A model generated the notes under the pieces. That model ran no database searches. It saw only the letters and a list, made by a program, of their open reading frames with translations, and had not been told where the DNA came from. From the NCBI RefSeq assembly GCF_006716185.1, contig NZ_VFOP01000001.1, positions 2,480,001-2,544,000 of the forward strand: a stretch of 64,000 nt of DNA, given 5' to 3'. The translations under genes and the position numbers were made by a program. This DNA comes from Ornithinicoccus hortensis (GTDB lineage Bacteria; Actinomycetota; Actinomycetes; Actinomycetales; Dermatophilaceae). Positions 1 to 64,000 of the stretch are shown one piece after another (the first letter of the stretch is position 1; every line of letters starts with the position of its first letter).

Positions 1-266
1 GGGAGACCACCTACTACCAGGTCCTGCAGGGGGAGGACCCGGTCTACGAGTGGATCAGCGGCACGGGTGCCCGGCCGGTGCTGCAGGCCCTGCCGGACGA
101 CCTGCGCCCTCGGTTCGTCGCCGAGTACCAGGAGCGGTTGCGGGCCGCCTACCCGGCCCAGCCGTTCGGCACCGTCCTGCCGTTCCGGCGGGTCTTCGCG
201 GTGGCCCGGCGCGGTGCGGTGGAGCACGGATCACACCCCGCCCCGGAGGGCACCAGGGACCGCTAG
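1..266 (+). CDS. tam: trans-aconitate 2-methyltransferase-like protein, C-terminal part
   Basis: The window opens inside this gene; about 87 C-terminal residues are visible and the frame ends at a TAG at 264-266. The residues ETTYYQVLQGEDPVYEWISG and the ending VLPFRRVFAVARR match the C-terminus of the SAM-dependent trans-aconitate methyltransferase (Tam) family, which methylates trans-aconitate, an inhibitor by-product of the citric acid cycle. The methyltransferase core and SAM-binding motif lie outside the window, so the assignment rests on the C-terminal signature only. It runs in the same direction as the MFS gene downstream but is separated from it by an operator-like palindrome. Confidence 0.7.
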   Translation, partial: ETTYYQVLQGEDPVYEWISGTGARPVLQALPDDLRPRFVAEYQERLRAAYPAQPFGTVLPFRRVFAVARRGAVEHGSHPAPEGTRDR

Positions 267-272
267 ACTCCG

Positions 273-290
273 GGTGAACAATCGTTCACC
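273..290. promoter_or_regulatory. palindromic operator upstream of MFS-tetR pair
   Basis: A perfect inverted repeat with 7 bp arms (GGTGAAC / GTTCACC) and a 4 nt centre (AATC) lies 15 bp upstream of the MFS start codon. Size and symmetry suit a TetR-family dimer. The TetR gene encoded at the end of the same operon is the obvious candidate ligand; this is inference from position. Confidence 0.55.
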
Positions 291-305
291 GCCCCTAGGA
301 GGATC

Positions 306-2354
306 GTGCCCAGGTCCGCCCCACCGAGCGAGGCCGTCTCCCCGTCAGGCAGCCAGCCCACCGGACGCAAACAACCGTCGACGGCGCTGGTCATCACCGT
401 GCTCGCGCTGTGCGGCACCCTGGTCTCGTTGCAGCAGACCCTGGTGCTGCCGCTCCTGCCGGACTTCCCGGAGATCCTGAACACCTCCAGCGACAACGCC
501 AGCTGGCTGGTGACCGTCACCCTCCTCACCGCGGCGGTCGGCACCCCGATCGTCTCGCGCCTGGCCGACATGTTCGGCAAGCGGCTGATGATGGTGGTCT
601 GCCTGGTCACCGTCATCCTCGGCTCGCTGATCGCCGCGCTCAGCCCGTCGTTGCCCCTGGTCCTCACCGGGCGGGGGCTCACCGGCTTCGGCGCGTGCCT
701 GGTGCCGGTCGGGATCAGCATCATGCGGGACCACCTGCCGGCCGAGCGGGTGGGGTCCGGCGTGGCCCTGATGAGTGCCACCCTCGGGATCGGCGGCGCC
801 GTCGGTATGCCGTTGGCCGGCGTCATCTACGAGGGCCTGGACTGGCACGCCCTGTTCTGGGTGTCCGGGGCGTTCGCGGTCCTCATGCTGGCCCTGGTCG
901 TCTGGGTCGTGCCGGAGTCGACGGTGCGAACCCGCGGACGTTTCGACTACCTCGGGGCGGTGCTGCTGTCGGCCGCGCTCTCCAGCCTGCTCCTGGCGAT
1001 CTCCAAGGCCGGGAGCTGGGGCTGGACCTCCGAGCGCACCATCGTGCTGCTGGTCCTGGCGGTGCTGATCCTGTCGGCGTGGGTCCCGTGGGAGCTGCGC
1101 TCGGGGCAGCCGCTGGTCGACATCCGCACCTCGACCCGGCGGACCGTGCTGTTGACGAACGCCGCGTCGATCCTGATCGGGTTCGCGATGTTCACAAACT
1201 TCCTGACCAGCGCCCAGCAGGTGCAGATGCCGGCGGCGACCGGCTACGGCTTCGGGCTCTCCGTGGTGGAGACCGGCCTGGCCATGTTGCCCGGCGGCAT
1301 CCTGATGGTGGCGATGTCCCCGGTCGCGGCCTGGCTGATCCGGCGGTTCGGCGCGCGGGAGATGCTGATGGCCGGTGCGCTGGTGATCGGCGTCGGCTTC
1401 GTGCTGCGCGTCTTCCTGCACAGCCGCCTGCTGGACGTCCTCGTGGCCTCCGCCGTCGGGTCGCTGGGCACCGCCCTGGCCTTCGCCGCCATGCCGATCC
1501 TGATCATGCGCTCGGTCCCGATCACCGAGACCGCCTCGGCCAACGGCCTGAACACCCTGCTCCGCTCGATCGGCACGTCCACCGCCAGCGCCACCGTGGC
1601 CGCCGTCTTCGCCGCGTCCGTGATCGACGTCGAGGGCGCACCGGTGCCCAGCATCGAGGGCTACCAGCTGGTCTTCTGGCTCGGCACGGCGGCGGCGCTG
1701 GGTGGGGCCACGATCGCCGCCTTCATCCGGCGGCACGTCCCGGTGGCCGCCCGTGAGGCCCAACCGGCGGACGAGCGGGTGTCCGTCGAGCGGGCCGAGG
1801 TCAAGCCCGAGGGCACCGAGCACGAACTGATCGTCCGCGGTCTGGTCACCGGGCGGTCCGACAAGCCGATCAAGCAGGCGGTCGTGACCGTGCTGCACCC
1901 CGACGGACGGCACATCGACTGGGGACGCACCGACAACCACGGGGCGTTCGCGCTGGCGCTGCCGGGGTCGGGCCGCTACCTCGTCGTCGCCTCGGCCGAC
2001 GGGTGGGCGCCCCAGTCGGGCCTGGTGGACCTGGGCGAGGAGGAGATCGAACCGATCCGGATGGTGCGCCGGCTGACCCTGACGGGGCTGGTCACGGACG
2101 ACGGGGTGCCGCTGCCGGGCGTGATGCTCTCGCTGATCCGGCACAGCGGCGAGTACGTCGCCACTGCGCACGCCGACGACGAGGGCCGCTACGAGATCGG
2201 GCTGCCCCCACCCGGGCGCTACGTCCTGACCGTCGTCGAGCCGGTGAACACCCGGACCCGGTCGCGGGCCGTGCAGGTCGGGTCCACCTCCAGCACCCTG
2301 GACATCGACCTGCTCACCGGCGTCCCGCCGCACCCGGAGCGAGCGGCCCTGTGA
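306..2354 (+). CDS. DHA2-type (14-helix) MFS drug transporter with tandem C-terminal regulatory-like domains
   Basis: 682 residues. After a short hydrophilic N-terminus (about 25 residues) there are about 14 membrane helices up to roughly residue 475. An MFS motif A (SRLADMFGKR) lies at residues 84-93. The family exports drugs or lipophilic compounds by proton antiport. The unusual part is a soluble tail of about 200 residues that carries two beta-sandwich repeats (about 505-585 and 592-672). They resemble carboxypeptidase regulatory-like (Ig-fold) domains, with the recurring pattern of glycine-rich strands and a YVLTV/YLVVAS-type core. The start is a GTG behind AGGAGG at 297-302, with only 3 nt spacing. 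The stop overlaps the TetR start by 4 nt, so the two are probably translationally coupled. Confidence 0.85.
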   Translation: MPRSAPPSEAVSPSGSQPTGRKQPSTALVITVLALCGTLVSLQQTLVLPLLPDFPEILNTSSDNASWLVTVTLLTAAVGTPIVSRLADMFGKRLMMVVCLVTVILGSLIAALSPSLPLVLTGRGLTGFGACLVPVGISIMRDHLPAERVGSGVALMSATLGIGGAVGMPLAGVIYEGLDWHALFWVSGAFAVLMLALVVWVVPESTVRTRGRFDYLGAVLLSAALSSLLLAISKAGSWGWTSERTIVLLVLAVLILSAWVPWELRSGQPLVDIRTSTRRTVLLTNAASILIGFAMFTNFLTSAQQVQMPAATGYGFGLSVVETGLAMLPGGILMVAMSPVAAWLIRRFGAREMLMAGALVIGVGFVLRVFLHSRLLDVLVASAVGSLGTALAFAAMPILIMRSVPITETASANGLNTLLRSIGTSTASATVAAVFAASVIDVEGAPVPSIEGYQLVFWLGTAAALGGATIAAFIRRHVPVAAREAQPADERVSVERAEVKPEGTEHELIVRGLVTGRSDKPIKQAVVTVLHPDGRHIDWGRTDNHGAFALALPGSGRYLVVASADGWAPQSGLVDLGEEEIEPIRMVRRLTLTGLVTDDGVPLPGVMLSLIRHSGEYVATAHADDEGRYEIGLPPPGRYVLTVVEPVNTRTRSRAVQVGSTSSTLDIDLLTGVPPHPERAAL

Positions 2355-2941
2355 GCGTGCCGGAGCAGCCGGGGGAAGGGCCTCCCGCGGTGTCGGGCAC
2401 CCGCGAGCAGGTCCTCCAGGTGGCCCGGAGGCTGTTCGGGGAGCGCGGCTACGGTGCGGTCACCATCCGGGAGATCGCGGCGGAGGCGGGCGTGTCGGCC
2501 GCCCTGGTGATGAAGGTGGGGGGCTCCAAGGAGCAGCTGCACGCCGACGCGACCCCGCTGGAGCCGGTCCCGCTGGAGCCGGACGTCCCGTTCGGGGACA
2601 TGGGGGAACTGCTGGTCCGCCGGATGCTGACCCGGCGGGAGGAGGAGGTCGCCGAGCCGTGGCTGCGGGCGCTCTACCTGGTGGCCGACGCCCCGGACCC
2701 GACGGCCGCGCGGGCCGACTTCCGGGCCAGGTTCCTGGCCCGGTTCGACGAGGCCGCGGACCGTAACCCCGGGGGCGCGCACCGGGTGGACCTGCTGGCC
2801 TGTCTCATGGTGGGCCTGGCGGCCGGGACCAGGACCTTCCGGCTGCTGCCGCCCGACGCGACCGACCTCGACCGGGTGGTGCGGGAGTACGGGCGCTTCG
2901 CCCAGGACCTCATCGACGGGATCGTCGGACCGGCCACCTAG
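2351..2941 (+). CDS. TetR-family transcriptional regulator
   Basis: 196 residues. The N-terminal helix-turn-helix (about residues 25-65, with TIREIAAEAGVSAALVMKVG as recognition region) is typical of TetR. The rest is a helical ligand-binding domain that I cannot assign to a ligand. The GTG start overlaps the transporter stop in a GTGA junction. It probably represses the transporter and itself through the palindrome at 273-290. The usual F-Y motif after the recognition helix (VYYHF-like) is replaced by VMKVGGSKE, a pattern seen in a subgroup of TetR proteins. Confidence 0.85.
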   Translation: MSVPEQPGEGPPAVSGTREQVLQVARRLFGERGYGAVTIREIAAEAGVSAALVMKVGGSKEQLHADATPLEPVPLEPDVPFGDMGELLVRRMLTRREEEVAEPWLRALYLVADAPDPTAARADFRARFLARFDEAADRNPGGAHRVDLLACLMVGLAAGTRTFRLLPPDATDLDRVVREYGRFAQDLIDGIVGPAT

Positions 2942-2950
2942 GCTAGAGCC

Positions 2951-4468
2951 ATGACTGTGCGCCGGGTGATGGGTCTGGAGACCGAGTTCGGGATCACCGC
3001 CCAGGGCGAGCCCCAGGCCAACCCGATCCTGCTCTCCGGGCAGGCGGTGCGGGCATACGTGCTCTCCGCCGGTCCCGGCCGGGCGCTGCCGACCGGCTCG
3101 GGCTGGGACTACGCCGACGAGACGCCGTTGCGCGACGCCCGCGGCTACGAGATGGCCCGCGCGCTGGCGGACGTCAGCCAGCTGACCGACGAGGACGACC
3201 CGACGACCGCCAACTCGGTGCTCTCCAACGGGGCCCGCCTCTACGTCGACCACGCCCACCCGGAGTACTCCTCGCCCGAGGTGCTCACCCCGCGCGACGC
3301 GGTGACCTGGGACCGGGCCGGTGAGCTGGTGATGCGGCAGGCCTGCGAGGCGCTGGCCGCGCAGGGCCGGAAGCTGCGCATCTACAAGAACAACGTCGAC
3401 GGCAAGGGCGCCTCCTACGGCTACCACGAGAACTACCTGATGCCCCGGGAGATCCCCTTCCTGCGGATCGCCCGGGCGCTGATCCCGTTCTTCGTCGCCC
3501 GCCAGGTGGTCTGTGGCGCCGGCCGGGTCGGCATCGGGACGAGCTCGCAGGAGCCCGGCTTCCAGATCAGCCAGCGGGCCGACTACATGGAGACCGACAT
3601 CGGCCTGGAGACGACGCTGAAGCGGCCCATCGTGAACACCCGGGACGAGCCGCACTCCGCCGCCGAGAAGTACCGCCGGCTGCACGTCATCGTCGGCGAC
3701 GCGAACCTGGCCGACACCTCCACCCTGCTCAAGGTGGGCATGACCAGCCTGGTCCTCGGTCTCATCGAGCAGGACCGGGCGCCGGACCTCGAGCTGGCCG
3801 ACCCGGTGGCCGCGATCCGCACCTTCTCCCGGGACACCACGCTGCGGGCGACCGTCCCCACCACCGACGGCCGACAGGTGCGCGCGCTGGACATCCTCGC
3901 GGCCTACCGGGAGGCCGTGGCGGGTGTGGCGGCCGACGAGGCCCCCGGCTGGGAGCCGGACCCGGACACCACCGAGGTGCTGGACCTCTGGGACGACGTC
4001 ACCGCCCGGCTGGGCCGGGACCCGATGGACCTGGCCGGCGAGCTGGACTGGGTGGCCAAGCTGTCGCTGCTGCAGGCCTACCGCGACCGGGGCGGGCTGG
4101 AGTGGGGCGACCCCACGCTGGCCGCGATCGACATCCAGTATGCCGACCTCGACCCGTCCCGCGGGTTCGGCGTGCGGATGCGCGACAGCGGCCGGCTGCG
4201 GTCGCTGGTGGACGCCGCCGCCGTGGAGACCGCCGTGCACACCCCGCCGGAGGACACCCGCGCCTTCTTCCGCGGCAGCTGCGTCAGCCGCTACCCGGAG
4301 GAGATCCGGGCGGCCTCCTGGGACTCGGTCGTCTTCGCGGTGGGCGACCGGGGGCTGCGCCGGGTGAGCCTGCCCGAGCCGTTGCTCGGCACCCGGAAGG
4401 ACACCGGCGAGCTGCTGGAGACGCACGCGGGCGCGGCCGCACTCCTGGAGGCCCTGCGCACACGTTAG
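2951..4468 (+). CDS. dop: deamidase/depupylase of Pup
   Basis: 505 residues with the glutamine-synthetase-like fold shared by Dop and PafA. The signature GLETEFGI at residues 7-14 carries the metal-binding glutamate. An insertion after about residue 38 (LSAGPGRALPTGSGWDYAD) is the Dop-specific loop absent from PafA. Dop converts the C-terminal Gln of Pup to Glu and removes Pup from substrates. It starts 9 nt after tetR. A TAGGCT box at 2939-2944 sits 6 nt before the ATG, so the transcript may be leaderless and independent of the tetR operon. The pup gene follows after about 60 nt. Confidence 0.97.
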   Translation: MTVRRVMGLETEFGITAQGEPQANPILLSGQAVRAYVLSAGPGRALPTGSGWDYADETPLRDARGYEMARALADVSQLTDEDDPTTANSVLSNGARLYVDHAHPEYSSPEVLTPRDAVTWDRAGELVMRQACEALAAQGRKLRIYKNNVDGKGASYGYHENYLMPREIPFLRIARALIPFFVARQVVCGAGRVGIGTSSQEPGFQISQRADYMETDIGLETTLKRPIVNTRDEPHSAAEKYRRLHVIVGDANLADTSTLLKVGMTSLVLGLIEQDRAPDLELADPVAAIRTFSRDTTLRATVPTTDGRQVRALDILAAYREAVAGVAADEAPGWEPDPDTTEVLDLWDDVTARLGRDPMDLAGELDWVAKLSLLQAYRDRGGLEWGDPTLAAIDIQYADLDPSRGFGVRMRDSGRLRSLVDAAAVETAVHTPPEDTRAFFRGSCVSRYPEEIRAASWDSVVFAVGDRGLRRVSLPEPLLGTRKDTGELLETHAGAAALLEALRTR

Positions 4469-4531
4469 GGTCGACCCACCGGGCGGAGACGCCGGGTGAC
4501 ACACGGTGAGCACCACGGAGAGGACGAGGTC

Positions 4532-4732
4532 ATGGCCGGTCAGGAGCAACAGCGCAGGCCCGAGCGTCGCGAGGACGCCGACACCCCACCCGAGCCCACC
4601 CCCGCGGTGCCGCAGGCGGCGGACCAGAAGCGGGACGCCGAGGTCGACGACCTGCTGGCCGAGATCGACGGCGTGCTGGAGACCAACGCCGAGGAGTTCG
4701 TGCACGGCTTCGTGCAGAAGGGTGGCCAGTGA
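4532..4732 (+). CDS. pup: prokaryotic ubiquitin-like protein Pup
   Basis: 66 residues, mostly polar and predicted disordered, with a coiled-coil-prone segment ([12 protein letters not shown]) that binds the proteasomal ATPase. It ends in GGQ, so the terminal Gln must be deamidated by Dop before PafA can ligate it to substrate lysines. The ATG at 4532 is preferred over an upstream in-frame GTG at 4496 because GAGGACGAGG lies just before it and the resulting length matches the family. The stop overlaps the prcB start (GTGA). Confidence 0.97.
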
Positions 4733-5553
4733 CCGGGCGTGCCGAGTCCCAGCTGCCGGCCAGCTTCCGCAGCGCGGGCAGTAGCTCCTTCACCGAGTTC
4801 CTCGGGGCGCACGCACCGCACCTGCTGCCCGGTGGACGGCCGGCAGTGGGAGAGGGTGCCGTGCCGGCGCCGCACGGGACCACCATCATCGCGCTGACCT
4901 TTACCGACGGCGTCGTCGTCGCCGGTGACCGGCGCGCCACGATGGGCAGCTTTATCGCCAACCGGGACATGCAGAAGGTGTTCACCGCGGACGAGTACTC
5001 CGCGGTCGGGATCGCCGGCACCGCCGGGGTCGCGATCGAGATCGTCAAGCTGTTCCAGGTCGAGTTGGAGCACTACGAGAAGATCGAGGGCACCCTGCTG
5101 TCGCTGGAAGGCAAGGCCAACCGGTTGGCGGCGATGATCCGCGGCAACCTCGGCGGCGCCATGCAGGGGCTGTCCGTCCTCCCGCTGTTCGCCGGCTACG
5201 ACCTGGGCCGGGAGGAGGGGCGGATCTTCTCCTACGACGTGACCGGCGGTTGTTACGAGGAGCAGCGGCACCACAGCATCGGGTCCGGCTCGCTCTTCGC
5301 CCGCGGCTCGCTGAAGAAGCTCTGGCACCCTGGGATGGACGAGGAGTCGACCGTGTCGGTCGCCGTGGAGGCGCTCTACGACGCCGCGGACGACGACTCG
5401 GCCACCGGCGGTCCCGACGCGGCCCGGCAGATCTTCCCCACCTGCGCCGTGGTCACCGCGGCCGGCGTGCGCTTCGTGGCGGACGACATACTGGAACAGC
5501 AGGTCGCGGCCCTGGTCGAGCGCCGCCGCGGCAACCCCGGAGGTGCCCGATGA
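4729..5553 (+). CDS. prcB: 20S proteasome beta subunit
   Basis: 274 residues. A 50-residue propeptide ends in APHG and is cleaved to expose Thr51 (mature TTIIAL), the catalytic nucleophile. Asp17 and Lys33 of the mature chain (in AGDRR and DMQKVF) complete the active site. It forms the inner rings of the degradative core particle. Its GTG overlaps the end of pup, and its own TGA overlaps the prcA ATG, a tightly coupled pup-prcB-prcA operon. Confidence 0.97.
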
Positions 5554-6401
5554 ACTTCCCGATGTACGTCTCGCCCGAGCAGTTGATGAAGGACCGGGCG
5601 GACTTCGCCCGCAAGGGGATCGCCCGCGGCCGCTCGGGGCTGGTGCTGGGCTACGCCAACGGCATCGCGTTCGTGACCGAGAACCCGTCGCGCACGCTGC
5701 ACAAGGTCTCCGAGATCTACGACCGGATCGCCTTCGCGGCGGTCGGCAAGTACAACGAGTTCGAGAACCTGCGGGTCGCCGGGATCCGGTATGCCGACCT
5801 GCGCGGCTACTCCTACGACCGCAGCGACGTGTCGGCGCGCGGGCTGGCCAACGCCTACGCGCAGACGCTGGGCACCGTCTTCATCCAGGAGTCCAAACCG
5901 TACGAGGTGGAGATCGTCGTGGCCCAGGTCGGGGCCGAGCCGGACGGGGACCAGTTGTACCGGCTGACCTACGACGGGTCGGTGACCGAGGAGCGCGGCT
6001 TCGTCGCGATGGGCGGGGCGAGCGAGGCCCTCACCACGACGCTGCGCGAGCGGTGGCAGCCCGGCCTGGCGCTCGATGCCGTGCTGCACCTGGGCGTCGA
6101 CCTGCTCAGCGTGGACCAGGAGGGCGAACGGCGCGAGATCGGCCCGGAGCACCTGGAGGTGGCGGTGCTGGACCGGCGCCGCCCGCGGCGGGCGTTCCGA
6201 CGGATCAGCGGTCCACTGCTCGAGGCGCTGCTGGAGCGCGGCGGCCCGACCACGGACATCCCCACGCAGGACGACGCCCGCCCCGGCCCCCACGACACGC
6301 TGACCGGTGAGGACCTGCGGCCCGCGGGCACCGAACCGGCCGGCGAGGGGCTGCCGACCAGCAACCCGCAGACCCAGCAGGACGCACCGGAAGACTCCTG
6401 A
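5550..6401 (+). CDS. prcA: 20S proteasome alpha subunit
   Basis: 283 residues. The N-terminus ([20 protein letters not shown]) is the conserved gate-forming segment of actinobacterial alpha subunits. The fold continues to about residue 235. The last 45 or so residues ([11 protein letters not shown] onward) are a low-complexity acidic tail without a clear role; the extreme C-terminus of alpha subunits contacts no ATPase. ATG overlaps the prcB stop and is preceded by GGAGGTG. It forms the outer rings that gate access to PrcB. Confidence 0.97.
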
Positions 6402-6438
6402 GCACGGGCGGGCAGGACCCACCGCTTAGGGTGAGGCC

Positions 6439-7839
6439 ATGGAACGCCGGATCTTCGGGATCGAGACCGAGTTCGGTGTCCACTGTGCCTTCACGGGGGA
6501 GCGGAGGCTGGCCCCGGATGAAGTCGCCCGCTACCTGTTCCGCAAGGTGGTCAGTTGGGGCCGCTCCAGCAACGTCTTCCTGGGCAACGGGTCGCGCCTC
6601 TACCTGGACGTGGGGTCCCACCCGGAGTACGCCACGGCCGAGTGCGACGACCTGGACGAGTTGGTCGCCCACGACAAGGCCGGCGAGACGATCCTGCACG
6701 ACCTGGCGCTGGACGCCGAGCAGCGGATGGCCGACGAGGGGATCTCGGCGCGGGTCTACGTACTGAAGAACAACGTGGACTCCCGGGGCAACTCCTACGG
6801 CTGCCACGAGAACTACCTGATCCGCCGGCAGGGCGAGCTGAGCCGGATCACCGACACGCTCATCCCGTTCCTGATCACCCGCCAGCTGATCGCGGGTGCC
6901 GGGCGGCTGCACGTCACCGGTGACCACGCGGTCTACCTGATCAGCCAGCGCGCCGACCACATCTGGGACGGGCTGAGCTCGGCCACCACCCGGTCCCGCC
7001 CGATCATCAACACCCGCGACGAGCCGCACGCCGACGCCGAGCGGTTCCGCCGGCTGCACGTCATCGTGGGCGACTCCACGATGAGCCAGACCACCACGCG
7101 GCTCAAGGTCGCCAGCACGGACCTGGTGCTGAAGATGATCGAGGCCGGCACCCCGCTGGGCGACTATGCCCTGGACAACCCGATCCGCGCGATCCGCGAC
7201 ATTTCCCGGGACCTGGAGGGACGGCATACCCTCGCGTTGTCCAACGGGCGCACCATGACGGCCGTGGAGATGCAGACCGAGTTCCTGGCCAGGGTGAGTC
7301 GGTACGCGCGGTCCTCCGGGCTGGCCGAGCGCGAGCCCTACCGGTCGGTGCTGGACCTGTGGGAGCGGACCCTGCGGGCGATCGAGACCCAGGACTTCTC
7401 GCTGGTCGACACCGAGGTCGAGTGGGTGATGAAGCTGCGCACGCTGCGCGAGTATGCCGAGGCGCACGACCTGCCGATGACGCACCCGCGCGTGCAGCAG
7501 CTGGACCTGGCCTGGCACGACATCCACCCCACGCGGGGGCTGTTCAGCATCCTGACCCGGCGCGGTCGGGCGGCCACGGTCGTGGGTCCGGAGCGGATCG
7601 AGACAGCGACGCACACCGCGCCGCAGACGACCCGGGCCAAGCTGCGCGGCGACTTCGTGCGGGCAGCCCAGGAGCACCGGCGCGACTTCAGCGTCGACTG
7701 GGTGCACCTGAAGCTCAACGACGCCGCCCAGCGGACCGTGCTGTGCAAGGACCCGTTCGTCAGCGAGGACCACCGGATCACCGACCTGATCGACTCGATC
7801 CGCAGCGGAACGCGACCGGGATCACACCGCCTGATCTGA
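6439..7839 (+). CDS. pafA: Pup-protein ligase
   Basis: 466 residues, homologous to Dop but without its loop. [11 protein letters not shown] at the N-terminus provides the magnesium-binding glutamate. PafA activates the C-terminal glutamate of Pup with ATP and joins it to substrate lysines. The gene lies 37 nt after prcA and has its own TAGGGT box at 6427-6432, 6 nt before the ATG, consistent with a leaderless internal promoter. Confidence 0.97.
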
Positions 7840-7915
7840 GCCGCTCAGCAGGCTCCCAGGCACGCCGGGTTACCCTGGGGTGTTCCCAACGACCTGCGAC
7901 AGACAAGGATGGCGC

Positions 7916-8929
7916 GTGCGCTCTCCCACACTCCGGCTGCTCAGCGTGGCCCTGGCCACCGGGCTGCTCCTGACCGCCTGCGGCGACGGTGACGGCGACG
8001 GCACCGATACCGACCAGAGCACGGCCACCGCCGGCGACGACGCCGCCGCGACCTCGATCGCCCCGCGGGGCGATCTCGCCGACGTGGCGCTGGAGGAGGT
8101 CGACGGTGCCCCGGCCCTGACCCTGGGCGGGACCGTGTTCGCCGAGGGCGATGTCCCCTTCTCCGCCGCCGAGACCGCCGTGCAGGAGGTGAGTGCCGGG
8201 GAGGGCGAGGAGATCACCGCCGAGCACCACGTCCGGGTCCGCTACATCATGGTCAATGGCACGAGTGGCGAGGAGATCGTCAACTCGGTGGCCGACGACC
8301 AGGAGGTCACCTTCGACCTGTCCCAGGAGACCCTGCTGCCGGGGTTGAAGAACGCCCTGGTCGGCACGGCTCCCGGCGCCGAGGTGATCACCGCGATGAC
8401 CCCGGCCGACGCGTTCGGCGAGGGCGGGCAGCCCGACCTCGGGGTGACCGGGGCCGACACCCTCATCGCCTACATCGAGGTCGTGTCCGCACACGTGCCG
8501 CTGAGCCAGGCCGAGGGCACCGACGTGGACCCCGTCGAGGGCCTGCCGACCGTGGAGGCCGACGGGACCACCCCGGCGCAGGTCACCATCCCCGACGGTG
8601 AGGACCCCCCGACCGACCTGGTCGTCCAGCCGCTCATCGAGGGCGAGGGCGCCGAGGTGCAGGCGGGGCAGCAGCTCACCGTGCACTACACCGGTGTGAA
8701 GTGGAGCGACGGCGAGCAGTTCGACTCCTCGCTGGAGCGCGGCGAGCCGTTCGCCTTCCAGGTCGGGGCCGGTCAGGTCATCACGGGCTGGGACGAGGGC
8801 CTGGTCGGCCAGAAGGTCGGCAGCCGGGTGCTGCTCGTCATCCCGCCGGACCAGGCCTACGGCGACGACGACCCGAACCTCGGCGGCGAGACCCTGGTTT
8901 TCGTCGTCGACATCCTGGACGCCGACTGA
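7916..8929 (+). CDS. FKBP-type peptidyl-prolyl isomerase, lipoprotein
   Basis: 337 residues from the GTG at 7916, which has AAGGA 7 nt upstream; an upstream in-frame GTG at 7880 lacks this. A lipoprotein signal peptide ends in LLLTAC (Cys about residue 22), followed by an Asp/Gly-rich linker. Two FKBP-like domains follow. The first (about 85-195) is degenerate and lacks most aromatic pocket residues. The second (about 240-337) is canonical, with VHYTGVKWSDGEQFDSS and GWDEGLVGQKVGSR. It should fold proteins outside the membrane. FKBP genes commonly follow pafA in actinobacteria. Confidence 0.92.
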   Translation: MRSPTLRLLSVALATGLLLTACGDGDGDGTDTDQSTATAGDDAAATSIAPRGDLADVALEEVDGAPALTLGGTVFAEGDVPFSAAETAVQEVSAGEGEEITAEHHVRVRYIMVNGTSGEEIVNSVADDQEVTFDLSQETLLPGLKNALVGTAPGAEVITAMTPADAFGEGGQPDLGVTGADTLIAYIEVVSAHVPLSQAEGTDVDPVEGLPTVEADGTTPAQVTIPDGEDPPTDLVVQPLIEGEGAEVQAGQQLTVHYTGVKWSDGEQFDSSLERGEPFAFQVGAGQVITGWDEGLVGQKVGSRVLLVIPPDQAYGDDDPNLGGETLVFVVDILDAD

Positions 8930-9012
8930 CGCCCTCACCCACAGCAGGCGCGGCACGCCGACCGGCGTGACCGCATACGAGAACCACGACCGCACCACAA
9001 GGAGCACCGCGG

Positions 9013-9390
9013 ATGAGCGAGAAGACCAAGCCCGAGATCGACTTCCCCGGCGACAACCCGCCCGGCGAGCTGGTGATCGAGGACATCGTCGTCGGTGACG
9101 GCGCCGAGGCCACGGCCGGCAGCACCGTCCTGGCGCACTACGTCGGCGTTGCCTGGTCCACCGGCGAGGAGTTCGACGCCTCCTGGAACCGCGGCGAGCC
9201 GCTGGCCTTCCGGGCCGGTGTCGGCCAGGTCATCCAGGGCTGGGACCAGGGCATCCTGGGCATGAAGGTCGGCGGCCGGCGCAAGCTGACCATCCCGCCG
9301 CACCTGGGCTACGGCGACCGCGGCGCCGGCGGTGCCATCAAGGGCGGCGAGACGCTGATCTTCGTGGTCGACCTGGAGGACGTGCGCTAG
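9013..9390 (+). CDS. FKBP-type peptidyl-prolyl isomerase, cytosolic
   Basis: 125 residues, a single FKBP domain filling the protein. Conserved active-site elements are YVGVAWSTGEEFDASW, VIQGWDQGILGMKVGGRR and YGDRGAGGAIKGGETLIF. There is no signal peptide. The ATG is preceded by AAGGAGC at 8999-9005. It is a paralogue of the second domain of the preceding lipoprotein, so the pair probably arose by duplication and serves the two sides of the membrane. Confidence 0.95.
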   Translation: MSEKTKPEIDFPGDNPPGELVIEDIVVGDGAEATAGSTVLAHYVGVAWSTGEEFDASWNRGEPLAFRAGVGQVIQGWDQGILGMKVGGRRKLTIPPHLGYGDRGAGGAIKGGETLIFVVDLEDVR

Positions 9391-9414
9391 TCCGCCTCCG
9401 GAAGGCTCGGCGGA
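9391..9414 (+). terminator. hairpin after FKBP gene
   Basis: TCCGCC and GGCGGA form a 6 bp stem around a 12 nt loop directly after the FKBP stop codon. There is no U-tract. It lies 3 bp from the palindrome half next to the IS element, so it could also belong to that repeat unit. Confidence 0.35.
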
Positions 9415-9418
9415 GACT

Positions 9419-9432
9419 GCAGGATTATCGGG
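9419..9432. repeat. left arm of palindrome split by IS110
   Basis: GCAGGATTATCGGG at 9419-9432 is the exact reverse complement of CCCGATAATCCTGC at 10772-10785 on the other side of the insertion element. Joined together they would make a 14 bp-arm palindrome of the same core sequence as the one at 13137-13161. Confidence 0.85.
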
Positions 9433-9448
9433 ACGCTCCTATGGACCG

Positions 9449-10510
9449 TCAAGGCCTGATCGGGCCTGCTTCGAGCAGGCGGTAGAGATCGCGAGCGATG
9501 TAGCGCTTGAGGCAGCGTGTGATTTCGCGGTTGGTCTTGCCCTCGGCGGTGCGACGGGTGACGTATTCGCGGGTGGTTTGGTCGTAGTGGATGCGGGAGA
9601 GCGCGATGGTGTGCAGTGCCCGGTTGAGCTGTCGGTCGCCGTACCGGTTGAGGCGGTGTCGGGTGGTGACCTGGCCGCTGTTGGCCGGGATCGGGGCTAC
9701 GCCGGCGAGCATCGCGAAGGCGGCCTCGGAGTGGATCCGGCCTGGGTGGGACCAGGCGCACAGCACGGTCGCGGCCACGATCGGCCCGACACCGGGCTGG
9801 GCCAGGACGTCGGGGCGCCAGGCCAGCACGATCGCCCGGATGGCGTTCTCGTGCTCGGCGGCCTCCTTCGACAGGGCACGTGCCCGCCGGGCCAGGGCGC
9901 GCAAGGTCCTGACGGTCGTAGTGGTCTCCAGGTCCCACGTTGAGTTCAGACGCATTTTCGCCGCGGTCCTGATCATCGCCGGGACCTTCTGGCCGCGGAA
10001 CCGCTCGCGGATCGGCTCGGGCGCGGCGATGAGGAGGCTGAACAGCTGGCGTTGGGCGTCGGTGGAGGCGTTGACTGCGGACCGGCGCGCGGCCAGCAGC
10101 ACCGAGAGCGCCTGGCGGTCCCCGCCACTGCGCGGGGTGCCGAGCTTCGCGCGGGACAGTGCTTCGCGGGCGGCGCGGATCGCGTCGAGCGGGTCGGACT
10201 TGGCGCCGTTACGTCGCTTAGCGCGTTCGGGACGGTCGAGCTCGACCACGACCTCCTGGTTGCGCTCGAGGTGCCGGGTCAGGCCGGCGCCGTGCCCGCC
10301 GGTGCCTTCGATCGCCCACGCCCGCAGTGCTGCGTGCTCGTTAGCGAACTCCACCAGTCGGGCATAGCCGTCGGTCGTGGCTTCGACGGTGATCTCCTCA
10401 AGCACACCGCCGGTCCGCGCGTCGACCACGGCCGCTGAGTGAGTCTGGACGTGGGTGTCGACGCCGATGACGGTATCGACGACGTCACGTAGATCGGTCA
10501 CACTGGTCAT
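9449..10510 (-). CDS. IS110-family DEDD transposase (RNA-guided recombinase family)
   Basis: 353 residues. The RuvC-like N-terminal domain has Asp18 (IGVDTH), Glu68 (AIEGTG), Asp106 and Asp109 (KSDPLDA). The C-terminal Tnp domain has the helix-hairpin-helix-like QPGVGPIVAATVL and the conserved Ser at about residue 278 (PANSGQ), the nucleophile in the family. The ATG at 10510 has AGGAGA 7 nt upstream. IS110 enzymes recombine through a serine intermediate and are guided by a bridge RNA encoded in the non-coding end. No truncation or frameshift is visible. Confidence 0.95.
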   Translation of the reverse strand: MTSVTDLRDVVDTVIGVDTHVQTHSAAVVDARTGGVLEEITVEATTDGYARLVEFANEHAALRAWAIEGTGGHGAGLTRHLERNQEVVVELDRPERAKRRNGAKSDPLDAIRAAREALSRAKLGTPRSGGDRQALSVLLAARRSAVNASTDAQRQLFSLLIAAPEPIRERFRGQKVPAMIRTAAKMRLNSTWDLETTTTVRTLRALARRARALSKEAAEHENAIRAIVLAWRPDVLAQPGVGPIVAATVLCAWSHPGRIHSEAAFAMLAGVAPIPANSGQVTTRHRLNRYGDRQLNRALHTIALSRIHYDQTTREYVTRRTAEGKTNREITRCLKRYIARDLYRLLEAGPIRP

Positions 10511-10770
10511 GCGTTCTCTCCTTGCCTGGGAGCGGATGTGGTTCCGGTCCGGGGCGGAGACTCGGCAGGACTGTGATGAGACACGACCGGTGCGTGAACA
10601 CCGGACGGTCAAGCTCCTGATCAGGCCAACTGCTCCGACCGGGCCGGGGCCGGCAACCCCAAGCGGACAAGTCCCGAGAAAGGCACAAAGCCAGTCACCC
10701 GAAGGGTCACACTCACGGTCACCGACCAACAGCCCAGCACCATCAGGCTGCAAAGGGAATCCTCACAGTC
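10511..10770 (-). ncRNA. candidate bridge-RNA region of the IS110 element
   Basis: This is the non-coding left end upstream of the transposase, where IS110-group elements encode the bridge RNA. Two internal stretches repeat sequences found at the ends of the element. CAGTCACCCGA at 10692-10702 repeats 10766-10776, which spans the element/target junction. An imperfect 25 nt stretch at 10603-10627 resembles 9443-9466 at the opposite end. Such matches are what target- and donor-binding loops would produce, but no secondary structure was calculated and the RNA limits are unknown. Confidence 0.45.
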
Positions 10771-10836
10771 ACCCGATAATCCTGCTCTTCGTTGCAGAAC
10801 CTTCCCGGTCGATGGCGTCAGGTTCCGGGGTGAAGC
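10771..10836 (-). repeat. palindromic repeat unit, copy A (interrupted by IS110)
   Basis: Read on the minus strand this 66 bp unit matches copy B at 13084-13148 over its whole length, with about ten differences. Shared blocks include GCTTCACCCCGGAACCTG, CGACCGGGAAGGTTC and GCAGGATTATCGGGT. It contains a first imperfect hairpin (GAACCT / AGGTTC) and one arm of the second palindrome, whose other arm lies at 9419-9432 beyond the IS element. Confidence 0.85.
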
Positions 10837-10859
10837 CACCGGCCGACGCGCCGGCGCCA

Positions 10860-12014
10860 TCAGCCCCGCAGGTCGATCCGGTCGAGCACCGCGGCGGCGT
10901 GACGGCCCGCGGCCGCGGCAGCCAGGAAGGCGGCCGGGTCGTCCTCGAGCCCGCGGCCCATCGTGGAGAGCCGGACGGGGCAGTCCCGCAGCGCCTCCAT
11001 CAGGCCGGCGGGGTCCACCTCGTGCCGGCGCAGCTGCGGCGCGTCGCCCACGAGCTCGGCGGCCTGCACGGTCACCATCTCGGCCAGTTCGTCCGGCACG
11101 CCCGGCTGGCCCCGCAGGTCGGGCACCGGCAGGTCGGCGAACCGCGCCAGCACCCTCCCGTATGCCGTGAGGCTGTGGTGGGAGATGCCGCGGTGCCGCG
11201 CGCGGGGGTCGGCTCCCGACACGCGGAGCGTGGCGATGCCGTGGCCCCCCACGACGGCGGCGGCGTTCAGGGCCTCGCCCGCCGCGACCCCGGAGAAGCC
11301 CCAGCGGGTGCCGGTCCCCAGGTTGCCCGGACCCTGGGTGACGATCGCGACGTCGGCGTCGGCGACCAACCGGGCGGTCAGCAGCCCGGTGTGCACCGTG
11401 ACCGCCTCGAAGTCCCCGCCGTAGCTCTGCCCGGTCGTGACGACGGCCTCCAGCCACCCGTGCTCGCGCAGCTGCGCAGCCGTCCGGGAGAAGGCGGCAG
11501 GCAGGGCGCCCCCGTCGGTCATCACGTAGACCGCCCTCGCGCCGGGGTTGCTCGCCCGTAGCCCCGCCAGGATCGCCGGCAGGCTCGAGTGCAGGTCGGC
11601 CGCGACGACGGGCATCCCGTCGATGTTGTCCGCCTCCTCCAGCACCGCGTGGTGCGGGCTGTCCTGTTCGTCCGCGCCGAGGACCACCGCCTGCAAGGGG
11701 GTGTAGCGCGCCTTCACCAGGTGGCCGACCTCCGTGGGCGCCACGTCCGGGAGGCGCCCGAGCACGGCAACGACCAGGGCCAGGCCGCCGGTGCCGAGGT
11801 CCTTCGCCAGGGCGTTGCAGTTCAGCAGGACCCGGTCGCCGACCACCACCTCACCCAGCAGGTCGGCATACACCACCCCGCGGACCCGGCCACCGGCCGA
11901 GGTTCCCGGGGCACCCGCCGGCGACCCGCCGTCGGTCAGCGCCACCTCGACCTCCGCGGCCGAACCCCAGCGGGGCCCGACGGCGACGACTTCTCCCTCT
12001 CGCCACTGGATCAC
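10860..12014 (-). CDS. DUF3866 family protein
   Basis: 384 residues, function unknown. I recognise it as DUF3866 from the start VIQWREGEVVAV, the central MPVVAADLHSSLPAILAG and TQGPGNLGTGTRWGFSG. The last is a glycine-rich loop that could bind a nucleotide or metal. No signal peptide or membrane segment is seen. The family commonly sits beside the pafBC/proteasome locus in actinobacteria. The GTG at 12014 is chosen because a TATCGT box lies 6 nt upstream. It is divergent from pafB, with only 54 bp between start codons. Confidence 0.8.
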   Translation of the reverse strand: MIQWREGEVVAVGPRWGSAAEVEVALTDGGSPAGAPGTSAGGRVRGVVYADLLGEVVVGDRVLLNCNALAKDLGTGGLALVVAVLGRLPDVAPTEVGHLVKARYTPLQAVVLGADEQDSPHHAVLEEADNIDGMPVVAADLHSSLPAILAGLRASNPGARAVYVMTDGGALPAAFSRTAAQLREHGWLEAVVTTGQSYGGDFEAVTVHTGLLTARLVADADVAIVTQGPGNLGTGTRWGFSGVAAGEALNAAAVVGGHGIATLRVSGADPRARHRGISHHSLTAYGRVLARFADLPVPDLRGQPGVPDELAEMVTVQAAELVGDAPQLRRHEVDPAGLMEALRDCPVRLSTMGRGLEDDPAAFLAAAAAGRHAAAVLDRIDLRG

Positions 12015-12068
12015 ACGCCGACGATAACCACCCGGGCTGGAGGGGTGCGGTCGGGTAGCGTCGGGGCC

Positions 12069-13181
12069 ATGGCCCGCAGCACCCCCGCATCCACCAAGAC
12101 CGAGCGCTTGCTCAACCTGGTGATCGCCCTGCTCTACACCCGGCAGCCGATGAGCAAGGCACGCATCCGCAAGGCGGTGCCGCAGTATGCCGACAGCAGC
12201 GACGAGGCGTTCGACCGGATGTTTGAGCGGGACAAGGACGAGCTGCGCGACCTGGGCATCCCGTTGCGCACCGAGACGATCGACCCGCTGTTCGACGACG
12301 AACCCGGCTACCGGATCGACCGCCGCGAGTACGCACTGCCGGAGATCGAGTTCGCCACAGACGAGCTCGCCGTGATCGGCCTGGCCAGCCGCGCCTGGTC
12401 GCAGGCCAGCCTCGCCGGGGCGGCGGCCCAGGCGCTGCGCAAGTTGGAGACCGACGGCCTGACCAGGGACGATGCCTCGGTGGCCGGCTTCGAGCCGCTG
12501 CTGCACACCAGCGCCCCGGCGTTCGAGCCGGTCCGGAACGCGGTGCTGAACCGGCAGCCGATCACCTTCGACTACCGGGGCAGCGGGGGAGCGGGGGTCA
12601 CGAGCCGGCAGGTCCAGCCGTGGGTGCTGACCGCCTGGCACGGCCACTGGTACCTCACCGGCCACGACCTGGGGCGCGAGGCGCCGCGGATGTTCCGGGT
12701 CGACCGGATCGTCGGGGCCGTCCGCACGCAGGGCCGGCCCGGTGGCTACCAAGTCCCCGAGGACCACGACCCGCGCGCGATGATCACCTCCAGCAGCTCG
12801 TCGGCCCCGGTGACCGGCACGGTCGCGGTGCGCAAGGGCGCCGGCCACACGCTGCGCCGGCGGGCGACCGGGGTCACCGAGGTCGACGACCGGTGGGACA
12901 GGCTCACCGTCGAGGCCGATACCGGGTGGGGTCTGGTCGAGGAGGTCGCCTCCCTCGGGCCGGACGCCCGACTGGTGGAGCCCGCGGAGCTGGCCGAGCG
13001 GGTGCGCGAGGCGTTGTATGCCGTGGCGCAGGCCCACGGACCGGCGGGCGAGGCTGGGCCGGCGAGGGGCGCCGGCGAGGGGAGCTTCACCCCGGAACCT
13101 GGCGCTTCCGACCGGGAAGGTTCCCTACGAAGCGCAGGATTATCGGGTAACCCGATAATCCGACAGGAGGGCCAGCCGTGA
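12069..13181 (+). CDS. pafB: WYL-domain transcriptional regulator PafB
   Basis: 370 residues. An N-terminal winged helix (about 8-85, with RMFERDKDELRDLGIPL) is followed by a WYL domain (about 145-235, with GHWYLTGHD and RMFRVDRI) and a C-terminal WCX segment. With PafC it forms the RecA-independent DNA-damage activator of actinobacteria. TAGCGT at 12056-12061 lies 7 nt before the ATG. The last 35 or so codons are unusual because they are encoded by a copy of the palindromic repeat (13084-13161), giving a tail from GSFTPEPGASDREGS onward with no family counterpart. The stop overlaps the pafC GTG. Confidence 0.93.
   Translation: MARSTPASTKTERLLNLVIALLYTRQPMSKARIRKAVPQYADSSDEAFDRMFERDKDELRDLGIPLRTETIDPLFDDEPGYRIDRREYALPEIEFATDELAVIGLASRAWSQASLAGAAAQALRKLETDGLTRDDASVAGFEPLLHTSAPAFEPVRNAVLNRQPITFDYRGSGGAGVTSRQVQPWVLTAWHGHWYLTGHDLGREAPRMFRVDRIVGAVRTQGRPGGYQVPEDHDPRAMITSSSSSAPVTGTVAVRKGAGHTLRRRATGVTEVDDRWDRLTVEADTGWGLVEEVASLGPDARLVEPAELAERVREALYAVAQAHGPAGEAGPARGAGEGSFTPEPGASDREGSLRSAGLSGNPIIRQEGQP
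13084..13161 (+). repeat. palindromic repeat unit, copy B, inside the pafB 3' end
   Basis: A bipartite repeat. Hairpin 1 has perfect 7 bp arms GGAACCT (13093-13099) and AGGTTCC. Hairpin 2 has perfect 12 bp arms, GGATTATCGGGT at 13137-13148 and ACCCGATAATCC at 13150-13161, with a single central A. It ends 3 bp before the pafC Shine-Dalgarno AGGAGG (13165-13170). Copy A is at 10771-10836. Both arms are read through as codons of pafB. Confidence 0.9.
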
Positions 13182-14194
13182 GCAGGACGTTCGAGACGGC
13201 GACGGACCGGCTGGGGCGGCTGCTGACGATGGTGCCGTGGCTGCTGACGAGGCAAGGCATCGACATCGGGGAGGCCGCGGTGCAGTTCGGGGTGAGCCAG
13301 AAGCAGATCGTCGACGACCTGGAGCTGCTGTTCGTCTGCGGGACGCCGGGGCACATGCCGGACGACCTGATCGAGGCGTCCTGGGAGGACGGGCGGGTCC
13401 ACCTGGGTAATGCCGACACGATCGCCCGGCCGTTGCGCCTGGGGCGGGACGAGGCGCTGGCGCTCATCGTGGCGCTGCGGGCGCTGGCCGAGGTGCCGGG
13501 GATCGAGGAACGGGACGCGATCGACCGGGCGCTGGCCAAGCTGGAGCAGGCCTCCGGCGAGGCGGGGCAGGCGTCGGCGCAGGTGCGGATCGACATCGAC
13601 ACCGACGAACACGAGCAACGGGTGCTGGGACTGGTCAGGGACGCCGTGGAGCGCTGGCGCCGGGTGCACCTGTGCTACCTGGTGGCCTCCCGCGACGAGA
13701 GCACCGAGCGCGACGTGGACCCCATGCGGGTGCTCTCGATCGACGGACGCTGGTACCTGGAGGCCTGGTGCCACCGGGCCGAGGACGTCCGGATGTTCCG
13801 GCTGGACCGGGTGCAGGAGGCCACGGTCCTCGACGTCGACGGCACCCCACCGGTGCAGGCGCGGCCCCGGGAGGTCACCTCCGGGGTCTTCCAGGCCTCG
13901 CCCGAGGACGTCGTCGTCGAGCTGGAGCTGGCCCCGCGCGCCGCCTGGGTGGCCGAGAACTTCCCGGTCGAGAGCGCCGAGCACCGCGACGACGGGTCGG
14001 CCCGGGTGGTGCTGCGCGCCGCCGACCCGGCCTGGGTGGTCCGGCTGGTCTGGCGCCTCGGCGGCGCGGCCACCGTCCTCGCACCGCCCTCCCTGGTGGA
14101 GACCATCCGGCAGGGTGCGGCCGCGGCCCTCGACGGCTACCCGGACGGGCCGGCCGCGGCCGGGCAACCCACGACCGGGCCAGCCGGGGAATAG
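13178..14194 (+). CDS. pafC: WYL-domain transcriptional regulator PafC
   Basis: 338 residues, same architecture as PafB: winged helix (about 1-75, with VSQKQIVDDLELLFVCG) and WYL domain (about 140-215, with VLSIDGRWYLEAWCHRAED). It is the partner of PafB. The GTG overlaps the pafB stop in a GTGA and has AGGAGG 7 nt upstream. The hairpin of the palindromic repeat lies immediately before this ribosome binding site and could affect coupling between the two subunits. Confidence 0.93.
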   Translation: MSRTFETATDRLGRLLTMVPWLLTRQGIDIGEAAVQFGVSQKQIVDDLELLFVCGTPGHMPDDLIEASWEDGRVHLGNADTIARPLRLGRDEALALIVALRALAEVPGIEERDAIDRALAKLEQASGEAGQASAQVRIDIDTDEHEQRVLGLVRDAVERWRRVHLCYLVASRDESTERDVDPMRVLSIDGRWYLEAWCHRAEDVRMFRLDRVQEATVLDVDGTPPVQARPREVTSGVFQASPEDVVVELELAPRAAWVAENFPVESAEHRDDGSARVVLRAADPAWVVRLVWRLGGAATVLAPPSLVETIRQGAAAALDGYPDGPAAAGQPTTGPAGE

Positions 14195-14272
14195 ACTGGT
14201 CCGCGGGCGGGAGCAGCCCGCCGTGACCGGCACGACCACACAGTTCACGCACCACCCGACGAAAGGCCCTCC

Positions 14273-14563
14273 GTGTTCGCCAGACTCTTCGACAGTCCCT
14301 GGTCGATCGTCGTCATCGTCCTGGTGATCGTGGTGCTCTTCGGCTGGAAGCGCCTGCCCGACGCCGCCCGCAGCCTGGGCCGGTCGATGCGCATCTTCAA
14401 GTCCGAGGTGCAGCAGATGACCGACAAGGACGACAACCCGAGCGCCGCGAGCCAGGACACCGTCCGGGGCGAGACCGCCCGGGAGGACCACCGCACCGAG
14501 CGTCCGGCGGACGGCGCCGCGAACGGCCAGAACCCTCCGGGCGACGACCCGCACCGGTCCTGA
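14273..14563 (+). CDS. tatA: Sec-independent translocase subunit TatA
   Basis: 96 residues. One N-terminal membrane helix (about 8-24, [17 protein letters not shown]) is followed by the F-G hinge and amphipathic helix [21 protein letters not shown] polar acidic tail follows. TatA oligomers form the pore for folded twin-arginine proteins. The start is a GTG. It lies between pafC and tatC, the common actinobacterial order. Confidence 0.95.
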
Positions 14564-14594
14564 GCCCCGACCTGTCCGCACCACCTGATCGCCC

Positions 14595-15407
14595 GTGCCG
14601 TCGCTGCGCCGACCCCGCCACCCCGAGGGGCGGATGTCGCTGGCCGACCACTTCCGCGAGCTGCGCAACCGCGCCTTCATCGCGGCGTTGGCGGTGCTGG
14701 TGTGCGCGGTGCTCGGGTGGATCTACTACCAGGACCTGTTCGACGTCATCCTCCGGCCGCTGCTGGAGGTCCGGGACGAGCGCGGTGACGCCCTCGTCAA
14801 CATCAACTTCGGCGGGAGCATCACCCAGCCGTTCTCGGTCCGGCTGACGGTCTCGATCTTCGTCGGGGTCGTCCTGGCCTCCCCGGTCTGGATCTGGCAG
14901 ATCTGGGGCTTCCTGCTCCCCGGCCTGCGCCCCCGCGAGAAGCGGATCGCGCTGGCCTACTTCCTGGTCTCGGTGCCACTCTTCTTCGCCGGCTGCGCGC
15001 TGGCCGCGTGGGCGCTGCCGCAGACCGTCGCGGTGCTGCTGTCCTTCACCCCCACGGGTGCGGCCAACCTGCAGGACGCGATGGTCTACCTGCACTTCAT
15101 CCTCTACTTCATCGTCGCCTTCGGGATCGCCTTCCTGCTCCCGGTGATCATGGTCGGGCTCAACTCGCTGCGGGTGCTGCCGGTGCGCATCATGATCAAG
15201 GGCTGGCGGATCGCCCTGGTCGGGATCCTGATCTTCGCCGCGCTGGTCACCCCCGACCCCAGCGCCTGGACGATGATCGCCCTGTCCATCCCGATGTTCG
15301 CGCTCTACTGGTGCGCGGTCGCGGTCTCGGCGCTCCTGGAGCGCCGCCGCAGGAAGCGGGACCCCGACTGGCTGGCCACCCCCGACGACCAGGCGAGCGC
15401 GCTGTGA
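14595..15407 (+). CDS. tatC: Sec-independent translocase subunit TatC
   Basis: 270 residues with six membrane helices. The N-terminal MSLADHFRELRNR is the conserved TatC signature (usually M-x-L-x-x-H-L-x-E-L-R-x-R) that helps recognise the twin-arginine signal. PSLRRPRHPEG precedes it, so the true start may be the GTG at 14595 or the internal ATG at 14634. Its stop overlaps the next GTG. It works with TatA upstream. A likely client in this window is the RR-containing L,D-transpeptidase at 38102. Confidence 0.96.
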   Translation: MPSLRRPRHPEGRMSLADHFRELRNRAFIAALAVLVCAVLGWIYYQDLFDVILRPLLEVRDERGDALVNINFGGSITQPFSVRLTVSIFVGVVLASPVWIWQIWGFLLPGLRPREKRIALAYFLVSVPLFFAGCALAAWALPQTVAVLLSFTPTGAANLQDAMVYLHFILYFIVAFGIAFLLPVIMVGLNSLRVLPVRIMIKGWRIALVGILIFAALVTPDPSAWTMIALSIPMFALYWCAVAVSALLERRRRKRDPDWLATPDDQASAL

Positions 15408-16294
15408 CCCGGTATGCCGTGCTCCGGGGGCATCGCTCCGGCCGGGGGCGGGCCGGGGAACGCGGGGTGGCGGTCGCCGAGGCGCTGCGCGCCGCCGGGC
15501 AACAGGTCCACGAGCTCGCGGCGGACACGGCCGACGCCGCCCGCGAGGCCTGCCGGGTCGCGGTGCAGGAGGGGGTCCAGGTCCTCGTGGTGGTCGGCGG
15601 GGACGGGGCCGTGGGACTGGCGGCCGGGGCCTGCCGGGGCACCGGGACGGCGCTGGGCATCGTGCCCGCCGGCACGGGCAACGACAACGCCCGGTCCCTC
15701 GGCATACCGCTCCGGACGGAGGCGGCGATCTCCACCCTGCTGCACGACGCGCGGCGCCCCGTCGACCTGATCGAGGTGGCACCCACCGGCCGGGTGGTCC
15801 TGGGGTCGGTGCCCACGGCACTGGACGCCCGCATCGCGCTCCGGGCCACGACGCTTCCCAAGTGGCTCGGTCCGACCGTCTACGCGGCGGCCACGCTGCC
15901 CGAGTTGCGCCACCTCCGGCCCCAGCCCTACCGGCTGGAGCTGGACGGCGTGCCCTGGGAGACCGAGGCCCTGGTGGTGGCCGCGTGCAACATGCCGGTC
16001 TACGGCGGCGGGATGCGGATCGCCCCGGACGCGGACCCCACCGACGGACTGCTGGACGTCGTCGTCATCGGCCGGGTGGGTGCGCGGCAGGCGCTGGGCC
16101 TGCTCACCGGTGTCTTCGCCGGCCGACACGTCGGCCACCCCTCGGTGCAGGTGCGGCGCGCCGCCACGGTCCGGGTCGAGGGACCGGAACTGGTCGTCCT
16201 GGGGGACGGCGACCCCATCGGGCCGCTGCCGGTGACCTGCACGACGCTGCCCGGGGCGGTGCAGGTCGTGGTCCCGCCGGGGGCCGTCTCCTGA
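15404..16294 (+). CDS. diacylglycerol/lipid kinase family protein
   Basis: 296 residues with the DAGK catalytic fold. The nucleotide-binding VVGGDGAVGLAAG at about 65-77 is close to the canonical GGDGT motif, and IVPAGTGNDNARSLGIP is the second signature. The C-terminal half ends with a beta-sandwich. The N-terminal phosphate-anchoring N-P-x-x-G motif is degenerate here (GHRSGRG), so activity or substrate may differ from the diacylglycerol kinase DgkB. The GTG overlaps the tatC stop. HelY follows 14 nt later. Confidence 0.85.
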   Translation: MTRYAVLRGHRSGRGRAGERGVAVAEALRAAGQQVHELAADTADAAREACRVAVQEGVQVLVVVGGDGAVGLAAGACRGTGTALGIVPAGTGNDNARSLGIPLRTEAAISTLLHDARRPVDLIEVAPTGRVVLGSVPTALDARIALRATTLPKWLGPTVYAAATLPELRHLRPQPYRLELDGVPWETEALVVAACNMPVYGGGMRIAPDADPTDGLLDVVVIGRVGARQALGLLTGVFAGRHVGHPSVQVRRAATVRVEGPELVVLGDGDPIGPLPVTCTTLPGAVQVVVPPGAVS

Positions 16295-16308
16295 CGTAGC
16301 CTGGGGAC

Positions 16309-19170
16309 ATGTCCACCCCCGCCGAGCGGTATGCCGCTGCCCAGCGCCGGTCCCGCGCGCGGGCAGGGCCGGTGGGCCGGTTCCGGGCCGGGCTGGGCTT
16401 CGAGCTCGACGACTTCCAGGTGGAGGCGATCCAGGCGGTCGCCGACGGCAAGGGGGTGCTCGTCGCGGCACCGACCGGGGCCGGCAAGACGATCGTGGGC
16501 GAGTTCGCCGTGGCCCTCGCCCTGGAGACCGGTCGCAAGGCCTTCTACACCACCCCGATCAAGGCGCTGTCCAACCAGAAGTACCACGACCTGGTCGCCC
16601 TGCACGGCGCCGAGAACGTCGGGCTGCTCACCGGGGACTCCTCGGTCAACGGGGAGGCACCGGTGGTCGTGATGACCACCGAGGTGCTGCGCAACATGAT
16701 GTATGCCGGGAGCCACACCCTGCGCGGGCTCGGCTACGTGGTGATGGACGAGGTGCACTACCTGGCCGACCGGTTCCGGGGCGCCGTCTGGGAGGAGGTC
16801 ATCATCCACCTGCCGGAGTCGGTGCAGGTGGTCTCCCTGTCGGCGACGGTGAGCAATGCCGAGGAGTTCGGCGACTGGCTGCGCGAGGTGCGGGGCAACA
16901 CCGACGTCATCGTCTCGGAGGTGCGCCCCGTCCCGCTGTGGCAGCACATGATGGTGGGCAAGGAACTGCTGGACCTCTTCGTCACCGACGGCGGGGGGCA
17001 GTTGGTCGCGGACCCGACCGGCCCGCGGTCCGACACCAGGATCAACCCCGAGTTGCGGGAGCGGATCCACGCGTCCCGGCGCTCCGACCAGCCCTGGCGC
17101 CGGGAGGACCACGGCGGCCCGCGCGGGCGGCGCGGCAAACCGCGCGGCCGGGACCGCGGCCGCGTCGAGGAGGGGCGTCCCGCGCGGGGGAGCCTGCCAG
17201 GGGGTGGTGCGAGCCGGTCGGAGGTCATCGAACGGCTCGATCGCGAGGGGCTGCTCCCGGCGATCACGTTCATCTTCAGTAGGGCCGGGTGCACCGCGGC
17301 CGTCCAGCAGTTGCTCGGCCGGGGGACCCGGCTGGTGCCCGAGGACGAGGGGCGTCGGATCCGCCGCACCGTCGAGGAGCGGGTGGGTGCCTCGGTGGCC
17401 GACGCCGACCTCGGGGTGCTGGGCTACCACGAGTTCGTGGAGGGGCTCTCCCGCGGGTTCGCCGCGCACCACGCGGGGATGCTGCCGTTGTTCCGCGAGA
17501 TCGTCGAGGAGTTGTTCACCGCCGGTCGGATCCGCGCGGTGTTCGCCACGGAGACGCTGGCCTTGGGCATCAACATGCCGGCCCGCACCGTGGTGCTGGA
17601 GCGGCTGGTGAAGTTCAACGGCGAGGAGCACGCCCCCGTCACCCCGGCCGAGTACACCCAGCTCACTGGCCGCGCGGGTCGTCGCGGCATCGACGTCGAG
17701 GGGCACGCCGTCGTCCTGTGCCGCCGCGGCGTCGACCCGGCCGAGGTCGCCGGGCTGGCCTCCACCCGGACCTACCCGCTGCGTTCCTCGTTCCGGCCGA
17801 CCTACAACATGGCGGTCAACCTGGTCGCCCAGTTCGGCCGGGACCGGGCGCACGAGCTGCTGCAGTCCTCGTTCGCCCAGTTCCAGGCCGACCGGGCCGT
17901 GGTCGGGCTGGCCACCGAGGTGCGCCGCAACGAGGAGGCCTTGTCCGGCTACGCCGAGTCGATGCACTGCGACCTGGGCGACTTCCGGGAGTACTCCCGG
18001 CTGCGCCGCGAGCTGACCGATGCGGAGAAGGCCGCCGGCCGTGCCCGCAACGCCTCGCGGCGGGCCGAGGTGGCGCTCAGCCTGGAGGAGCTGCGCCCCG
18101 GCGAGGTCGTCTCGCTGCCGGCGGGCCGCCGCCGCGGCATGGCGGTGGTGCTGGCGGCCCCGACCAAGCCCGGCCGGGCACCGGAGCCGACCGTGCTGAC
18201 CGCCGACGGCCAGATGCGCCGGCTCACCGTCAGCGACCTGACCGAGCCGGTCGAGCCGGTCGCGGAGCTGGCGATCCCGCGCCACTTCAACCCACGCAAC
18301 ACCAAGTCCCGCAAGGACCTGGCGGCGACGCTGCGCGCCAAGGTTCCGTTCGAGCCCCCGCCCAACCGGCGGCCGGAGCGGGTCCGGGACGGTGCGGCAC
18401 GACACACCGGGTCGGGGACGGACCGGGAGCAGGAGGAGGCCCAGGCGCGGATCGGGGAGCTGCGCGAACGGCTGCGTGCCCACCCGTGCCACGACTGTCC
18501 CGACCGGGAGGACCACGCCCGGTGGGCCGCGCGGTGGTGGAGGCTGCGCCGGGAGACCGACGACCTGAGTCGGCGGGTCGGCACCCGGACCAACACGGTG
18601 GCCCGCACGTTCGACCGGATCTGCGCGCTCCTGGAGGAGCTCGGCTACCTGTCCGACGGCGGCACCGTGGTGACCGAGACCGGCCAGCGGCTGCGCCGCA
18701 TCTACACCGAGAAGGACCTGGTGGCGGCGCAGTGCCTGGCTCAGGGGACCTGGCGGAGGTTGGACGCGCCCGAGTTGGCCGCGGCAGTGTCGATCCTGGT
18801 CCACGAGCCGCGCGGGGAGGAGATCAGCGCCCCGAAGCTGCCGACCGGGGAGGTCACCGAGGCCTACCACGAGATGCTCGCGATCTGGTCGCAGCTGACC
18901 GAGCGGGAGGCCGACCACCGGTTGCCGTTGGCCGGCGAGCTGGACGCGGGGATCGCCTGGATGGTGCACCGGTGGGCCAGCGGGCGCGGGCTGGAGGAGG
19001 TGCTGCGCGACTCCGAGCTGACCGCCGGCGACTTCGTGCGTCGCGCCAAGCAGGTGGTCGACCTGCTCGGCCAGATCACCCAGGCCGCCGACGGGCCGGT
19101 GGCCGACACCGCCTCGCGCGCGGCCCAGGCGATGCTGCGCGGGGTCGTCGCCGCTGACCGGCTCGACTGA
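16309..19170 (+). CDS. helY: Ski2/Mtr4-like DEVH-box RNA helicase HelY
   Basis: 953 residues. Walker A is APTGAGKT at about residues 55-62. The DEVH box lies at about residue 147 (VVMDEVHYLADRF), and motif III is SLSATVSN. The second RecA domain ends with YTQLTGRAGRRGID. A long C-terminal half with a DSHCT-type domain completes the Ski2 architecture. A basic, Arg/Gly-rich insert (about 245-300) lies between the RecA domains. It is the actinobacterial homologue of exosome-associated helicases, probably acting in RNA turnover. TAGCCT at 16297-16302 lies 6 nt before the ATG. Confidence 0.93.
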   Translation: MSTPAERYAAAQRRSRARAGPVGRFRAGLGFELDDFQVEAIQAVADGKGVLVAAPTGAGKTIVGEFAVALALETGRKAFYTTPIKALSNQKYHDLVALHGAENVGLLTGDSSVNGEAPVVVMTTEVLRNMMYAGSHTLRGLGYVVMDEVHYLADRFRGAVWEEVIIHLPESVQVVSLSATVSNAEEFGDWLREVRGNTDVIVSEVRPVPLWQHMMVGKELLDLFVTDGGGQLVADPTGPRSDTRINPELRERIHASRRSDQPWRREDHGGPRGRRGKPRGRDRGRVEEGRPARGSLPGGGASRSEVIERLDREGLLPAITFIFSRAGCTAAVQQLLGRGTRLVPEDEGRRIRRTVEERVGASVADADLGVLGYHEFVEGLSRGFAAHHAGMLPLFREIVEELFTAGRIRAVFATETLALGINMPARTVVLERLVKFNGEEHAPVTPAEYTQLTGRAGRRGIDVEGHAVVLCRRGVDPAEVAGLASTRTYPLRSSFRPTYNMAVNLVAQFGRDRAHELLQSSFAQFQADRAVVGLATEVRRNEEALSGYAESMHCDLGDFREYSRLRRELTDAEKAAGRARNASRRAEVALSLEELRPGEVVSLPAGRRRGMAVVLAAPTKPGRAPEPTVLTADGQMRRLTVSDLTEPVEPVAELAIPRHFNPRNTKSRKDLAATLRAKVPFEPPPNRRPERVRDGAARHTGSGTDREQEEAQARIGELRERLRAHPCHDCPDREDHARWAARWWRLRRETDDLSRRVGTRTNTVARTFDRICALLEELGYLSDGGTVVTETGQRLRRIYTEKDLVAAQCLAQGTWRRLDAPELAAAVSILVHEPRGEEISAPKLPTGEVTEAYHEMLAIWSQLTEREADHRLPLAGELDAGIAWMVHRWASGRGLEEVLRDSELTAGDFVRRAKQVVDLLGQITQAADGPVADTASRAAQAMLRGVVAADRLD

Positions 19171-19243
19171 GTGCACCGGCCCGCCGCCGCGGGCCGCAGC
19201 CAAACCACTGGCTCCCCGGAGCGGGCCTCCCTAAGGTCGCCAG

Positions 19244-20032
19244 ATGGCTTCCACCGGCAAGCACCCCTCGACCACCGACCAGCACCCCGGTCCACCGCCC
19301 GGGGGGACCGGGGCCCGGCTGATGTTCAACGCCCCCCTGTCGGAGGCCCGGGCCGCCGCCCTGGTCGACGAACTCGCCCGACGCCGGCCGCGCACCGTGC
19401 TGGACGTCGGGTGCGGCTGGGCGGAACTGTTGCTGCGGGTGCTGCAGGCGGTCCCGGACGCCCGTGGCGTCGGGGTCGACGTGCACGCCCCCGACATCGC
19501 CCGGGCCTCCCGGACCGCGGCCGGGCTCGGGGTGGAGGACCGGGTCGACCTGCGGTGCGGCGATGCGGCGCAGGGCCCCGAGCCCGCAGACCTGGTCCTC
19601 AGCATCGGCGCCTACCAGGCCTTCGGCGGCATCGCCGAGGCGTTGACCGCCCTGCACGACCTGGTCCGGCCCGGGGGCCGCCTGCTGTTCGCGGCCGAGT
19701 GCTGGACCAGGCCACCGGGTCCGGAGGAACTCGCGGTGATGTGGGAGGGTGCGTCCGCGCAGGACTGCACCGACCTGGCCGGGCTGGTCGAGCAGGCGAT
19801 CGTCGCCGGGTTCCGACCCGTGGGGGTGTCGACGGCGACGACGGGGGAGTGGGAGGAGTTCGAGTCCGGGTTCCTGGCGGAGCGGGAGGAGTGGCTGGCC
19901 GCGCACCCGGGGCACCCTGAGGCACCGTCGGTGCGGCAGTCCCTGGACGAATCCTGGAGGAGTTGGCTGCGGGGTCGCTGGGGCGTGCTCGGCTTCGGCT
20001 ACCTCACGCTGGTCCCGACGCAGCGCTCGTGA
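19244..20032 (+). CDS. class I SAM-dependent methyltransferase
   Basis: 262 residues. Motif I (VLDVGCGWAELLLRVL) is at about residues 51-66, the acidic end of strand 2 is GVGVDVHAPD, and motif IV is ADLVLSIGAYQAFGG. The substrate is unknown; the length and C-terminal layout resemble small-molecule methyltransferases. TAAGGT at 19232-19237 lies 6 nt before the ATG, a leaderless configuration. It stands alone between helY and the PH-domain gene. Confidence 0.85.
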   Translation: MASTGKHPSTTDQHPGPPPGGTGARLMFNAPLSEARAAALVDELARRRPRTVLDVGCGWAELLLRVLQAVPDARGVGVDVHAPDIARASRTAAGLGVEDRVDLRCGDAAQGPEPADLVLSIGAYQAFGGIAEALTALHDLVRPGGRLLFAAECWTRPPGPEELAVMWEGASAQDCTDLAGLVEQAIVAGFRPVGVSTATTGEWEEFESGFLAEREEWLAAHPGHPEAPSVRQSLDESWRSWLRGRWGVLGFGYLTLVPTQRS

Positions 20033-20090
20033 CCGGGGTCACGGCACGGACCTGGGCCCCGCCCGGCGCGAACGGTGGCAGGATGCAGGC

Positions 20091-20636
20091 ATGGCGTTGA
20101 AAGACAAGCACCTCGCCGAAGGCGAGCAGATCGTGCTGAACATGCGGACGCACTGGAAGGCGCTCGTCGCGCCGATCGCGTTGGCCCTCTTCCTGATCGG
20201 TGTGGTCTGGCTGGCCTGGTGGCTGGCCCGGGACAGCGACTGGTCGATGTGGGTGCTGGGGATCGTCGGGGTGCTGGCGCTGCTGGCGGCGGGAGCGTTC
20301 GTGCTGATCCCGGTGTGGCGGTGGAACTCCTCGCGCTTCGTGATCACCAACCGTCGGGTCAGCCACCGGTCCGGCATCCTGACCAAGCGCGGCCGGGACA
20401 TCCCGCTCTACCGGGTGAACGACGTGGCGATCGAGAAGGGGCCGCTGGACCGGGTCCTGGGGTGCGGGACGTTGATCGTGTCCGACGCCACCGACAAGGC
20501 GGGGCTGGAGCTGCACGACGTGCCCGACGTCGAGCAGGTGCAGGTGACCCTGCAGAACCTGCTCTACCAGCACGACGATGGCAGCGACGACGGGGAGTTC
20601 CCGCCCACCGAGCCGCGCCGGCCTCGGGGCCACTGA
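20091..20636 (+). CDS. membrane protein with bacterial PH domain (YdbS/bPH2-like)
   Basis: 181 residues. Two membrane helices (about 24-45 and 53-75) are followed by a bacterial PH domain (about 80-160). The conserved SRFVITNRRVSHRSGILTKR is followed by a segment with PLYRVNDVAIEKG. The C-terminus is polar and disordered. Function is unknown; such proteins sit at the cytoplasmic face of the membrane. The ATG at 20091 is the first plausible start; the putative binding site upstream is GCAGGA. Confidence 0.8.
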   Translation: MALKDKHLAEGEQIVLNMRTHWKALVAPIALALFLIGVVWLAWWLARDSDWSMWVLGIVGVLALLAAGAFVLIPVWRWNSSRFVITNRRVSHRSGILTKRGRDIPLYRVNDVAIEKGPLDRVLGCGTLIVSDATDKAGLELHDVPDVEQVQVTLQNLLYQHDDGSDDGEFPPTEPRRPRGH

Positions 20637-20648
20637 CCCCGACGCGGC

Positions 20649-21584
20649 TCAGGCGGGGACGCCCAACGCCTCCATCAGCCGCCGGACGGGGCCGGCGATC
20701 CCGTAGGCCTCGACATACTGCTGCAGCGTGCCGGGGTCGGCCAGCTCGCGGGGGACGGTGAGGGGGACATCGGGCAGGGGTGCGTCCCGGGCGACCTGGA
20801 CCACGAGGGGGGCGACATCCAGGTATGCCGAGGCCGCCTCGAGGTTCTTGCGCCGGGCACCCTTGATAGCGGGGTCGCCGTCGGCCAGGGCCTGCCGCAC
20901 CCCGGCCAGCGTGCCGTAGCTGTTGATCAGCGCGGCGGCGGTCTTCTCCCCGATGCCGGCCACCCCGGGCAGCCCGTCGCTGGTGTCGCCGCGAAGGCAG
21001 GCCATGTCGGCATACGCCTGGCCGGAGCCCACCGCATACTTCTCCCGCAGCGTCTCCTCGGTGATCAGGTCGGCATCCCGCACGCCCCCGCGCGCGGTGT
21101 AGACCACCCGGACCCCGGCAGCGTCGTCGACCAGCTGGAACAGGTCCCGGTCGCCGGTGACCACGTCGACCGGCATCGTGCCGCGATGCCGGTGCACCAG
21201 GGTGCCGATCACGTCGTCGGCCTCGTAGCCGTCCGAGCCGAGCACCGCGATGCCGAAGGCCTCCAGGGAGCGGCGGATCAGCGGGACCTGGGGCACCAGG
21301 TCGTCTGGGGTCTCCTCCACGTCGGTGGAGCCCTCCCGGAGGCGGTGCGCCTTGTAGGAGGGGATGGCCTCGACCCGGAAGGCGGGTCGCCAGTCGTTGT
21401 CCCAGCAGGCCACCAGGTGGGTGGGGGAGAAGCGGGTCACCAACGTCGCGGTCATGTCCAGCAGGCCGCGCAGCGCGTTGGTCGGCGTGCCGTCCGGGGC
21501 CGGCTGCGGCTCCTTCATGCCGTAGTAGGCGCGGAAGTACAGCGACGCGGTGTCCAGCAGGAGGAGTCGGTCAGACGGGGACAT
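20649..21584 (-). CDS. 5'-3' exonuclease (Pol I N-terminal-like, FEN fold)
   Basis: 311 residues. The acidic metal ligands of the FEN superfamily are present in LLLDTASLYFRAYYG, LVACWDNDWRPAFR, GYEADDVIGTLV, VTGDRDLFQLV and ACLRGDTSDGLPGVAGIGEKTAA (the last is the helix-hairpin-helix). It is a free-standing version of the 5' nuclease domain of DNA polymerase I, likely acting on flaps in replication or repair. TAGGGT (21591-21596 on the complement) lies 6 nt before the ATG. It is divergent from the regulator at 21655 and shares the intergenic operator. Confidence 0.93.
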   Translation of the reverse strand: MSPSDRLLLLDTASLYFRAYYGMKEPQPAPDGTPTNALRGLLDMTATLVTRFSPTHLVACWDNDWRPAFRVEAIPSYKAHRLREGSTDVEETPDDLVPQVPLIRRSLEAFGIAVLGSDGYEADDVIGTLVHRHRGTMPVDVVTGDRDLFQLVDDAAGVRVVYTARGGVRDADLITEETLREKYAVGSGQAYADMACLRGDTSDGLPGVAGIGEKTAAALINSYGTLAGVRQALADGDPAIKGARRKNLEAASAYLDVAPLVVQVARDAPLPDVPLTVPRELADPGTLQQYVEAYGIAGPVRRLMEALGVPA

Positions 21585-21609
21585 GCCAGAACCCTATGCT
21601 CTGCAGATC

Positions 21610-21624
21610 GCAAAGACTCTTTGC
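21610..21624. promoter_or_regulatory. GCAAAG-ACT-CTTTGC palindrome
   Basis: A perfect 6 bp-arm palindrome lies between the divergent exonuclease and winged-helix genes. A further CAAAATGACTTTG-like half-match follows. It is the natural operator candidate for the ArsR-like regulator encoded at 21655. Confidence 0.6.
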
Positions 21625-21654
21625 AAAATGACTTTGGGGTTGTGCGGTGGGCCG

Positions 21655-22326
21655 GTGACCGACACCCGGGATGAGCACTCCTGGCCGCCGCCGTGGTTCG
21701 ACCCTGAGCGCTACGCGCTGGTGACACCGACCAACGTGCAGGCCCTCGCGCACCCCGTGCGGATGCGGCTGCTCCGGCTGCTGCGCGAGGACGGTCCGTC
21801 GACCGCCACAGCACTCGGGGAGCGGATCGGCCAGTCCAGCGGCGTGACCAGCTACCACCTGCGGGTGCTGGGGGAGGCGGGACTGGTCGAGGAGGACTCG
21901 GGGCGCGGCAACCGCCGGGACCGGTGGTGGCGCGTGGCGCGCGAGGGACTGGCCTTCAGCTTCCGGGTGCCGGGGGAGGCCGGCGACGCCGACCAGTTGG
22001 AGGCCGCCGAACAGTATCTGCGGATAGCTGCCCAAGTGTCCTACGAACGCGTCCTCGGCTACGTCGACAGCCTCGCGGGCCGCGGCGAGGAGTTGTCGCG
22101 GCTGCCGTGGCAACTCGGGGAGATGTCGTTGAGCCTGACCCGGGAGGAGGCCCGGGAGTTCGCGCACCGCCTGGTGGCCCTGACCGAGGAGTTCCGTCGC
22201 GATCAACGGGGGATCGCCCGCGGGCCGGGAGGACCCGACGAGGAGGACCCGGCCGGGGACCGGGAGCGGGCGGTCCTGCAGTTCCAGCTGCTCCCCGACG
22301 AGCACGGAGGGCGCGGCTCCCGGTGA
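21655..22326 (+). CDS. ArsR-like winged-helix transcriptional regulator
   Basis: 223 residues from the GTG at 21655. The open frame continues upstream into the exonuclease promoter, but the palindrome there argues against a longer protein. The winged helix spans about 25-95 (NVQALAHPVRMRLLRLLREDGPSTATALGERIGQSSGVTSYHLRVLGEAGLVEE). A helical C-terminal region (about 100-200) follows. No metal-binding cysteines are visible. The stop overlaps the next GTG, forming a regulator-MFS operon frequent in actinobacteria. Confidence 0.85.
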   Translation: MTDTRDEHSWPPPWFDPERYALVTPTNVQALAHPVRMRLLRLLREDGPSTATALGERIGQSSGVTSYHLRVLGEAGLVEEDSGRGNRRDRWWRVAREGLAFSFRVPGEAGDADQLEAAEQYLRIAAQVSYERVLGYVDSLAGRGEELSRLPWQLGEMSLSLTREEAREFAHRLVALTEEFRRDQRGIARGPGGPDEEDPAGDRERAVLQFQLLPDEHGGRGSR

Positions 22327-23639
22327 ACCGCGGCCCGAGCCAGGCAGCGCTGCGTCGGTGCGCCCCGCCGGGCCACTCGCCGAGTCGGCGGCCGCTGGGT
22401 GCTGTCCTCTCGGCCCACCTGGTGTCGGTGACCTGCACCGCGGTCTCGGCGATCACCTTGCCGTGGTTGGTCCTCACCACGACCGGTAGCGCCTCCCGGA
22501 CCGGGCTGGTCGTCTTCGCCGAGCTGGCGCCCTACGTGGTGATGCAGGCGCTGGCCGGGCCGTGGGTGGAGCGGTTCGGGCCGCGGCGGGCCAGCCGGGC
22601 GGGCAACCTGCTTGCCGGTGCGGTCCTGCTCCTCGTGCCGGCCCTGCACCTGACCGGGCAGCTGCGGTTCGAGGTCCTGCTCGGGCTGGTTGCCGTCGTC
22701 GGCGGCCTGCGCGGCGTGGCCGACTGCGGTAGCGCGCCGCTCGTCCCCGGCACCGCGGGGCGCGCCGGGGTCGCGCTGGAGCGGGCGGCGGGCCTGCACG
22801 CCAGCGTGTCGCAGGGCGGACACCTCGTCGGGGCGCCCCTGGCCGGACTGCTGCTCACCGTCCTGGACCCCGCCCTCGTGCTCGCGGTCAGCGGGTCGGG
22901 TATCTGCCTGGCCGGTCTCGTCGTCGCACTGGGCGTGCCGCGGTCGGTCGGCGCACCCAGCCCGGCGTCGGACGGGAGCGGCCGGCCCACGGCATACCGG
23001 ACCCGACTCGCCGAGGGGCTCGGCTTCCTGGCGCACGAACCCGTGCTGCGCGGCCCCGTCGTGATGATCGCCGTCACCAACCTGATCTCGATGGGCCTGG
23101 CCGGGGTCCTGCTGCCCGCCTGGGTGCGGGATCAGGGACTGCCGGTCGCCGCGGTCGGCACGGTCGCCGGTGCGCTGGCCCTCGGCGGGCTGATCGGGAG
23201 TCTGCTCGGGTCGTGGCTGGCGCCGCGGCTGCGACGCTGGGTTACCTACGCCGTGGGTTTCCTGGTGGGCGGCCCCCCGCTGCTGTTGGTCCTGGCGTTC
23301 GGGGCGCCCCTGCCCGTGGTGGTCGCGGTCGCGGCGGCCGGTGGGCTAGCCGGGGGTGGCATCAACCCTGTCGTGGGGGCGGTGCAGTTCGAGCGGGTGC
23401 CGGAGCCGATGCTGCCCCGCGTCCTGGGTGCGGTGAAGGCGGTCGCGTGGGCGGGTGTGCCGCTGGGGCCGTTGGTGGCCGGAGCGATGACCGACCTCGT
23501 GGGGGTCCGGGCCGCGCTGTCGGTCTTCGGTGGCGCCTACGTGCTCGTGGCGCTGGCGCCCTTCGCGCTGCGCTCGTTCCGGTTGATGGACCAGCGGCCG
23601 ACGCACCCGCCGCCTGCGGGGGCCGTCGACGCGCGGTAG
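22323..23639 (+). CDS. MFS transporter
   Basis: 438 residues and about 12 membrane helices. The N-terminal half has WVERFGPRRASRAGNLLAG as its motif A-like loop. The pattern resembles MFS members annotated as macrolide or general efflux proteins (MefA/Bcr-like), but I cannot name the substrate. GTG overlaps the regulator stop (GTGA), so the upstream ArsR-like protein probably controls it. Its own stop TAG is part of the TAGCCT box that precedes the next gene. Confidence 0.85.
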   Translation: MNRGPSQAALRRCAPPGHSPSRRPLGAVLSAHLVSVTCTAVSAITLPWLVLTTTGSASRTGLVVFAELAPYVVMQALAGPWVERFGPRRASRAGNLLAGAVLLLVPALHLTGQLRFEVLLGLVAVVGGLRGVADCGSAPLVPGTAGRAGVALERAAGLHASVSQGGHLVGAPLAGLLLTVLDPALVLAVSGSGICLAGLVVALGVPRSVGAPSPASDGSGRPTAYRTRLAEGLGFLAHEPVLRGPVVMIAVTNLISMGLAGVLLPAWVRDQGLPVAAVGTVAGALALGGLIGSLLGSWLAPRLRRWVTYAVGFLVGGPPLLLVLAFGAPLPVVVAVAAAGGLAGGGINPVVGAVQFERVPEPMLPRVLGAVKAVAWAGVPLGPLVAGAMTDLVGVRAALSVFGGAYVLVALAPFALRSFRLMDQRPTHPPPAGAVDAR

Positions 23640-23648
23640 CCTCGCGCC

Positions 23649-24041
23649 ATGCCGGGCCTGCACCACGTCGAGGTCTGGGTCGCCGACCTCGCCGCCGCTA
23701 CCCAGGAATGGGGCTGGCTGCTTGAGCGCCTTGGCTTCGAGCGGGTGCAGCAGTGGGCCGAGGGGGAGTCGTGGGAGGCGGGAGGGGCCTACCTGACCCT
23801 GACCACGTCGCCCAACCTCGCCTCCCCCGCGCACGACCGACGGCGACCGGGCGTCAACCACCTGGCCTTCCGGGGCGGTCGACCCGCCGACGTCGACGCG
23901 CTCATGGCGCAGGCGCCGGAGCACGGATGGCGCCCGCTCTACCACGACCGCTACCCGCACGCCGGTGGACCCGACCACTACGCCGGGTGGCTGGAGAACG
24001 GGGCGGGCTTCAAGGCCGAGGTGGTGGCCGACCTGCCCTGA
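23649..24041 (+). CDS. VOC (glyoxalase/bleomycin resistance-fold) protein
   Basis: 130 residues, one VOC module with two beta-alpha-beta-beta-beta repeats. HHVEVWVADLAAATQEWGWLL starts the first and GVNHLAFRGG the second; the C-terminal AGWLENGAGFKAEVVADLP has the glutamate expected of a metal ligand. Substrate unknown. TAGCCT at 23637-23642 lies 6 nt before the ATG, overlapping the stop codon of the MFS gene. Confidence 0.85.
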   Translation: MPGLHHVEVWVADLAAATQEWGWLLERLGFERVQQWAEGESWEAGGAYLTLTTSPNLASPAHDRRRPGVNHLAFRGGRPADVDALMAQAPEHGWRPLYHDRYPHAGGPDHYAGWLENGAGFKAEVVADLP

Positions 24042-24103
24042 CGGGGGCGGGCACGCCGGGACCGAACGTCCCGCCGGGGGCGGCTGCTCACTAGTCTGTC
24101 CCC

Positions 24104-24556
24104 ATGGAAGCGCTGGACCGCCACATCGTCTCGCTGTTGGCCGAGGACGGACGGATGAGCTACGCCGACCTCGGTCGGCGCACCGGGCTGTCGACCTCCG
24201 CCGTGCACCAGCGCGTCAAGCGGCTCGAGGAGCGGGGCGTGATCACCGGCTACCGCGCGGTCGTGGACTTCGAGCAGGTGGGGCTGCCGCTCACCGCCCT
24301 CATCGCGCTCTCGCCGTTCGACCCGGCATCCCCGGACGACATCCCCCAACGGTTGGAGCACCTGCCGCAGATCGACTCCTGCTGGTCGGTCGCCGGGCGG
24401 GAGAACTACGTGATCCAGGTGCGGTTGGCCAAACCCTCGGACCTGGAGCAACTGCTCGCCGACATCCGGTCGGCGGCCAACTGTGCCAGCAGCACCACGG
24501 TGGTGCTCTCCACGCCCTGGGAGGGCCGGCCGGTCGACCTGCCGGAGTCCGGCTGA
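24104..24556 (+). CDS. Lrp/AsnC-family transcriptional regulator
   Basis: 150 residues. The N-terminal helix-turn-helix (LDRHIVSLLAEDGRMSYADLGRRTGLSTSAVHQRVKRLEERGVI) spans about residues 3-47 and the RAM/ACT-like effector domain spans about 65-145. The family senses amino acids as octamers. TAGTCT at 24092-24097 lies 6 nt before the ATG. Its target is not evident; its convergent neighbour is ybaK. Confidence 0.92.
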   Translation: MEALDRHIVSLLAEDGRMSYADLGRRTGLSTSAVHQRVKRLEERGVITGYRAVVDFEQVGLPLTALIALSPFDPASPDDIPQRLEHLPQIDSCWSVAGRENYVIQVRLAKPSDLEQLLADIRSAANCASSTTVVLSTPWEGRPVDLPESG

Positions 24557-24560
24557 GGAT

Positions 24561-25058
24561 TCAGCGGGCGATCGGGGCGGTGCTCGCCCCGGTGACCTCG
24601 ACCAGGTCGGCCGGTGCCAGCTCGAGGTCGAAGCCGCGGCGGCCCCCGGAGACCAGCACCGTCTCGAAGGCCAGGGCGGACTCGTCCAGGACGGTGGGCA
24701 GCGCCTTCTTCTGACCGACCGGGCTGATCCCGCCCACCACGTAGCCGGTGACCCGTTCGGCGACGCCCGGGTCGGCCATCACCGCCCGCTTGGAGCCGAG
24801 GGCCGCCGCGACGGCCTTGAGGTCCAGCTGCCGGGCGACCGGGACGATGCCCACCCCGAGCCCGCCGTCCACCTCCACAAGCAGGGTCTTCAGCACCCGC
24901 GCCGCGTCGACGTCGAGCGCCTGGGCCGCCTCCAGCCCGTATGAGGTGGCGCCCGGGTCGTGGGTGTAGGACCTGGGGGCGTAGGTCACGCCGGCGCGAT
25001 CCAGCGCCACGGTGGCGGGGGTGCCGCCGGCGCGTTCGTGCTTCTTGGAGCGGGCCAC
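24561..25058 (-). CDS. ybaK: Cys-tRNA(Pro)/Cys-tRNA(Cys) deacylase YbaK
   Basis: 165 residues of the YbaK/ProX editing fold. Conserved elements are ALDVDAARVLKTLLVE (the family has a catalytic Lys in this region), IVPVARQLDLKAVAAALGSKRAVMADP and GGISPVGQKKALPTVLDE. It hydrolyses mischarged Cys-tRNA(Pro) in trans. The start is a GTG with TACGCT (complement of 25065-25070) 6 nt upstream. The gene is convergent with lrp, with 4 nt between stops. Confidence 0.93.
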   Translation of the reverse strand: MARSKKHERAGGTPATVALDRAGVTYAPRSYTHDPGATSYGLEAAQALDVDAARVLKTLLVEVDGGLGVGIVPVARQLDLKAVAAALGSKRAVMADPGVAERVTGYVVGGISPVGQKKALPTVLDESALAFETVLVSGGRRGFDLELAPADLVEVTGASTAPIAR

Positions 25059-25085
25059 GGGGCCAGCGTAGTGAGCCGGACCGGC

Positions 25086-26543
25086 CTAGGACAGTTGGGC
25101 CAGGGAGGCGTCGCGGGAGGACTTCGCCGCGGCGGTCGCCGCGTCGTGGGCCGCCTCGGCGTCCGCGGCGCTGTGCTGGCGCCACCAGTCCTGGCCGGAC
25201 TGCGGCAGGGTGTAGATCGGGTCGTAGTAGACGTACTCGGCGCTGGTGACGTCGACGTCCTCGCCCTCGATGCTGGTGCGGTAGTTCTTGCGCCAGTAGG
25301 AGATGCCGCGCTCCACGTCGTACTTGTCGACCTGGTGCACCCACCGCTTGCCCACGAACGGGACGTCGCAGACGATCCGCGGGGTGGCGAAGCCGGGCAG
25401 GTAGCCCATGATCGAGTGCTGCAGGTGCTGGGCCTCCGACAGGGAGAGCCGCCAGTGCTCGGCGAACGGGATCATGTCGCACATGTAGAAGTAGTAGGGC
25501 GTGATGCTCGCCCCGTCGGCTAGCGCGAAGCACAGGTCGAGCAGGTCGGCGCTGGTGGAGTTGACGCCGCGCATCAGCACGCCCTGGTTGCGCACGTCGC
25601 GGATGCCGGCGTCCAACATGGCCCGAGAGGCCTGCGCCACCAGCGGGGTGACCGACTGCGCGTTGTTGACGTGCGTGTGGATCGCCAGGCCGACGCCGCG
25701 CGAGCGGGCCGTGGCCGACACGCGGGCCACGCCCTCCACCGTGTCCGGTGCCAGCCAGTGCTGGGGCAGGCCCATCAGCGCCTTGGTGGCGAGCCGGATG
25801 TCGCGGATGTTCTCGACCTCGAGCAGCTTGTCGAGGAAGGCCTCGAGGTTCTTCCACGGCATGTTGGCCACGTCCCCGCCGGAGACCACGACGTCCCGGA
25901 CGGTGGGCGTGCGCCGCAGGTAGTCCAGCATCGCCTCGTGCCGGTCCATCGGCTTGCCGGCGAGCTTGAGCTTGGTGACGGTCGGCGTGGAGTTGCCGAC
26001 CAGGTCCATCCGGGTGCAGTGCCCGCAGTACTGCGGGCAGGTGGGGAGCAGCTCGGCCAGCACCTTGGTCGGGTAGCGGTGGGTCAGCCCCTCGGCGACC
26101 CACATGTCGTGCTCGTGCAGGGAGTCCCGCGCGGCGTAGGGGTGCGAGGGCCAGTCGGTGCGCCGGTCGGAGAAGACGGGGAGCATGTAGCGGCGGACCG
26201 GGTCGGCCAGGAAGGCAGCGGTGAACTCCTCACCGGCAGCCGGCATCCGCCCGTCGGCCCAGGTCATCTCGCTGACCATGGTGTTGACCATCTGCGGCGG
26301 CACCAACATCGACATGGTCGCCCGCTCGAGCTGGTCCCGCTCGAGGTCGGCGTAGAAGTCCTCGGTGAGCAGGTCGCCCATCAGCTCGCGCAGCTGCTTG
26401 ATGTTCTTCACGCAGTGGGCCCGCTGCCACTGCACGTCGGCCCACTCCTCGGCGGTCACCTCGCGCCATCCCGGGAACCGGGTCCAGTCCGGCTCGACCA
26501 GTGGCTGCTGCTGATACTGGTAGGGCTGCTCCATTGCACTCAT
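25086..26543 (-). CDS. KamA-family radical SAM protein (lysine 2,3-aminomutase-like)
   Basis: 485 residues. The radical SAM cluster CPQYCGHC provides Cys169, Cys173 and Cys176. The protein is close in length to lysine 2,3-aminomutase and has the HVNNAQSVTPLV, NQGVLMRGVNS and PYYFYMCDMIPFAEHWR blocks. The family needs a PLP lysine near a glycine-rich PGGGGK loop. Here the corresponding segment reads DVPFVGKRW, so the lysine may be kept but the loop differs, and the substrate may not be lysine. TAGCAT (complement of 26551-26556) lies 7 nt before the ATG. Confidence 0.85.
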   Translation of the reverse strand: MSAMEQPYQYQQQPLVEPDWTRFPGWREVTAEEWADVQWQRAHCVKNIKQLRELMGDLLTEDFYADLERDQLERATMSMLVPPQMVNTMVSEMTWADGRMPAAGEEFTAAFLADPVRRYMLPVFSDRRTDWPSHPYAARDSLHEHDMWVAEGLTHRYPTKVLAELLPTCPQYCGHCTRMDLVGNSTPTVTKLKLAGKPMDRHEAMLDYLRRTPTVRDVVVSGGDVANMPWKNLEAFLDKLLEVENIRDIRLATKALMGLPQHWLAPDTVEGVARVSATARSRGVGLAIHTHVNNAQSVTPLVAQASRAMLDAGIRDVRNQGVLMRGVNSTSADLLDLCFALADGASITPYYFYMCDMIPFAEHWRLSLSEAQHLQHSIMGYLPGFATPRIVCDVPFVGKRWVHQVDKYDVERGISYWRKNYRTSIEGEDVDVTSAEYVYYDPIYTLPQSGQDWWRQHSAADAEAAHDAATAAAKSSRDASLAQLS

Positions 26544-26715
26544 ACCGATAATGCTACGGACATTCTCCGGCGAAAGCACGTAGGCACCGTAAATCCTCCG
26601 GTCCAGCGCGTCATTGACAGGACGTATGCCGGAGGTTGGCTCCGCGAGGGGACGCGCAGGGGCCCGGTCGCACCGTCCCTGCGGCGCGCAGACCCCGGTC
26701 AGGCAGACTGTCCCG

Positions 26716-28326
26716 GTGACCTCCCCGACACCGTCCCCGACGCCCACCCCCGGAGCCCGCCTGCTGCGCGGAGGGCGGGTGGTGTCCCCAGGCCACCCCG
26801 GCGCCACGGCGCTGCTGACCCGGGGGACCGAGGTGGTGTGGGTCGGGACCGACGCCGAGGCGGCCGGGCACGAGGACTCCGTCGAGGAGGTCGTCGAGCT
26901 CGAGGGTGCCCTGGTGACCCCGGCCTTCGCCGACTCCCACGTCCACCTGACGATGACGGGCCAGGGCCTGGACGGCATCGACCTGTCCGGCACCCGGTCG
27001 CTCAGCGAGGCCCTGCGGCTCATCGAGACCGCGGCCCGGCACACCAGGGGCCGACCGGTCTACGCCCACTCATGGGACGAGACGAACTGGGTCGAGCGGC
27101 GCCCGGCGACCGCCGCGGAACTGGACCGTGCGGCATACGGGGGTGTCGTCTACATGCCGAGGGTGGACGCCCACTCCGCGAGCGTGTCCTCCTCGATGGC
27201 GGCGGTGGCCCGGGTGCACGGCCTGGACGGCTGGGACGGTGCCGGCGTGGTCGAGCGCGACGCGTTCGCGGCGGTCACCAACGCGTTTACCTCCGGGATG
27301 ACGCCGGCCGACCGGGAGCACTACCTCGACCTGGCGCTGCGGGCCGCCGCCGAGCGGGGGATCGGCCTGGTGCACGAGACGGGGGCGGACCACCTCACCA
27401 ACTTCGAGGACGTCCGGGCGGTGCTCGAGGCCGGCCAGGGGGCGGGCCGGGTCGGGACCGTCGCGTACTGGGGGATGCTCACCGACTCGGCTGAGGAGGC
27501 GCGGGAGCTGGCCCGTCACCTGGGGGTGATCGGCCTGGCCGGCGACCTGTGCGCCGACGGGTCGTTCGGCTCCCGGACCGCCCACGTGGTCGAGCCCTAC
27601 CTCACCGACGACGGAACCCCGGGGGAGCACCACGGCTACGGCTACCTGTCGGTGGAGCAGGTGCGCGACCACGTGGTCGCCTGCACCCGGGCGGGGCTGC
27701 AGGCCGGGGGACACGTGATCGGTGACGCCGCCCTGCACACCATGGCCGAGGGGTTCCGGCAGGCGGCCGACGTCGTCGGCCGCGAGGCGGTCCGGGCGGC
27801 CCGCCACCGGTGGGAGCACGTCGAGCTGCCGGACGCCGAGGTGCTGGCCACGATGGCCGAGCTGGGGATCTGGGCCAGCATGCAGTCCTCCTTCGACGCC
27901 GCCTGGGGCGGTGAGGACGGCATGTATGCCGCACGGCTGGGGCCGCAGCGGGCGCTGGCCGCCGTCCCGCTGCGCAGCATGCTCGATGCCGGGGTGCGGG
28001 TCGCCCTGGGATCGGACAGCCCGGTGACCCCGTTGGCCCCGTGGGCCGGGGTCCGGGCCGCCGTCCTGCACCACAACCCGGGGCAGCGGATCGGGGTGGA
28101 CGAGGCGTTCGCGGCCCACACCCGCGAGGGCTACGAGCTGGCCGGGCGCCCCGGTGGCCGGCTGGCCCAGGGGGAGCCCGCCAGCTACGTGGTCTGGGAG
28201 GTACCGGACGGGACGGAGCTGCGTCCTGACGGGCTGCCCGACCTGTCCGACCGGGACGCCGACCTCCCGTCGGCCACCCGCACGGTGGTGGACGGCCACC
28301 TGGTCTTCGACCGCGAGCGCTTCTAG
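26716..28326 (+). CDS. amidohydrolase family protein (YtcJ-like)
   Basis: 536 residues. The metal-binding HxH is in ADSHVHLTMTG at about residue 78, with further ligands in GGHVIGDAALH, RHRWEHVEL and ALGSDSPVTPLAPW. The layout is that of YtcJ/NfdA-type exoenzyme amidohydrolases (N-substituted formamide deformylase relatives). The GTG at 26716 is chosen because it directly precedes the Pro/Thr-rich N-terminus; earlier in-frame starts exist. The substrate is unknown. It ends 17 nt before a strong hairpin. Confidence 0.88.
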   Translation: MTSPTPSPTPTPGARLLRGGRVVSPGHPGATALLTRGTEVVWVGTDAEAAGHEDSVEEVVELEGALVTPAFADSHVHLTMTGQGLDGIDLSGTRSLSEALRLIETAARHTRGRPVYAHSWDETNWVERRPATAAELDRAAYGGVVYMPRVDAHSASVSSSMAAVARVHGLDGWDGAGVVERDAFAAVTNAFTSGMTPADREHYLDLALRAAAERGIGLVHETGADHLTNFEDVRAVLEAGQGAGRVGTVAYWGMLTDSAEEARELARHLGVIGLAGDLCADGSFGSRTAHVVEPYLTDDGTPGEHHGYGYLSVEQVRDHVVACTRAGLQAGGHVIGDAALHTMAEGFRQAADVVGREAVRAARHRWEHVELPDAEVLATMAELGIWASMQSSFDAAWGGEDGMYAARLGPQRALAAVPLRSMLDAGVRVALGSDSPVTPLAPWAGVRAAVLHHNPGQRIGVDEAFAAHTREGYELAGRPGGRLAQGEPASYVVWEVPDGTELRPDGLPDLSDRDADLPSATRTVVDGHLVFDRERF

Positions 28327-28342
28327 CGGGCGCAGGTGGTCT

Positions 28343-28372
28343 GGTCGGCGTGTCGAGAGCGACACGCCGACC
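28343..28372 (+). terminator. strong hairpin after amidohydrolase gene
   Basis: GGTCGGCGTGTCG (28343-28355) and CGACACGCCGACC (28360-28372) form a perfect 13 bp stem with an AGAG loop. It begins 16 nt after the stop codon. There is no U-tract, so it is a hairpin-only actinobacterial-type terminator. Confidence 0.75.
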
Positions 28373-28373
28373 T

Positions 28374-28453
28374 GTCAAAAATTGACCCGATGTTTTGCCG
28401 GCGTGAGCCCCGCCGCTGACCTGCGTTAACGCGTGTCTGCGCAGGTCAGCGGC
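28374..28453. repeat. two inverted repeats upstream of a strong promoter
   Basis: GTCAA-AAA-TTGAC lies at 28374-28386. A second, larger repeat has perfect 14 bp arms at 28412-28425 (GCCGCTGACCTGCG) and 28440-28453 around a 14 nt spacer. Part of the left arm also forms the palindrome GCGTTAACGC at 28423-28432. They end 3 bp before the -35 box at 28457, so a regulatory role is plausible but unproven. Confidence 0.6.
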
Positions 28454-28456
28454 CAG

Positions 28457-28484
28457 TTGACAGTCCGTGCCGGAGCACTAGATT
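28457..28484 (+). promoter_or_regulatory. strong sigma-A-type promoter
   Basis: TTGACA (28457-28462), a 16 bp spacer and TAGATT (28479-28484) make the closest match to a housekeeping promoter in the window. The next plausible coding start is about 310 nt downstream (lnt, which has its own -10 box), so this promoter probably serves a non-coding transcript. Confidence 0.75.
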
Positions 28485-28489
28485 TGTCT

Positions 28490-28650
28490 GCTAAGTCCGC
28501 ATCGCCTGCACCACCAGTAGGCGGTTGCGTGCCCTGACCAGGGGACCGGCCGTGGCACTGCGCCATCGTTACCAACGGTCGTGCCCGTGGTCGGGTCCGT
28601 GTCAGAGGGAACGGTGTGGACAGCTAGGGCCCGTGCGCTTAGTAGACAAC
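28490..28650 (+). ncRNA. candidate structured non-coding RNA (6S/Ms1-like layout)
   Basis: A transcript from the promoter at 28457-28484 would begin near 28490. GCUAAG at 28490-28495 can pair with CUUAGU at 28638-28643, and UCCGCA (28496-28501) with UGUGGA (28615-28620). Inside there are local hairpins: CGCCU/AGGCG (28504-28524), GUGCC/GGCAC (about 28530-28555) and CGUU/AACG (28567-28577). A closing helix with an open interior resembles 6S or Ms1 RNA. No conserved Rfam sequence motif is recognised, and no tmRNA, RNase P or SRP RNA signature is present. The 3' end is a guess. Confidence 0.35.
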
Positions 28651-28800
28651 GGGGGTCGTGTCGTCAGCCCGTCGACATGCCCTCGGCCCCAACGGCGCGC
28701 GGGCCCTGGCTAGTCCCCCGGGCCGTGGTCTTCCGAGGTGCCCTGGTGCCGCGGGCGCGCCCGCCGTCTGCGGTGCAGACTCCTCGCCTACGCTGGCGGG

Positions 28801-30348
28801 GTGCCGGCCCGCCTCCTCCTCGCCCTGCTGTCGGGCGTCAGCATGTACCTGGCCTTCCCCTCGCACGGCGTCTGGCCGCTGGCCGTGGTCGGCGCCGGGG
28901 GAGTGGCGCTGGCGGCGACCGGTGCCCGGGTGCGCGGAGGGTTCCTGGTGGGTCTCGTCGCCGGTCTCGGCTACTTCGTGCCGCTGCTGTCCTGGTCCGG
29001 TATCTACGTGGGGGCACTGCCCTGGCTGGCGCTGGCCACCCTCGAGGCGCTCTACATCGCCCTGCTGGGGGCCGTCGTCGGGGCACTGTCCCGGCGGGGC
29101 AGCCCGCGGGAGGTCCCAGTCCCCGTGCTCGGCGCATCGCTGGCCTGGGTGGCCAGCGAGCTGGCCCGGAGCACCACCCCGTTCGGTGGCTTCCCGTGGG
29201 GGCGCCTGGCGTTCAGCCAGGCGGACTCGCCCGTCCTGGGGGTGGCCTCGCTATTGGGGACCCCCGGCGTCACCTTCCTCGTGGCGTTGGCCGGCGCCCT
29301 GCTCGCCCGTGCCGTCCAGGAGCTCGCGGCCGGGCGGCACTCCGTCCGACGGGCCGGTGCCGCCACCGGGGTGCTGGCGATGGTCGGTGCAGTGGTGGTC
29401 GTCCTGGCGCCCACGACCGTGCCCCGCCCCGTCGACGGGACACCGGTGCAGGTCCTGGGCGTGCAGGGCAACGTGCCCGAGATGACCCTGGAGTTCAACG
29501 CCCAGCGGCGGGAGGTGCTGGACCGACACGCGCGGACCACGCTGGCGGCGGCCGACCTGGTCGCGGCCGGGGAACTGTCGCAGCCCGCGCTGGTGGTCTG
29601 GCCGGAGAACTCCTCGGACATCGATCCGCTGCGCAACGCGGACGCGGAGCAGGTGATCAACCAGGCGGTGGAGGGCATCGGGGCGCCGGTGGTGGTCGGC
29701 GCGGTGCTCCGCGAACCGGAGGGCTACGTGAGCAACGCCAGCCTGCTCTGGCTCCCGGGGGAGGGCGTGGTGGACCGTTATGTCAAGCAGCGTCCGGTGC
29801 CCTTTGCCGAGTACATCCCCTACCGCGACTTCTTCCGCCTCTTCAGCGACAAGGTGGACCTGGTCAGCCGGGACTTCTACCCCGGTGACGAGGTGGGGCG
29901 GCTGGACGTCCCGCTGGCCTCGGGGTCGCTGCCGGTGGGGGTGGCGATCTGCTTCGAGGTCGTCGTCGACGACCTGATGCGGGAGAACGTCCGGGAGGGG
30001 GCCGAGCTCCTGCTCGTGCCGACCAACAACGCGACCTTCGGCTTCACCGACGAGTCGGTGCAGCAACTGGCCGCCTCCCGGGTGAAGGCGGTGGAACTGG
30101 GGCGGTCGGTGGTGCACATCAGCACGGTCGGGGTCAGTGGCCTGGTGACCCCGGACGGTCGGGTCCACGACCAGACCGAGCTGTTCACCCAGGACATCAT
30201 CGCCGGCGAACTGCCCCGGCGGACCGAGCTGACCCTCGCCGTCCGGCTCGGCGGGTGGCCGGAGGGGGTCGCCGTCGGGGCCCTGGCCCTGCTGTTGGTG
30301 ATACGGGTCGCGGGAACAATGCGGGTTAGGGTTTCGTCAGGAAGATGA
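28801..30348 (+). CDS. lnt: apolipoprotein N-acyltransferase
   Basis: 515 residues. About 6-7 membrane helices occupy the first 200 residues and a last helix ends the protein. Between them lies the nitrilase-like domain with catalytic Glu269 (WPENSSDID), Lys329 (RYVKQRPVPFAEYIP) and Cys384 (VAICFEVV). It N-acylates the cysteine of lipoproteins on the outer face of the membrane. TACGCT at 28789-28794 lies 6 nt before the GTG, so it probably has a leaderless transcript separate from the RNA upstream. Next to ppm1, whose mycobacterial homologue is fused to an Lnt-like domain. Confidence 0.95.
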   Translation: MPARLLLALLSGVSMYLAFPSHGVWPLAVVGAGGVALAATGARVRGGFLVGLVAGLGYFVPLLSWSGIYVGALPWLALATLEALYIALLGAVVGALSRRGSPREVPVPVLGASLAWVASELARSTTPFGGFPWGRLAFSQADSPVLGVASLLGTPGVTFLVALAGALLARAVQELAAGRHSVRRAGAATGVLAMVGAVVVVLAPTTVPRPVDGTPVQVLGVQGNVPEMTLEFNAQRREVLDRHARTTLAAADLVAAGELSQPALVVWPENSSDIDPLRNADAEQVINQAVEGIGAPVVVGAVLREPEGYVSNASLLWLPGEGVVDRYVKQRPVPFAEYIPYRDFFRLFSDKVDLVSRDFYPGDEVGRLDVPLASGSLPVGVAICFEVVVDDLMRENVREGAELLLVPTNNATFGFTDESVQQLAASRVKAVELGRSVVHISTVGVSGLVTPDGRVHDQTELFTQDIIAGELPRRTELTLAVRLGGWPEGVAVGALALLLVIRVAGTMRVRVSSGR

Positions 30349-30394
30349 GCGCCGGACGCACCCGGCGGGTCGCACGAGGCAGGACGGTCACCGG

Positions 30395-31198
30395 ATGAGC
30401 AGCACGCGAGCAGCACTGCACCGCGTCTGCGTGCTGATCCCCACCTACAACGAGCGGGCCAACCTCCCGGGGGTCATCGCCCGGGTGCGCGCCCACACCC
30501 CGGACGCCGACGTGCTCGTCCTTGACGACAACTCCCCGGACGGCACCGGCGTGCTCGCGGACGAACTGGCGGCTCGAGACGACCACGTCCACGTGCTGCA
30601 CCGTGCCGAGAAGGCGGGGCTGGGGCGCGCCTACCTGGCCGGCTTCGCCTGGGCGGACGACCACGGCTACGACGCCGTGGTCGAGATGGACGCTGACGGG
30701 TCCCACCAGCCCGAGCAGCTGCCGCGCCTGTTGGCCGCGGCAGACTCGGCGGACCTGGTGATCGGCTCGCGCTGGGTCCCGGGCGGGGCGATCCACAACT
30801 GGCCGACCTCCCGCAGGGCGCTCAGCCTGGGGGGCAACCTCTACGTGCGTCTCGCGCTCGGCGTCCCCGTGCGGGACGCCACCGCCGGCTACCGGGTCTA
30901 CCGGCTCAGCGCCCTGCGGGAGATCGGGATGGAGCAGATCGCCTCCCAGGGCTACTGCTTCCAAGTCGACCTGACGCTGCGCGCCCTGGACCGCGGGCTG
31001 ACCGTGACCGAGGTGCCGATCGACTTCGTCGAGCGGACGCTGGGGGACAGCAAGATGGGTAGCGACATCGTCCTGGAGGCCCTGGGCCGGGTGACCGTGT
31101 GGGGTGCCGCACGGCGGGCCCGGCAGTTCCGCGAGCTCACCCGCGGGGCGCGGGAGAAGATCGGCGGTGAGCAGCGGTGGCACCAGCTGGCCGACTGA
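30395..31198 (+). CDS. ppm1: polyprenol monophosphomannose synthase
   Basis: 267 residues, a GT-A family 2 glycosyltransferase. VLIPTYNERANLPGVI starts the nucleotide-sugar fold, LVLDDNSPDGTG and the DXD-like EMDADGSHQPEQL follow, then VIGSRWVPGG and the RDATAGYRVYRLSAL acceptor-site block. It makes mannosyl-phosphopolyprenol for lipomannan and protein mannosylation. There are no membrane helices. The lnt-ppm1-fxsA-rbpA order is conserved in actinobacteria. Confidence 0.95.
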   Translation: MSSTRAALHRVCVLIPTYNERANLPGVIARVRAHTPDADVLVLDDNSPDGTGVLADELAARDDHVHVLHRAEKAGLGRAYLAGFAWADDHGYDAVVEMDADGSHQPEQLPRLLAAADSADLVIGSRWVPGGAIHNWPTSRRALSLGGNLYVRLALGVPVRDATAGYRVYRLSALREIGMEQIASQGYCFQVDLTLRALDRGLTVTEVPIDFVERTLGDSKMGSDIVLEALGRVTVWGAARRARQFRELTRGAREKIGGEQRWHQLAD

Positions 31199-31788
31199 AC
31201 GGGCCTCCCGGAGCGGGCGGTGCCGGCTCGGGACGGTCCTCCGGCGGAGCCGGACGCCGTCCACGCGCGCCCCGACGGGCCCGGTGGATCCTGGCCGGCT
31301 TCCTCGCCGTGCCGCTGGTCGAGGTGATCGTGCTGATCCTGGTCGGGCGGCAGATCGGTGCGGGCTGGACCCTGCTCGCGCTGCTGGCCACCTGTCTGAT
31401 CGGTGCCGTCCTGGTGAAGCGGGAGAGCGCCCGCACCTGGAAGTCCCTGCGCAGGGCGGTCGACTCCGGTCGGGTGCCGGGACGGGAGGTGGCGGACGCC
31501 GCCCTGGTCCTGGTCGGCGGCTTGCTGCTGCTGGTCCCCGGGTTCGTGACCGACGTCGTGGGGCTCTTCCTGATCCTGCCGCTCACCCGCCCGATCACCC
31601 GCGCCTGGTTGGCCGCGGTGATCGGTAGCCGGGTGTTGGACGGTGTCGTCCCGGGCACGGTCTACGGACCGACCCCCGGCCGGGGCGAGGGTGCGGGTCC
31701 GACCGGTTTCGGCCCACCCACCGGCGGCCGCGGCGGCGACATCATCGAGGGCGAGATCATCGACGAGGACCCTCCGCCCGGGCGGTGA
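31177..31788 (+). CDS. fxsA: FxsA family membrane protein
   Basis: 203 residues. After a basic, Gly/Pro-rich N-terminus come three or four membrane helices (about 37-60, 62-80, 100-125). Conserved FxsA blocks are FLAVPLVEVIVLILVGRQIG and LLVPGFVTDVVGLFLILP. The C-terminal 50 residues are Gly-rich, ending in acidic residues. The GTG at 31177 overlaps the ppm1 3' end by 22 nt; no later in-frame start is obvious before the first helix. Role unknown (phage exclusion suppressor in E. coli). Confidence 0.85.
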   Translation: MAPAGRLNGPPGAGGAGSGRSSGGAGRRPRAPRRARWILAGFLAVPLVEVIVLILVGRQIGAGWTLLALLATCLIGAVLVKRESARTWKSLRRAVDSGRVPGREVADAALVLVGGLLLLVPGFVTDVVGLFLILPLTRPITRAWLAAVIGSRVLDGVVPGTVYGPTPGRGEGAGPTGFGPPTGGRGGDIIEGEIIDEDPPPGR

Positions 31789-31846
31789 CCCCGCCACGGG
31801 CACGCCGTGCGCGCGCCGGAACCATCGCCATACACGCCAGAGACGC

Positions 31847-31882
31847 AGAACGCCCCGACCGGTGGACCGGTCGGGGCGTTCT
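31847..31882. terminator. bidirectional terminator between fxsA and rbpA
   Basis: AGAACGCCCCGACCGG (31847-31862) and its exact reverse complement (31867-31882) form a 16 bp stem with loop TGGA. It lies between two convergent genes, so it can serve both. Confidence 0.85.
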
Positions 31883-31897
31883 GTGCGCGTGGTGAGG

Positions 31898-32257
31898 TCA
31901 GGCGGTGCGCTGACGGCGCGGCTTCTCGCCACGCTTCTCGCGCAGCAGCGCCAGACGCTCCTCGAGGAGCTCCTCGAGCTCGGGGATGGTGCGACGCTCC
32001 AGGAGCATGTCCCAGTGGGTGCGCTGCGGCTTGACCGCCTTGGCCTCCGGCTCGGGACCGTCGTTCAGCTTGGCGTCCAGGCCGCAACGGCACTCCCACA
32101 GCGGCGGGATCTCGGCCTCGACCGAGAACGGCAACTCGCTGACGTGGCCCTCGGGGCAGGTGTAACTGACCATCTGGCGCTCACTGAAGGTGACGCCCTC
32201 ATCACTCTCAAAGGACAACCAACTCAGGTTGGTGCCGCGCAACGACCTCTCGGCCAT
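31898..32257 (-). CDS. rbpA: RNA polymerase-binding protein RbpA
   Basis: 119 residues. The N-terminal MAERSLRGTNLSWLSFESDEGV is the RbpA signature. The zinc-binding core has YTCPEGH and LWECRCG. The basic linker and sigma-interacting region is THWDMLLERRTIPELEELLEERL. It stabilises the open complex with the primary sigma factor. The ATG follows GAGGGGA. An upstream ECF-type promoter is visible (32313-32340). Confidence 0.96.
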   Translation of the reverse strand: MAERSLRGTNLSWLSFESDEGVTFSERQMVSYTCPEGHVSELPFSVEAEIPPLWECRCGLDAKLNDGPEPEAKAVKPQRTHWDMLLERRTIPELEELLEERLALLREKRGEKPRRQRTA

Positions 32258-32312
32258 GTTGAACTCCCCTCTGCCAGGAACAGGGTGGTGCTGAATGTGG
32301 ACTCGCCAGGTT

Positions 32313-32340
32313 CAACGTCCACGAACGGTGTGGTGTTCCC
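32313..32340 (-). promoter_or_regulatory. candidate SigR/SigH-type promoter of rbpA
   Basis: On the minus strand GGGAAC, an 18 nt spacer and GTTG fit the GGAAY-N18/19-GTT consensus of the oxidative-stress ECF sigma factors. It ends about 55 nt upstream of the rbpA ATG. In Streptomyces rbpA is a known SigR target. Confidence 0.5.
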
Positions 32341-32458
32341 GATCCGCGAGACTGAGCGGTCCGTCTTCCGGACGGGGTGCGCCAAGCGGCGTTGATAGGA
32401 AGATCGGGAGCGTCGACCATGATATCCAGGGTCGGCGCGCCCGGTCCACCCGTGCACG

Positions 32459-33844
32459 TCAGACGACTGCGGGCTGCGCGTTCCCGGCCTCGCGGATGCC
32501 GCGCCGCATGTCGACCTTGGTCAGCAGCAGGCCGCCGATGGCGAAGAAGATGACCACCGAGATGATCGCCAGGCGGTAGGAGCCGGCGAACTGGTAGATC
32601 AGGCCGAACAGGAGGGTCCCGAACCAGCTCGTGCCGCGTTCCATCGCCTGGTAGAGGCTGAAGAACTCCGACTCCTTGCCGCGGGGGATGAGCTGGGAGT
32701 ACATCGAGCGCGACAGGGCCTGGGTGCCCCCGAGCACGATGCCGATGCAGACCGCGCAGACCAGCCAGATGACGAAGGCGCCGGCCGGGACGAAGAAGGC
32801 GAAGGCGACGACGGCGGTCCACAGCGCGATGCCGACCAGGACGACCTGCTTGGCGCCGAACCGTTGGGCGGCCCTGCCGAACAACAGGGCACCACCGAAG
32901 GCGACGAACTGGACGACCAGGATGGTGATGATCATCTGGCTCGCCTCGAACCCGAGCTCCCGGGTGCCGTAGAGGCTGGATGAGGCGATCACCGTCTGGA
33001 TGCCGTCGTTGAAGAACAGGTAGGCCAGCAGGAAGGTCAACGTCACGGGGTAGTGCCGCAGCTCGCGCAGCGTGGTGACCAGCTGCCGCAGGGACCCCCC
33101 GAGGACGCCCGCGGACCGGTCGACCTGCACGGCGGTGGTTCCCCGGATCTTGCGCAGCCCGAGCACCGGGATGAGGGTGAACACCGCCCACCACAGGCCG
33201 GCGGAGAACAGGCTCAGCCGGATCGCCATCTCGTAGGTCAGGCCGAGCGACTCGTAGACGGTGAGGACGACCAGGTTGATCGCCAGGAGCAGGCCGCCGC
33301 CGAGGTACCCCAGGGCCCACCCCTGGGAGGAGACCTTGTCGCGGTCGTCGGGATCGGCCACCCGGATCAGCAGGGCGTCGTAGACCACGGTGGAGGCGCC
33401 CAGGCACAGGTTGCCGATGATGATGAGCGCCACGCCCAGCTGCCAGTTGGTGCCGGTCAGGAAGAACATCAGCATCGCCGCGAGGGAGCCCACCCAGGCG
33501 ATCCCGCCCATCAGGAGGGTGGGCCGGGCGACCCGGTCGGCGATGGCACCGACGAACAGCAGCGCCAGCGCCGAGATGATGGTGGCCGCCGTGATCGTGT
33601 AGGAGGCCAGCGAGCCGACCGCGATCGGCACTCCCAGGACGCTGAGCATCTCGGTGCAGCGGGCGCCGTCGGCCAGGTCGGGACAGGCGGCACGCTCGGC
33701 GACGGCGGTCAGGTAGGGCGCGAACAGCACCGTGCCGGTGGTCGTCACGTAGGCCGAGTTGGCCCAGTCGTACCAGCTCCACGCACGCTGGTGCGCCCGG
33801 GTGCGTTCGTGCGAGAGGTCGGCCACCACCGGCGCGTCGGTCAT
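32459..33844 (-). CDS. MFS transporter, UMF1 family
   Basis: 461 residues and about 12 membrane helices. SWYDWANSAYVTTTGTVLFAPYL near the N-terminus is the Atg22/UMF1 signature, and VGAIADRVARPTLLM and ALLFGRAAQRFGAKQ are the inter-helix loops. The 60-residue luminal-type insert between helices 1 and 2 (with two cysteines) is typical. Substrate not predictable; relatives in fungi export amino acids from the vacuole. The ATG at 33844 has no clear Shine-Dalgarno but CAGGCT lies 6 nt upstream. Confidence 0.88.
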   Translation of the reverse strand: MTDAPVVADLSHERTRAHQRAWSWYDWANSAYVTTTGTVLFAPYLTAVAERAACPDLADGARCTEMLSVLGVPIAVGSLASYTITAATIISALALLFVGAIADRVARPTLLMGGIAWVGSLAAMLMFFLTGTNWQLGVALIIIGNLCLGASTVVYDALLIRVADPDDRDKVSSQGWALGYLGGGLLLAINLVVLTVYESLGLTYEMAIRLSLFSAGLWWAVFTLIPVLGLRKIRGTTAVQVDRSAGVLGGSLRQLVTTLRELRHYPVTLTFLLAYLFFNDGIQTVIASSSLYGTRELGFEASQMIITILVVQFVAFGGALLFGRAAQRFGAKQVVLVGIALWTAVVAFAFFVPAGAFVIWLVCAVCIGIVLGGTQALSRSMYSQLIPRGKESEFFSLYQAMERGTSWFGTLLFGLIYQFAGSYRLAIISVVIFFAIGGLLLTKVDMRRGIREAGNAQPAVV

Positions 33845-33975
33845 GGTCGGAGCCTGCCACACCGGAGGGCCGCCGGGGTGTGTCCACGCCGGTGCTCGCC
33901 CGAGCTCCGACTTGCGTCCGGTCGGCGGCAGGGTAAAGGTGGAGGGAGATCCACCCCCGACCAAAGGAGCACAGC

Positions 33976-34158
33976 ATGGGTATCGGCGACAAGATCAGCA
34001 ACGCGGTGAACGAGGCCAAGGGCAAGGTCAAGGAGGCCGCCGGGGACGCCACCGACAACGAGCGTCTCGAGGCGGAGGGCGTCGGCGACCAGGTCGAGGC
34101 CAACGCCAAGCAGGCGGTCGAGAAGGGCAAGGACGCCTGGAACGACGCGACGAAGTAG
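33976..34158 (+). CDS. CsbD family stress protein
   Basis: 60 residues, strongly charged and hydrophilic. GIGDKISNAVNEAKGKVKEA is the CsbD signature, followed by NERLEAEGVGDQVEANAKQA and an amphipathic end. The ATG has AAAGGAG upstream. CsbD proteins are general-stress proteins of unknown mechanism (SigB-dependent in Bacillus). Monocistronic, with a strong terminator downstream. Confidence 0.9.
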   Translation: MGIGDKISNAVNEAKGKVKEAAGDATDNERLEAEGVGDQVEANAKQAVEKGKDAWNDATK

Positions 34159-34193
34159 GTCGCGCCCGGCTCTCGAGCCGCACCCGACGACGA

Positions 34194-34230
34194 CGGCGGG
34201 GTGCCACCGGTCACCGGTGGCACCCCGCCG
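34194..34230. terminator. bidirectional terminator after csbD
   Basis: CGGCGGGGTGCCACCGG (34194-34210) and its exact reverse complement (34214-34230) form a 17 bp stem around TCA. It lies between convergent csbD and the AI-2E-family gene. Confidence 0.9.
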
Positions 34231-34276
34231 TCCGTCTGTTGGCCCCCCCCGGGCGTTGCCTGGGGTCCGAGCGGCC

Positions 34277-35620
34277 TCAGCCCCTCCCGAACAGTCGCTT
34301 GATCCACCCCAGGGGGCCACCCTGACGGACGGGGACGATCCACTCGGCCTCCGGGTCGTCGTCGGCACCCAGCTCCTCGGCGAAACGCGCGGCGTCCTGC
34401 GAGGCCTGCTCGGCCAGGAGCGCACCCTCGGGTGTCGCGAACTGGACGTCGGCGACGCTGATGTCGCCGGAGACCAGGTCCACCTGTTCCCCGAGGTAGC
34501 GCAGCACCACCACCAGGGACGCGGCGACCGGGACCGCCAGGAAGGCCCCGGCGATGCCGAACAGGGTGCCGCCGGCGGCCACGGCCAGCAGGATGATGGC
34601 GGCGTGCAGCTTCATGCTGCGCCCCTGCAGGAAGGGCTGCAGGAGGTTGCCCTCGACCTGCTGCACCACGATGATCAGCACGAGGACCGCGAGGGCAGTC
34701 TGCCAGCCGTTGGTGACCAGGGCGACCAGCACCGCCAGCGTGCCTGCCACGAAGGCTCCGACGATCGGGATGAAGCCGCCGAAGAAGGTCAGCACGGCAA
34801 GCGCCAGGGCGAGCGGCACCTGGAGGAAGAGCAGCCCGATCCCGATAAAGATCGCGTCGACCGCGCTGACGATCGCCTGGGTCCGGATGAATCCCCCGAG
34901 GGTGCGCCACACCCGGGTGAGGACCTCGGTCAGGTGGCGGCCGACGGTCCGGCCACCGTTGCGCCGGACCCACGGCAGGAAGTTGGGGCCGTCCTTGATG
35001 AAGAAGAAGGTCAGCACCAGGACCAGACCCATCGTGACCAGGCCGGAGCCGACGGCGGAGACGCCGGTGAAGACGCCGGCGGCGATGTCGCTGGCCCGGC
35101 CCTGGAGGAAGGCCACGGCCTGGTCGACCCAGTCGTCCAGCTGGTCGTTGTCCAGCTCCAGGGGCGGACCGGACACGTACTCGCGCAGCTGCACCAGCCC
35201 CTCGCTGGCCGAGTCGACGACGTCGGAGGCCTGGGAGACGACCGACGGCGCGATGGAGGCCAGGACCCCGACGATGAGGACGATCGCGCCCAGCAGCGCC
35301 GTCGCGGCCGCCAGGGCGGGCGGGAACCGGTGGGCCCGGAGCCAGGCGACCGGTGGCCACAGGACCGTGGCGACGATCAGCGCGAGGATGACCGGGAAGA
35401 CGCCGACCCAGGCCTGGGCCAGCAGCCACAGCAGGATGGCGCCGGCGATGGCGATCAGGATGAACCGGCCGGACCAGGCCGCGAGCACCCGGAACCCGTA
35501 GCCGAGCACGACGGCGCGGTCGGTCCCGGTGTTGTCCAGGGGTGCCGGTGACCCGTAGGGCCCGTGGTCCAGCCCGCTCGCGGACGGGCTCTCGGATGCC
35601 TCGGCGGGCTCGTTGCTCAT
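34277..35620 (-). CDS. AI-2E family transporter (TqsA/YdiK-like permease)
   Basis: 447 residues, about 8 membrane helices. A polar N-terminus of about 55 residues precedes them. Signature blocks are FFFIKDGPNFLPWV, GGFIRTQAIVSAVDAIFIG, LTFFGGFIPIVGAFVAGTL and QQVEGNLLQPFLQGRSM. Most family members are uncharacterised; AI-2 export is proven only for a few. The ATG at 35620 follows GAGGGGAACC. It overlaps the mutarotase stop by 4 nt (ATGA), so the two are one operon. Confidence 0.88.
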   Translation of the reverse strand: MSNEPAEASESPSASGLDHGPYGSPAPLDNTGTDRAVVLGYGFRVLAAWSGRFILIAIAGAILLWLLAQAWVGVFPVILALIVATVLWPPVAWLRAHRFPPALAAATALLGAIVLIVGVLASIAPSVVSQASDVVDSASEGLVQLREYVSGPPLELDNDQLDDWVDQAVAFLQGRASDIAAGVFTGVSAVGSGLVTMGLVLVLTFFFIKDGPNFLPWVRRNGGRTVGRHLTEVLTRVWRTLGGFIRTQAIVSAVDAIFIGIGLLFLQVPLALALAVLTFFGGFIPIVGAFVAGTLAVLVALVTNGWQTALAVLVLIIVVQQVEGNLLQPFLQGRSMKLHAAIILLAVAAGGTLFGIAGAFLAVPVAASLVVVLRYLGEQVDLVSGDISVADVQFATPEGALLAEQASQDAARFAEELGADDDPEAEWIVPVRQGGPLGWIKRLFGRG

Positions 35621-36471
35621 CTGGTTCCCCTCATCGGTGTGGACATGGTGATCGTGGTCGCCGTCGTCCACCGGGCGCCGGGTGGCAGCGAGATCGCGTT
35701 GTCCGCGACCGCGCCCGACTCGACGCACACCATGGTGCGCCAGTCGTCCGGCGCCATGTCACCGATATCTTGCCCCTTCTCCGGCCCCGGGTTCCACACG
35801 ATGGTGTCCGTGGTGCCCTCCCCGGTGACCCGGAGGGTGCGCCCGAGGACAGGGTCGTGGACCTCCACGGGCCCCGCCGTGTGGTAGATCCGGTCGGTCT
35901 CGCCGTCCAGGCGCAGGTCGCCGTCCTGCCGGTGCACCCCGCCCACGACCTTGTCGAACCAGGTGCTGCCGTCGAGCCCGGTCAGCACGATCTGGCCCAC
36001 GTCCCCGACGACGAGGTAGCTGTGCAGCGCCACCTCGTAGTCGAACGGCTGGCTGCCGGTGTTGGTCACGGTGAGGGCGACCCGGGCCGCGTCGCCGACG
36101 CTCACCTCGCACCGGGCCAGGAAGTCGTGCGGCCACAGCTCCCGGCCGGGCAGGTCCGCGACCTGCTCGGGCGTGAGTTCCCAGGTCAGCCGCGCGCCGG
36201 CGGGGTCCTCCTGCCGGTCGACCAGGCGCCAGTCGGCGACCCGGCCGAACCCGTGGCCGGGGGTGTGCCGTCCGTCGCGGCCGGGTCCGAACCAGGGCCA
36301 GCACAGCGGCACACCGCCGCGGATGGCGGCGCCGGCACCGGTCGCCGCGAGGCTGCTGAGGTAGAGCACCGGCTGACCGTGGTGCTCCCACCCACCGAGC
36401 TGGGCGCCGTGGTCGTATGCCGTGAACCTCCCGTCGCGCAGCGGGATGTCGTGCCTGTCTGTCTGGGGCAT
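35617..36471 (-). CDS. D-hexose-6-phosphate mutarotase (YeaD-like)
   Basis: 284 residues of the aldose-1-epimerase fold. GVPLCWPWFGPGRDG, GHGFGRVADW and the catalytic-type Glu in TMVCVESGAVADN are the conserved elements, with a His in VALHSYLVVGD. It interconverts anomers of glucose-6-phosphate. TAGTGT (complement of 36478-36483) lies 6 nt before the ATG. It is followed directly by the AI-2E-family permease. Confidence 0.88.
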   Translation of the reverse strand: MPQTDRHDIPLRDGRFTAYDHGAQLGGWEHHGQPVLYLSSLAATGAGAAIRGGVPLCWPWFGPGRDGRHTPGHGFGRVADWRLVDRQEDPAGARLTWELTPEQVADLPGRELWPHDFLARCEVSVGDAARVALTVTNTGSQPFDYEVALHSYLVVGDVGQIVLTGLDGSTWFDKVVGGVHRQDGDLRLDGETDRIYHTAGPVEVHDPVLGRTLRVTGEGTTDTIVWNPGPEKGQDIGDMAPDDWRTMVCVESGAVADNAISLPPGARWTTATTITMSTPMRGTR

Positions 36472-36530
36472 GGCCCGACACTACGGCGAACCGCCCCGGA
36501 ACGCGCCGTGGGTGGCCAGCGTGGCTCGGA

Positions 36531-36899
36531 TCACCCCCGGCGAACGGGGCGGGGACGCCGTAGCGTGCTGGCCTCGACCTCGTAGCGGGAGACCCGGCCG
36601 TCGCCGCTGGCGAAGAACCGGCGCCGCAGCGCGCCCTCGACCTCCACCGCATCCCCGACGGCCAGCCGCACGGCATACCCCCGGGTGCGGGCGGTCCAGC
36701 AGGCGATGTCGATGGCGTCGACGACCGCCCGGCTGCCGCCTCCCCGGCGCCGTGGTCGCGGCACCGCCACCCGGAACGTCACCACCAGGTCGCCGCTGGG
36801 CAACTCCCTGGTCTGGGGTACCGCGCTGATCCGACCCCGCAGCTGCACCGCGTTGAGCGGCTCCGGCCCCCTGTCCTCGGCCACCGTCGCTGTCGCCAT
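36531..36899 (-). CDS. single-stranded DNA-binding-like OB-fold protein
   Basis: 122 residues. NAVQLRGRISAVPQTRELPSG begins the OB-fold and VDAIDIACWTA and GDAVEVEGALRRRFF complete it (about 15-115). It lacks the long acidic-tipped tail of the replicative SSB, so it is probably an accessory paralogue of the type annotated as SSB in actinobacteria. The ATG at 36899 is preceded by CCAGGG. No obvious operon partners. Confidence 0.8.
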   Translation of the reverse strand: MATATVAEDRGPEPLNAVQLRGRISAVPQTRELPSGDLVVTFRVAVPRPRRRGGGSRAVVDAIDIACWTARTRGYAVRLAVGDAVEVEGALRRRFFASGDGRVSRYEVEASTLRRPRPVRRG

Positions 36900-37030
36900 C
36901 CCTGGCCCCCTCGGTCCGGGGCGGCCCCCTGCCGCCCGTTGGGTCCATCGTGGCCTACCGGGGCGGGCCGTGGGGTGGATCGACCGGATCTGTGGACGAG
37001 CGGGGGACCGGCGGGCGGGCAGTTGCCCCG

Positions 37031-37870
37031 CTACATCTCCTCGTGGGTGTCCGGGTCGCCGCCGAACAGCCGGCCGTCGGGTCGACCGAGGCCGCTGATG
37101 TCGGCCATCTGCTGGGGGGTCAGCTCGATGTCGAAGACCGCGAGGTTGTTCCGCTGGCGCTCCGGGGTGGCCGACTTCGGCACCGGGAGCACACCACGCT
37201 GCAGGTGCCACCGCAGGATGACCTGGGCCGGGTCGACCCCGAGCGCCTGCGCCGCCGCGGCGACGGGCTCCTCGGCGAACGGTGCGCTGCGCTTGCCCAG
37301 CGGGCTCCACGCCTCGGTGAGGATGTCCAGCCCGGCATTCACCGCCAGCATCTCCTCCTGCGGGAACAGCGGGTGGACCTCGAGCTGGTTCACCGCCGGC
37401 ACCACGCCGGTGGCGTCGATGATCCGGCGCAGGTGGTGCGCGGCGAAGTTGGAGACCCCGATCGACCGGGTCAGCCCGCGCTCCCTGGCCTCGATCAGGC
37501 CCTCCCACGCCTCGACATACAGGTCCACGCTCGGGTTCGGCCAGTGGATCAGCACCAGGTCCAGGTAGTCCAACCCCGTCTCGAGCAACGAGCCCTCCAC
37601 GGACCGCACGGCGAGGTCGCGGGCATGGCTGCGCCCGGGCACCTTGGTGGTGACCTGGATGTCCTCGCGGGGGAGCCCGCTGGTGCGGACGGCCAGGCCG
37701 ACCTCCGCCTCGTTCCCGTAGTTGACCGCCGTGTCGAGCAGCCGGTAGCCGGCCTCGAGCGCGGACCGGATCGCGCCGACGGCGTCCTCACCGGTCATCG
37801 GGTATGTGCCGAAGCCGATCGGCGGCAGGGTCGTCCCGTCGTTCAGCCTGCGGTGGGCGGAGATGTCCAT
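37031..37870 (-). CDS. aldo/keto reductase (AKR5-like)
   Basis: 279 residues from the ATG at 37870. The tetrad is present: Asp and Tyr in LLDTAVNYGNE, Lys in VTTKVPG and His in LVLIHWPN. The family signature GVSNFAAHHLRRII and the NADPH-binding VPKSATPERQ follow. A longer reading with a GTG at 37933 and a perfect AGGAGG is rejected because that segment is tRNA-Gly. The TIM barrel begins at LNDGTTLPPIGFGTYPM. The substrate is unknown (2,5-diketogluconate reductase-like). Confidence 0.9.
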   Translation of the reverse strand: MDISAHRRLNDGTTLPPIGFGTYPMTGEDAVGAIRSALEAGYRLLDTAVNYGNEAEVGLAVRTSGLPREDIQVTTKVPGRSHARDLAVRSVEGSLLETGLDYLDLVLIHWPNPSVDLYVEAWEGLIEARERGLTRSIGVSNFAAHHLRRIIDATGVVPAVNQLEVHPLFPQEEMLAVNAGLDILTEAWSPLGKRSAPFAEEPVAAAAQALGVDPAQVILRWHLQRGVLPVPKSATPERQRNNLAVFDIELTPQQMADISGLGRPDGRLFGGDPDTHEEM

Positions 37871-37905
37871 CGACACACCGTATGCGGTGGGGCCGGGTCG
37901 TGCAG

Positions 37906-37979
37906 TGGAGCGGGTGGCAAGAATTGCACTCACGTCTTCCTCCTGGAAGGAGGCTGTTCTGCTACTGAACTACACCCGC
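37906..37979 (-). tRNA. tRNA-Gly(UCC)
   Basis: Acceptor strands GCGGGTG (37973-37979) and CACCCGC (37910-37916) pair over all 7 bp. The D-arm is GTTC/GAAC. The anticodon stem has CCTC/GAGG around the loop CTTCCAG, giving anticodon UCC. The T-stem GTGAG/CTTGC encloses TGCAATT, with G instead of the usual U at position 55 while C56 and A58 are kept. TCCA is encoded at the 3' end. A TATCCT -10-like box lies 11 nt upstream (complement of 37991-37996). Confidence 0.9.
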
Positions 37980-38101
37980 GAACAGCACCGAGGATAACCG
38001 ACCGCCCGGCGTGCAACGTCACGCCACGCCCGCGGCGTCCTGGGTAGAGAGGGAGAAACGAGGACCGGCGAGGGGCCGGTCACAGACAGGGGGAACATGT
38101 C

Positions 38102-38851
38102 ATGAGTTCTGTTTCGCATGCCCAGGTGAGCCGTCGCAGCATCGTCCGGGGAGGACTGGGAGTGGCCGCCGGACTGGCCGCGGTGCCGCTGGCGGCCCGC
38201 GCCGGGGGAGCGGCCGAGCTGGTCGCCGACCTGGGCCCGGACGGGCGCACCCTGTCCCGCGGCGACACCGGTCGCTACGTGAAGGCGTGGCAGCACTCGC
38301 TGGCCAACCACGGCTACTGGTGCGGGACCGCCGACGGGACGTTCGGGCACCTCACCCAGCAGGCCACCTGGGCGGTGCAGAAGCAGAACGGCCTGGCGAA
38401 GGACGGCGTCGTCGGGCCGCTGACCCGCAACGCCCTGTCCCACGGGCCGCTGCCCCGTCCGGTCGGCGGTTCGGGTGCCCGGGTGGAGGTCCACCTGAAG
38501 AAGCAGCTGCTGCTGGTCGTGTCCGGGGGCAAGACCCAGCGCGTGTTCAACACCAGCACCGGCAACGGGGAGTACTACTGGCTGCGCGGCAAGCGCTACC
38601 GGGCGACCACTCCGACGGGGACCTGGAACGTCTACTCGTCCTACAGCGGCGGGTGGCAGAACGGCGACCTGGGTCGGATGTGGCGCCCCATGTACTACAA
38701 CAGCGGGTGGGCGGTGCACGGGTCGGAGTCGATCCCGACCTACCCCGCCTCGCACGGGTGCAGCCGGCTCTCGACCGCCGCGATGGACCTGCTGTGGAGC
38801 ACCGGGGCCATGTACGTGGGCTCCCGGGTGGTCATCGCGACGGGCGCCTGA
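38102..38851 (+). CDS. L,D-transpeptidase with peptidoglycan-binding domain (Tat-exported)
   Basis: 249 residues. A twin-arginine signal (SRRSIVRGGLGVAAG) is followed by an Ala-rich hydrophobic stretch to about residue 38. The PG-binding-1 domain spans about 50-115 (SRGDTGRYVKAWQHSL, GTFGHLTQQATWAVQKQNGL). The YkuD catalytic domain spans about 125-248, with HGSESIPTYPASHGCSRL and nucleophile Cys220. It makes 3-3 cross-links or anchors proteins to the wall. The ATG follows GGGGGA. TatA/TatC of this window are its likely export route. Confidence 0.92.
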   Translation: MSSVSHAQVSRRSIVRGGLGVAAGLAAVPLAARAGGAAELVADLGPDGRTLSRGDTGRYVKAWQHSLANHGYWCGTADGTFGHLTQQATWAVQKQNGLAKDGVVGPLTRNALSHGPLPRPVGGSGARVEVHLKKQLLLVVSGGKTQRVFNTSTGNGEYYWLRGKRYRATTPTGTWNVYSSYSGGWQNGDLGRMWRPMYYNSGWAVHGSESIPTYPASHGCSRLSTAAMDLLWSTGAMYVGSRVVIATGA

Positions 38852-38858
38852 GCCCGGG

Positions 38859-39083
38859 TCAGTTCGCGGGGGTGAGGTCCCGGCGGATCTCCACCTTCAC
38901 CGGGTAGGTGTGGGCGGCCCCGACCTGGTACACGGTCCAGACGCCGCGGCGGATGGTCTGGGCGAGGTCGCGGGCCGACTGGAGCGGCAGCCGCTCCCGG
39001 GCCGGGACGCTGAACCGGCCGATCGCGAGGAAGGTCCCGGCCAGGAGGAGGACGTAGCTGATGCTGAGCAGGATCTCGGTCAT
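38859..39083 (-). CDS. small membrane protein of unknown function
   Basis: 74 residues from the ATG at 39083, which has GGAG 9 nt upstream; a TTG at 39098 is less likely. One membrane helix (about 5-22, LLSISYVLLLAGTFLAIG) is followed by a basic, soluble stretch with VWTVYQVGAAHTYPVKVEI. I do not recognise the family. It is divergent from the lysR gene with 72 bp between start codons, so LysR could control it. Confidence 0.6.
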   Translation of the reverse strand: MTEILLSISYVLLLAGTFLAIGRFSVPARERLPLQSARDLAQTIRRGVWTVYQVGAAHTYPVKVEIRRDLTPAN

Positions 39084-39155
39084 GCAGCAATTCTCCAAGG
39101 GTCAACCACAAAGCACCAGCGCACGTTTGTGTCGGATACCCGGTAGGATTGCTTC

Positions 39156-40058
39156 ATGTTCAACTTGGATCAACTGGCCACCCTCAAGGCCGTCGTCGAG
39201 GACGGCACCGTGGCCTCCGCGGCGGCCCGGTTGGGGTACAGCCCGTCGGCGGTGAGCCAGCAGTTGGCCCGGCTGGAGTCCGATGCCCGACAGGTGTTGA
39301 TGCGCAAGCAGGGACGCAACATCGTGCCCACCGACGCAGCCCACGTGCTGGTGCGGGTGGCGGGGGAGATGGCCTCCCTGGAGGAGCGGGCCCGGGCGGA
39401 GCTGGAGCTCCTGACGTACCGGGTGTCCGGGGCGATCACGCTCGGGGCGTTCCCCACCGCGGTCCGGGGCATCTCGGTCGCCGCGATCGCCGCGTTGCAC
39501 GAACGCCACCCGGGCGTCACCGTCACGCTGCGGGACGCGCCGCCGGAGCCGGGGCTCGCCGGGGTGGCCCGCGGCGACCTCGACCTGGCGCTCATCCACG
39601 ACTGGACCGAGGACCACCTGCAGATCCCCAGTGGCGTGGTGACCTCCCACCTGGGGACCGACCCGGTGGACCTCGTGCTCCCGGTCGGCCACCGGCTGGC
39701 TGGCCAGGAGATCATCGACATCGCCGACCTGGACGGGGAGAACTGGGTCAACGACTCCCCGGGGATCTGCAGTCGCCAGCTGTTGCAGTCGCTGCGCGAC
39801 CGGGCGCTGGACTACCGGATCAGCTGCGTGCTGGACGACTACCAGTCCCAGGTGTGCGCCACGGCATACGGACTCGGCCTGTCGCTGCTGCCCCGGCTGG
39901 GGCGGGAACCCCTGCCGGACAGCGTGGTCGCGGTGCCGCTGGTGGACCCGCCCACCCGCCGGATCCTGATCGCCTACCGGCGGGACAGCGACCAGCGGCC
40001 GGCGCTGCAGGCCCTGGTGCGGGAACTCACCGCGGCCTGGGAGGGAGTGGCAGGATAG
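39156..40058 (+). CDS. LysR-family transcriptional regulator
   Basis: 300 residues. The N-terminal winged helix (LDQLATLKAVVEDGTVASAAARLGYSPSAVSQQLARLE) spans residues 4-41. The substrate-binding domain follows (about 90-295). No co-inducer is inferable. TAGGAT at 39144-39149 lies 6 nt before the ATG, giving a leaderless transcript that overlaps the divergent small-protein promoter region. AraC follows 4 nt after the stop, so they may be co-transcribed. Confidence 0.92.
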   Translation: MFNLDQLATLKAVVEDGTVASAAARLGYSPSAVSQQLARLESDARQVLMRKQGRNIVPTDAAHVLVRVAGEMASLEERARAELELLTYRVSGAITLGAFPTAVRGISVAAIAALHERHPGVTVTLRDAPPEPGLAGVARGDLDLALIHDWTEDHLQIPSGVVTSHLGTDPVDLVLPVGHRLAGQEIIDIADLDGENWVNDSPGICSRQLLQSLRDRALDYRISCVLDDYQSQVCATAYGLGLSLLPRLGREPLPDSVVAVPLVDPPTRRILIAYRRDSDQRPALQALVRELTAAWEGVAG

Positions 40059-40062
40059 GCGC

Positions 40063-40506
40063 GTGAGCATCACGGCGGCGGAAGCCCAACGGCTCCGGGA
40101 TCTGGCCCGGTTGCGCCGCATCCGCGACCGGATGGACCGGGAGTACGACCAACCGCTGGACGTCACCGCCCTTGCCCGCGGCGAGCACATGTCGGCCGGA
40201 CACCTGAGCCGTGCGTTCCGGCTGGCCTACGGCGAGTCGCCGTACTCCTACCTGATGACCCGGCGGATCGAACGGGCCATGGCGCTGCTCCGGCGGGGCG
40301 ACCTGAGCGTCACGGAGGTCTGCTTCACCGTCGGGTGCTCCTCGCTCGGCACGTTCAGCACCCGGTTCACCGAGCTGGTCGGGATGCCGCCGAGCAGGTA
40401 CCGGGAACAGGCCGCGGACGGGACGGCCGGGATGCTGGCCTGTGTCGCCAAGAAGGTCACCAGACCGGTCAGGAATCGAGAAGCGCCGGCCGACGTGGCC
40501 CACTAG
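40063..40506 (+). CDS. AraC-family transcriptional regulator (short, DNA-binding domain only)
   Basis: 147 residues, essentially two AraC helix-turn-helix units (about 10-110: DVTALARGEHMSAGHLSRAF and EVCFTVGCSSLGTFSTRFTELVGMPPSRYR) without a sugar-binding domain. The start is a GTG 4 nt after lysR. The last 14 codons contain the regulatory box at 40466-40484 that also precedes the VOC gene at 44337, so this protein is the likely activator at both. Confidence 0.9.
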   Translation: MSITAAEAQRLRDLARLRRIRDRMDREYDQPLDVTALARGEHMSAGHLSRAFRLAYGESPYSYLMTRRIERAMALLRRGDLSVTEVCFTVGCSSLGTFSTRFTELVGMPPSRYREQAADGTAGMLACVAKKVTRPVRNREAPADVAH

Positions 40507-40509
40507 CGT
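40466..40509 (+). promoter_or_regulatory. shared activator box and -10 element, VOC gene 1
   Basis: The 19 nt box CGGTCAGGAATCGAGAAGC (40466-40484) lies in the araC 3' end, 19 nt before TAGCGT (40504-40509), which is 7 nt before the VOC ATG. The same box with one change is at 44285-44303. The box overlaps the -35 position, as expected for a class II activator. Confidence 0.65.
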
Positions 40510-40516
40510 GACGGGC

Positions 40517-40927
40517 ATGAACCTGAGAATCCACTCGAGCTTCCTGCCACACACCGATCCCGACGAGTCGCTGGCGTTCTACCGGGACATCGTCGGCTTC
40601 GAGGTCCGCAACGACGTCGGCTACGAGGGGATGCGCTGGATCACAGTCGGGCCGCCCGGGCAGCCGGAGACCTCGATCGTCCTGCACCCGGTCGACAGCA
40701 GCACCGGGATCACCGAGGACGAGCGCCGCACGCTCCTCGAACTGGTCGCCAAGGGCACCTACTTCGGAGTGAACCTGATCGCCGACGACGTCGACGCGGT
40801 CTTCGAGTCGCTCCAGGCAGGAGGGGCGGAGGTCGCCCAGGAGCCGATCGACCAGCCCTACGGCGTGCGCGACTGTGCCTTCCGCGACCCGGCCGGCAAC
40901 GAGCTGCGCATCCAGGGTGCGCGCTGA
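40517..40927 (+). CDS. VOC family protein
   Basis: 136 residues, a single VOC module. FLPHTDPDESLAFYRDIVGFEV begins the first repeat and GVNLIADDVDAVFESLQAGGAEV the second; the C-terminus has FRDPAGNELRIQGAR with the metal-ligand-type Glu. It may bind or modify a small toxic compound. It lies between araC and the UvrA-like gene with the promoter box at 40466. This AraC-VOC-UvrA-like order recurs in actinobacteria. Confidence 0.88.
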   Translation: MNLRIHSSFLPHTDPDESLAFYRDIVGFEVRNDVGYEGMRWITVGPPGQPETSIVLHPVDSSTGITEDERRTLLELVAKGTYFGVNLIADDVDAVFESLQAGGAEVAQEPIDQPYGVRDCAFRDPAGNELRIQGAR

Positions 40928-41005
40928 CCGTCGTTCCGGTCCCCGCAGGGATGCAGAATATGGGCCGGTGCCGCGGGCGCGGTCCGACGAAGGAGTGGAC
41001 GACAG

Positions 41006-43425
<2,420 letters not shown>

Positions 43426-43429
<4 letters not shown>

Positions 43430-43809
43430 GCATCCCGGTGGACCTGGCAGCACTGGAGGAGGCGCTCGGGCGCCACGACACGGCATACCTGCTGACCGGC
43501 GGAGCCGGACGACCCCACGTCGGTGAGGTCTTCCCGCGGCTGGTCGACGGGGCGATCCTGCTCGACGAACCGGGGCGCACCGCGCGAAGGGTGGTGGGGG
43601 AGCACCCCACGGTCACCGTGCTCCTGCCGCCCCGCGAGCGGGCCGGCTACACACTCATCGTGGACGGGGAGGCCGTCCTCGACGGTGAGGTGCTGCGGAT
43701 CACGCCGTCCCACGCGGTCCTGCACCGCGCGGCAGCGCACGGCCCGCAGGACCAGGAGCCGCAGTCGGCCTGCGGCAACGACTGCCACCCGATCGACCAG
43801 CCCTCCTGA
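43426..43809 (+). CDS. pyridoxamine 5'-phosphate oxidase-fold protein
   Basis: 127 residues of a split-barrel flavin-binding fold (about 15-100), with HDTAYLLTGGAGRPHVGEVFPRLVDGAIL at the start. The C-terminal tail contains a CGNDCH sequence of possible metal-binding type. Function is unknown; relatives are F420 or FMN reductases. ATG overlaps the UvrA-like stop in an ATGA, so the two are probably translated together. Confidence 0.75.
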
Positions 43810-43878
43810 GCACCGACGCTCCGGACCACCGGACGTCCTGACCGCGGCTCTGTCGCACCCGTGGGGGAGAGTGGCCCT

Positions 43879-44271
43879 GTGGCAGAGCGACCCGAGGTCC
43901 CCGAGGAGATGGCGCAGCGGTGCGACCGGGTGCTGGGTTCGCTGCCCCGGTGCGCCGCGGAGGACGCGTGGGTCGGGGTGCGGTGGCGGGTCGGCAGCGC
44001 CACGGTCGCCCATCTGTTCGGCGGTGAGGACCAACGGTTCCGCGTCGTGTTCCGCGCCGACCCGGAGGAGGTGATGGCGTTCGAGGCGATGGGGGAGCCC
44101 TACTTCCGCGCCGGTTGGGGCACGAACGTGGTCGGCCTCGTGCTGGACGAGGCTACCGACTGGGACGAGGTGGCCGAGCTGCTCGTCGCCTCCTACTGTG
44201 TGCAGGCGCCGGCCCGACTCGCCGAGGCGGTCATGGAGGTCTGGGCGCCGCAGGACGCGGGTGAGGGATAG
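43879..44271 (+). CDS. MmcQ/YjbR family protein
   Basis: 130 residues. WVGVRWRVGSATVAHLFGGEDQ and YFRAGWGTNVVGLVLDEATDWDEVAELLVASY match the MmcQ/YjbR fold, a double-wing DNA-binding-like domain of unknown role. The start is the GTG at 43879; an earlier GTG at 43861 in the same frame is possible. It is not coupled to its neighbours. Confidence 0.75.
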   Translation: MAERPEVPEEMAQRCDRVLGSLPRCAAEDAWVGVRWRVGSATVAHLFGGEDQRFRVVFRADPEEVMAFEAMGEPYFRAGWGTNVVGLVLDEATDWDEVAELLVASYCVQAPARLAEAVMEVWAPQDAGEG

Positions 44272-44284
44272 CCGGTCGTGACAT

Positions 44285-44329
44285 CGGTCAGGAATCAAGA
44301 AGCACGACGCACGAGCCCGCTCCTACATT
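44285..44329 (+). promoter_or_regulatory. shared activator box and -10 element, VOC gene 2
   Basis: CGGTCAGGAATCAAGAAGC (44285-44303) matches 40466-40484 with one substitution (A for G). TACATT (44324-44329) follows after 20 nt, and the ATG at 44337 is 7 nt further. The first gene shows 19 nt and 7 nt, so both promoters have the same geometry. Confidence 0.65.
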
Positions 44330-44336
44330 CGTGGGC

Positions 44337-44966
44337 ATGAACCACATCAACCATGTCACGCTCGAGGTGGCCGACGTTCCGGCCGCCTCCCGCTTCTACT
44401 ACGAGGCCCTGGGCCTGGACCCGGAGACGAGCGGGATCAGGCTCCGTGAAGCCGACGACTCCACCGCTGGTTTCCGCGGCTTCGCCCTCTCGTTGATCAC
44501 CTCCCAACCGGCGGACGTCGACCTCCTCGTCCGGGCCGCGGTCGAGGCCGGTGCCGAGACCCTGAAGCCGCCAGCCAAGTCGTTCTGGGGCTACGGGGCG
44601 GCGTTCCGGGCGCCGGACGGGACCGTCTGGCAGGTCGCGTCCGAGTCCAAGAAGGACCACGGCCCCGCGAGCACGAACGTCACCGAGACCGTCCTGCTGC
44701 TCGGCGTCGTGGACGTGAAGGCAACCAAACGGTTCTACGCCGACCACGGCCTCACGGTCGGCAAGGCGTTCGGCGGCAAGTACGTCGAGTTCGAGGCGCC
44801 CGATGGCACCGTCAAGCTTGCCCTGTACGGGCGCAGGGCCATCGGCAAGCAGGTCGGTGTCTCACCGGAGGGCGCCGGATCGCACCGGATCGCGGTGGCC
44901 AGTGGCGCTGGTCCGCTGACCGACCCGGACGGCTACGTGTGGGAGGCGGCCCACGACGCCGGGTAA
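44337..44966 (+). CDS. VOC family protein, two-domain
   Basis: 209 residues, two VOC modules in tandem (about 1-105 and 115-209). NHINHVTLEVADVPAASRFYYEALGL starts the first and TETVLLLGVVDVKATKRFYADHGL the second. Each ends in a PDGTVWQ/PDGYVWE-type strand. Binding of a small ligand between modules is the usual mode; the ligand is unknown. The ATG at 44337 is the start with a -10 box 7 nt upstream. Its promoter matches that of the VOC gene at 40517. Confidence 0.88.
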   Translation: MNHINHVTLEVADVPAASRFYYEALGLDPETSGIRLREADDSTAGFRGFALSLITSQPADVDLLVRAAVEAGAETLKPPAKSFWGYGAAFRAPDGTVWQVASESKKDHGPASTNVTETVLLLGVVDVKATKRFYADHGLTVGKAFGGKYVEFEAPDGTVKLALYGRRAIGKQVGVSPEGAGSHRIAVASGAGPLTDPDGYVWEAAHDAG

Positions 44967-45005
44967 CGTGCGCTCCAGACCACGGACGTGAGGGGGAGTG
45001 GCACG

Positions 45006-45494
45006 GTGATCCGGGACCGGCGGGATGAGGATCTCGATCGGCTCTGCGCGATCCTGACAGCGATGGGGCATCCCCGGCCCGGGCTCTCCACGGACGACCT
45101 GCGGGGGTGGCTCGTCGGTCAGGAGTCGGAGCTGTCCTGGGTCTTCGACCAGGCTCCGGTGACCGTGGCGCCGACGAAGAACGTGATCGGGCACGCGCAG
45201 ATCTACCGGCCGAGCGCGGAGCCCCTGGTCCACGCGCTGGAAGGCACCCCCGGTCTGACGGCGAGCGGGACGCTCGTGATCGGCCGGCTCTTCGTGAGAC
45301 CCGACCGGCACGCGGCGGGTGTGGCCCGGTTCCTGCTGCGCGAGGCCGTGCGGCACATCGACGCGCAGCAGAAGCAGGCGGTGCTGGAGTTGACGAGGGA
45401 TGCCCATCTGCCCTGGGAGGTCTGCGCCCGACTGGGGTTCGTGGAGGTCCCGTCAGACGCTCCGGATATCGTCCTGATGACCCGTCAGGAGTGA
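45006..45494 (+). CDS. GNAT family N-acetyltransferase
   Basis: 162 residues. IRDRRDEDLDRLCAIL opens the fold; GTLVIGRLFVRPDRHAAGVARFLLREAVRHI contains the acetyl-CoA-binding loop; PWEVCARLGFVEVPS is motif B-like. The loop lacks the usual Q/R-x-x-G-x-G/A pattern (RHAAGVA), so the family assignment is good but activity is uncertain. The GTG at 45006 follows AGGGGGAG. mug follows 7 nt later. Confidence 0.8.
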   Translation: MIRDRRDEDLDRLCAILTAMGHPRPGLSTDDLRGWLVGQESELSWVFDQAPVTVAPTKNVIGHAQIYRPSAEPLVHALEGTPGLTASGTLVIGRLFVRPDRHAAGVARFLLREAVRHIDAQQKQAVLELTRDAHLPWEVCARLGFVEVPSDAPDIVLMTRQE

Positions 45495-45501
45495 TCTGCC
45501 C

Positions 45502-46086
45502 GTGCCTACCTTCACCCGAGCCGAGCTGGACAGTTACCGCGATGCCGTGGTCCCGGACCTGGTGGGCGACCAACCCGGAACGGATCCGCCGGTGCGGCTG
45601 CTCTTCGTCGGCATCAACCCCGGACTGTGGACGGCTGCCACCCAGACCCACTTCGCCCACCCCGGCAACCGGTTCTACCCGGCGCTGCTCCGGGCCGGCA
45701 TCATCGACCGTCCGGTCGACCCCGCGGCCGGGATGGGCGAGACGGACCGCAGGCACCTGATCGACCGGGGGATCGCGATCACCAACCTGGTGCCCCGGGC
45801 CACCGCACGCGCCGACGAGTTGTCTGCCGATGAGTTGCGTGAGGGCGGTGAACGCCTGCGGTCCACGGTCCGCCGGCTCGCGCCCGCGGTGGTCGCGGTG
45901 GCCGGGATCACGGCATACCGCAGCGCCTTTGGTGTTCGTCGGGCCCGGACCGGACGGCAGCCGGAGCCGCTGGAGGGGGCCGAGCTCTGGGTGGTCCCCA
46001 ACCCGAGCGGGCTGAACGCGCACGAGACCATCGCCTCCCTCGCCACGGCCTACGCCGAGCCCGCCCGTGCCGCCGGGGTGATCTGA
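45502..46086 (+). CDS. mug: G/U mismatch-specific DNA glycosylase
   Basis: 194 residues of the uracil-DNA glycosylase superfamily. FVGINPGLWTAATQTHFAHPGNRFYPALL is the Mug active-site block, with Asn in GINPG, and VVPNPSGLNAH is the second signature. It removes uracil or 3,N4-ethenocytosine opposite G. The start is GTG, 7 nt after the GNAT gene. The next GNAT gene follows after 4 nt, so the three may form one transcript. Confidence 0.9.
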   Translation: MPTFTRAELDSYRDAVVPDLVGDQPGTDPPVRLLFVGINPGLWTAATQTHFAHPGNRFYPALLRAGIIDRPVDPAAGMGETDRRHLIDRGIAITNLVPRATARADELSADELREGGERLRSTVRRLAPAVVAVAGITAYRSAFGVRRARTGRQPEPLEGAELWVVPNPSGLNAHETIASLATAYAEPARAAGVI

Positions 46087-46090
46087 GACC

Positions 46091-46581
46091 GTGCCCCCGC
46101 GACGGCCCGGACCCGGAGGCGGTGGCCACCTGGAGATCCGCCGGGCGGACCGTGCCGACCTGCCGGCCCTGGCCCGGCTGGTCTGGTTGAACGCAGCGCC
46201 GGAGGAACAGGCCGCACAGACAATCGAATCGTTCCGGATCGACCTCGAAGCGTGGTGGTCGACCCACGAGCAGTCGCACCGTGCCTTCATCGCCGTCGAC
46301 GACGGGGGAGTGCCCGTCGGGATGGCGTGGGTGGCCCTTCTCCCGCGGGTGCCCAGACCCCCGGCGTGCTGGATCGGTCCACAGGTGACATCCAGAGCGT
46401 CTTCGTCGTCCCGGAACACCGTGGTCGGGGCATCGGCTCGGCACTGGTCCGGGCGGCCACCGAGGAAGCCGGGCGTCACGGAGCCCGTCGGGTGACCGTG
46501 CACTCGGGACGGCGGGCGGTGCCGGCCTACGAGCGGTTGGGATTCGTCTCTACGTCGGAGTTGCTCACGAAGGAGTTGTGA
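46091..46581 (+). pseudogene. GNAT N-acetyltransferase, frameshifted
   Basis: The N-terminal part (about 85 residues, EIRRADRADLPALARLVWLN to VALLPRVPRP) is in one frame; the rest (GVLDRSTGDIQSVFVVPEHRGRGIGSALV to SELLTKEL) is in the next. The change falls at a run of five C (46358-46362). One extra C would restore a single frame reading VPRPPGVLDRSTG. The acetyl-CoA loop (RGRGIG) is intact, so the gene is either recently disrupted or affected by a sequencing error. Fused it would be about 163 residues. Confidence 0.8.
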
Positions 46582-46682
46582 TGCGTCGGCGCTGCTGGCT
46601 CGTTCACCCCCCTCCCGACCACCGACCCTGACCGGGGGCTCATGGTCCATGGTGGGACGGCTCCGAGTGCGAAGGTAGGTCG

Positions 46683-47447
46683 ATGAACAACGTGGTGCAT
46701 GAGTTCGGCACGCCCGATGCCCGGGATCTCGTGCTGCTGCACGGCCTGACCGAGGCCGGCACGACCTGGCCGGACGCGGTCCAGCGGTGGGGGAGCCACT
46801 TCCGTATCCTGGCCCCCGACCTACGCGGCCACGGGCACTCGCCCCGCTTCACGGCCGCACAGTTGAGTGACCCGATGGCCGTGCTCCGCGATGACGTGAT
46901 CGGCCTGCTCGAGGCCGTATGCCGTGGACCGGCGATTCTGCTCGGCCACTCCCTGGGCGGCCGGCTTGCGCTGATCGCCAGCGCCGCTCGGCCCGACCTC
47001 GTGGACCGGCTGGTCCTCGAGGATCCGGTACTGGCCAGCCTGGACGCTGCCCCGGCCAGTTTCGCTGAGCAACAGCACCAGTTCCTCGACGCCTTTGCCG
47101 ACGGGGGAGTGGGGGAACGGGCCCGGGCACACGCAGCGACCAACTGGTCCGCTGCGGAGATCGAGGCCTGGTCCCTGAGCAAGACCCTGGTGGATCGCGC
47201 ATTGATCGACCACCTGAGCCTGGGCCCGCTGGACGCGGTCGCACTCTTGCAGGACAGCATCACGCCGACTCTGCTGGTGGTGCCGGCCGACGGGGAGACC
47301 GCACGGCATCGAGCCCTAGTGACCAACCCGCTCATCCAGGTCGCGGCCCTTGACGGGGTTGGTCACTGCGTCCGTCGTGATGGCCGGGACGCCTTTCATG
47401 GTGTCGTCGACCCGTTCCTGCTGGGGGAGACCGGCCCCCACGTCTGA
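46683..47447 (+). CDS. alpha/beta hydrolase
   Basis: 254 residues. The oxyanion loop is LVLLHGLTEAGTTW. The nucleophile elbow GHSLGGRLALI gives Ser at about residue 99. The catalytic Asp and His are in VVPADGETA and DGVGHCVRRDG. The substrate is unknown. ATG is preceded by AAGGTAGG. It lies alone between the disrupted GNAT gene and the convergent lipoprotein gene. Confidence 0.85.
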   Translation: MNNVVHEFGTPDARDLVLLHGLTEAGTTWPDAVQRWGSHFRILAPDLRGHGHSPRFTAAQLSDPMAVLRDDVIGLLEAVCRGPAILLGHSLGGRLALIASAARPDLVDRLVLEDPVLASLDAAPASFAEQQHQFLDAFADGGVGERARAHAATNWSAAEIEAWSLSKTLVDRALIDHLSLGPLDAVALLQDSITPTLLVVPADGETARHRALVTNPLIQVAALDGVGHCVRRDGRDAFHGVVDPFLLGETGPHV

Positions 47448-47518
47448 CCGTCCCGATTTCCCGGATGCTCGGGTCCGCTGCGTGGAGGATGAGCGGGACT
47501 GCCCGCGGCGCTGATCCG

Positions 47519-48031
47519 TTAGGTCCCAGCAGACCCGTCCTCGGCGTCCGGCGGGAAGAGGAGGGCGTACCCGTCCGTCGGACACCCGTGTGCATCGTCG
47601 GGGAGGACCACCGCTGCCGGGTCGGCCCACATCCCTGGCAGGTCGACGACGTCGCCGACCACGAAGCCCTCCTCGTTAGGCAGCGTCACCCGCTCGTCCA
47701 CCAGCTCGCTGCCATAGGGGAGCACCATGGTCCACGCGTGATCGCCCTCGTCGACGAGGACGAGGCACCCACCGTCCGACACGCCGACCGACCCCTGAAC
47801 CGCGCTGGCATGCCGGCCGTCCGAGGGATCGGGAGCCTCCTTGCGGGCCAGGACGCTCGGACCGCTGCCGATCAACGCAACATCCCGCGGGCCAACAGTC
47901 GACGCGCTCGTGTCCTGGACCGGCGGCGTCTCGCTGTTGCCGACGTCGACGTCCTGCGGCTTCTCAGCAGAGCACCCGGAAGCCGCGAGCAGCATGGCAA
48001 CGGCCGCGACGACGCTTCTGCACACGCTCAT
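47519..48031 (-). CDS. putative lipoprotein
   Basis: 170 residues. The signal peptide ends in the lipobox LAASGC (Cys about residue 20), followed by an acidic linker. The remaining domain has LVLVDEGDHAWTMVLPYGSELVDE and VVDLPGMWADPAAVVLPDDAHGCPTDGY. I do not recognise the family. ATG follows AAGGAG. It begins 4 nt after the HxlR stop, so the two are probably one operon, which would link a surface protein to a redox-type regulator. Confidence 0.75.
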   Translation of the reverse strand: MSVCRSVVAAVAMLLAASGCSAEKPQDVDVGNSETPPVQDTSASTVGPRDVALIGSGPSVLARKEAPDPSDGRHASAVQGSVGVSDGGCLVLVDEGDHAWTMVLPYGSELVDERVTLPNEEGFVVGDVVDLPGMWADPAAVVLPDDAHGCPTDGYALLFPPDAEDGSAGT

Positions 48032-48034
48032 GGA

Positions 48035-48406
48035 TTACTCCTTAACCGGTGGCACCGCGTTCTCGGCGGCCCAGGCGAGGAGTGGTATGACGAGGCTGGC
48101 CAGTTCCTGACCTCCCTCGGTCAGGCTGTAGTCGACTCGCGGCGGGATGACCGGCTGGGCCTCACGGTGCACCAGGCCGTCGTTCTCGAGGATGCGCAGC
48201 GTTTGGGCGAGCATCTTCTCGCTGATCCCCCCGATCCGGCGCCGCAGCTGGCTCCACCGGTGCGGACCCTCCGACAGGCTCGTCAGGATCAGCACGCCCC
48301 ACTTGCTGGTGACGTGGTCGAGCAGTTCGCGCGTGGGGCAGTTCGCAGGGAAGTTTCCGTCCGGAAAGACCTTCTGCAGGACTGCTACCTGGGAACTCAC
48401 TGCCAT
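48035..48406 (-). CDS. HxlR-family transcriptional regulator
   Basis: 123 residues. The winged helix has CPTRELLDHVTSKWGVLILTSLSEGPHRWSQLRRRIGGISEKMLAQTLRILENDGLV (about 22-80). Cys at about residue 23 is in the position of the redox-sensing Cys of YodB/QorR relatives. It is divergent from the NAD(P)H-binding gene, a pairing known for QorR with quinone oxidoreductase. An inverted repeat (48409-48435) lies directly upstream of the ATG. Confidence 0.92.
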   Translation of the reverse strand: MAVSSQVAVLQKVFPDGNFPANCPTRELLDHVTSKWGVLILTSLSEGPHRWSQLRRRIGGISEKMLAQTLRILENDGLVHREAQPVIPPRVDYSLTEGGQELASLVIPLLAWAAENAVPPVKE

Positions 48407-48408
48407 GT

Positions 48409-48435
48409 GAGTACCTTACTTGAAAGTGCGTACTC
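48409..48435. promoter_or_regulatory. HxlR operator candidate
   Basis: GAGTAC (48409-48414) and GTACTC (48430-48435) are perfect arms, and ACTT/AAGT forms an inner dyad around GA. The 27 bp symmetry lies between the HxlR start codon and the NAD(P)H-binding gene, 3 bp from the HxlR ATG. It resembles known HxlR/QorR sites. Confidence 0.65.
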
Positions 48436-48523
48436 TCCATCGGGAAGTGCCTGGCGGCCGGGACGGTTGTGCTGAGTGAGCCCTCGCGGCGCACCCATCC
48501 CACCAACCTGAGAGGACCCCACC

Positions 48524-49387
48524 ATGAACTACGTCGTCACCGGAGCCACCGGCCCCTTTGGCCGCCACGTCATCGAGACGCTCCTGGCCCGCGGTGTGGC
48601 TGCTGCGGACGTCGTTGCGGTCGGCCGTTCGGTCGACAAGATCAGCGACCTCGCCGAGCGCGGCGTGCAGGTGCGGGCCGCGAGCTATGACGACCCCGAG
48701 GCCCTGCGCACCGCCCTCGAGGGGGCGGGCACGGTGCTCTTGGTCTCCGGCAGCGAGGTCGGCCAGCGGGTGCAGCAGCACCAGAACGTCATCGACGCCG
48801 CGGTCGCGGTCGGTGCCGGCCGGATCGTCTACACCAGTCTGGTCAACGCCCGGGAGGCAGGCCTCCAGCTGGCGGCCGAGCACGTGGCCACGGAGCAGGC
48901 GCTTGCCGGCTCCGGGCTGGCCCACACCGTCCTGCGCAACGGCTGGTACCTCGAGAACTACACCGACCAGATCGGGAACTACGTCGCGAACGGGGCCGTC
49001 CTGGGCAGCGCCGGAGAGGGCCGTATCAGTGCCGCCACCCGGGCCGACCTGGCCGAAGCCGCGGCGACCGTCCTCCTGGACGAGTCGCACACCGGCAAGG
49101 TCTACGAGCTGGGCATGGACGACGCGTTCACCCTGGCTGAGCTCGCTGAGGCCGTGAGCGTGGCCAGCGGTACGGCCGTGACCTACCGCGACCTGCCGGG
49201 CGAGGAGTTCCAGCAGGCGCTCGTCGGGGCCGGTCTGCCCGAGTCGTTCGCCACGGTGCTGGCTGACACGGACCGTGGCATCCGGGACGGCGCGCTGCAC
49301 ACGGACACCGGCGACCTCGCCCGCCTGCTGGGCCGTCCCGCGACCTCGATGCCCGAGGCCGTGCGCGCAGCCCTGGTTGCCAGCTGA
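48524..49387 (+). CDS. NmrA/QOR2-like NAD(P)H-binding oxidoreductase
   Basis: 287 residues, atypical SDR fold. The Rossmann glycine motif is VVTGATGPFGRHVIETLL at residues 3-20. Substrate-side blocks include GRIVYTSLVNAREAGLQLAAEH and NGWYLENYTDQIGNYV, typical of the YtfG/QorB quinone reductase group. ATG has GAGAGGA upstream. It is divergent from the HxlR gene, so quinone or diamide-type stress is the likely inducer. Confidence 0.9.
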   Translation: MNYVVTGATGPFGRHVIETLLARGVAAADVVAVGRSVDKISDLAERGVQVRAASYDDPEALRTALEGAGTVLLVSGSEVGQRVQQHQNVIDAAVAVGAGRIVYTSLVNAREAGLQLAAEHVATEQALAGSGLAHTVLRNGWYLENYTDQIGNYVANGAVLGSAGEGRISAATRADLAEAAATVLLDESHTGKVYELGMDDAFTLAELAEAVSVASGTAVTYRDLPGEEFQQALVGAGLPESFATVLADTDRGIRDGALHTDTGDLARLLGRPATSMPEAVRAALVAS

Positions 49388-49522
49388 CTTCCGCCCATGT
49401 CAGCGCTCACCTGTCAGAACGTCACGAAAGGCACCAACGGGCCCGGTCGGGGGCGTCGCGGCCGTCGAGATGTGGTCATGGGTGGTTCGCCGATAATGCA
49501 CATTATGTCAAATACGGTTGGA

Positions 49523-50509
49523 TCAGACCGTCTCGACCATGCCGGCGTCCGCTCCTCTGACCCCACTCGCGTGTTCCTCAAGATCCGGGTGCTCGGTCGG
49601 CCCGCGTTTTGAGTCGACCTCCCTCGCGCGACGTCCGGGTTTGAGTTCGCTCAGGATATTGCTCGCGACGATGCAGGCAGCGCCCACGACGGCGATGACG
49701 CCGAGCCGGTCTCCGTAGAACCAGCCGAAGATGCCGCCCCACACGGGTTCGCCCGCGTAGATGATGGTGGCCCTGGTCGGTGAGACCGATCGTTGTGCCC
49801 AGTTCATCGTGAGCTGGATCAGGCAGCTCGCCGCCGCCATGCCGAGCGCTGGTGCGAGCCAGCCCCAGGAGAACGCGGGGACCGACTCCCCCGCCAGTGG
49901 AAATGTCATCAGACCGAGGGCGCCGGCGGTCAGGAGCTGAATGATCGTGACGTTGCCGAGGCTCACGCGACCGGCAAAGACCCCGATCAGGACGATCTCG
50001 GCAGCCATCGCCACCGCGCCGATCAAGGTGGCGGTCTCCCCCGGCCCGAACCCGATGCGCAGGGCTTCGGGGCCGGCGAGCAGGACCAGTCCGACGAAGG
50101 CGAGCGTCACGCCGAGTAGTGCCATCCGCCCCGGAGGCTTGCGGAACGCCGCCCACTGCAGGAGCGGAACGAGCGGGACGTACAGCGCCGTGATGAAGGC
50201 CGACGTGCTGGCGGTGATCGTCTGGAGTCCGAAGGTCTGCAACCCGTAACCGGAGAACAGGCACACCCCGATCGATACCCCCGCGACCAGGTCACGCGCG
50301 CTGATACGCCGCAGCGACCGGTGGAAGATCGCCGCCGCGATGAGCCCCGCCGCGAGGAAGCGGATGCCGACGAAGAACCATGGGCCGCTGTGCTGCACCG
50401 CTAGGTGCACGACGACGAAGGTCGAGCCCCAGATGGCGGTGATCCCCACGAGCGCCATCTCCTGACGGCTCGGGGTCTGGGGACGCCCCACAAACCGATT
50501 GTGCAACAT
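49523..50509 (-). CDS. EamA-family (DMT) transporter
   Basis: 328 residues with ten membrane helices as two EamA repeats. GITAIWGSTFVVVHLAV begins repeat 1 and ATLIGAVAMAAEIVLIGVFAG repeat 2; APALGMAAASCLIQLTMNWAQRSVS lies in repeat 2. These proteins export metabolites or amino acids. The ATG at 50509 is preferred over 50542 because TAGAGT (complement of 50517-50522) lies 7 nt upstream. It is divergent from an XRE-cupin regulator and shares its palindromic operator. Confidence 0.88.
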   Translation of the reverse strand: MLHNRFVGRPQTPSRQEMALVGITAIWGSTFVVVHLAVQHSGPWFFVGIRFLAAGLIAAAIFHRSLRRISARDLVAGVSIGVCLFSGYGLQTFGLQTITASTSAFITALYVPLVPLLQWAAFRKPPGRMALLGVTLAFVGLVLLAGPEALRIGFGPGETATLIGAVAMAAEIVLIGVFAGRVSLGNVTIIQLLTAGALGLMTFPLAGESVPAFSWGWLAPALGMAAASCLIQLTMNWAQRSVSPTRATIIYAGEPVWGGIFGWFYGDRLGVIAVVGAACIVASNILSELKPGRRAREVDSKRGPTEHPDLEEHASGVRGADAGMVETV

Positions 50510-50541
50510 TCTGCACACTCTAGGGTGCAGAATGATGCACA
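50500..50541. promoter_or_regulatory. shared palindromic operator of EamA and XRE genes
   Basis: TGTGCAACATTCTGCAC (50500-50516) and GTGCAGAATGATGCACA (50525-50541) are inverted with one mismatch over 17 nt and flank ACTCTAGG. The centre contains both -10 boxes, TAGAGT (minus) and TAGGGT (plus). The start codons lie in or next to the arms, so a repressor here would block both genes. Confidence 0.7.
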
Positions 50542-51092
50542 TGTCAAGTCAGCCCTCCCCCGTCCTCGGTCACCTCGCGAGCAACGTGCGTCGACTGCGT
50601 CAGGAGTCCGGGCTCAGTCAGCTCGCCCTGGCGGAGCGGGCCGGCATCAGTCGCCGGACCGTGATCGCGTTGGAAGCCGGCGAGGCGAACATCGGTCTGG
50701 CCAGCCTGGACCACGTTGCCGACGCCCTCGGGACCAACTTCACCGACCTGGTCAAGGCGCCGTCCACCCCGCAGACGGAGATCGACGAGATCCTGTGGCG
50801 CGGTCAGTCCGCGGACAGTTCGGCGACCCTGCTGGGCTCGGCGCCCGCCTCCACGGAGGCCCAGCTCTGGGTCTGGCGGCTCGCCCCGGGAGACCGGTAT
50901 GACGCGGAGCCCGACCCGGGCGGGTGGCACGAGATCGTCCTGGTCACCGCGGGGCGCGTACGGATCGAGCGCCGCGACGGGACCGTCGACCTCACTGCGG
51001 GTCAACGCGCCATCTACCCGAGCGACCAGCCCTATTCCTACGTCGCCCCGGGCGACCAGCCAGCGGAGTTCGCCCGGATCGTCACGTCGTGA
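50541..51092 (+). CDS. XRE-family regulator with cupin domain
   Basis: 183 residues. The XRE helix-turn-helix is about 12-65 (LASNVRRLRQESGLSQLALAERAGISRRTVIALEAG). The C-terminal cupin is about 100-180 (WHEIVLVTAGRVRIERRDGT, SDQPYSYVAPGDQPAEF). It likely senses a small ligand and regulates the divergent EamA exporter through the 50500-50541 palindrome. Starts at 50532, 50535 and 50541 are all possible. Confidence 0.9.
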   Translation: MSSQPSPVLGHLASNVRRLRQESGLSQLALAERAGISRRTVIALEAGEANIGLASLDHVADALGTNFTDLVKAPSTPQTEIDEILWRGQSADSSATLLGSAPASTEAQLWVWRLAPGDRYDAEPDPGGWHEIVLVTAGRVRIERRDGTVDLTAGQRAIYPSDQPYSYVAPGDQPAEFARIVTS

Positions 51093-51111
51093 GCCGGTCC
51101 CCCACGGCGCC

Positions 51112-51417
51112 TCAGGCGTCCGCGATCTGACGGAGTGCTGCGACGTGCCCGTCGAAGGCGGCCCGGCCCTCCCGGGTCAGGCGCACCCAGGTAATCCTCC
51201 GGGAATCGCCGCGGGTCGGTGAGGCGGTCTTGCTCTGGGTGACGTAGCCGGCGCCTACGAGCACCTTGACCTGTTTTGACAGGGTCGGGGCGCTCACGGA
51301 CAGCGTCTCGGTCAGCACCCCGAACTCCACCGCCTCGGTGCGACGCAACAGTCCGCAGAGGCGCAGTCGCAGCGGGGGGTGGATCACCTCGTCGAAGACG
51401 GGGTCCGTGGTATTCAC
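51112..51417 (-). CDS. winged-helix transcriptional regulator (MarR/ArsR-like)
   Basis: 101 residues, essentially one winged helix. VFDEVIHPPLRLRLCGLLRRTEAVEFGVLTETLSVSAPTLSKQVKVLVGAGYVTQSK contains the recognition helix. It is a short regulator of the type annotated as transcriptional regulator with DNA-binding domain HTH_27. The GTG at 51417 overlaps the stop of the membrane gene upstream (51414), so the two form an operon and the regulator may control it. Confidence 0.85.
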   Translation of the reverse strand: MNTTDPVFDEVIHPPLRLRLCGLLRRTEAVEFGVLTETLSVSAPTLSKQVKVLVGAGYVTQSKTASPTRGDSRRITWVRLTREGRAAFDGHVAALRQIADA

Positions 51418-51869
51418 GCCGCTGCGGCGTCCCGGGCGAAGGCGCGGTCCGCCGCCCGACCCAGCACGGTGACCCCGACGAAGGTGAGGACCGCCGGCAC
51501 GCCCAGCCAGGCCCAGTGCGCCGAGGCGGCGATGCCGAACGAGTCGCTGAGCATCAGCAGCACCAGGACCAGGATGGCGACGAGGTAGAGATTCCCGGCG
51601 ACCCCCCTGCCGGTGAACCGGATCCCCCGCTCGCGGTTCGCCAACCACAACAGTCCCAGGACGGCGATGCCGGTGACGAGGAAGTTCGCGCTGCCACCGT
51701 CGTTCAGGACGGGCGAGATGGCGAAGAGCGCCAGCACGATGCCGAGGGTCGGGTAGAGCCAGTTCGGGGATGCCGCACGCTTCTCCAGGGCCCCCCGGTC
51801 CTGCTCGAGGGACGCCAGGTGCGCGGCCGCCTGATCGCGCGATGCCTTGCCGGTCGGTGTGGTGTCCAT
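51414..51869 (-). CDS. membrane protein of unknown function
   Basis: 151 residues. An N-terminal amphipathic segment (about 1-35) is followed by four membrane helices (about 37-55, 63-77, 90-105 and 110-130), with short loops. I do not recognise a family. The ATG at 51869 follows GGAGG; an upstream start at 51905 is less likely. It is co-transcribed with the small regulator downstream and runs opposite to the barstar gene. Confidence 0.7.
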   Translation of the reverse strand: MDTTPTGKASRDQAAAHLASLEQDRGALEKRAASPNWLYPTLGIVLALFAISPVLNDGGSANFLVTGIAVLGLLWLANRERGIRFTGRGVAGNLYLVAILVLVLLMLSDSFGIAASAHWAWLGVPAVLTFVGVTVLGRAADRAFARDAAAA

Positions 51870-51940
51870 GCCCTCCACGCCACAAATGACTTTCCGATAT
51901 GGCAACTCAGATGCCCGCTGCGCCGGATAGGGTGACCGAC

Positions 51941-52441
51941 ATGTCTGACCGACCGTGGGTGCGCGGTGGACTCCCCTTCCTGAGGTCCGGCCCGCTGTCC
52001 CATGTGCACGAGGACGCCTGGCCGGAACTCGACGCGTACCTGGACCGCTGGGACTACCTCCGGGTGGAGCTCGACGGCCGAAGCATGACCTCCCGAGGGG
52101 CGGCGCACCGGTGCCTGCACGCGGCCTTCGGATTCCCGGACTGGTGCGGCGAGAACTGGGATGCCTTCAACGACTGCTTCGGGCACTACGTGGTCGAGCA
52201 CGACGGGCAACGCGTCGCCGTTCTGTGGCGGCACATCGAGGAGGCCGCCCGGGTGGCCCCGGCGACCGTGGCGGAGATGGGCTGGGGCCTGCTGGCCTGC
52301 CAGGTCGGCGACATGCCCTCACTGGGGGCCGGCAATACCGCGGCGATCGACCTGGCAGTCTTCGCGCTGGGGCGCGGCGCGGACTTCGATCGGCCAGGGT
52401 CGACCGAGGACGTTGAGGGCCTTTCATCGCTCGAGCGATAG
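51941..52441 (+). CDS. barstar family (RNase inhibitor-like) protein
   Basis: 166 residues from the ATG at 51941 (TAGGGT at 51928-51933 lies 7 nt upstream). The barstar core is YLRVELDGRSMTSRGAAHRCLHAAFGFPDWCGENWDAFNDCFGHYV (about 43-88). The rest is acidic with no membrane helix. Barstars neutralise secreted or toxin RNases of the barnase type; no RNase gene is near, so it may be an orphan immunity protein or have another partner. It converges and overlaps the F420-type gene by 18 nt. Confidence 0.85.
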   Translation: MSDRPWVRGGLPFLRSGPLSHVHEDAWPELDAYLDRWDYLRVELDGRSMTSRGAAHRCLHAAFGFPDWCGENWDAFNDCFGHYVVEHDGQRVAVLWRHIEEAARVAPATVAEMGWGLLACQVGDMPSLGAGNTAAIDLAVFALGRGADFDRPGSTEDVEGLSSLER

Positions 52442-52888
52442 TCGCACCAGCGGGATCTGTGGATCGGCGCAGCCGGTGGCCTCGGTGATGATCGCCGACA
52501 ACTTCTCCCACGCTGCGGGGTGCTCGACCTGGTACCGCGCCAGGACCGCGGCGCTTTCCGCCGGATCCAGCACCGTGGCCAGCGCCGGCACCCGCCGTCT
52601 GAGGCCGGTGCTGACATGACACCGGGGCTGCGCCACCAGGTTGCGGAACCACTGCGCCCGGGGGCCGAAGCCCGATGCGACCACCAGGGAGCCGGTCCCT
52701 GAGTCCTCGACGACCTCCAGCACGACATACCGTGCGGCCCCGGTCGACCGTCCCACGTGCTCCAGCATGAGCAGGCGCCGGGTGAAGAGGAACCCCAGAC
52801 CCACCCGGAAGGCGGGCACCGGGGCACGGGCGAAGGCCCGCGTCTGCAGGAGGCGGGCCCCCAGGGACCGTGCTGACCGGGAGCTCAT
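52424..52888 (-). CDS. deazaflavin (F420)-dependent nitroreductase family protein
   Basis: 154 residues, split beta-barrel of the DDN family. RRLLMLEHVGRSTGAARYVVLEVVEDSG and LVVASGFGPRAQWFRNLVAQPRCHVSTG are the conserved blocks. It should reduce substrates with F420H2, but the substrate is unknown. Its ATG overlaps the stop of the nitroreductase gene upstream (ATGA), and its 3' end overlaps the barstar gene. Confidence 0.88.
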   Translation of the reverse strand: MSSRSARSLGARLLQTRAFARAPVPAFRVGLGFLFTRRLLMLEHVGRSTGAARYVVLEVVEDSGTGSLVVASGFGPRAQWFRNLVAQPRCHVSTGLRRRVPALATVLDPAESAAVLARYQVEHPAAWEKLSAIITEATGCADPQIPLVRLSLER

Positions 52889-53448
52889 GGCCTACGGGAC
52901 GGACGGTGGGGCGCTGCTTGCCCGTAGCGGCCCCAGCTCGCGATCTCCTCGAGCGGCTTGCGCCCGGACAGCCGCGGTGACGCCTGGGACTGCCCACGGT
53001 CGGTGTAGCCGAGTCCGATCGCCGACCATGGCTCGAACCTCGCCGGGAGGCCGAGCAGCTCGCGGACCCGCTTCCGTGACTCGCCGTCGCTGAACCAGGC
53101 GGTGCCGCTGCCGAGCCCGAGGCCGGCGGCCGCGAGCATCACCCGTTCCTGGAGGCGACCGTCGTCGTAGGCCACGGCACGTCCCTCCCCCTCCACGGCC
53201 ACCACGATCGAGGCGGTCACGCCCTCGAGAAATCCCGCGAAAGCCCCGCACTCGGCGAGCGCCCCGTTGGTCGCCGGGTCGGTCACGACGACCAGGTGCC
53301 ACGGCTGGGAGTTCTTCGAGCTGCCGGTCCAGCGCGCGACCTCGAGCAGTTGCGCCAGGTCCTCGTGGTCGACCGGTGTCGGCAGGAACCGGCGCGACTG
53401 GCGCAGGCCCAGGAGGGTGGTGAGCACGGTGGAGCCCGAAGTGGTCAT
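52885..53448 (-). CDS. nitroreductase family protein
   Basis: 187 residues. FMN-binding blocks are RQSRRFLPTPVDHEDLAQLLEVARWTGSSKNSQPWHLVVVTD (about 16-57) and MLAAAGLGLGSGTAWFSD. It is probably an FMN- or F420-linked reductase. Coupled by an ATGA overlap to the DDN-family gene, so the two proteins are co-expressed and may share electron donors or targets. Confidence 0.88.
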   Translation of the reverse strand: MTTSGSTVLTTLLGLRQSRRFLPTPVDHEDLAQLLEVARWTGSSKNSQPWHLVVVTDPATNGALAECGAFAGFLEGVTASIVVAVEGEGRAVAYDDGRLQERVMLAAAGLGLGSGTAWFSDGESRKRVRELLGLPARFEPWSAIGLGYTDRGQSQASPRLSGRKPLEEIASWGRYGQAAPHRPSRRP

Positions 53449-53487
53449 GACACCATCATGCGCCCACGGCGAGCGCGGCGGGGCGGG

Positions 53488-54968
53488 TCAGTCACATGTC
53501 ACGGGCGTCCCCTCGGTGATCGCGAAGTTCGCCCGCTCGTCCAACAGCAGCGGGATGAGCGGCTGGGCGGGCTGGGCCATCGAGACCCGGATCGACTGAC
53601 CCTCCTGCGTGGTCTCCACGCCGTGCAGGTCGAGCGTGGGACGCACCTGGCCGAACTGCTCCTGGGTCAGGTCGTAGGCGCACGGTGGTGCGAGGTCGAC
53701 GGCGTTCGGGGCGGCAGGGCGTTGTCGGCCCCGGCGAAGGAGTACGGCTGGTCCCCGCTGGCACCCGCCTCCGTGGCGGCCTCTCTGGCGTCGGCTGTCG
53801 CCGCCTTGATGGCGCTCCCCTGCTCCAGCATCAGGTCCAGGGTGGACTGATTGGCCAGCAGGTGGGTCCGCACGCGGCGGATGTTGTTCTCCGTCTGCGA
53901 CTCCTCGCCGGAGAAGTCGTTGACCCGGCTCTCGGTCAGCTGCCCCACGCGGTGCTTCAGGCCCATCGTGTTGCGCATGATCCGCTCGTCCTCGTTGCCG
54001 GCGACCTGGGCGATCTGCCGGCCACCGGCGTCGTACCAGATCCCGTAGTCGCCGGTGGTGAAGTCCTCGTACTCCACCGTCGGGTCGATGTAGTCCTCGG
54101 CGAGCTCGACCGCGAGGTCGTGGATCCCCTGGTTGACGTTCAGGTGCCGGGGCCAGAGCCGGATCAGGTCCCGCTCGTAGACGTCCGCCCGGCCGCTGTA
54201 CTCGTGTGCGTCGTGGACCACCTGAGAGTCGTAGTCCAGCAGCACCTGGGCGAGCGCCTGCGCTTCCTTGGTCTGAAGGGCCAGGTGGTCCCGGTTGATG
54301 TCGACGCCCTCGCTGTTGCCGCGGGTGTTGGCGGCGACCCCGTCGGGATTGACGGTCGGGATGACCAGGATCGTGGAGCGGTCCAGCAGCCGGCGGGTGG
54401 CCGGGCTGTTGTCCAGGGCGAGGTCGCGGATCAGTTGCAGACATGACTCGCGTCCGGCGGGTTCGTTCCCGTGTTGGGTGCAGGCGAAGAGCACGGAACT
54501 GCCCGCGGCCACCTCCCCCTTGGTCCGCGGCTCGGCACCGATCTGGACGAGGTCCATCGGGCGACCTTCCAGGGTGGTGCCGGCCCGGCTGATCGAGACC
54601 CGGTCGCTGAGGTCGTCGACCTCACGGAGGAACGACTGTTCCTCCTCGAGCGTGGTCCAGGAGGACCCGCCACGCTCCTCGAAGCCGGTCCGGGGTCCGT
54701 CGACCGCGGGCTGGGCGGGCGCCTCGGCGGCGGCGCCACCCTCCTTGAGCGGAGCCCGAAGCAAGTCCGGCTGGGGTGCTGCGGGCGGGCCGGCGGCCGG
54801 GATGGGGTCCTCCTCCGGCTCCACGGCCGAGGGGAACGGCACGTCATCCGGGGCCGAGGGTTCGGCGGCTGCGAGAGAGCCGGTGAGCAGGGCCGCCACG
54901 CCGAGGCCGGAGACCACCGTGCGCACGCCCCCTCTCCTGGTGCCTCTGTTGGACAGGGACGTTCGCAT
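53488..54968 (-). pseudogene. M14-family metallocarboxypeptidase, frameshifted near its C-terminus
   Basis: About 490 residues if corrected. A signal peptide (about 1-35, SGLGVAALLTGSLAAA) and a Pro/Ala-rich linker precede the M14 domain. The zinc ligands are CTQHGNEPAGRES, with a further histidine in HDAHEYSGR; VNPDGVAANTRGNSEGVDINRDH is the substrate-binding block. At the G-run 53708-53711 (plus strand) the frame changes. One more C in the coding strand would join GADNALPP to NAVDLAPPCAYDLTQ, which runs to the stop at 53488. Either a real disruption or a sequencing error. The ATG follows GAGGTGA. Confidence 0.75.
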
Positions 54969-55168
54969 GCGGATCACCTCATGGGAAGGGGTCGTCTGGG
55001 TGCCTGTGTCGCTAGGGAGCGGGCCCCTGTCGGACAAGGGAACCGACCAGTAGTTGTCCCCCGCCCTCCCGAAGGTTTGCGACTGCCGAGGATTGCACGC
55101 ACCCGGGGGCACCCGCACCGGGCCAGTGCCCGGCCGGTCCCTGTGCCACCCAAAGGTCCGGTCAGGCC

Positions 55169-55798
55169 TCACCCACGAGGCGACCGCCCGCCCGCCCGCT
55201 TCGCGAAGAGGACGGCGTCGTGCAGTGGGCGTCCGTGGCCCGCCGTGCGGGTCCGGGTCCCCGCCTCCAGGACCTCCCAGTCCGCCACGTCCAGCGCCTG
55301 GGCGATGTCGTCCGGCCGCCACGAGGCGTGCCCCGGAGCGTGCTGGGCCGAGTGCGCGTCGGCCGTGTCGTGGCCCACGAGCACGAGCAGGCCGTCGGGT
55401 GCGACGGCCGAGGCGAGACGGATGGCCAGGTCCTCGAACGGTCCCTCGGGGTGGACGTAGTGCGAGGTCACGAGGTCGTACCCCGGGCCGTCGTCCGGGG
55501 GCTGCCAGGTCGTGAGGTCGGACTCGACCCACCGGATGCGGTCCGCGACCGTCGGACCCTGCTCCCCGGCATACCGTCGACCCCGGTCCAGGGCCGACGG
55601 GGCGATGTCGACGGCGGTCACCCGCCACCCCTGCCGGGCGAGCCACACCGCGTTGCCGCCCTCGCCACAGCCGGCCTCCAGGGCGGTGCCCGCCGGCAGG
55701 TCCGCCGTGAGCCCGACCAGGTGTGGGCTCGGTGGGTGGCAGCCCGCGCCGGGGTGGGTCCGGTAGCGGTCCTCCCAGTATGCCGAGTCGAAGGTCAT
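55169..55798 (-). CDS. class I SAM-dependent methyltransferase
   Basis: 209 residues. Motif I is ALEAGCGEGGNAVWLARQGW (about 39-58), motif II is VTAVDIAPSALDRGRRYA, and motif IV is YDLVTSHYVHP. The pattern resembles the thiopurine/tellurite-resistance-like group. The substrate is unknown. ATG overlaps the stop of the flavoprotein gene upstream in an ATGA, so the two are translated together; a methylated thiol or redox-active compound would be a fitting substrate, which is inference. Confidence 0.88.
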   Translation of the reverse strand: MTFDSAYWEDRYRTHPGAGCHPPSPHLVGLTADLPAGTALEAGCGEGGNAVWLARQGWRVTAVDIAPSALDRGRRYAGEQGPTVADRIRWVESDLTTWQPPDDGPGYDLVTSHYVHPEGPFEDLAIRLASAVAPDGLLVLVGHDTADAHSAQHAPGHASWRPDDIAQALDVADWEVLEAGTRTRTAGHGRPLHDAVLFAKRAGGRSPRG

Positions 55799-56790
55799 GC
55801 GGGGACCGTGCCCGCAGCGCTGTGCTCCCGGTGGTGGGCCAGCGCTGCGGCCGTCTCCTCCCCCACCAGGTCGGCGTTGACGAACCGCGCGACCGCGGCC
55901 CCGGCGGCTGCCGAGTCGATCACCTGGGCCGAGGGGTCCGTCGCGTTGCCGGCGACCCAGACCCCGGCCACCGTGGTCTGGCCCTGCGGGTCGACCGGCA
56001 GGTGGGTGCCCATGCCCGAGGGATGCTCCACCGGCCGGAGTCCGAGCGGCTCGAGGAAGTCCACGCGCGCCTCCATCCGGGTGGCGACGGCCACCGCTTC
56101 CTGTGCCACGACCGTGCCGTCGGCCAGCCGGACGCCCTGGAGCCGGTCGTCCACGATCTCCAGGCCGACGACCGGACCGTCGACGATCCGGATGCCCCGG
56201 GCGGTGAGTTCCTCGACCTGCTCCGCGCCCAGCGGAGCCGCGGTGTGGCTGAAGACGGTCACGTCCGGGGTCCACTGCCGGAACAGGTTGGCCTGGTGCA
56301 GCGACATCGGCCCGGTCGCCACGACGCCGACGGCGCGGTCGCGGACCTCCCAGCCGTGGCAGTACGGGCAGTGCACCACGTCCCGGCCCCAACGCTCCCG
56401 GACCCCCGGCAGGTCGGGCAGCCGGTCCACCAGACCGGTCGCGACGACCACCCGACGACTGCGCCGGGTCGACCCGTCGTCCGTGACCACCGCGAACCGG
56501 TTCCCCTCCCGGCTCACCGCCGTCACCCTGCCCGGGACGATCACTGCCCCGTACTCCTGCACCTCGGACCGGCCCCGCGCCAGGAACTCCCCCGGGGGCA
56601 CGCCGTCGTGCCCCAGGAGGCCGTGCACCCCCTCGGCCGGTGCGTTGCGGGGCTCGCCGCCGTCGATCAGGAGCACGGAGCGCCGTGCCCGGCCGAGCAG
56701 GAGGGCCGCGCTCAACCCGGCCGCTCCCCCGCCGATCACGATGACGTCCGACTCTGCTGTCCCGGTCTTCCCGGTGTTCGTTGTGTCCAT
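55795..56790 (-). CDS. thioredoxin reductase-like FAD/NAD(P)-dependent oxidoreductase
   Basis: 331 residues. The FAD-binding GGGAAGLSAALLLGRARRSVLLIDGG is near the N-terminus. The redox motif CPYC has Cys141 and Cys144, close to the place of the CxxC of thioredoxin reductases. The NADP-binding region contains VGVVATGPMSLHQANLF, and GVWVAGNATDP is the C-terminal FAD motif. It belongs to the group of bacillithiol/mycothiol or TrxB-like flavoproteins, without a thioredoxin nearby. The divergent XRE-cupin gene (56857) probably regulates it. Confidence 0.88.
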   Translation of the reverse strand: MDTTNTGKTGTAESDVIVIGGGAAGLSAALLLGRARRSVLLIDGGEPRNAPAEGVHGLLGHDGVPPGEFLARGRSEVQEYGAVIVPGRVTAVSREGNRFAVVTDDGSTRRSRRVVVATGLVDRLPDLPGVRERWGRDVVHCPYCHGWEVRDRAVGVVATGPMSLHQANLFRQWTPDVTVFSHTAAPLGAEQVEELTARGIRIVDGPVVGLEIVDDRLQGVRLADGTVVAQEAVAVATRMEARVDFLEPLGLRPVEHPSGMGTHLPVDPQGQTTVAGVWVAGNATDPSAQVIDSAAAGAAVARFVNADLVGEETAAALAHHREHSAAGTVPA

Positions 56791-56856
56791 GGGTCGAGGA
56801 TGATCCTTTGAGAACCGTTATCGCAAGTCCTGTTGCTGGTATGGCAAACTCTGGGG

Positions 56857-57444
56857 ATGGACACGGATCTGGACCTGGCCTTGGCGGGCGTCGGCCCCCG
56901 GCTGAGGGCGTTGCGCCAGGAGCGCACGACCACCCTGGCCGACCTGTCCCGGGCGACCGGCATCTCGGTGAGCACGCTCTCGCGCCTGGAGTCCGGCGCG
57001 CGCCGACCGACCCTGGAGCTGCTGCTCCCCCTGGCCCGCGCCCACGGGGTGTCGCTGGACGAACTGGTCGACGCGCCGCCGACCGGCGACCCCCGCGTCC
57101 ACCTGCGACCGGTGCAGGCCCACGGCATGACGATGATCCCGCTCACCCGCAGGCCGGGAGGGATCCAGGCCTACAAGTTCGTGGTGCCGGGCACCGCCGG
57201 GAAGCGCCGGGCGCCGGAGCCCAAGACCCACGAGGGGTATGAGTGGGTCTACGTGCTCAACGGCCGGCTGCGGGTGATCCTCGGCGAGCACGACATCGTG
57301 CTGGAGCCGGGTGAGGCGGCCGAGTTCGACACCCGGGTGCCGCACTGGTTCGGGGCGTCGGACGAGCGGCCGGTGGAGTTCCTCAGCCTGTTCGGCGCCC
57401 AGGGCGAGCGGGCCCACGTGCGGGCCCGGCCGGCCCGGTCCTGA
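56857..57444 (+). CDS. XRE-family regulator with cupin domain
   Basis: 195 residues. Helix-turn-helix at about 10-65 (VGPRLRALRQERTTTLADLSRATGISVSTLSRLESG) and a cupin at about 110-190 (YEWVYVLNGRLRVILGEHDIVLEPGEAAEFDTRVPHWFGASDERP). TTGC...GCAA half-sites lie just upstream between the divergent genes. The same gene style occurs at 50541, but the proteins are only distantly similar. It likely controls the redox flavoprotein divergently encoded. Confidence 0.88.
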   Translation: MDTDLDLALAGVGPRLRALRQERTTTLADLSRATGISVSTLSRLESGARRPTLELLLPLARAHGVSLDELVDAPPTGDPRVHLRPVQAHGMTMIPLTRRPGGIQAYKFVVPGTAGKRRAPEPKTHEGYEWVYVLNGRLRVILGEHDIVLEPGEAAEFDTRVPHWFGASDERPVEFLSLFGAQGERAHVRARPARS

Positions 57445-57526
57445 ACGGGTTGTCGCGCACCGCACCCCTGGTCGGTTAGGGTCGGCTCACCCGGCGCGTC
57501 GCCGCCGCTCCCCAGGAAGGTGCCTG

Positions 57527-58204
57527 ATGCCCACGCCACTGTCCGAGGCCCTGAAGACCGAGACCGCTGCCGCGCACACCCGTGCCGAGGACTCGGCCTT
57601 CGTCGAGCAGCTGATCGCCGGGGGCGCCTGCGCGCCGGCCTTCACCGCGCTGGTGGCCCAGCAACTCGTCTTCTACCGCGCGATGGAGGACGTCCTGCAC
57701 CGGCACTACCTGGACGACCCGCTGGTGGGGGCGGTCGCGGACCGGAAGCTGGACCGGGTGCCGGCCCTGGAGCTGGACATGGCCCACCACTTCGGCCCGG
57801 ACTACGACGTCCGGCTGGCCACCGGTGAGATCCGGATCTGCCCCGCCACCACGGCATACGCCACGGCGTTCACGACCGCCCACAGCCCCGAGATGATGCT
57901 GGCCAACCACTACGTGCGCTACCTCGGCGACCTGTCCGGCGGGCAGATCATCGCCCGGATGGTCGGGCGGCACTACGGCATCCCCGACGAGGGTCTGCAC
58001 TTCTACCGGTTCGCGGAGATCCCGAAGCCGAAGCCGTACAAGGATGCCTACCGCGCCCGGCTGGACGCGCTCGACCTGACGCCCTTCCAGCGGGGTCGGG
58101 TCATCGAGGCCGCGGTCGAGAGCTTCGAGCAGAACCGGCGGATCTTCGCGGACCTCGAGCACGCCCGCGTCCCGGAGCACGCCGCCGCGGGAGCCCCGCA
58201 GTAG
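57527..58204 (+). CDS. biliverdin-producing heme oxygenase
   Basis: 225 residues, all-helical. His17 (AAAHTRAEDS) is the proximal heme ligand. YVRYLGDLSGGQIIARM is the distal-helix signature with the GDLSGGQ motif. FYRFAEIPKPKPYKDAYRARLD follows. It cleaves heme to release iron, as HmuO does in Corynebacterium. A TAGGGT box is present at 57477-57482, but the ATG also has a proper AGGAAGG ribosome binding site, so the leader is about 40 nt. No DtxR-type palindrome was seen. Confidence 0.93.
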   Translation: MPTPLSEALKTETAAAHTRAEDSAFVEQLIAGGACAPAFTALVAQQLVFYRAMEDVLHRHYLDDPLVGAVADRKLDRVPALELDMAHHFGPDYDVRLATGEIRICPATTAYATAFTTAHSPEMMLANHYVRYLGDLSGGQIIARMVGRHYGIPDEGLHFYRFAEIPKPKPYKDAYRARLDALDLTPFQRGRVIEAAVESFEQNRRIFADLEHARVPEHAAAGAPQ

Positions 58205-58225
58205 CCGGAGGCCCGCAGGAGCGTC

Positions 58226-58750
58226 CTACGCCCGGCGCACCGTGACCGTCGGCGGCTGCGCGAGGGTGCGCGCCACGACGCAGAACCGCTCGGTGAGCTC
58301 CAGCAGCCGTGCCACCGCGTCCTCGTCGGCGTCGGTGTCCAGGTCGAAGACCAGGTCGACGGAGGTCAGCCCCACCGGGGCGGCGCGGTCCACCCCGAGC
58401 GTCCCGCGGGCGTCCCAGGTGGCGTCCGCGCGGACCTGCGCCGAGCGCAGCTCCACCCCCAGTGCCGTCGCCACGGAGGACAGGGTGACCCCCGCGCAGG
58501 CCACCAACGACTGCATCAGGATGTCGGCGGAGCACGCCTGCGTGCCGTCGCCCCCGGCCGCGGGGTGCAGCCCCGCCACGACGTCGCCCGCCCAGGTGGA
58601 CACGGTGGCACTCAGGCCCGTCTGGTCGACCCGGGCGGTCGCGGTCGCCGGGATCACGGCGCTGGCCGGGTCCTCCCGGTAGCCGGCCTTGAGCGGACGC
58701 TGCCGGTCCCGCAGTGCTGACGCCAGCTCGGTGAGGGTGGGTTCGGGCAT
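58226..58750 (-). CDS. OsmC family peroxiredoxin-like protein
   Basis: 174 residues. The catalytic Cys pair is in GTQACSADILMQSLVACAGVTL, with a second Cys at LTERFCVVARTLAQP. OsmC/Ohr proteins reduce organic peroxides. This one is longer at the N-terminus (RDRQRPLKAGYREDP) like the YhfA-type branch. The ATG is preceded by AGGAGAGA. It lies between the heme oxygenase and the MFS gene, possibly part of an oxidative-stress group, though not in an operon. Confidence 0.85.
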   Translation of the reverse strand: MPEPTLTELASALRDRQRPLKAGYREDPASAVIPATATARVDQTGLSATVSTWAGDVVAGLHPAAGGDGTQACSADILMQSLVACAGVTLSSVATALGVELRSAQVRADATWDARGTLGVDRAAPVGLTSVDLVFDLDTDADEDAVARLLELTERFCVVARTLAQPPTVTVRRA

Positions 58751-58854
58751 GATCTCTCCTCGGTCGCTCCGGGCGCAGGGCCCACGGACGCCCCGCAAGG
58801 CGCTGCGTCGAGGTTACGCCATCTTGGGGTGGTTCAAACGCGACGGTATGCCGA

Positions 58855-60237
58855 TCAGTCGCCTTCCGGGGGCAACTCCTCGGCGAGGTCCTGGCCCGCC
58901 AGGTCCGGCAGCAGCAGGGCCGCCCCGGCCGCCATCAGGAACGCCGCGCCGAAGACCACGAAGACCAGCGGGGTGCCGCCGGCGTCCCGGATCAGCGGCA
59001 CGGACAGCGGCGCGAGGATCGAGGCGATCCGGCCGAACGCGGCCGCGCTGCCGGCGCCGGTGGCCCGCACCCGCGTCGGGTAGACCTCGGGGGTCACGGC
59101 ATACAGTGCGCCCCAGGCTCCGAGGTTGGCCATCGACATGGCACAGCCGGCGATCAGGATGGTCGTCTCGGTGTCGGCCCGGCCGAAGAGCACCGCCGCC
59201 ACCGCGGACCCGAGCAGGAAGGTGGCCAGCGTCGCCCGCCGGCCCCACACCTCGACCAGGACCGCGGCCAGGGCGTACCCCGGCAGCTGGGCGAGGGTGA
59301 TGTAGAGCGTGAACTCGAAGGAGCGGACCAGCGAGAAACCCTGGGCGTACAACAGGGTGGGGAGCCAGATGAAGGCCCCGTAGTAGGCGAAGTTCACCCC
59401 GAACCAGGTCACCCACAGCGCGATGGTCCGGCGCCGGAGCGCGCGGCCGAAGAGGCTGGCGATACCGGGCGGGGACCCGGCGGTGGTCGCCGGCGTCGGA
59501 TCTGCCTGCCCTCCCCCGGCGGCGGCCTCCGGGTGTGGCCGGCCGGCCGCGGCCTCGAACTCCCGCACGACGGACTCGGCCTCGGCGGTGCGACCCCGGG
59601 CCTCCAGGAACCGGACCGACTCGGGCAGGCCCCGACGGATCACCAGTGCGTAGACGGCAGGGACGATGCCCAGCGCGAAGGCCCACCGCCAGCCGTCGTC
59701 GGACAGCGGCACGATGAAGGTGGCCACCAGCGCGGCGAGCAGCCAGCCGACCGCCCAGAAGGACTCCAGGACGACGACCATCCGGCCGCGGATCCGGGTC
59801 GGGGAGAACTCGCTGACCAGGGTGGAGGCGACCGGCAGTTCGGCGCCCAGGCCCAGCCCGACGATGAAGCGCAGCACGAGCAGCGCCGCCAGTCCCCCGA
59901 CCAGCGCCGACGCCCCGGTGGCCAGGCCGTAGACGAGCAGGGTCAGCGCGAACACCGAGCGCCGCCCGATCCGGTCGGCCAGGAGCCCACCTAGCGAGGC
60001 GCCGACGGCCATGCCGACGAAACCGATCGAGCCGAGCCAGGACAGCTCGGTGTCGGTCAGCAACCACTGCTGGGCCAGGGCGGCCATGATGAAGGAGATG
60101 AGGCCGACGTCCATCGCGTCCAACGCCCACCCGATGCCCGAGCCGACGAGCAGCCGCCCGTGCTTGCGGGTGAACGGCAGGTCGTCCAGGCGCTCGGTGC
60201 GGCTGGGCCCGGGTGCGACGGCGCGGGTGGTGTCCAC
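58855..60237 (-). CDS. MFS transporter (metabolite:H+ symporter type)
   Basis: 460 residues and 12 membrane helices. Motif A is GGLLADRIGRRSVFALTLL and the central loop is VRFLEARGRTAEAESVVREFE, Arg-rich and about 65 residues. The pattern is that of aromatic acid or sugar symporters (MHS/AAHS). No substrate can be assigned. TAAGGT (complement of 60244-60249) lies 6 nt before the GTG start at 60237, a leaderless arrangement. Confidence 0.88.
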   Translation of the reverse strand: MDTTRAVAPGPSRTERLDDLPFTRKHGRLLVGSGIGWALDAMDVGLISFIMAALAQQWLLTDTELSWLGSIGFVGMAVGASLGGLLADRIGRRSVFALTLLVYGLATGASALVGGLAALLVLRFIVGLGLGAELPVASTLVSEFSPTRIRGRMVVVLESFWAVGWLLAALVATFIVPLSDDGWRWAFALGIVPAVYALVIRRGLPESVRFLEARGRTAEAESVVREFEAAAGRPHPEAAAGGGQADPTPATTAGSPPGIASLFGRALRRRTIALWVTWFGVNFAYYGAFIWLPTLLYAQGFSLVRSFEFTLYITLAQLPGYALAAVLVEVWGRRATLATFLLGSAVAAVLFGRADTETTILIAGCAMSMANLGAWGALYAVTPEVYPTRVRATGAGSAAAFGRIASILAPLSVPLIRDAGGTPLVFVVFGAAFLMAAGAALLLPDLAGQDLAEELPPEGD

Positions 60238-60370
60238 CGGCCCACCTTATGGTCAATCGGAGTATCCGGTCGCGTCGGCCCGGCGGAGACGGCATACGGG
60301 AGTCCGGAACTCGACCCCGCGGTCACCGCACGGTGAGCGTGATTCTCAGGTATATCGAAGGATCACAGGC

Positions 60371-61390
60371 TCAGGGGTCGGTCGGCTGCGAGGTGGCGAT
60401 CCCCAGGTCGGACAACTCCTGGTGCACCGGGTCGGTCAGCGTGCGGGCATAGGTGTCGGTGAGGTGGGCGCCGTCCCCGAGCACGACCACTGCCCCGATC
60501 ACCGGTGGGCACCGCGGGCTGAGCGTGGAGTCGGGGCAGACCCAGTCCTTGACATCGAGCAGCTCGGCCCCGTCGGTCTGCGCGACGGCCTCCCCCAGGA
60601 TGTCCGCTCCCGGCCCGTCCTCGTGTTCGTAGGAGCACGCCTCGACGTAGTCCCCCGAGCCCTGCCGGGGCAGCTCCGCGAGGCACCCCGCCACGTGACG
60701 TGACGGCGTCGGGACCTCCCAGACCGCGACCACGTGCTCGGTGCCGGCCTCCAGGAGACGCAGCCAGGCCGCCGAGAGGGCGGCGGCCTCCAGCTGCCGG
60801 GCGTCGGTGTCCTGGCCCGAGGTCACCACAATGTCCGGTGGGTCGGCGAGCAACCGTTCCTCGAGCGCGGTGTTGTAGGTGGCGCACTCCGGGTAGCTGT
60901 CGGTGGCGACGGGCGGGTCGTAGGCGCACGAGCTCTTGGTGAAGACCGAGACCCGCCACCCCTCGCGGCGGCCGATCTCGTCCAGCACCGGCACCCAGAC
61001 ACCCGCCTTGGACGACCCCACGACCGCGACCTCCACGGTGGCGTCCTCGTCGCCGTAGGTGCAAGCCTTGATCCCGGTGTCCTCACGCTCCAGGTGGCAA
61101 TCGTCGGCGTAGTAGGCGGGCTGGTCACCGTCGGCGGCCTCGGGCGTCGCCGGGACGTAGTCCCCCGTGCGGGTGAACGCTTCCTCGGGAACCGCCCGGA
61201 CCGTCGACCAGTCGACGCCCCGCAGGGCTGCGGCCCCCGGGGGGCCATCCGGGACCGTCCCGCTCCCCGACCGGTCGTCCCCACCCGACCCGTCCCAGGG
61301 CCGCCAGACCAGCAGCGCGCACAGCAGCGCCAGGGCCGCGAGGACGGCGACGAGCGGGCGGCGCCACTCCGCGGTGATCCGCTCAGCCAC
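60371..61390 (-). CDS. membrane-anchored SGNH-domain protein
   Basis: 339 residues. One N-terminal membrane helix (about 12-30) and a Gly/Pro-rich linker precede an SGNH hydrolase-type domain, in which VEVAVVGSSKAGVWVPVL is block I. The second block is PPDIVVTSGQDTD and the Asp/His block is LGDGAHLTDTYART. The usual Gly-Asp-Ser is Gly-Ser-Ser here. In related genes the domain is fused to an acyltransferase-3 membrane part, missing here, so it acts alone. The GTG start overlaps the stop of the hydrolase upstream by 8 nt. Confidence 0.8.
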   Translation of the reverse strand: MAERITAEWRRPLVAVLAALALLCALLVWRPWDGSGGDDRSGSGTVPDGPPGAAALRGVDWSTVRAVPEEAFTRTGDYVPATPEAADGDQPAYYADDCHLEREDTGIKACTYGDEDATVEVAVVGSSKAGVWVPVLDEIGRREGWRVSVFTKSSCAYDPPVATDSYPECATYNTALEERLLADPPDIVVTSGQDTDARQLEAAALSAAWLRLLEAGTEHVVAVWEVPTPSRHVAGCLAELPRQGSGDYVEACSYEHEDGPGADILGEAVAQTDGAELLDVKDWVCPDSTLSPRCPPVIGAVVVLGDGAHLTDTYARTLTDPVHQELSDLGIATSQPTDP

Positions 61391-62192
61391 CGGCGTCCTG
61401 GGCGAGGAACACCTTGAGCGCCGAGGTGAAGGCGGCCGGCTGCTCGGAGTGCACCCAGTGGCCGGCGTCCTTGACGGTCAGCAGGCGGGTCCGCGGGAAC
61501 AGCTCCCGCATGGCGGGGCCGTACTCCGGTTTGACGTAGGGGGACCTCGCACCGGCGACCCACAGCACCGGGTGGTCGAACGGCGTCACGTCGGTGTCGA
61601 TGAAGCCAGCGATGGACGGGAGTTCGCGCAGCAGCAGGTCGAGGTTGGCCTGCCAGAAGAAGCCGTCGTCGCCGGAGCGCAGGTTCTGCAGCAGGAAGCC
61701 GCGCACGGTCCGGTTCGGGATGCGCTCGGTCAGCTGCCGGTCGGCCTCCCCGCGGCTGGTGAGCGTGGCCAGGTCGAGGGTCGCCAGGGACCCGAGCAGG
61801 TGCTCGAACTCACTCATGTCGGCCGAGTCGACCGGCGAGATGTCGACGACGACCAGGCGGTCGACCAGGTCGGGGTGGCGCAGCGCGAGCGCCATCGCGA
61901 CCTTGCCGCCCATCGAGTGGCCGACCAGGTGGATCGGCCCCTGCGCGGCGAACCCGGTGCGCAGGTGCGCGGCCACGATGTCGGCCAGCTCGGCATACCG
62001 GATCCGGTCGGTCCACCCCGAGCGACCGTGGTTGGGCAGGTCCACCAGCAGCGAGCTGAAGTCCGGTGCCAGCCCCTTGGCGATGGTGGTGAAGTTCTTC
62101 CCCTGCCCGAACAGCCCGTGCAGGAAGACCACCCGCGGTCCGTCGTCGCCGACCCGGGTGGTGTGCAGGGTGAACTCCTCGTGCTCGGCCAC
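61383..62192 (-). CDS. alpha/beta hydrolase
   Basis: 269 residues from the GTG at 62192. VVFLHGLFGQGKNF is the oxyanion loop and GHSMGGKVAMALALRHPDLVDRLVVVDISP includes the nucleophile Ser at about residue 97. VKDAGHWVHSEQP holds the catalytic His. TAGTCT (complement of 62199-62204) lies 6 nt before this GTG; an alternative GTG at 62198 would touch that box. It resembles the YbfF-like esterases. The SGNH gene overlaps it downstream. Confidence 0.88.
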   Translation of the reverse strand: MAEHEEFTLHTTRVGDDGPRVVFLHGLFGQGKNFTTIAKGLAPDFSSLLVDLPNHGRSGWTDRIRYAELADIVAAHLRTGFAAQGPIHLVGHSMGGKVAMALALRHPDLVDRLVVVDISPVDSADMSEFEHLLGSLATLDLATLTSRGEADRQLTERIPNRTVRGFLLQNLRSGDDGFFWQANLDLLLRELPSIAGFIDTDVTPFDHPVLWVAGARSPYVKPEYGPAMRELFPRTRLLTVKDAGHWVHSEQPAAFTSALKVFLAQDAGG

Positions 62193-62222
62193 GGCCACAG
62201 ACTACGCACTACCCTGGGCCGG

Positions 62223-63371
62223 GTGCCCGAGCCCTTCGTCCTGCAGTGCGCCTACCACGCAGCCGGGCGGTGCCGGTCCTGCACCCTCTTGGGCACGCCC
62301 TACGACCGGCAGCTCGCGGACAAGCAGGCGCGCGCCGAGGCGGCCCTGGCGGGGCACCCGGTCGAGTGGGCGGCGCCGTTCGCCAGCCGGCCCGCGGCCT
62401 TCCGGAACAAGGCCAAGCTGGTCGCCGGTGGGACCCGCGCACGGCCGACGCTGGGGATCCTGGACGGGCGGCAGCACGGCGTCGACCTGAGCGGGTGCGG
62501 ACTCTACGAGGCCGGGCTGGACGAGGTGGTGGGGTCGCTCACCGACGTGGTCGGTGACCTCGGTCTGGTGCCGTATGCCGTGCCCGCCCGGTCCGGGGAG
62601 CTCAAGCACGTCCTGGTGACCCACTCCCCCGACGGCGAGCTGATGCTGCGGTTCGTGCTGCGCTCGCACGGGCAGGTGGGGCGGATCCGGCGGCAGCTGC
62701 CCGACCTGGTGGCGACGTACCCGGGCGCGCGGGTGGTCTCGGTGAACATCCAGCCGGCCCACGCCGCCGTCCTCGAGGGGCCTGAGGAGATCGTCCTCAC
62801 CGGGGACCAGGAGCTCACCATGCGGGTCAACGGCGTGCCGTTGCGGCTGCGGCCCCGCAGCTTCTTCCAGACCAATACGGCCGTCGCTGCCGGGCTCTAC
62901 CGGCAGGCGCGCAGCTGGGTGGACGAGGTGGACCCCGCCTCCCTGTGGGACCTGTACTGCGGCGTCGGCGGCTTCGCCCTGCACGCCGCGCTCCGGCCGG
63001 ACGGCACGGCACGCGAGGTCCTGGGGATCGAGTCCTCCGCCGACGCGGTCGACAGCGCCCGGGCGACGGCGTCGGCGCTGGGTCTGGCGGTGCGCTTCCG
63101 GGCCGCCGACGCCACCGGGTCCCTAGCCCACGGGGACGGGCCGGAGATGGTCGTGGTCAACCCACCCCGGCGGGGCATCGGCCCGGACCTGGCCCGACGG
63201 ATCGAGGCCTCGGGCGCCGGGCACGTGCTCTACTCCAGCTGCAACGTCGCCTCGCTGGCCAGGGACATCGCGGCGATGCCGGGCTTCGTCCCGGTCCGGG
63301 CGCGGGTGTTCGACATGTTCCCGCAGACCGAGCACCTCGAGGTGCTCACCCTGCTGCGTCGCCTGCCCTGA
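62223..63371 (+). CDS. rlmC: class I SAM-dependent RNA (uracil-C5) methyltransferase, RlmC/RumB-like
   Basis: 382 residues. Cys9, Cys17 and Cys20 (CAYHAAGRCRSC) begin a [4Fe-4S] cluster. LWDLYCGVGGFALHAAL is the SAM motif I. The catalytic Cys is in YSSCNVASLARD and PPRRGIG is the catalytic loop. The size matches the RumB (23S rRNA m5U747) group rather than TrmA, but the substrate is inferred. TACCCT at 62210-62215 lies 7 nt before the GTG. It is divergent from the hydrolase with 30 nt between starts and converges with the ASCH-like gene, overlapping by 26 nt. Confidence 0.9.
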   Translation: MPEPFVLQCAYHAAGRCRSCTLLGTPYDRQLADKQARAEAALAGHPVEWAAPFASRPAAFRNKAKLVAGGTRARPTLGILDGRQHGVDLSGCGLYEAGLDEVVGSLTDVVGDLGLVPYAVPARSGELKHVLVTHSPDGELMLRFVLRSHGQVGRIRRQLPDLVATYPGARVVSVNIQPAHAAVLEGPEEIVLTGDQELTMRVNGVPLRLRPRSFFQTNTAVAAGLYRQARSWVDEVDPASLWDLYCGVGGFALHAALRPDGTAREVLGIESSADAVDSARATASALGLAVRFRAADATGSLAHGDGPEMVVVNPPRRGIGPDLARRIEASGAGHVLYSSCNVASLARDIAAMPGFVPVRARVFDMFPQTEHLEVLTLLRRLP

Positions 63372-63936
63372 GGTGCCGGAGGACGGTCTGGCCGCGCGGG
63401 GAGAGCCGGTAGCCGGTCGGCAGGCTCTCGGTCAGCCCCAGCTCTTTGAGCCGGCGCACGTTGGCCTTGAACGGGCGCCGCTCGACGCCGATGGAGGCGC
63501 CGATGGTCTCGGCCAGCTCCGCGGGCCGGGCCTCGATCAGCTCGAGATAGCGGCGGGTCCAGGGCCCCTTCTGGCTGCGGGAGTCGATGCCCGCGAGGGT
63601 GGCCGCGAGCGCTGCCAGCTGCTCGGCGGACAGGTCGGCCTGCTCCCGCAGCGTCACCCGTTCGTCGGGCCCGGCCGGGCGCACCCCGACCCGGTATGCC
63701 GTGCCCTCCTTGCGGGTGAGGAAGCCCACGAGCGTCGCCCGGTCGCTCCGGGCCCGGCGTGCGTCCTCGTCCGTGATGTCCTCGAGCTCGACCGGCTCCA
63801 CGGAGGTGAACGCGATCACGCCCCGCGACGTGCGTTGCCGTCCGCCGGCCCGGTGCATCGGCCGCTTCCAGGTGCGGAAGACGACGTCGACCTCGCCGGC
63901 GACGATCCGGTCGAGGTCGACGTTGGAGAACATCAT
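63346..63936 (-). CDS. ASCH/PUA-like domain protein with winged-helix tail
   Basis: 196 residues. VVFRTWKRPMHRAGGRQRTSRGVIAFTSVEPVELEDI resembles the ASCH domain, a PUA-like fold that may bind RNA. The second half (about 115-190) looks like a winged helix (GPWTRRYLELIEARPAELAETIGASIGVERRPFKANVRRLKELGLTE). The assignment is tentative. ATG follows GGAGGCGG. The 3' end overlaps the methyltransferase gene convergently. Confidence 0.65.
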   Translation of the reverse strand: MMFSNVDLDRIVAGEVDVVFRTWKRPMHRAGGRQRTSRGVIAFTSVEPVELEDITDEDARRARSDRATLVGFLTRKEGTAYRVGVRPAGPDERVTLREQADLSAEQLAALAATLAGIDSRSQKGPWTRRYLELIEARPAELAETIGASIGVERRPFKANVRRLKELGLTESLPTGYRLSPRGQTVLRHLRAGDAAG

Positions 63937-63966
63937 GGTGGCCGCCTCCTCCGGGGCCGCACCTCC

Positions 63967-64000
63967 TCAGACGAAGATGCTGGTGTCCCCGGCGCCCTCG
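63967..64000 (-). CDS. C-terminal end of an unidentified gene (partial)
   Basis: A minus-strand frame ends at TGA (complement of 63967-63969) with the residues EGAGDTSIFV. Only about ten codons are in the window, too few to identify a family. It is placed upstream of the ASCH-like gene in the same direction. Confidence 0.4.
   Translation of the reverse strand, partial: EGAGDTSIFV

Follow-up and report, generated by a model that had tools for sequence, protein, structure and literature searches.

A probable bridge RNA-guided IS110-group element within a dispersed hairpin-forming repeat of Ornithinicoccus hortensis

The element, its copies and its ends

The window, a 64,000-nucleotide stretch (2,480,001-2,544,000) of the single-contig Ornithinicoccus hortensis genome, contains an insertion sequence whose transposase gene is on the minus strand (Table 1). 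The genes on its two sides, FKBP and DUF3866, are convergent. The transposase matches the Pfam domains DEDD_Tnp_IS110 (5.9e-14) and Transposase_20 (3.4e-20) in a scan whose query carried one extra residue before the ATG, and these two domains place the element in the IS110 family. Its non-coding ends comprise 258 nt upstream of the transposase (10511-10768) and 16 nt downstream (9433-9448); a long upstream and a short downstream end are characteristic of the IS110 group and not of IS1111.

Table 1. Features of the element, its predicted guides and its target repeat (window coordinates)
Feature	Position	Strand	Basis
IS110-group insertion sequence, 1,336 bp	9433..10768	-	Ends conserved in relatives; 6 genome copies
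Transposase/recombinase gene, 353 aa	9449..10510	-	Pfam domains; 353-aa frame in 6/6 copies
Predicted bridge RNA region (target-binding loop, then donor-binding loop)	10546..10768	-	30-sequence alignment, consensus fold
Predicted left target guide and core, TTCGGGTGA	10695..10703	-	8/9 letters match left target ATCGGGT-GA; covaries with flanks
Predicted right target guide, TTTCTCGGGAC (reverse complement GT-CCCGAGAAA)	10671..10681	-	7/8 letters match right flank CCCGATAA; covaries with flanks
Predicted left donor guide, AGGAGCTT	10611..10618	-	Matches right end AGGAGC-GT save first core base
Predicted right donor guide, ATCACAGTCC	10568..10577	-	Complements element start GA-CTGTGA
Palindrome arm of target repeat, right-end side (CTGCAGGATTATCGGG on +)	9417..9432	-	6/6 copies, many empty repeats
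Remaining target repeat: TCA, second arm, hairpin body	10769..10836	.	31 further short genome matches
Unoccupied repeat copy, palindrome 13137-13161	13084..13172	.	

A DNA search with the element and its flanks, in which the best 40 of 228 candidates were scored, returned 37 matches in the 3.94-Mb genome, including 6 full copies of the element. A pattern for the left end, allowing up to 3 mismatches, located the same 6 places and none beyond, and its reversed control gave 0 matches in this genome. Two copies (L032, L034) differ from the window copy by 1 base, two (L033, L035) by 0, and L036, for which length alone was compared, is 1 base longer. These near-identical copies, with the 353-aa frame open in all six, reflect recent spread of the element.

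Junctions of the element and its relatives were counted nonredundantly with an unrestricted pattern, from alignments ending no more than 5 bases from the element end. The element starts with GAC in 34 of 37 junctions (the rest being NAC, CAC and GGC) and ends with GT in 40 of 43 (the rest being TT, GG and AT), and the base following the right end is C in 43/43. The simplest reading would be that the element, CTGTGAGG...GAGCGT, was put between GA and C without duplication or loss. In comparison with the empty forms of the repeat, no target duplication is present, and the long arms at the ends belong to the target alone, leaving the element without long terminal inverted repeats; both properties are those of the IS110 family. 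Clean insertion agrees with the account of IS110-family elements as not duplicating target bases (PMC11187229).

The dispersed target repeat

The element is flanked by arms GCAGGATTATCGGG (9419-9432) and CCCGATAATCCTGC (10772-10785), which are exact reverse complements of 14 bp, as stated in the preliminary description; the intact palindrome reported there at 13137-13161 is likewise present and reads GGATTATCGGGTAACCCGATAATCC. That description also called for a search for further copies of the arm, and the arm recurs: the 11-mer GGATTATCGGG occurs 54 times (29 + 25) in the 3.94-Mb genome and, with its letters reversed, 0 times, so the recurrence is not due to chance. All 6 IS copies lie inside such palindromes, and 29 palindromes are unoccupied (counted from 57 rows, almost all read on both strands). 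Together with 2 tandem part-copies near 2,212,034-2,212,159, the 29 account for the 31 short matches of the DNA search, and the repeat is thus present in many dispersed palindromic copies: 29 empty, 2 tandem part-copies and 6 occupied.

The palindrome stands at the beginning of a repeat of ~85 bp. Specifically, an empty copy in repeat orientation reads CTGCAGGATTATCGGG-TNA-CCCGATAATCCTGC and continues into a second, imperfect hairpin (body GCTTCGTAGCAGAACCTTCCCGGTCGATAGCGCCAGGTTCCGGGGTGAAGC), and fold prediction gives a near-perfect hairpin for the target. The six occupied copies have six different flanks and differing repeat bodies, and in all six the body lies on the transposase-upstream side. 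Removal of the element regenerates a palindrome, as had been proposed: position 9432 joined to 10769 yields CTGCAGGATTATCGGG|TCACCCGATAATCCTGC, which is how empty copies read; their core around the insertion is ..ATCGGG-TNA-CCCGAT... The element had been said to sit exactly at the palindrome centre; it does lie in the palindrome, but inserted 1.5 bp to one side of the axis. Its end, formerly placed at 10770, was 2 bp off and is corrected to 10768, because 17/17 palindromes found with a pattern permitting 0-8 middle letters have exactly three.

One of the two repeat copies in the window falls within an open reading frame. Here, at 13084-13181, an empty repeat lies in the reading frame of a WYL gene, the first of a pair whose second member has a PafC domain, and encodes the last 30-odd residues of the protein, ending SAGLSGNPIIRQEGQP; this frame runs into the beginning of the gene that follows. 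Elsewhere, locus L022 (genome 2211956-2212172) carries tandem repeat copies with a 62-bp unit and shared palindromes. We term the repeat REP-like rather than REP, because a Y1 (RAYT-type) transposase was not found in this genome (PF01797, 0 matches, with matches in 5 of 14 control genomes).

The full repeat gave 0 matches (E up to 0.001) in the 30 other genomes of the genus that were searched. An 85-nt consensus of it gave matches, mostly to the palindrome part, in at least 25 of the other 185 family genomes, with at most the best 4 candidates per genome scored. The four matched loci examined all hold the centre CGGGTGACCCG, with other arms and bodies (near 1451 and 1513 in L180, 1471 and 1533 in L181, 1509 in L182 and 1555 in L183), and the two centres in L180 and in L181 are 62 bp apart, like the tandem copies in the present genome. 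A literature search on REP in Actinobacteria and Janibacter returned nothing relevant describing CGGGTGACCCG-centred palindromes, and one on an Ornithinimicrobium repeat with IS110 returned no paper.

It had also been suggested that related genomes be compared for the empty site between the FKBP and DUF3866 genes. Among 30 such loci, the window's own included, the five close ones alone were used (L187, L191, L193, L195 and L204, from other genomes of the genus): the gene ends are separated by 55-132 bp that contain no palindrome and no IS, and the convergent order is seen in L187, L191 and L195. At other loci the gap exceeds 1,000 bp in many cases (gene order differs) or the stretch holds no FKBP gene. 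These empty spacers thus lack the palindrome, but they do not refute its reading as a target, because the 30 other genomes searched in the genus lack the repeat altogether; they show that the repeat is young at this site.

Predicted bridge RNA and its agreement with the flanks

The long non-coding end can be aligned across 30 elements, the window's included, and the predicted consensus fold places the target guides in an internal loop. Of the 59 pairs in the fold, 11 show one or more double changes; because the covariation term is small (-2.88 of -78.68 kcal/mol), energy and precedent are the main support for the predicted fold. The first letters of the element also pair with the right donor guide in this fold, a pairing that in the living system would be one of RNA against DNA. 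Rfam gave no match within 9000-13500 at E up to 1.

The guides of the window element read TTCGGGT-GA and GT-CCCGAGAAA, and the site reads ATCGGGT-GA / CCCGATAAT. Since the guide letters match both sides of the site, the predicted bridge RNA appears to name the palindrome. The same relation is seen among relatives, which were drawn from one contig scan (51 loci) and the best loci of a family search (any match in 107 of 186 genomes, many of them short; best 30 loci kept, truncated elements dropped). In particular, left guides and left flanks are equal at 185 of 238 letters (n = 34), against a permuted mean of 97.6 and a maximum of 127 in 20,000 permutations; right guides and right flanks, compared over the first 4 letters after GTC, are equal at 83 of 116 (n = 29), against a permuted mean of 49.9 and a maximum of 69. 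These permutation figures are not exact probabilities, as related elements share ancestry. Both sets consist of nonredundant elements and include the window's; L060_1-101 and L164 were dropped for want of anchors and five more had no right flank, and L060_2-1338 was kept although its left junction contains an N.

Target guides complementary to both flanks and donor guides complementary to the element ends are the marks of an IS110-group bridge RNA, and the predicted guides would supply both. The right donor guide forms 8 standard pairs with the element start in 30/30 sequences, one of them a G-U; donor guide positions hardly vary, which makes covariation uninformative for them. Because the target guides match both arms and agree with the flanks beyond permuted pairings, the palindrome is most probably the programmed target and not part of the element.

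Empty sites fitting LT-GA-C were found in three genomes: the present one, G120 and Nocardioides sp. Root122. In G120, a relative sits in a different repeat with inverted arms, one IS copy having the junctions GTATCGA|GACTG and GAGCGT|CCAGGC. The empty form GTATCGA-GA-CCAGGC occurs in 4 of 7 pattern matches, in a common repeat context, and the 3 other matches have other spacers; because the reversed control gave 4 chance matches, showing the short pattern alone to be unspecific, the 4 exact empty sites rely on their shared repeat context. In Root122, a repeat copy reads TCTGGACT-GA-GGAGCGAGCGAG against an IS right flank of GT-CGAGCGAGCGAG, and this paralogous site gives partial support, because one base differs after the core.

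Within the present genome, the occupied sites may represent preferred repeat subtypes. We defined a guide-matching site, after the data had been seen, as one with at least 6 of 7 left-guide letters and core GA. Thirteen of 35 sites fit in the observed orientation and 5 more when reversed, and this set of 18 contains all 6 occupied sites (hypergeometric 0.011; 0.003 when the right guide is also required at 7/8 or better, 15 sites); the GA part of the definition is partly circular, because GA stands at the left junction of nearly all relatives. When the left arm is the sole criterion, 22 of 35 sites qualify in the observed orientation, all 6 occupied ones included (0.046, hand-computed), and every one of the 35 arms qualifies in the reverse orientation. 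The trend runs in the direction expected of a preference for guide-matching subtypes, and it is weak.

Insertion model, alternatives and unequal cores

On sequence evidence, we regard the location, ends, copy number, guide-flank covariation and empty sites as established. The reading we favor, with a probability of about 0.9, is that an IS110-group element inserted in a dispersed hairpin-forming repeat to which bridge RNA guides directed it. In this model, the recombinase would use a bridge RNA that originates in the 5′ non-coding end, with a target loop providing two guides, one for each palindrome arm, and a donor loop providing two guides for the element's own ends. A circular form of the element would join the repeat between core GA and the next C, with no duplication, and strand exchange would proceed as in IS621. 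A palindromic target shows the guides two like arms; orientation probably depends on the base at its center, the G of GA.

It is very unlikely that the arms belong to the element and that repeat and IS moved as one unit. The right-end-side arm is indeed identical in 6/6 copies, the 30 other genus genomes lack the repeat, and the 5 orthologous spacers lack both repeat and IS; but 29 palindromes stand empty, the other-side arms and the bodies vary from copy to copy among the 6, relatives share the element's ends but not its flanks, and guides track flanks. Recognition of a hairpin shape (cruciform), such that any strong palindrome serves, could explain the near-perfect hairpin of the target and the inverted-arm repeat around the G120 relative, but same-ended relatives occupy varied flanks that match their guides, and one orientation is used in 6/6 copies despite a nearly symmetric target, leaving this explanation very unlikely as well. 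The idea that insertion deletes 2 bp arises from the earlier coordinates, which join as GGG-A-CCC against the empty GGG-TNA-CCC; the difference vanishes once the end is set at 10768, the empty sites of the present genome and of G120 fit clean insertion, and the chance that this idea is correct is negligible. We also rejected a core GT with a 2-bp target deletion: relatives differ in the bases that precede GACTG, and the empty sites read LT-GA-C.

In empty targets read in IS orientation, the second core base is A in 29/29 sites of the present genome and in the 4 G120 sites, and the first core base in the former is G in 14, A in 10 and C in 5. Among the nonredundant junctions, the core is GA on the left (34/37) and GT on the right (40/43). 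Because top strands are cut after the core in the IS621 scheme (PMC11208158), the core of the target would end up in the left junction and that of the donor in the right junction, from which we infer unequal cores, GA in the target and GT in the donor. The right target guide ends GAC (fitting GT) and the right donor guide GTC (fitting GA) in 30/30 aligned sequences; both thus fit the partner's core after exchange, whereas against their own DNA the second core base is mismatched. We tentatively suggest, with the odds somewhat against it, that unequal cores in this actinobacterial IS110 clade make the core a handshake that drives strand exchange forward. If so, the near-constancy of GA at the left and GT at the right would reflect inheritance of top-strand information only, and the second-strand step or core repair would not be a simple 2-nt staggered exchange with random repair. 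Such an exchange should give mismatches and mixed outcomes, whereas mixed junctions are nearly absent. The handshake of IS621 involves positions 6-7 beside the core, whereas that of the present clade would involve position 9. We found no description of unequal cores in the IS110 and bridge-recombinase literature, in searches directed at other topics whose scope excluded preprints and most subscription journals.

The choice of palindromic or REP-type targets by IS110-family elements, which had been stated in the preliminary description, is in print (PMC1525189, PMC11208160). IS621 of E. coli, of the IS110 group, resembles the present element in its Transposase_20 recombinase, left-end bridge RNA, target and donor loops, REP target and top-strand cleavage after a 2-nt core; it differs in host and repeat, and its core is CT in both target and donor, against GA in the target and GT at the right junction here (PMC11208160, PMC11208158). 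A core shared by target and donor, a feature of the IS621 subtype that does not define the family, therefore seems not to apply to the present element. For each of ISPa11, ISPpu9, ISPpu10, ISRm22, ISRm19 and ISPsy8, all copies share a single insertion position in a host-specific REP, this position being the palindrome axis for ISRm22 and ISPsy8; their hosts are Pseudomonas and Sinorhizobium, some have 2-6-bp duplications, and the sections of the source that treat them describe no guide RNA (PMC1525189). In IS1111/IS110 seekRNA systems such as ISEc21, an upstream non-coding region likewise guides insertion without target duplication, but the ISEc21 target was traced to a region within IS3-family elements, whereas the present target is REP-like (PMC11187229). 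REP-targeting IS110 elements are thus already known, IS621 and others among them, and the present element is a new, further member; its target, as the preliminary description had supposed, is new. ISPsy8, with OrfA and OrfB, is not an IS110-group element.

With this locus, an actinobacterium joins the cases where one can read the target repeat, its empty sites, the guide RNA and reprogrammed relatives from sequence. The clade provides a set of ready-made guide variants and, if its cores are unequal, a natural setting for testing the proposed handshake step of bridge recombinases. At L060:2644-4081 and L066:1-1464, related IS copies abut their own partial copies end to end, with an N at one junction and assembly error possible. 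An IS copy in another genome of the genus (G017) shares its flank with L061, from Ornithinimicrobium pekingense.
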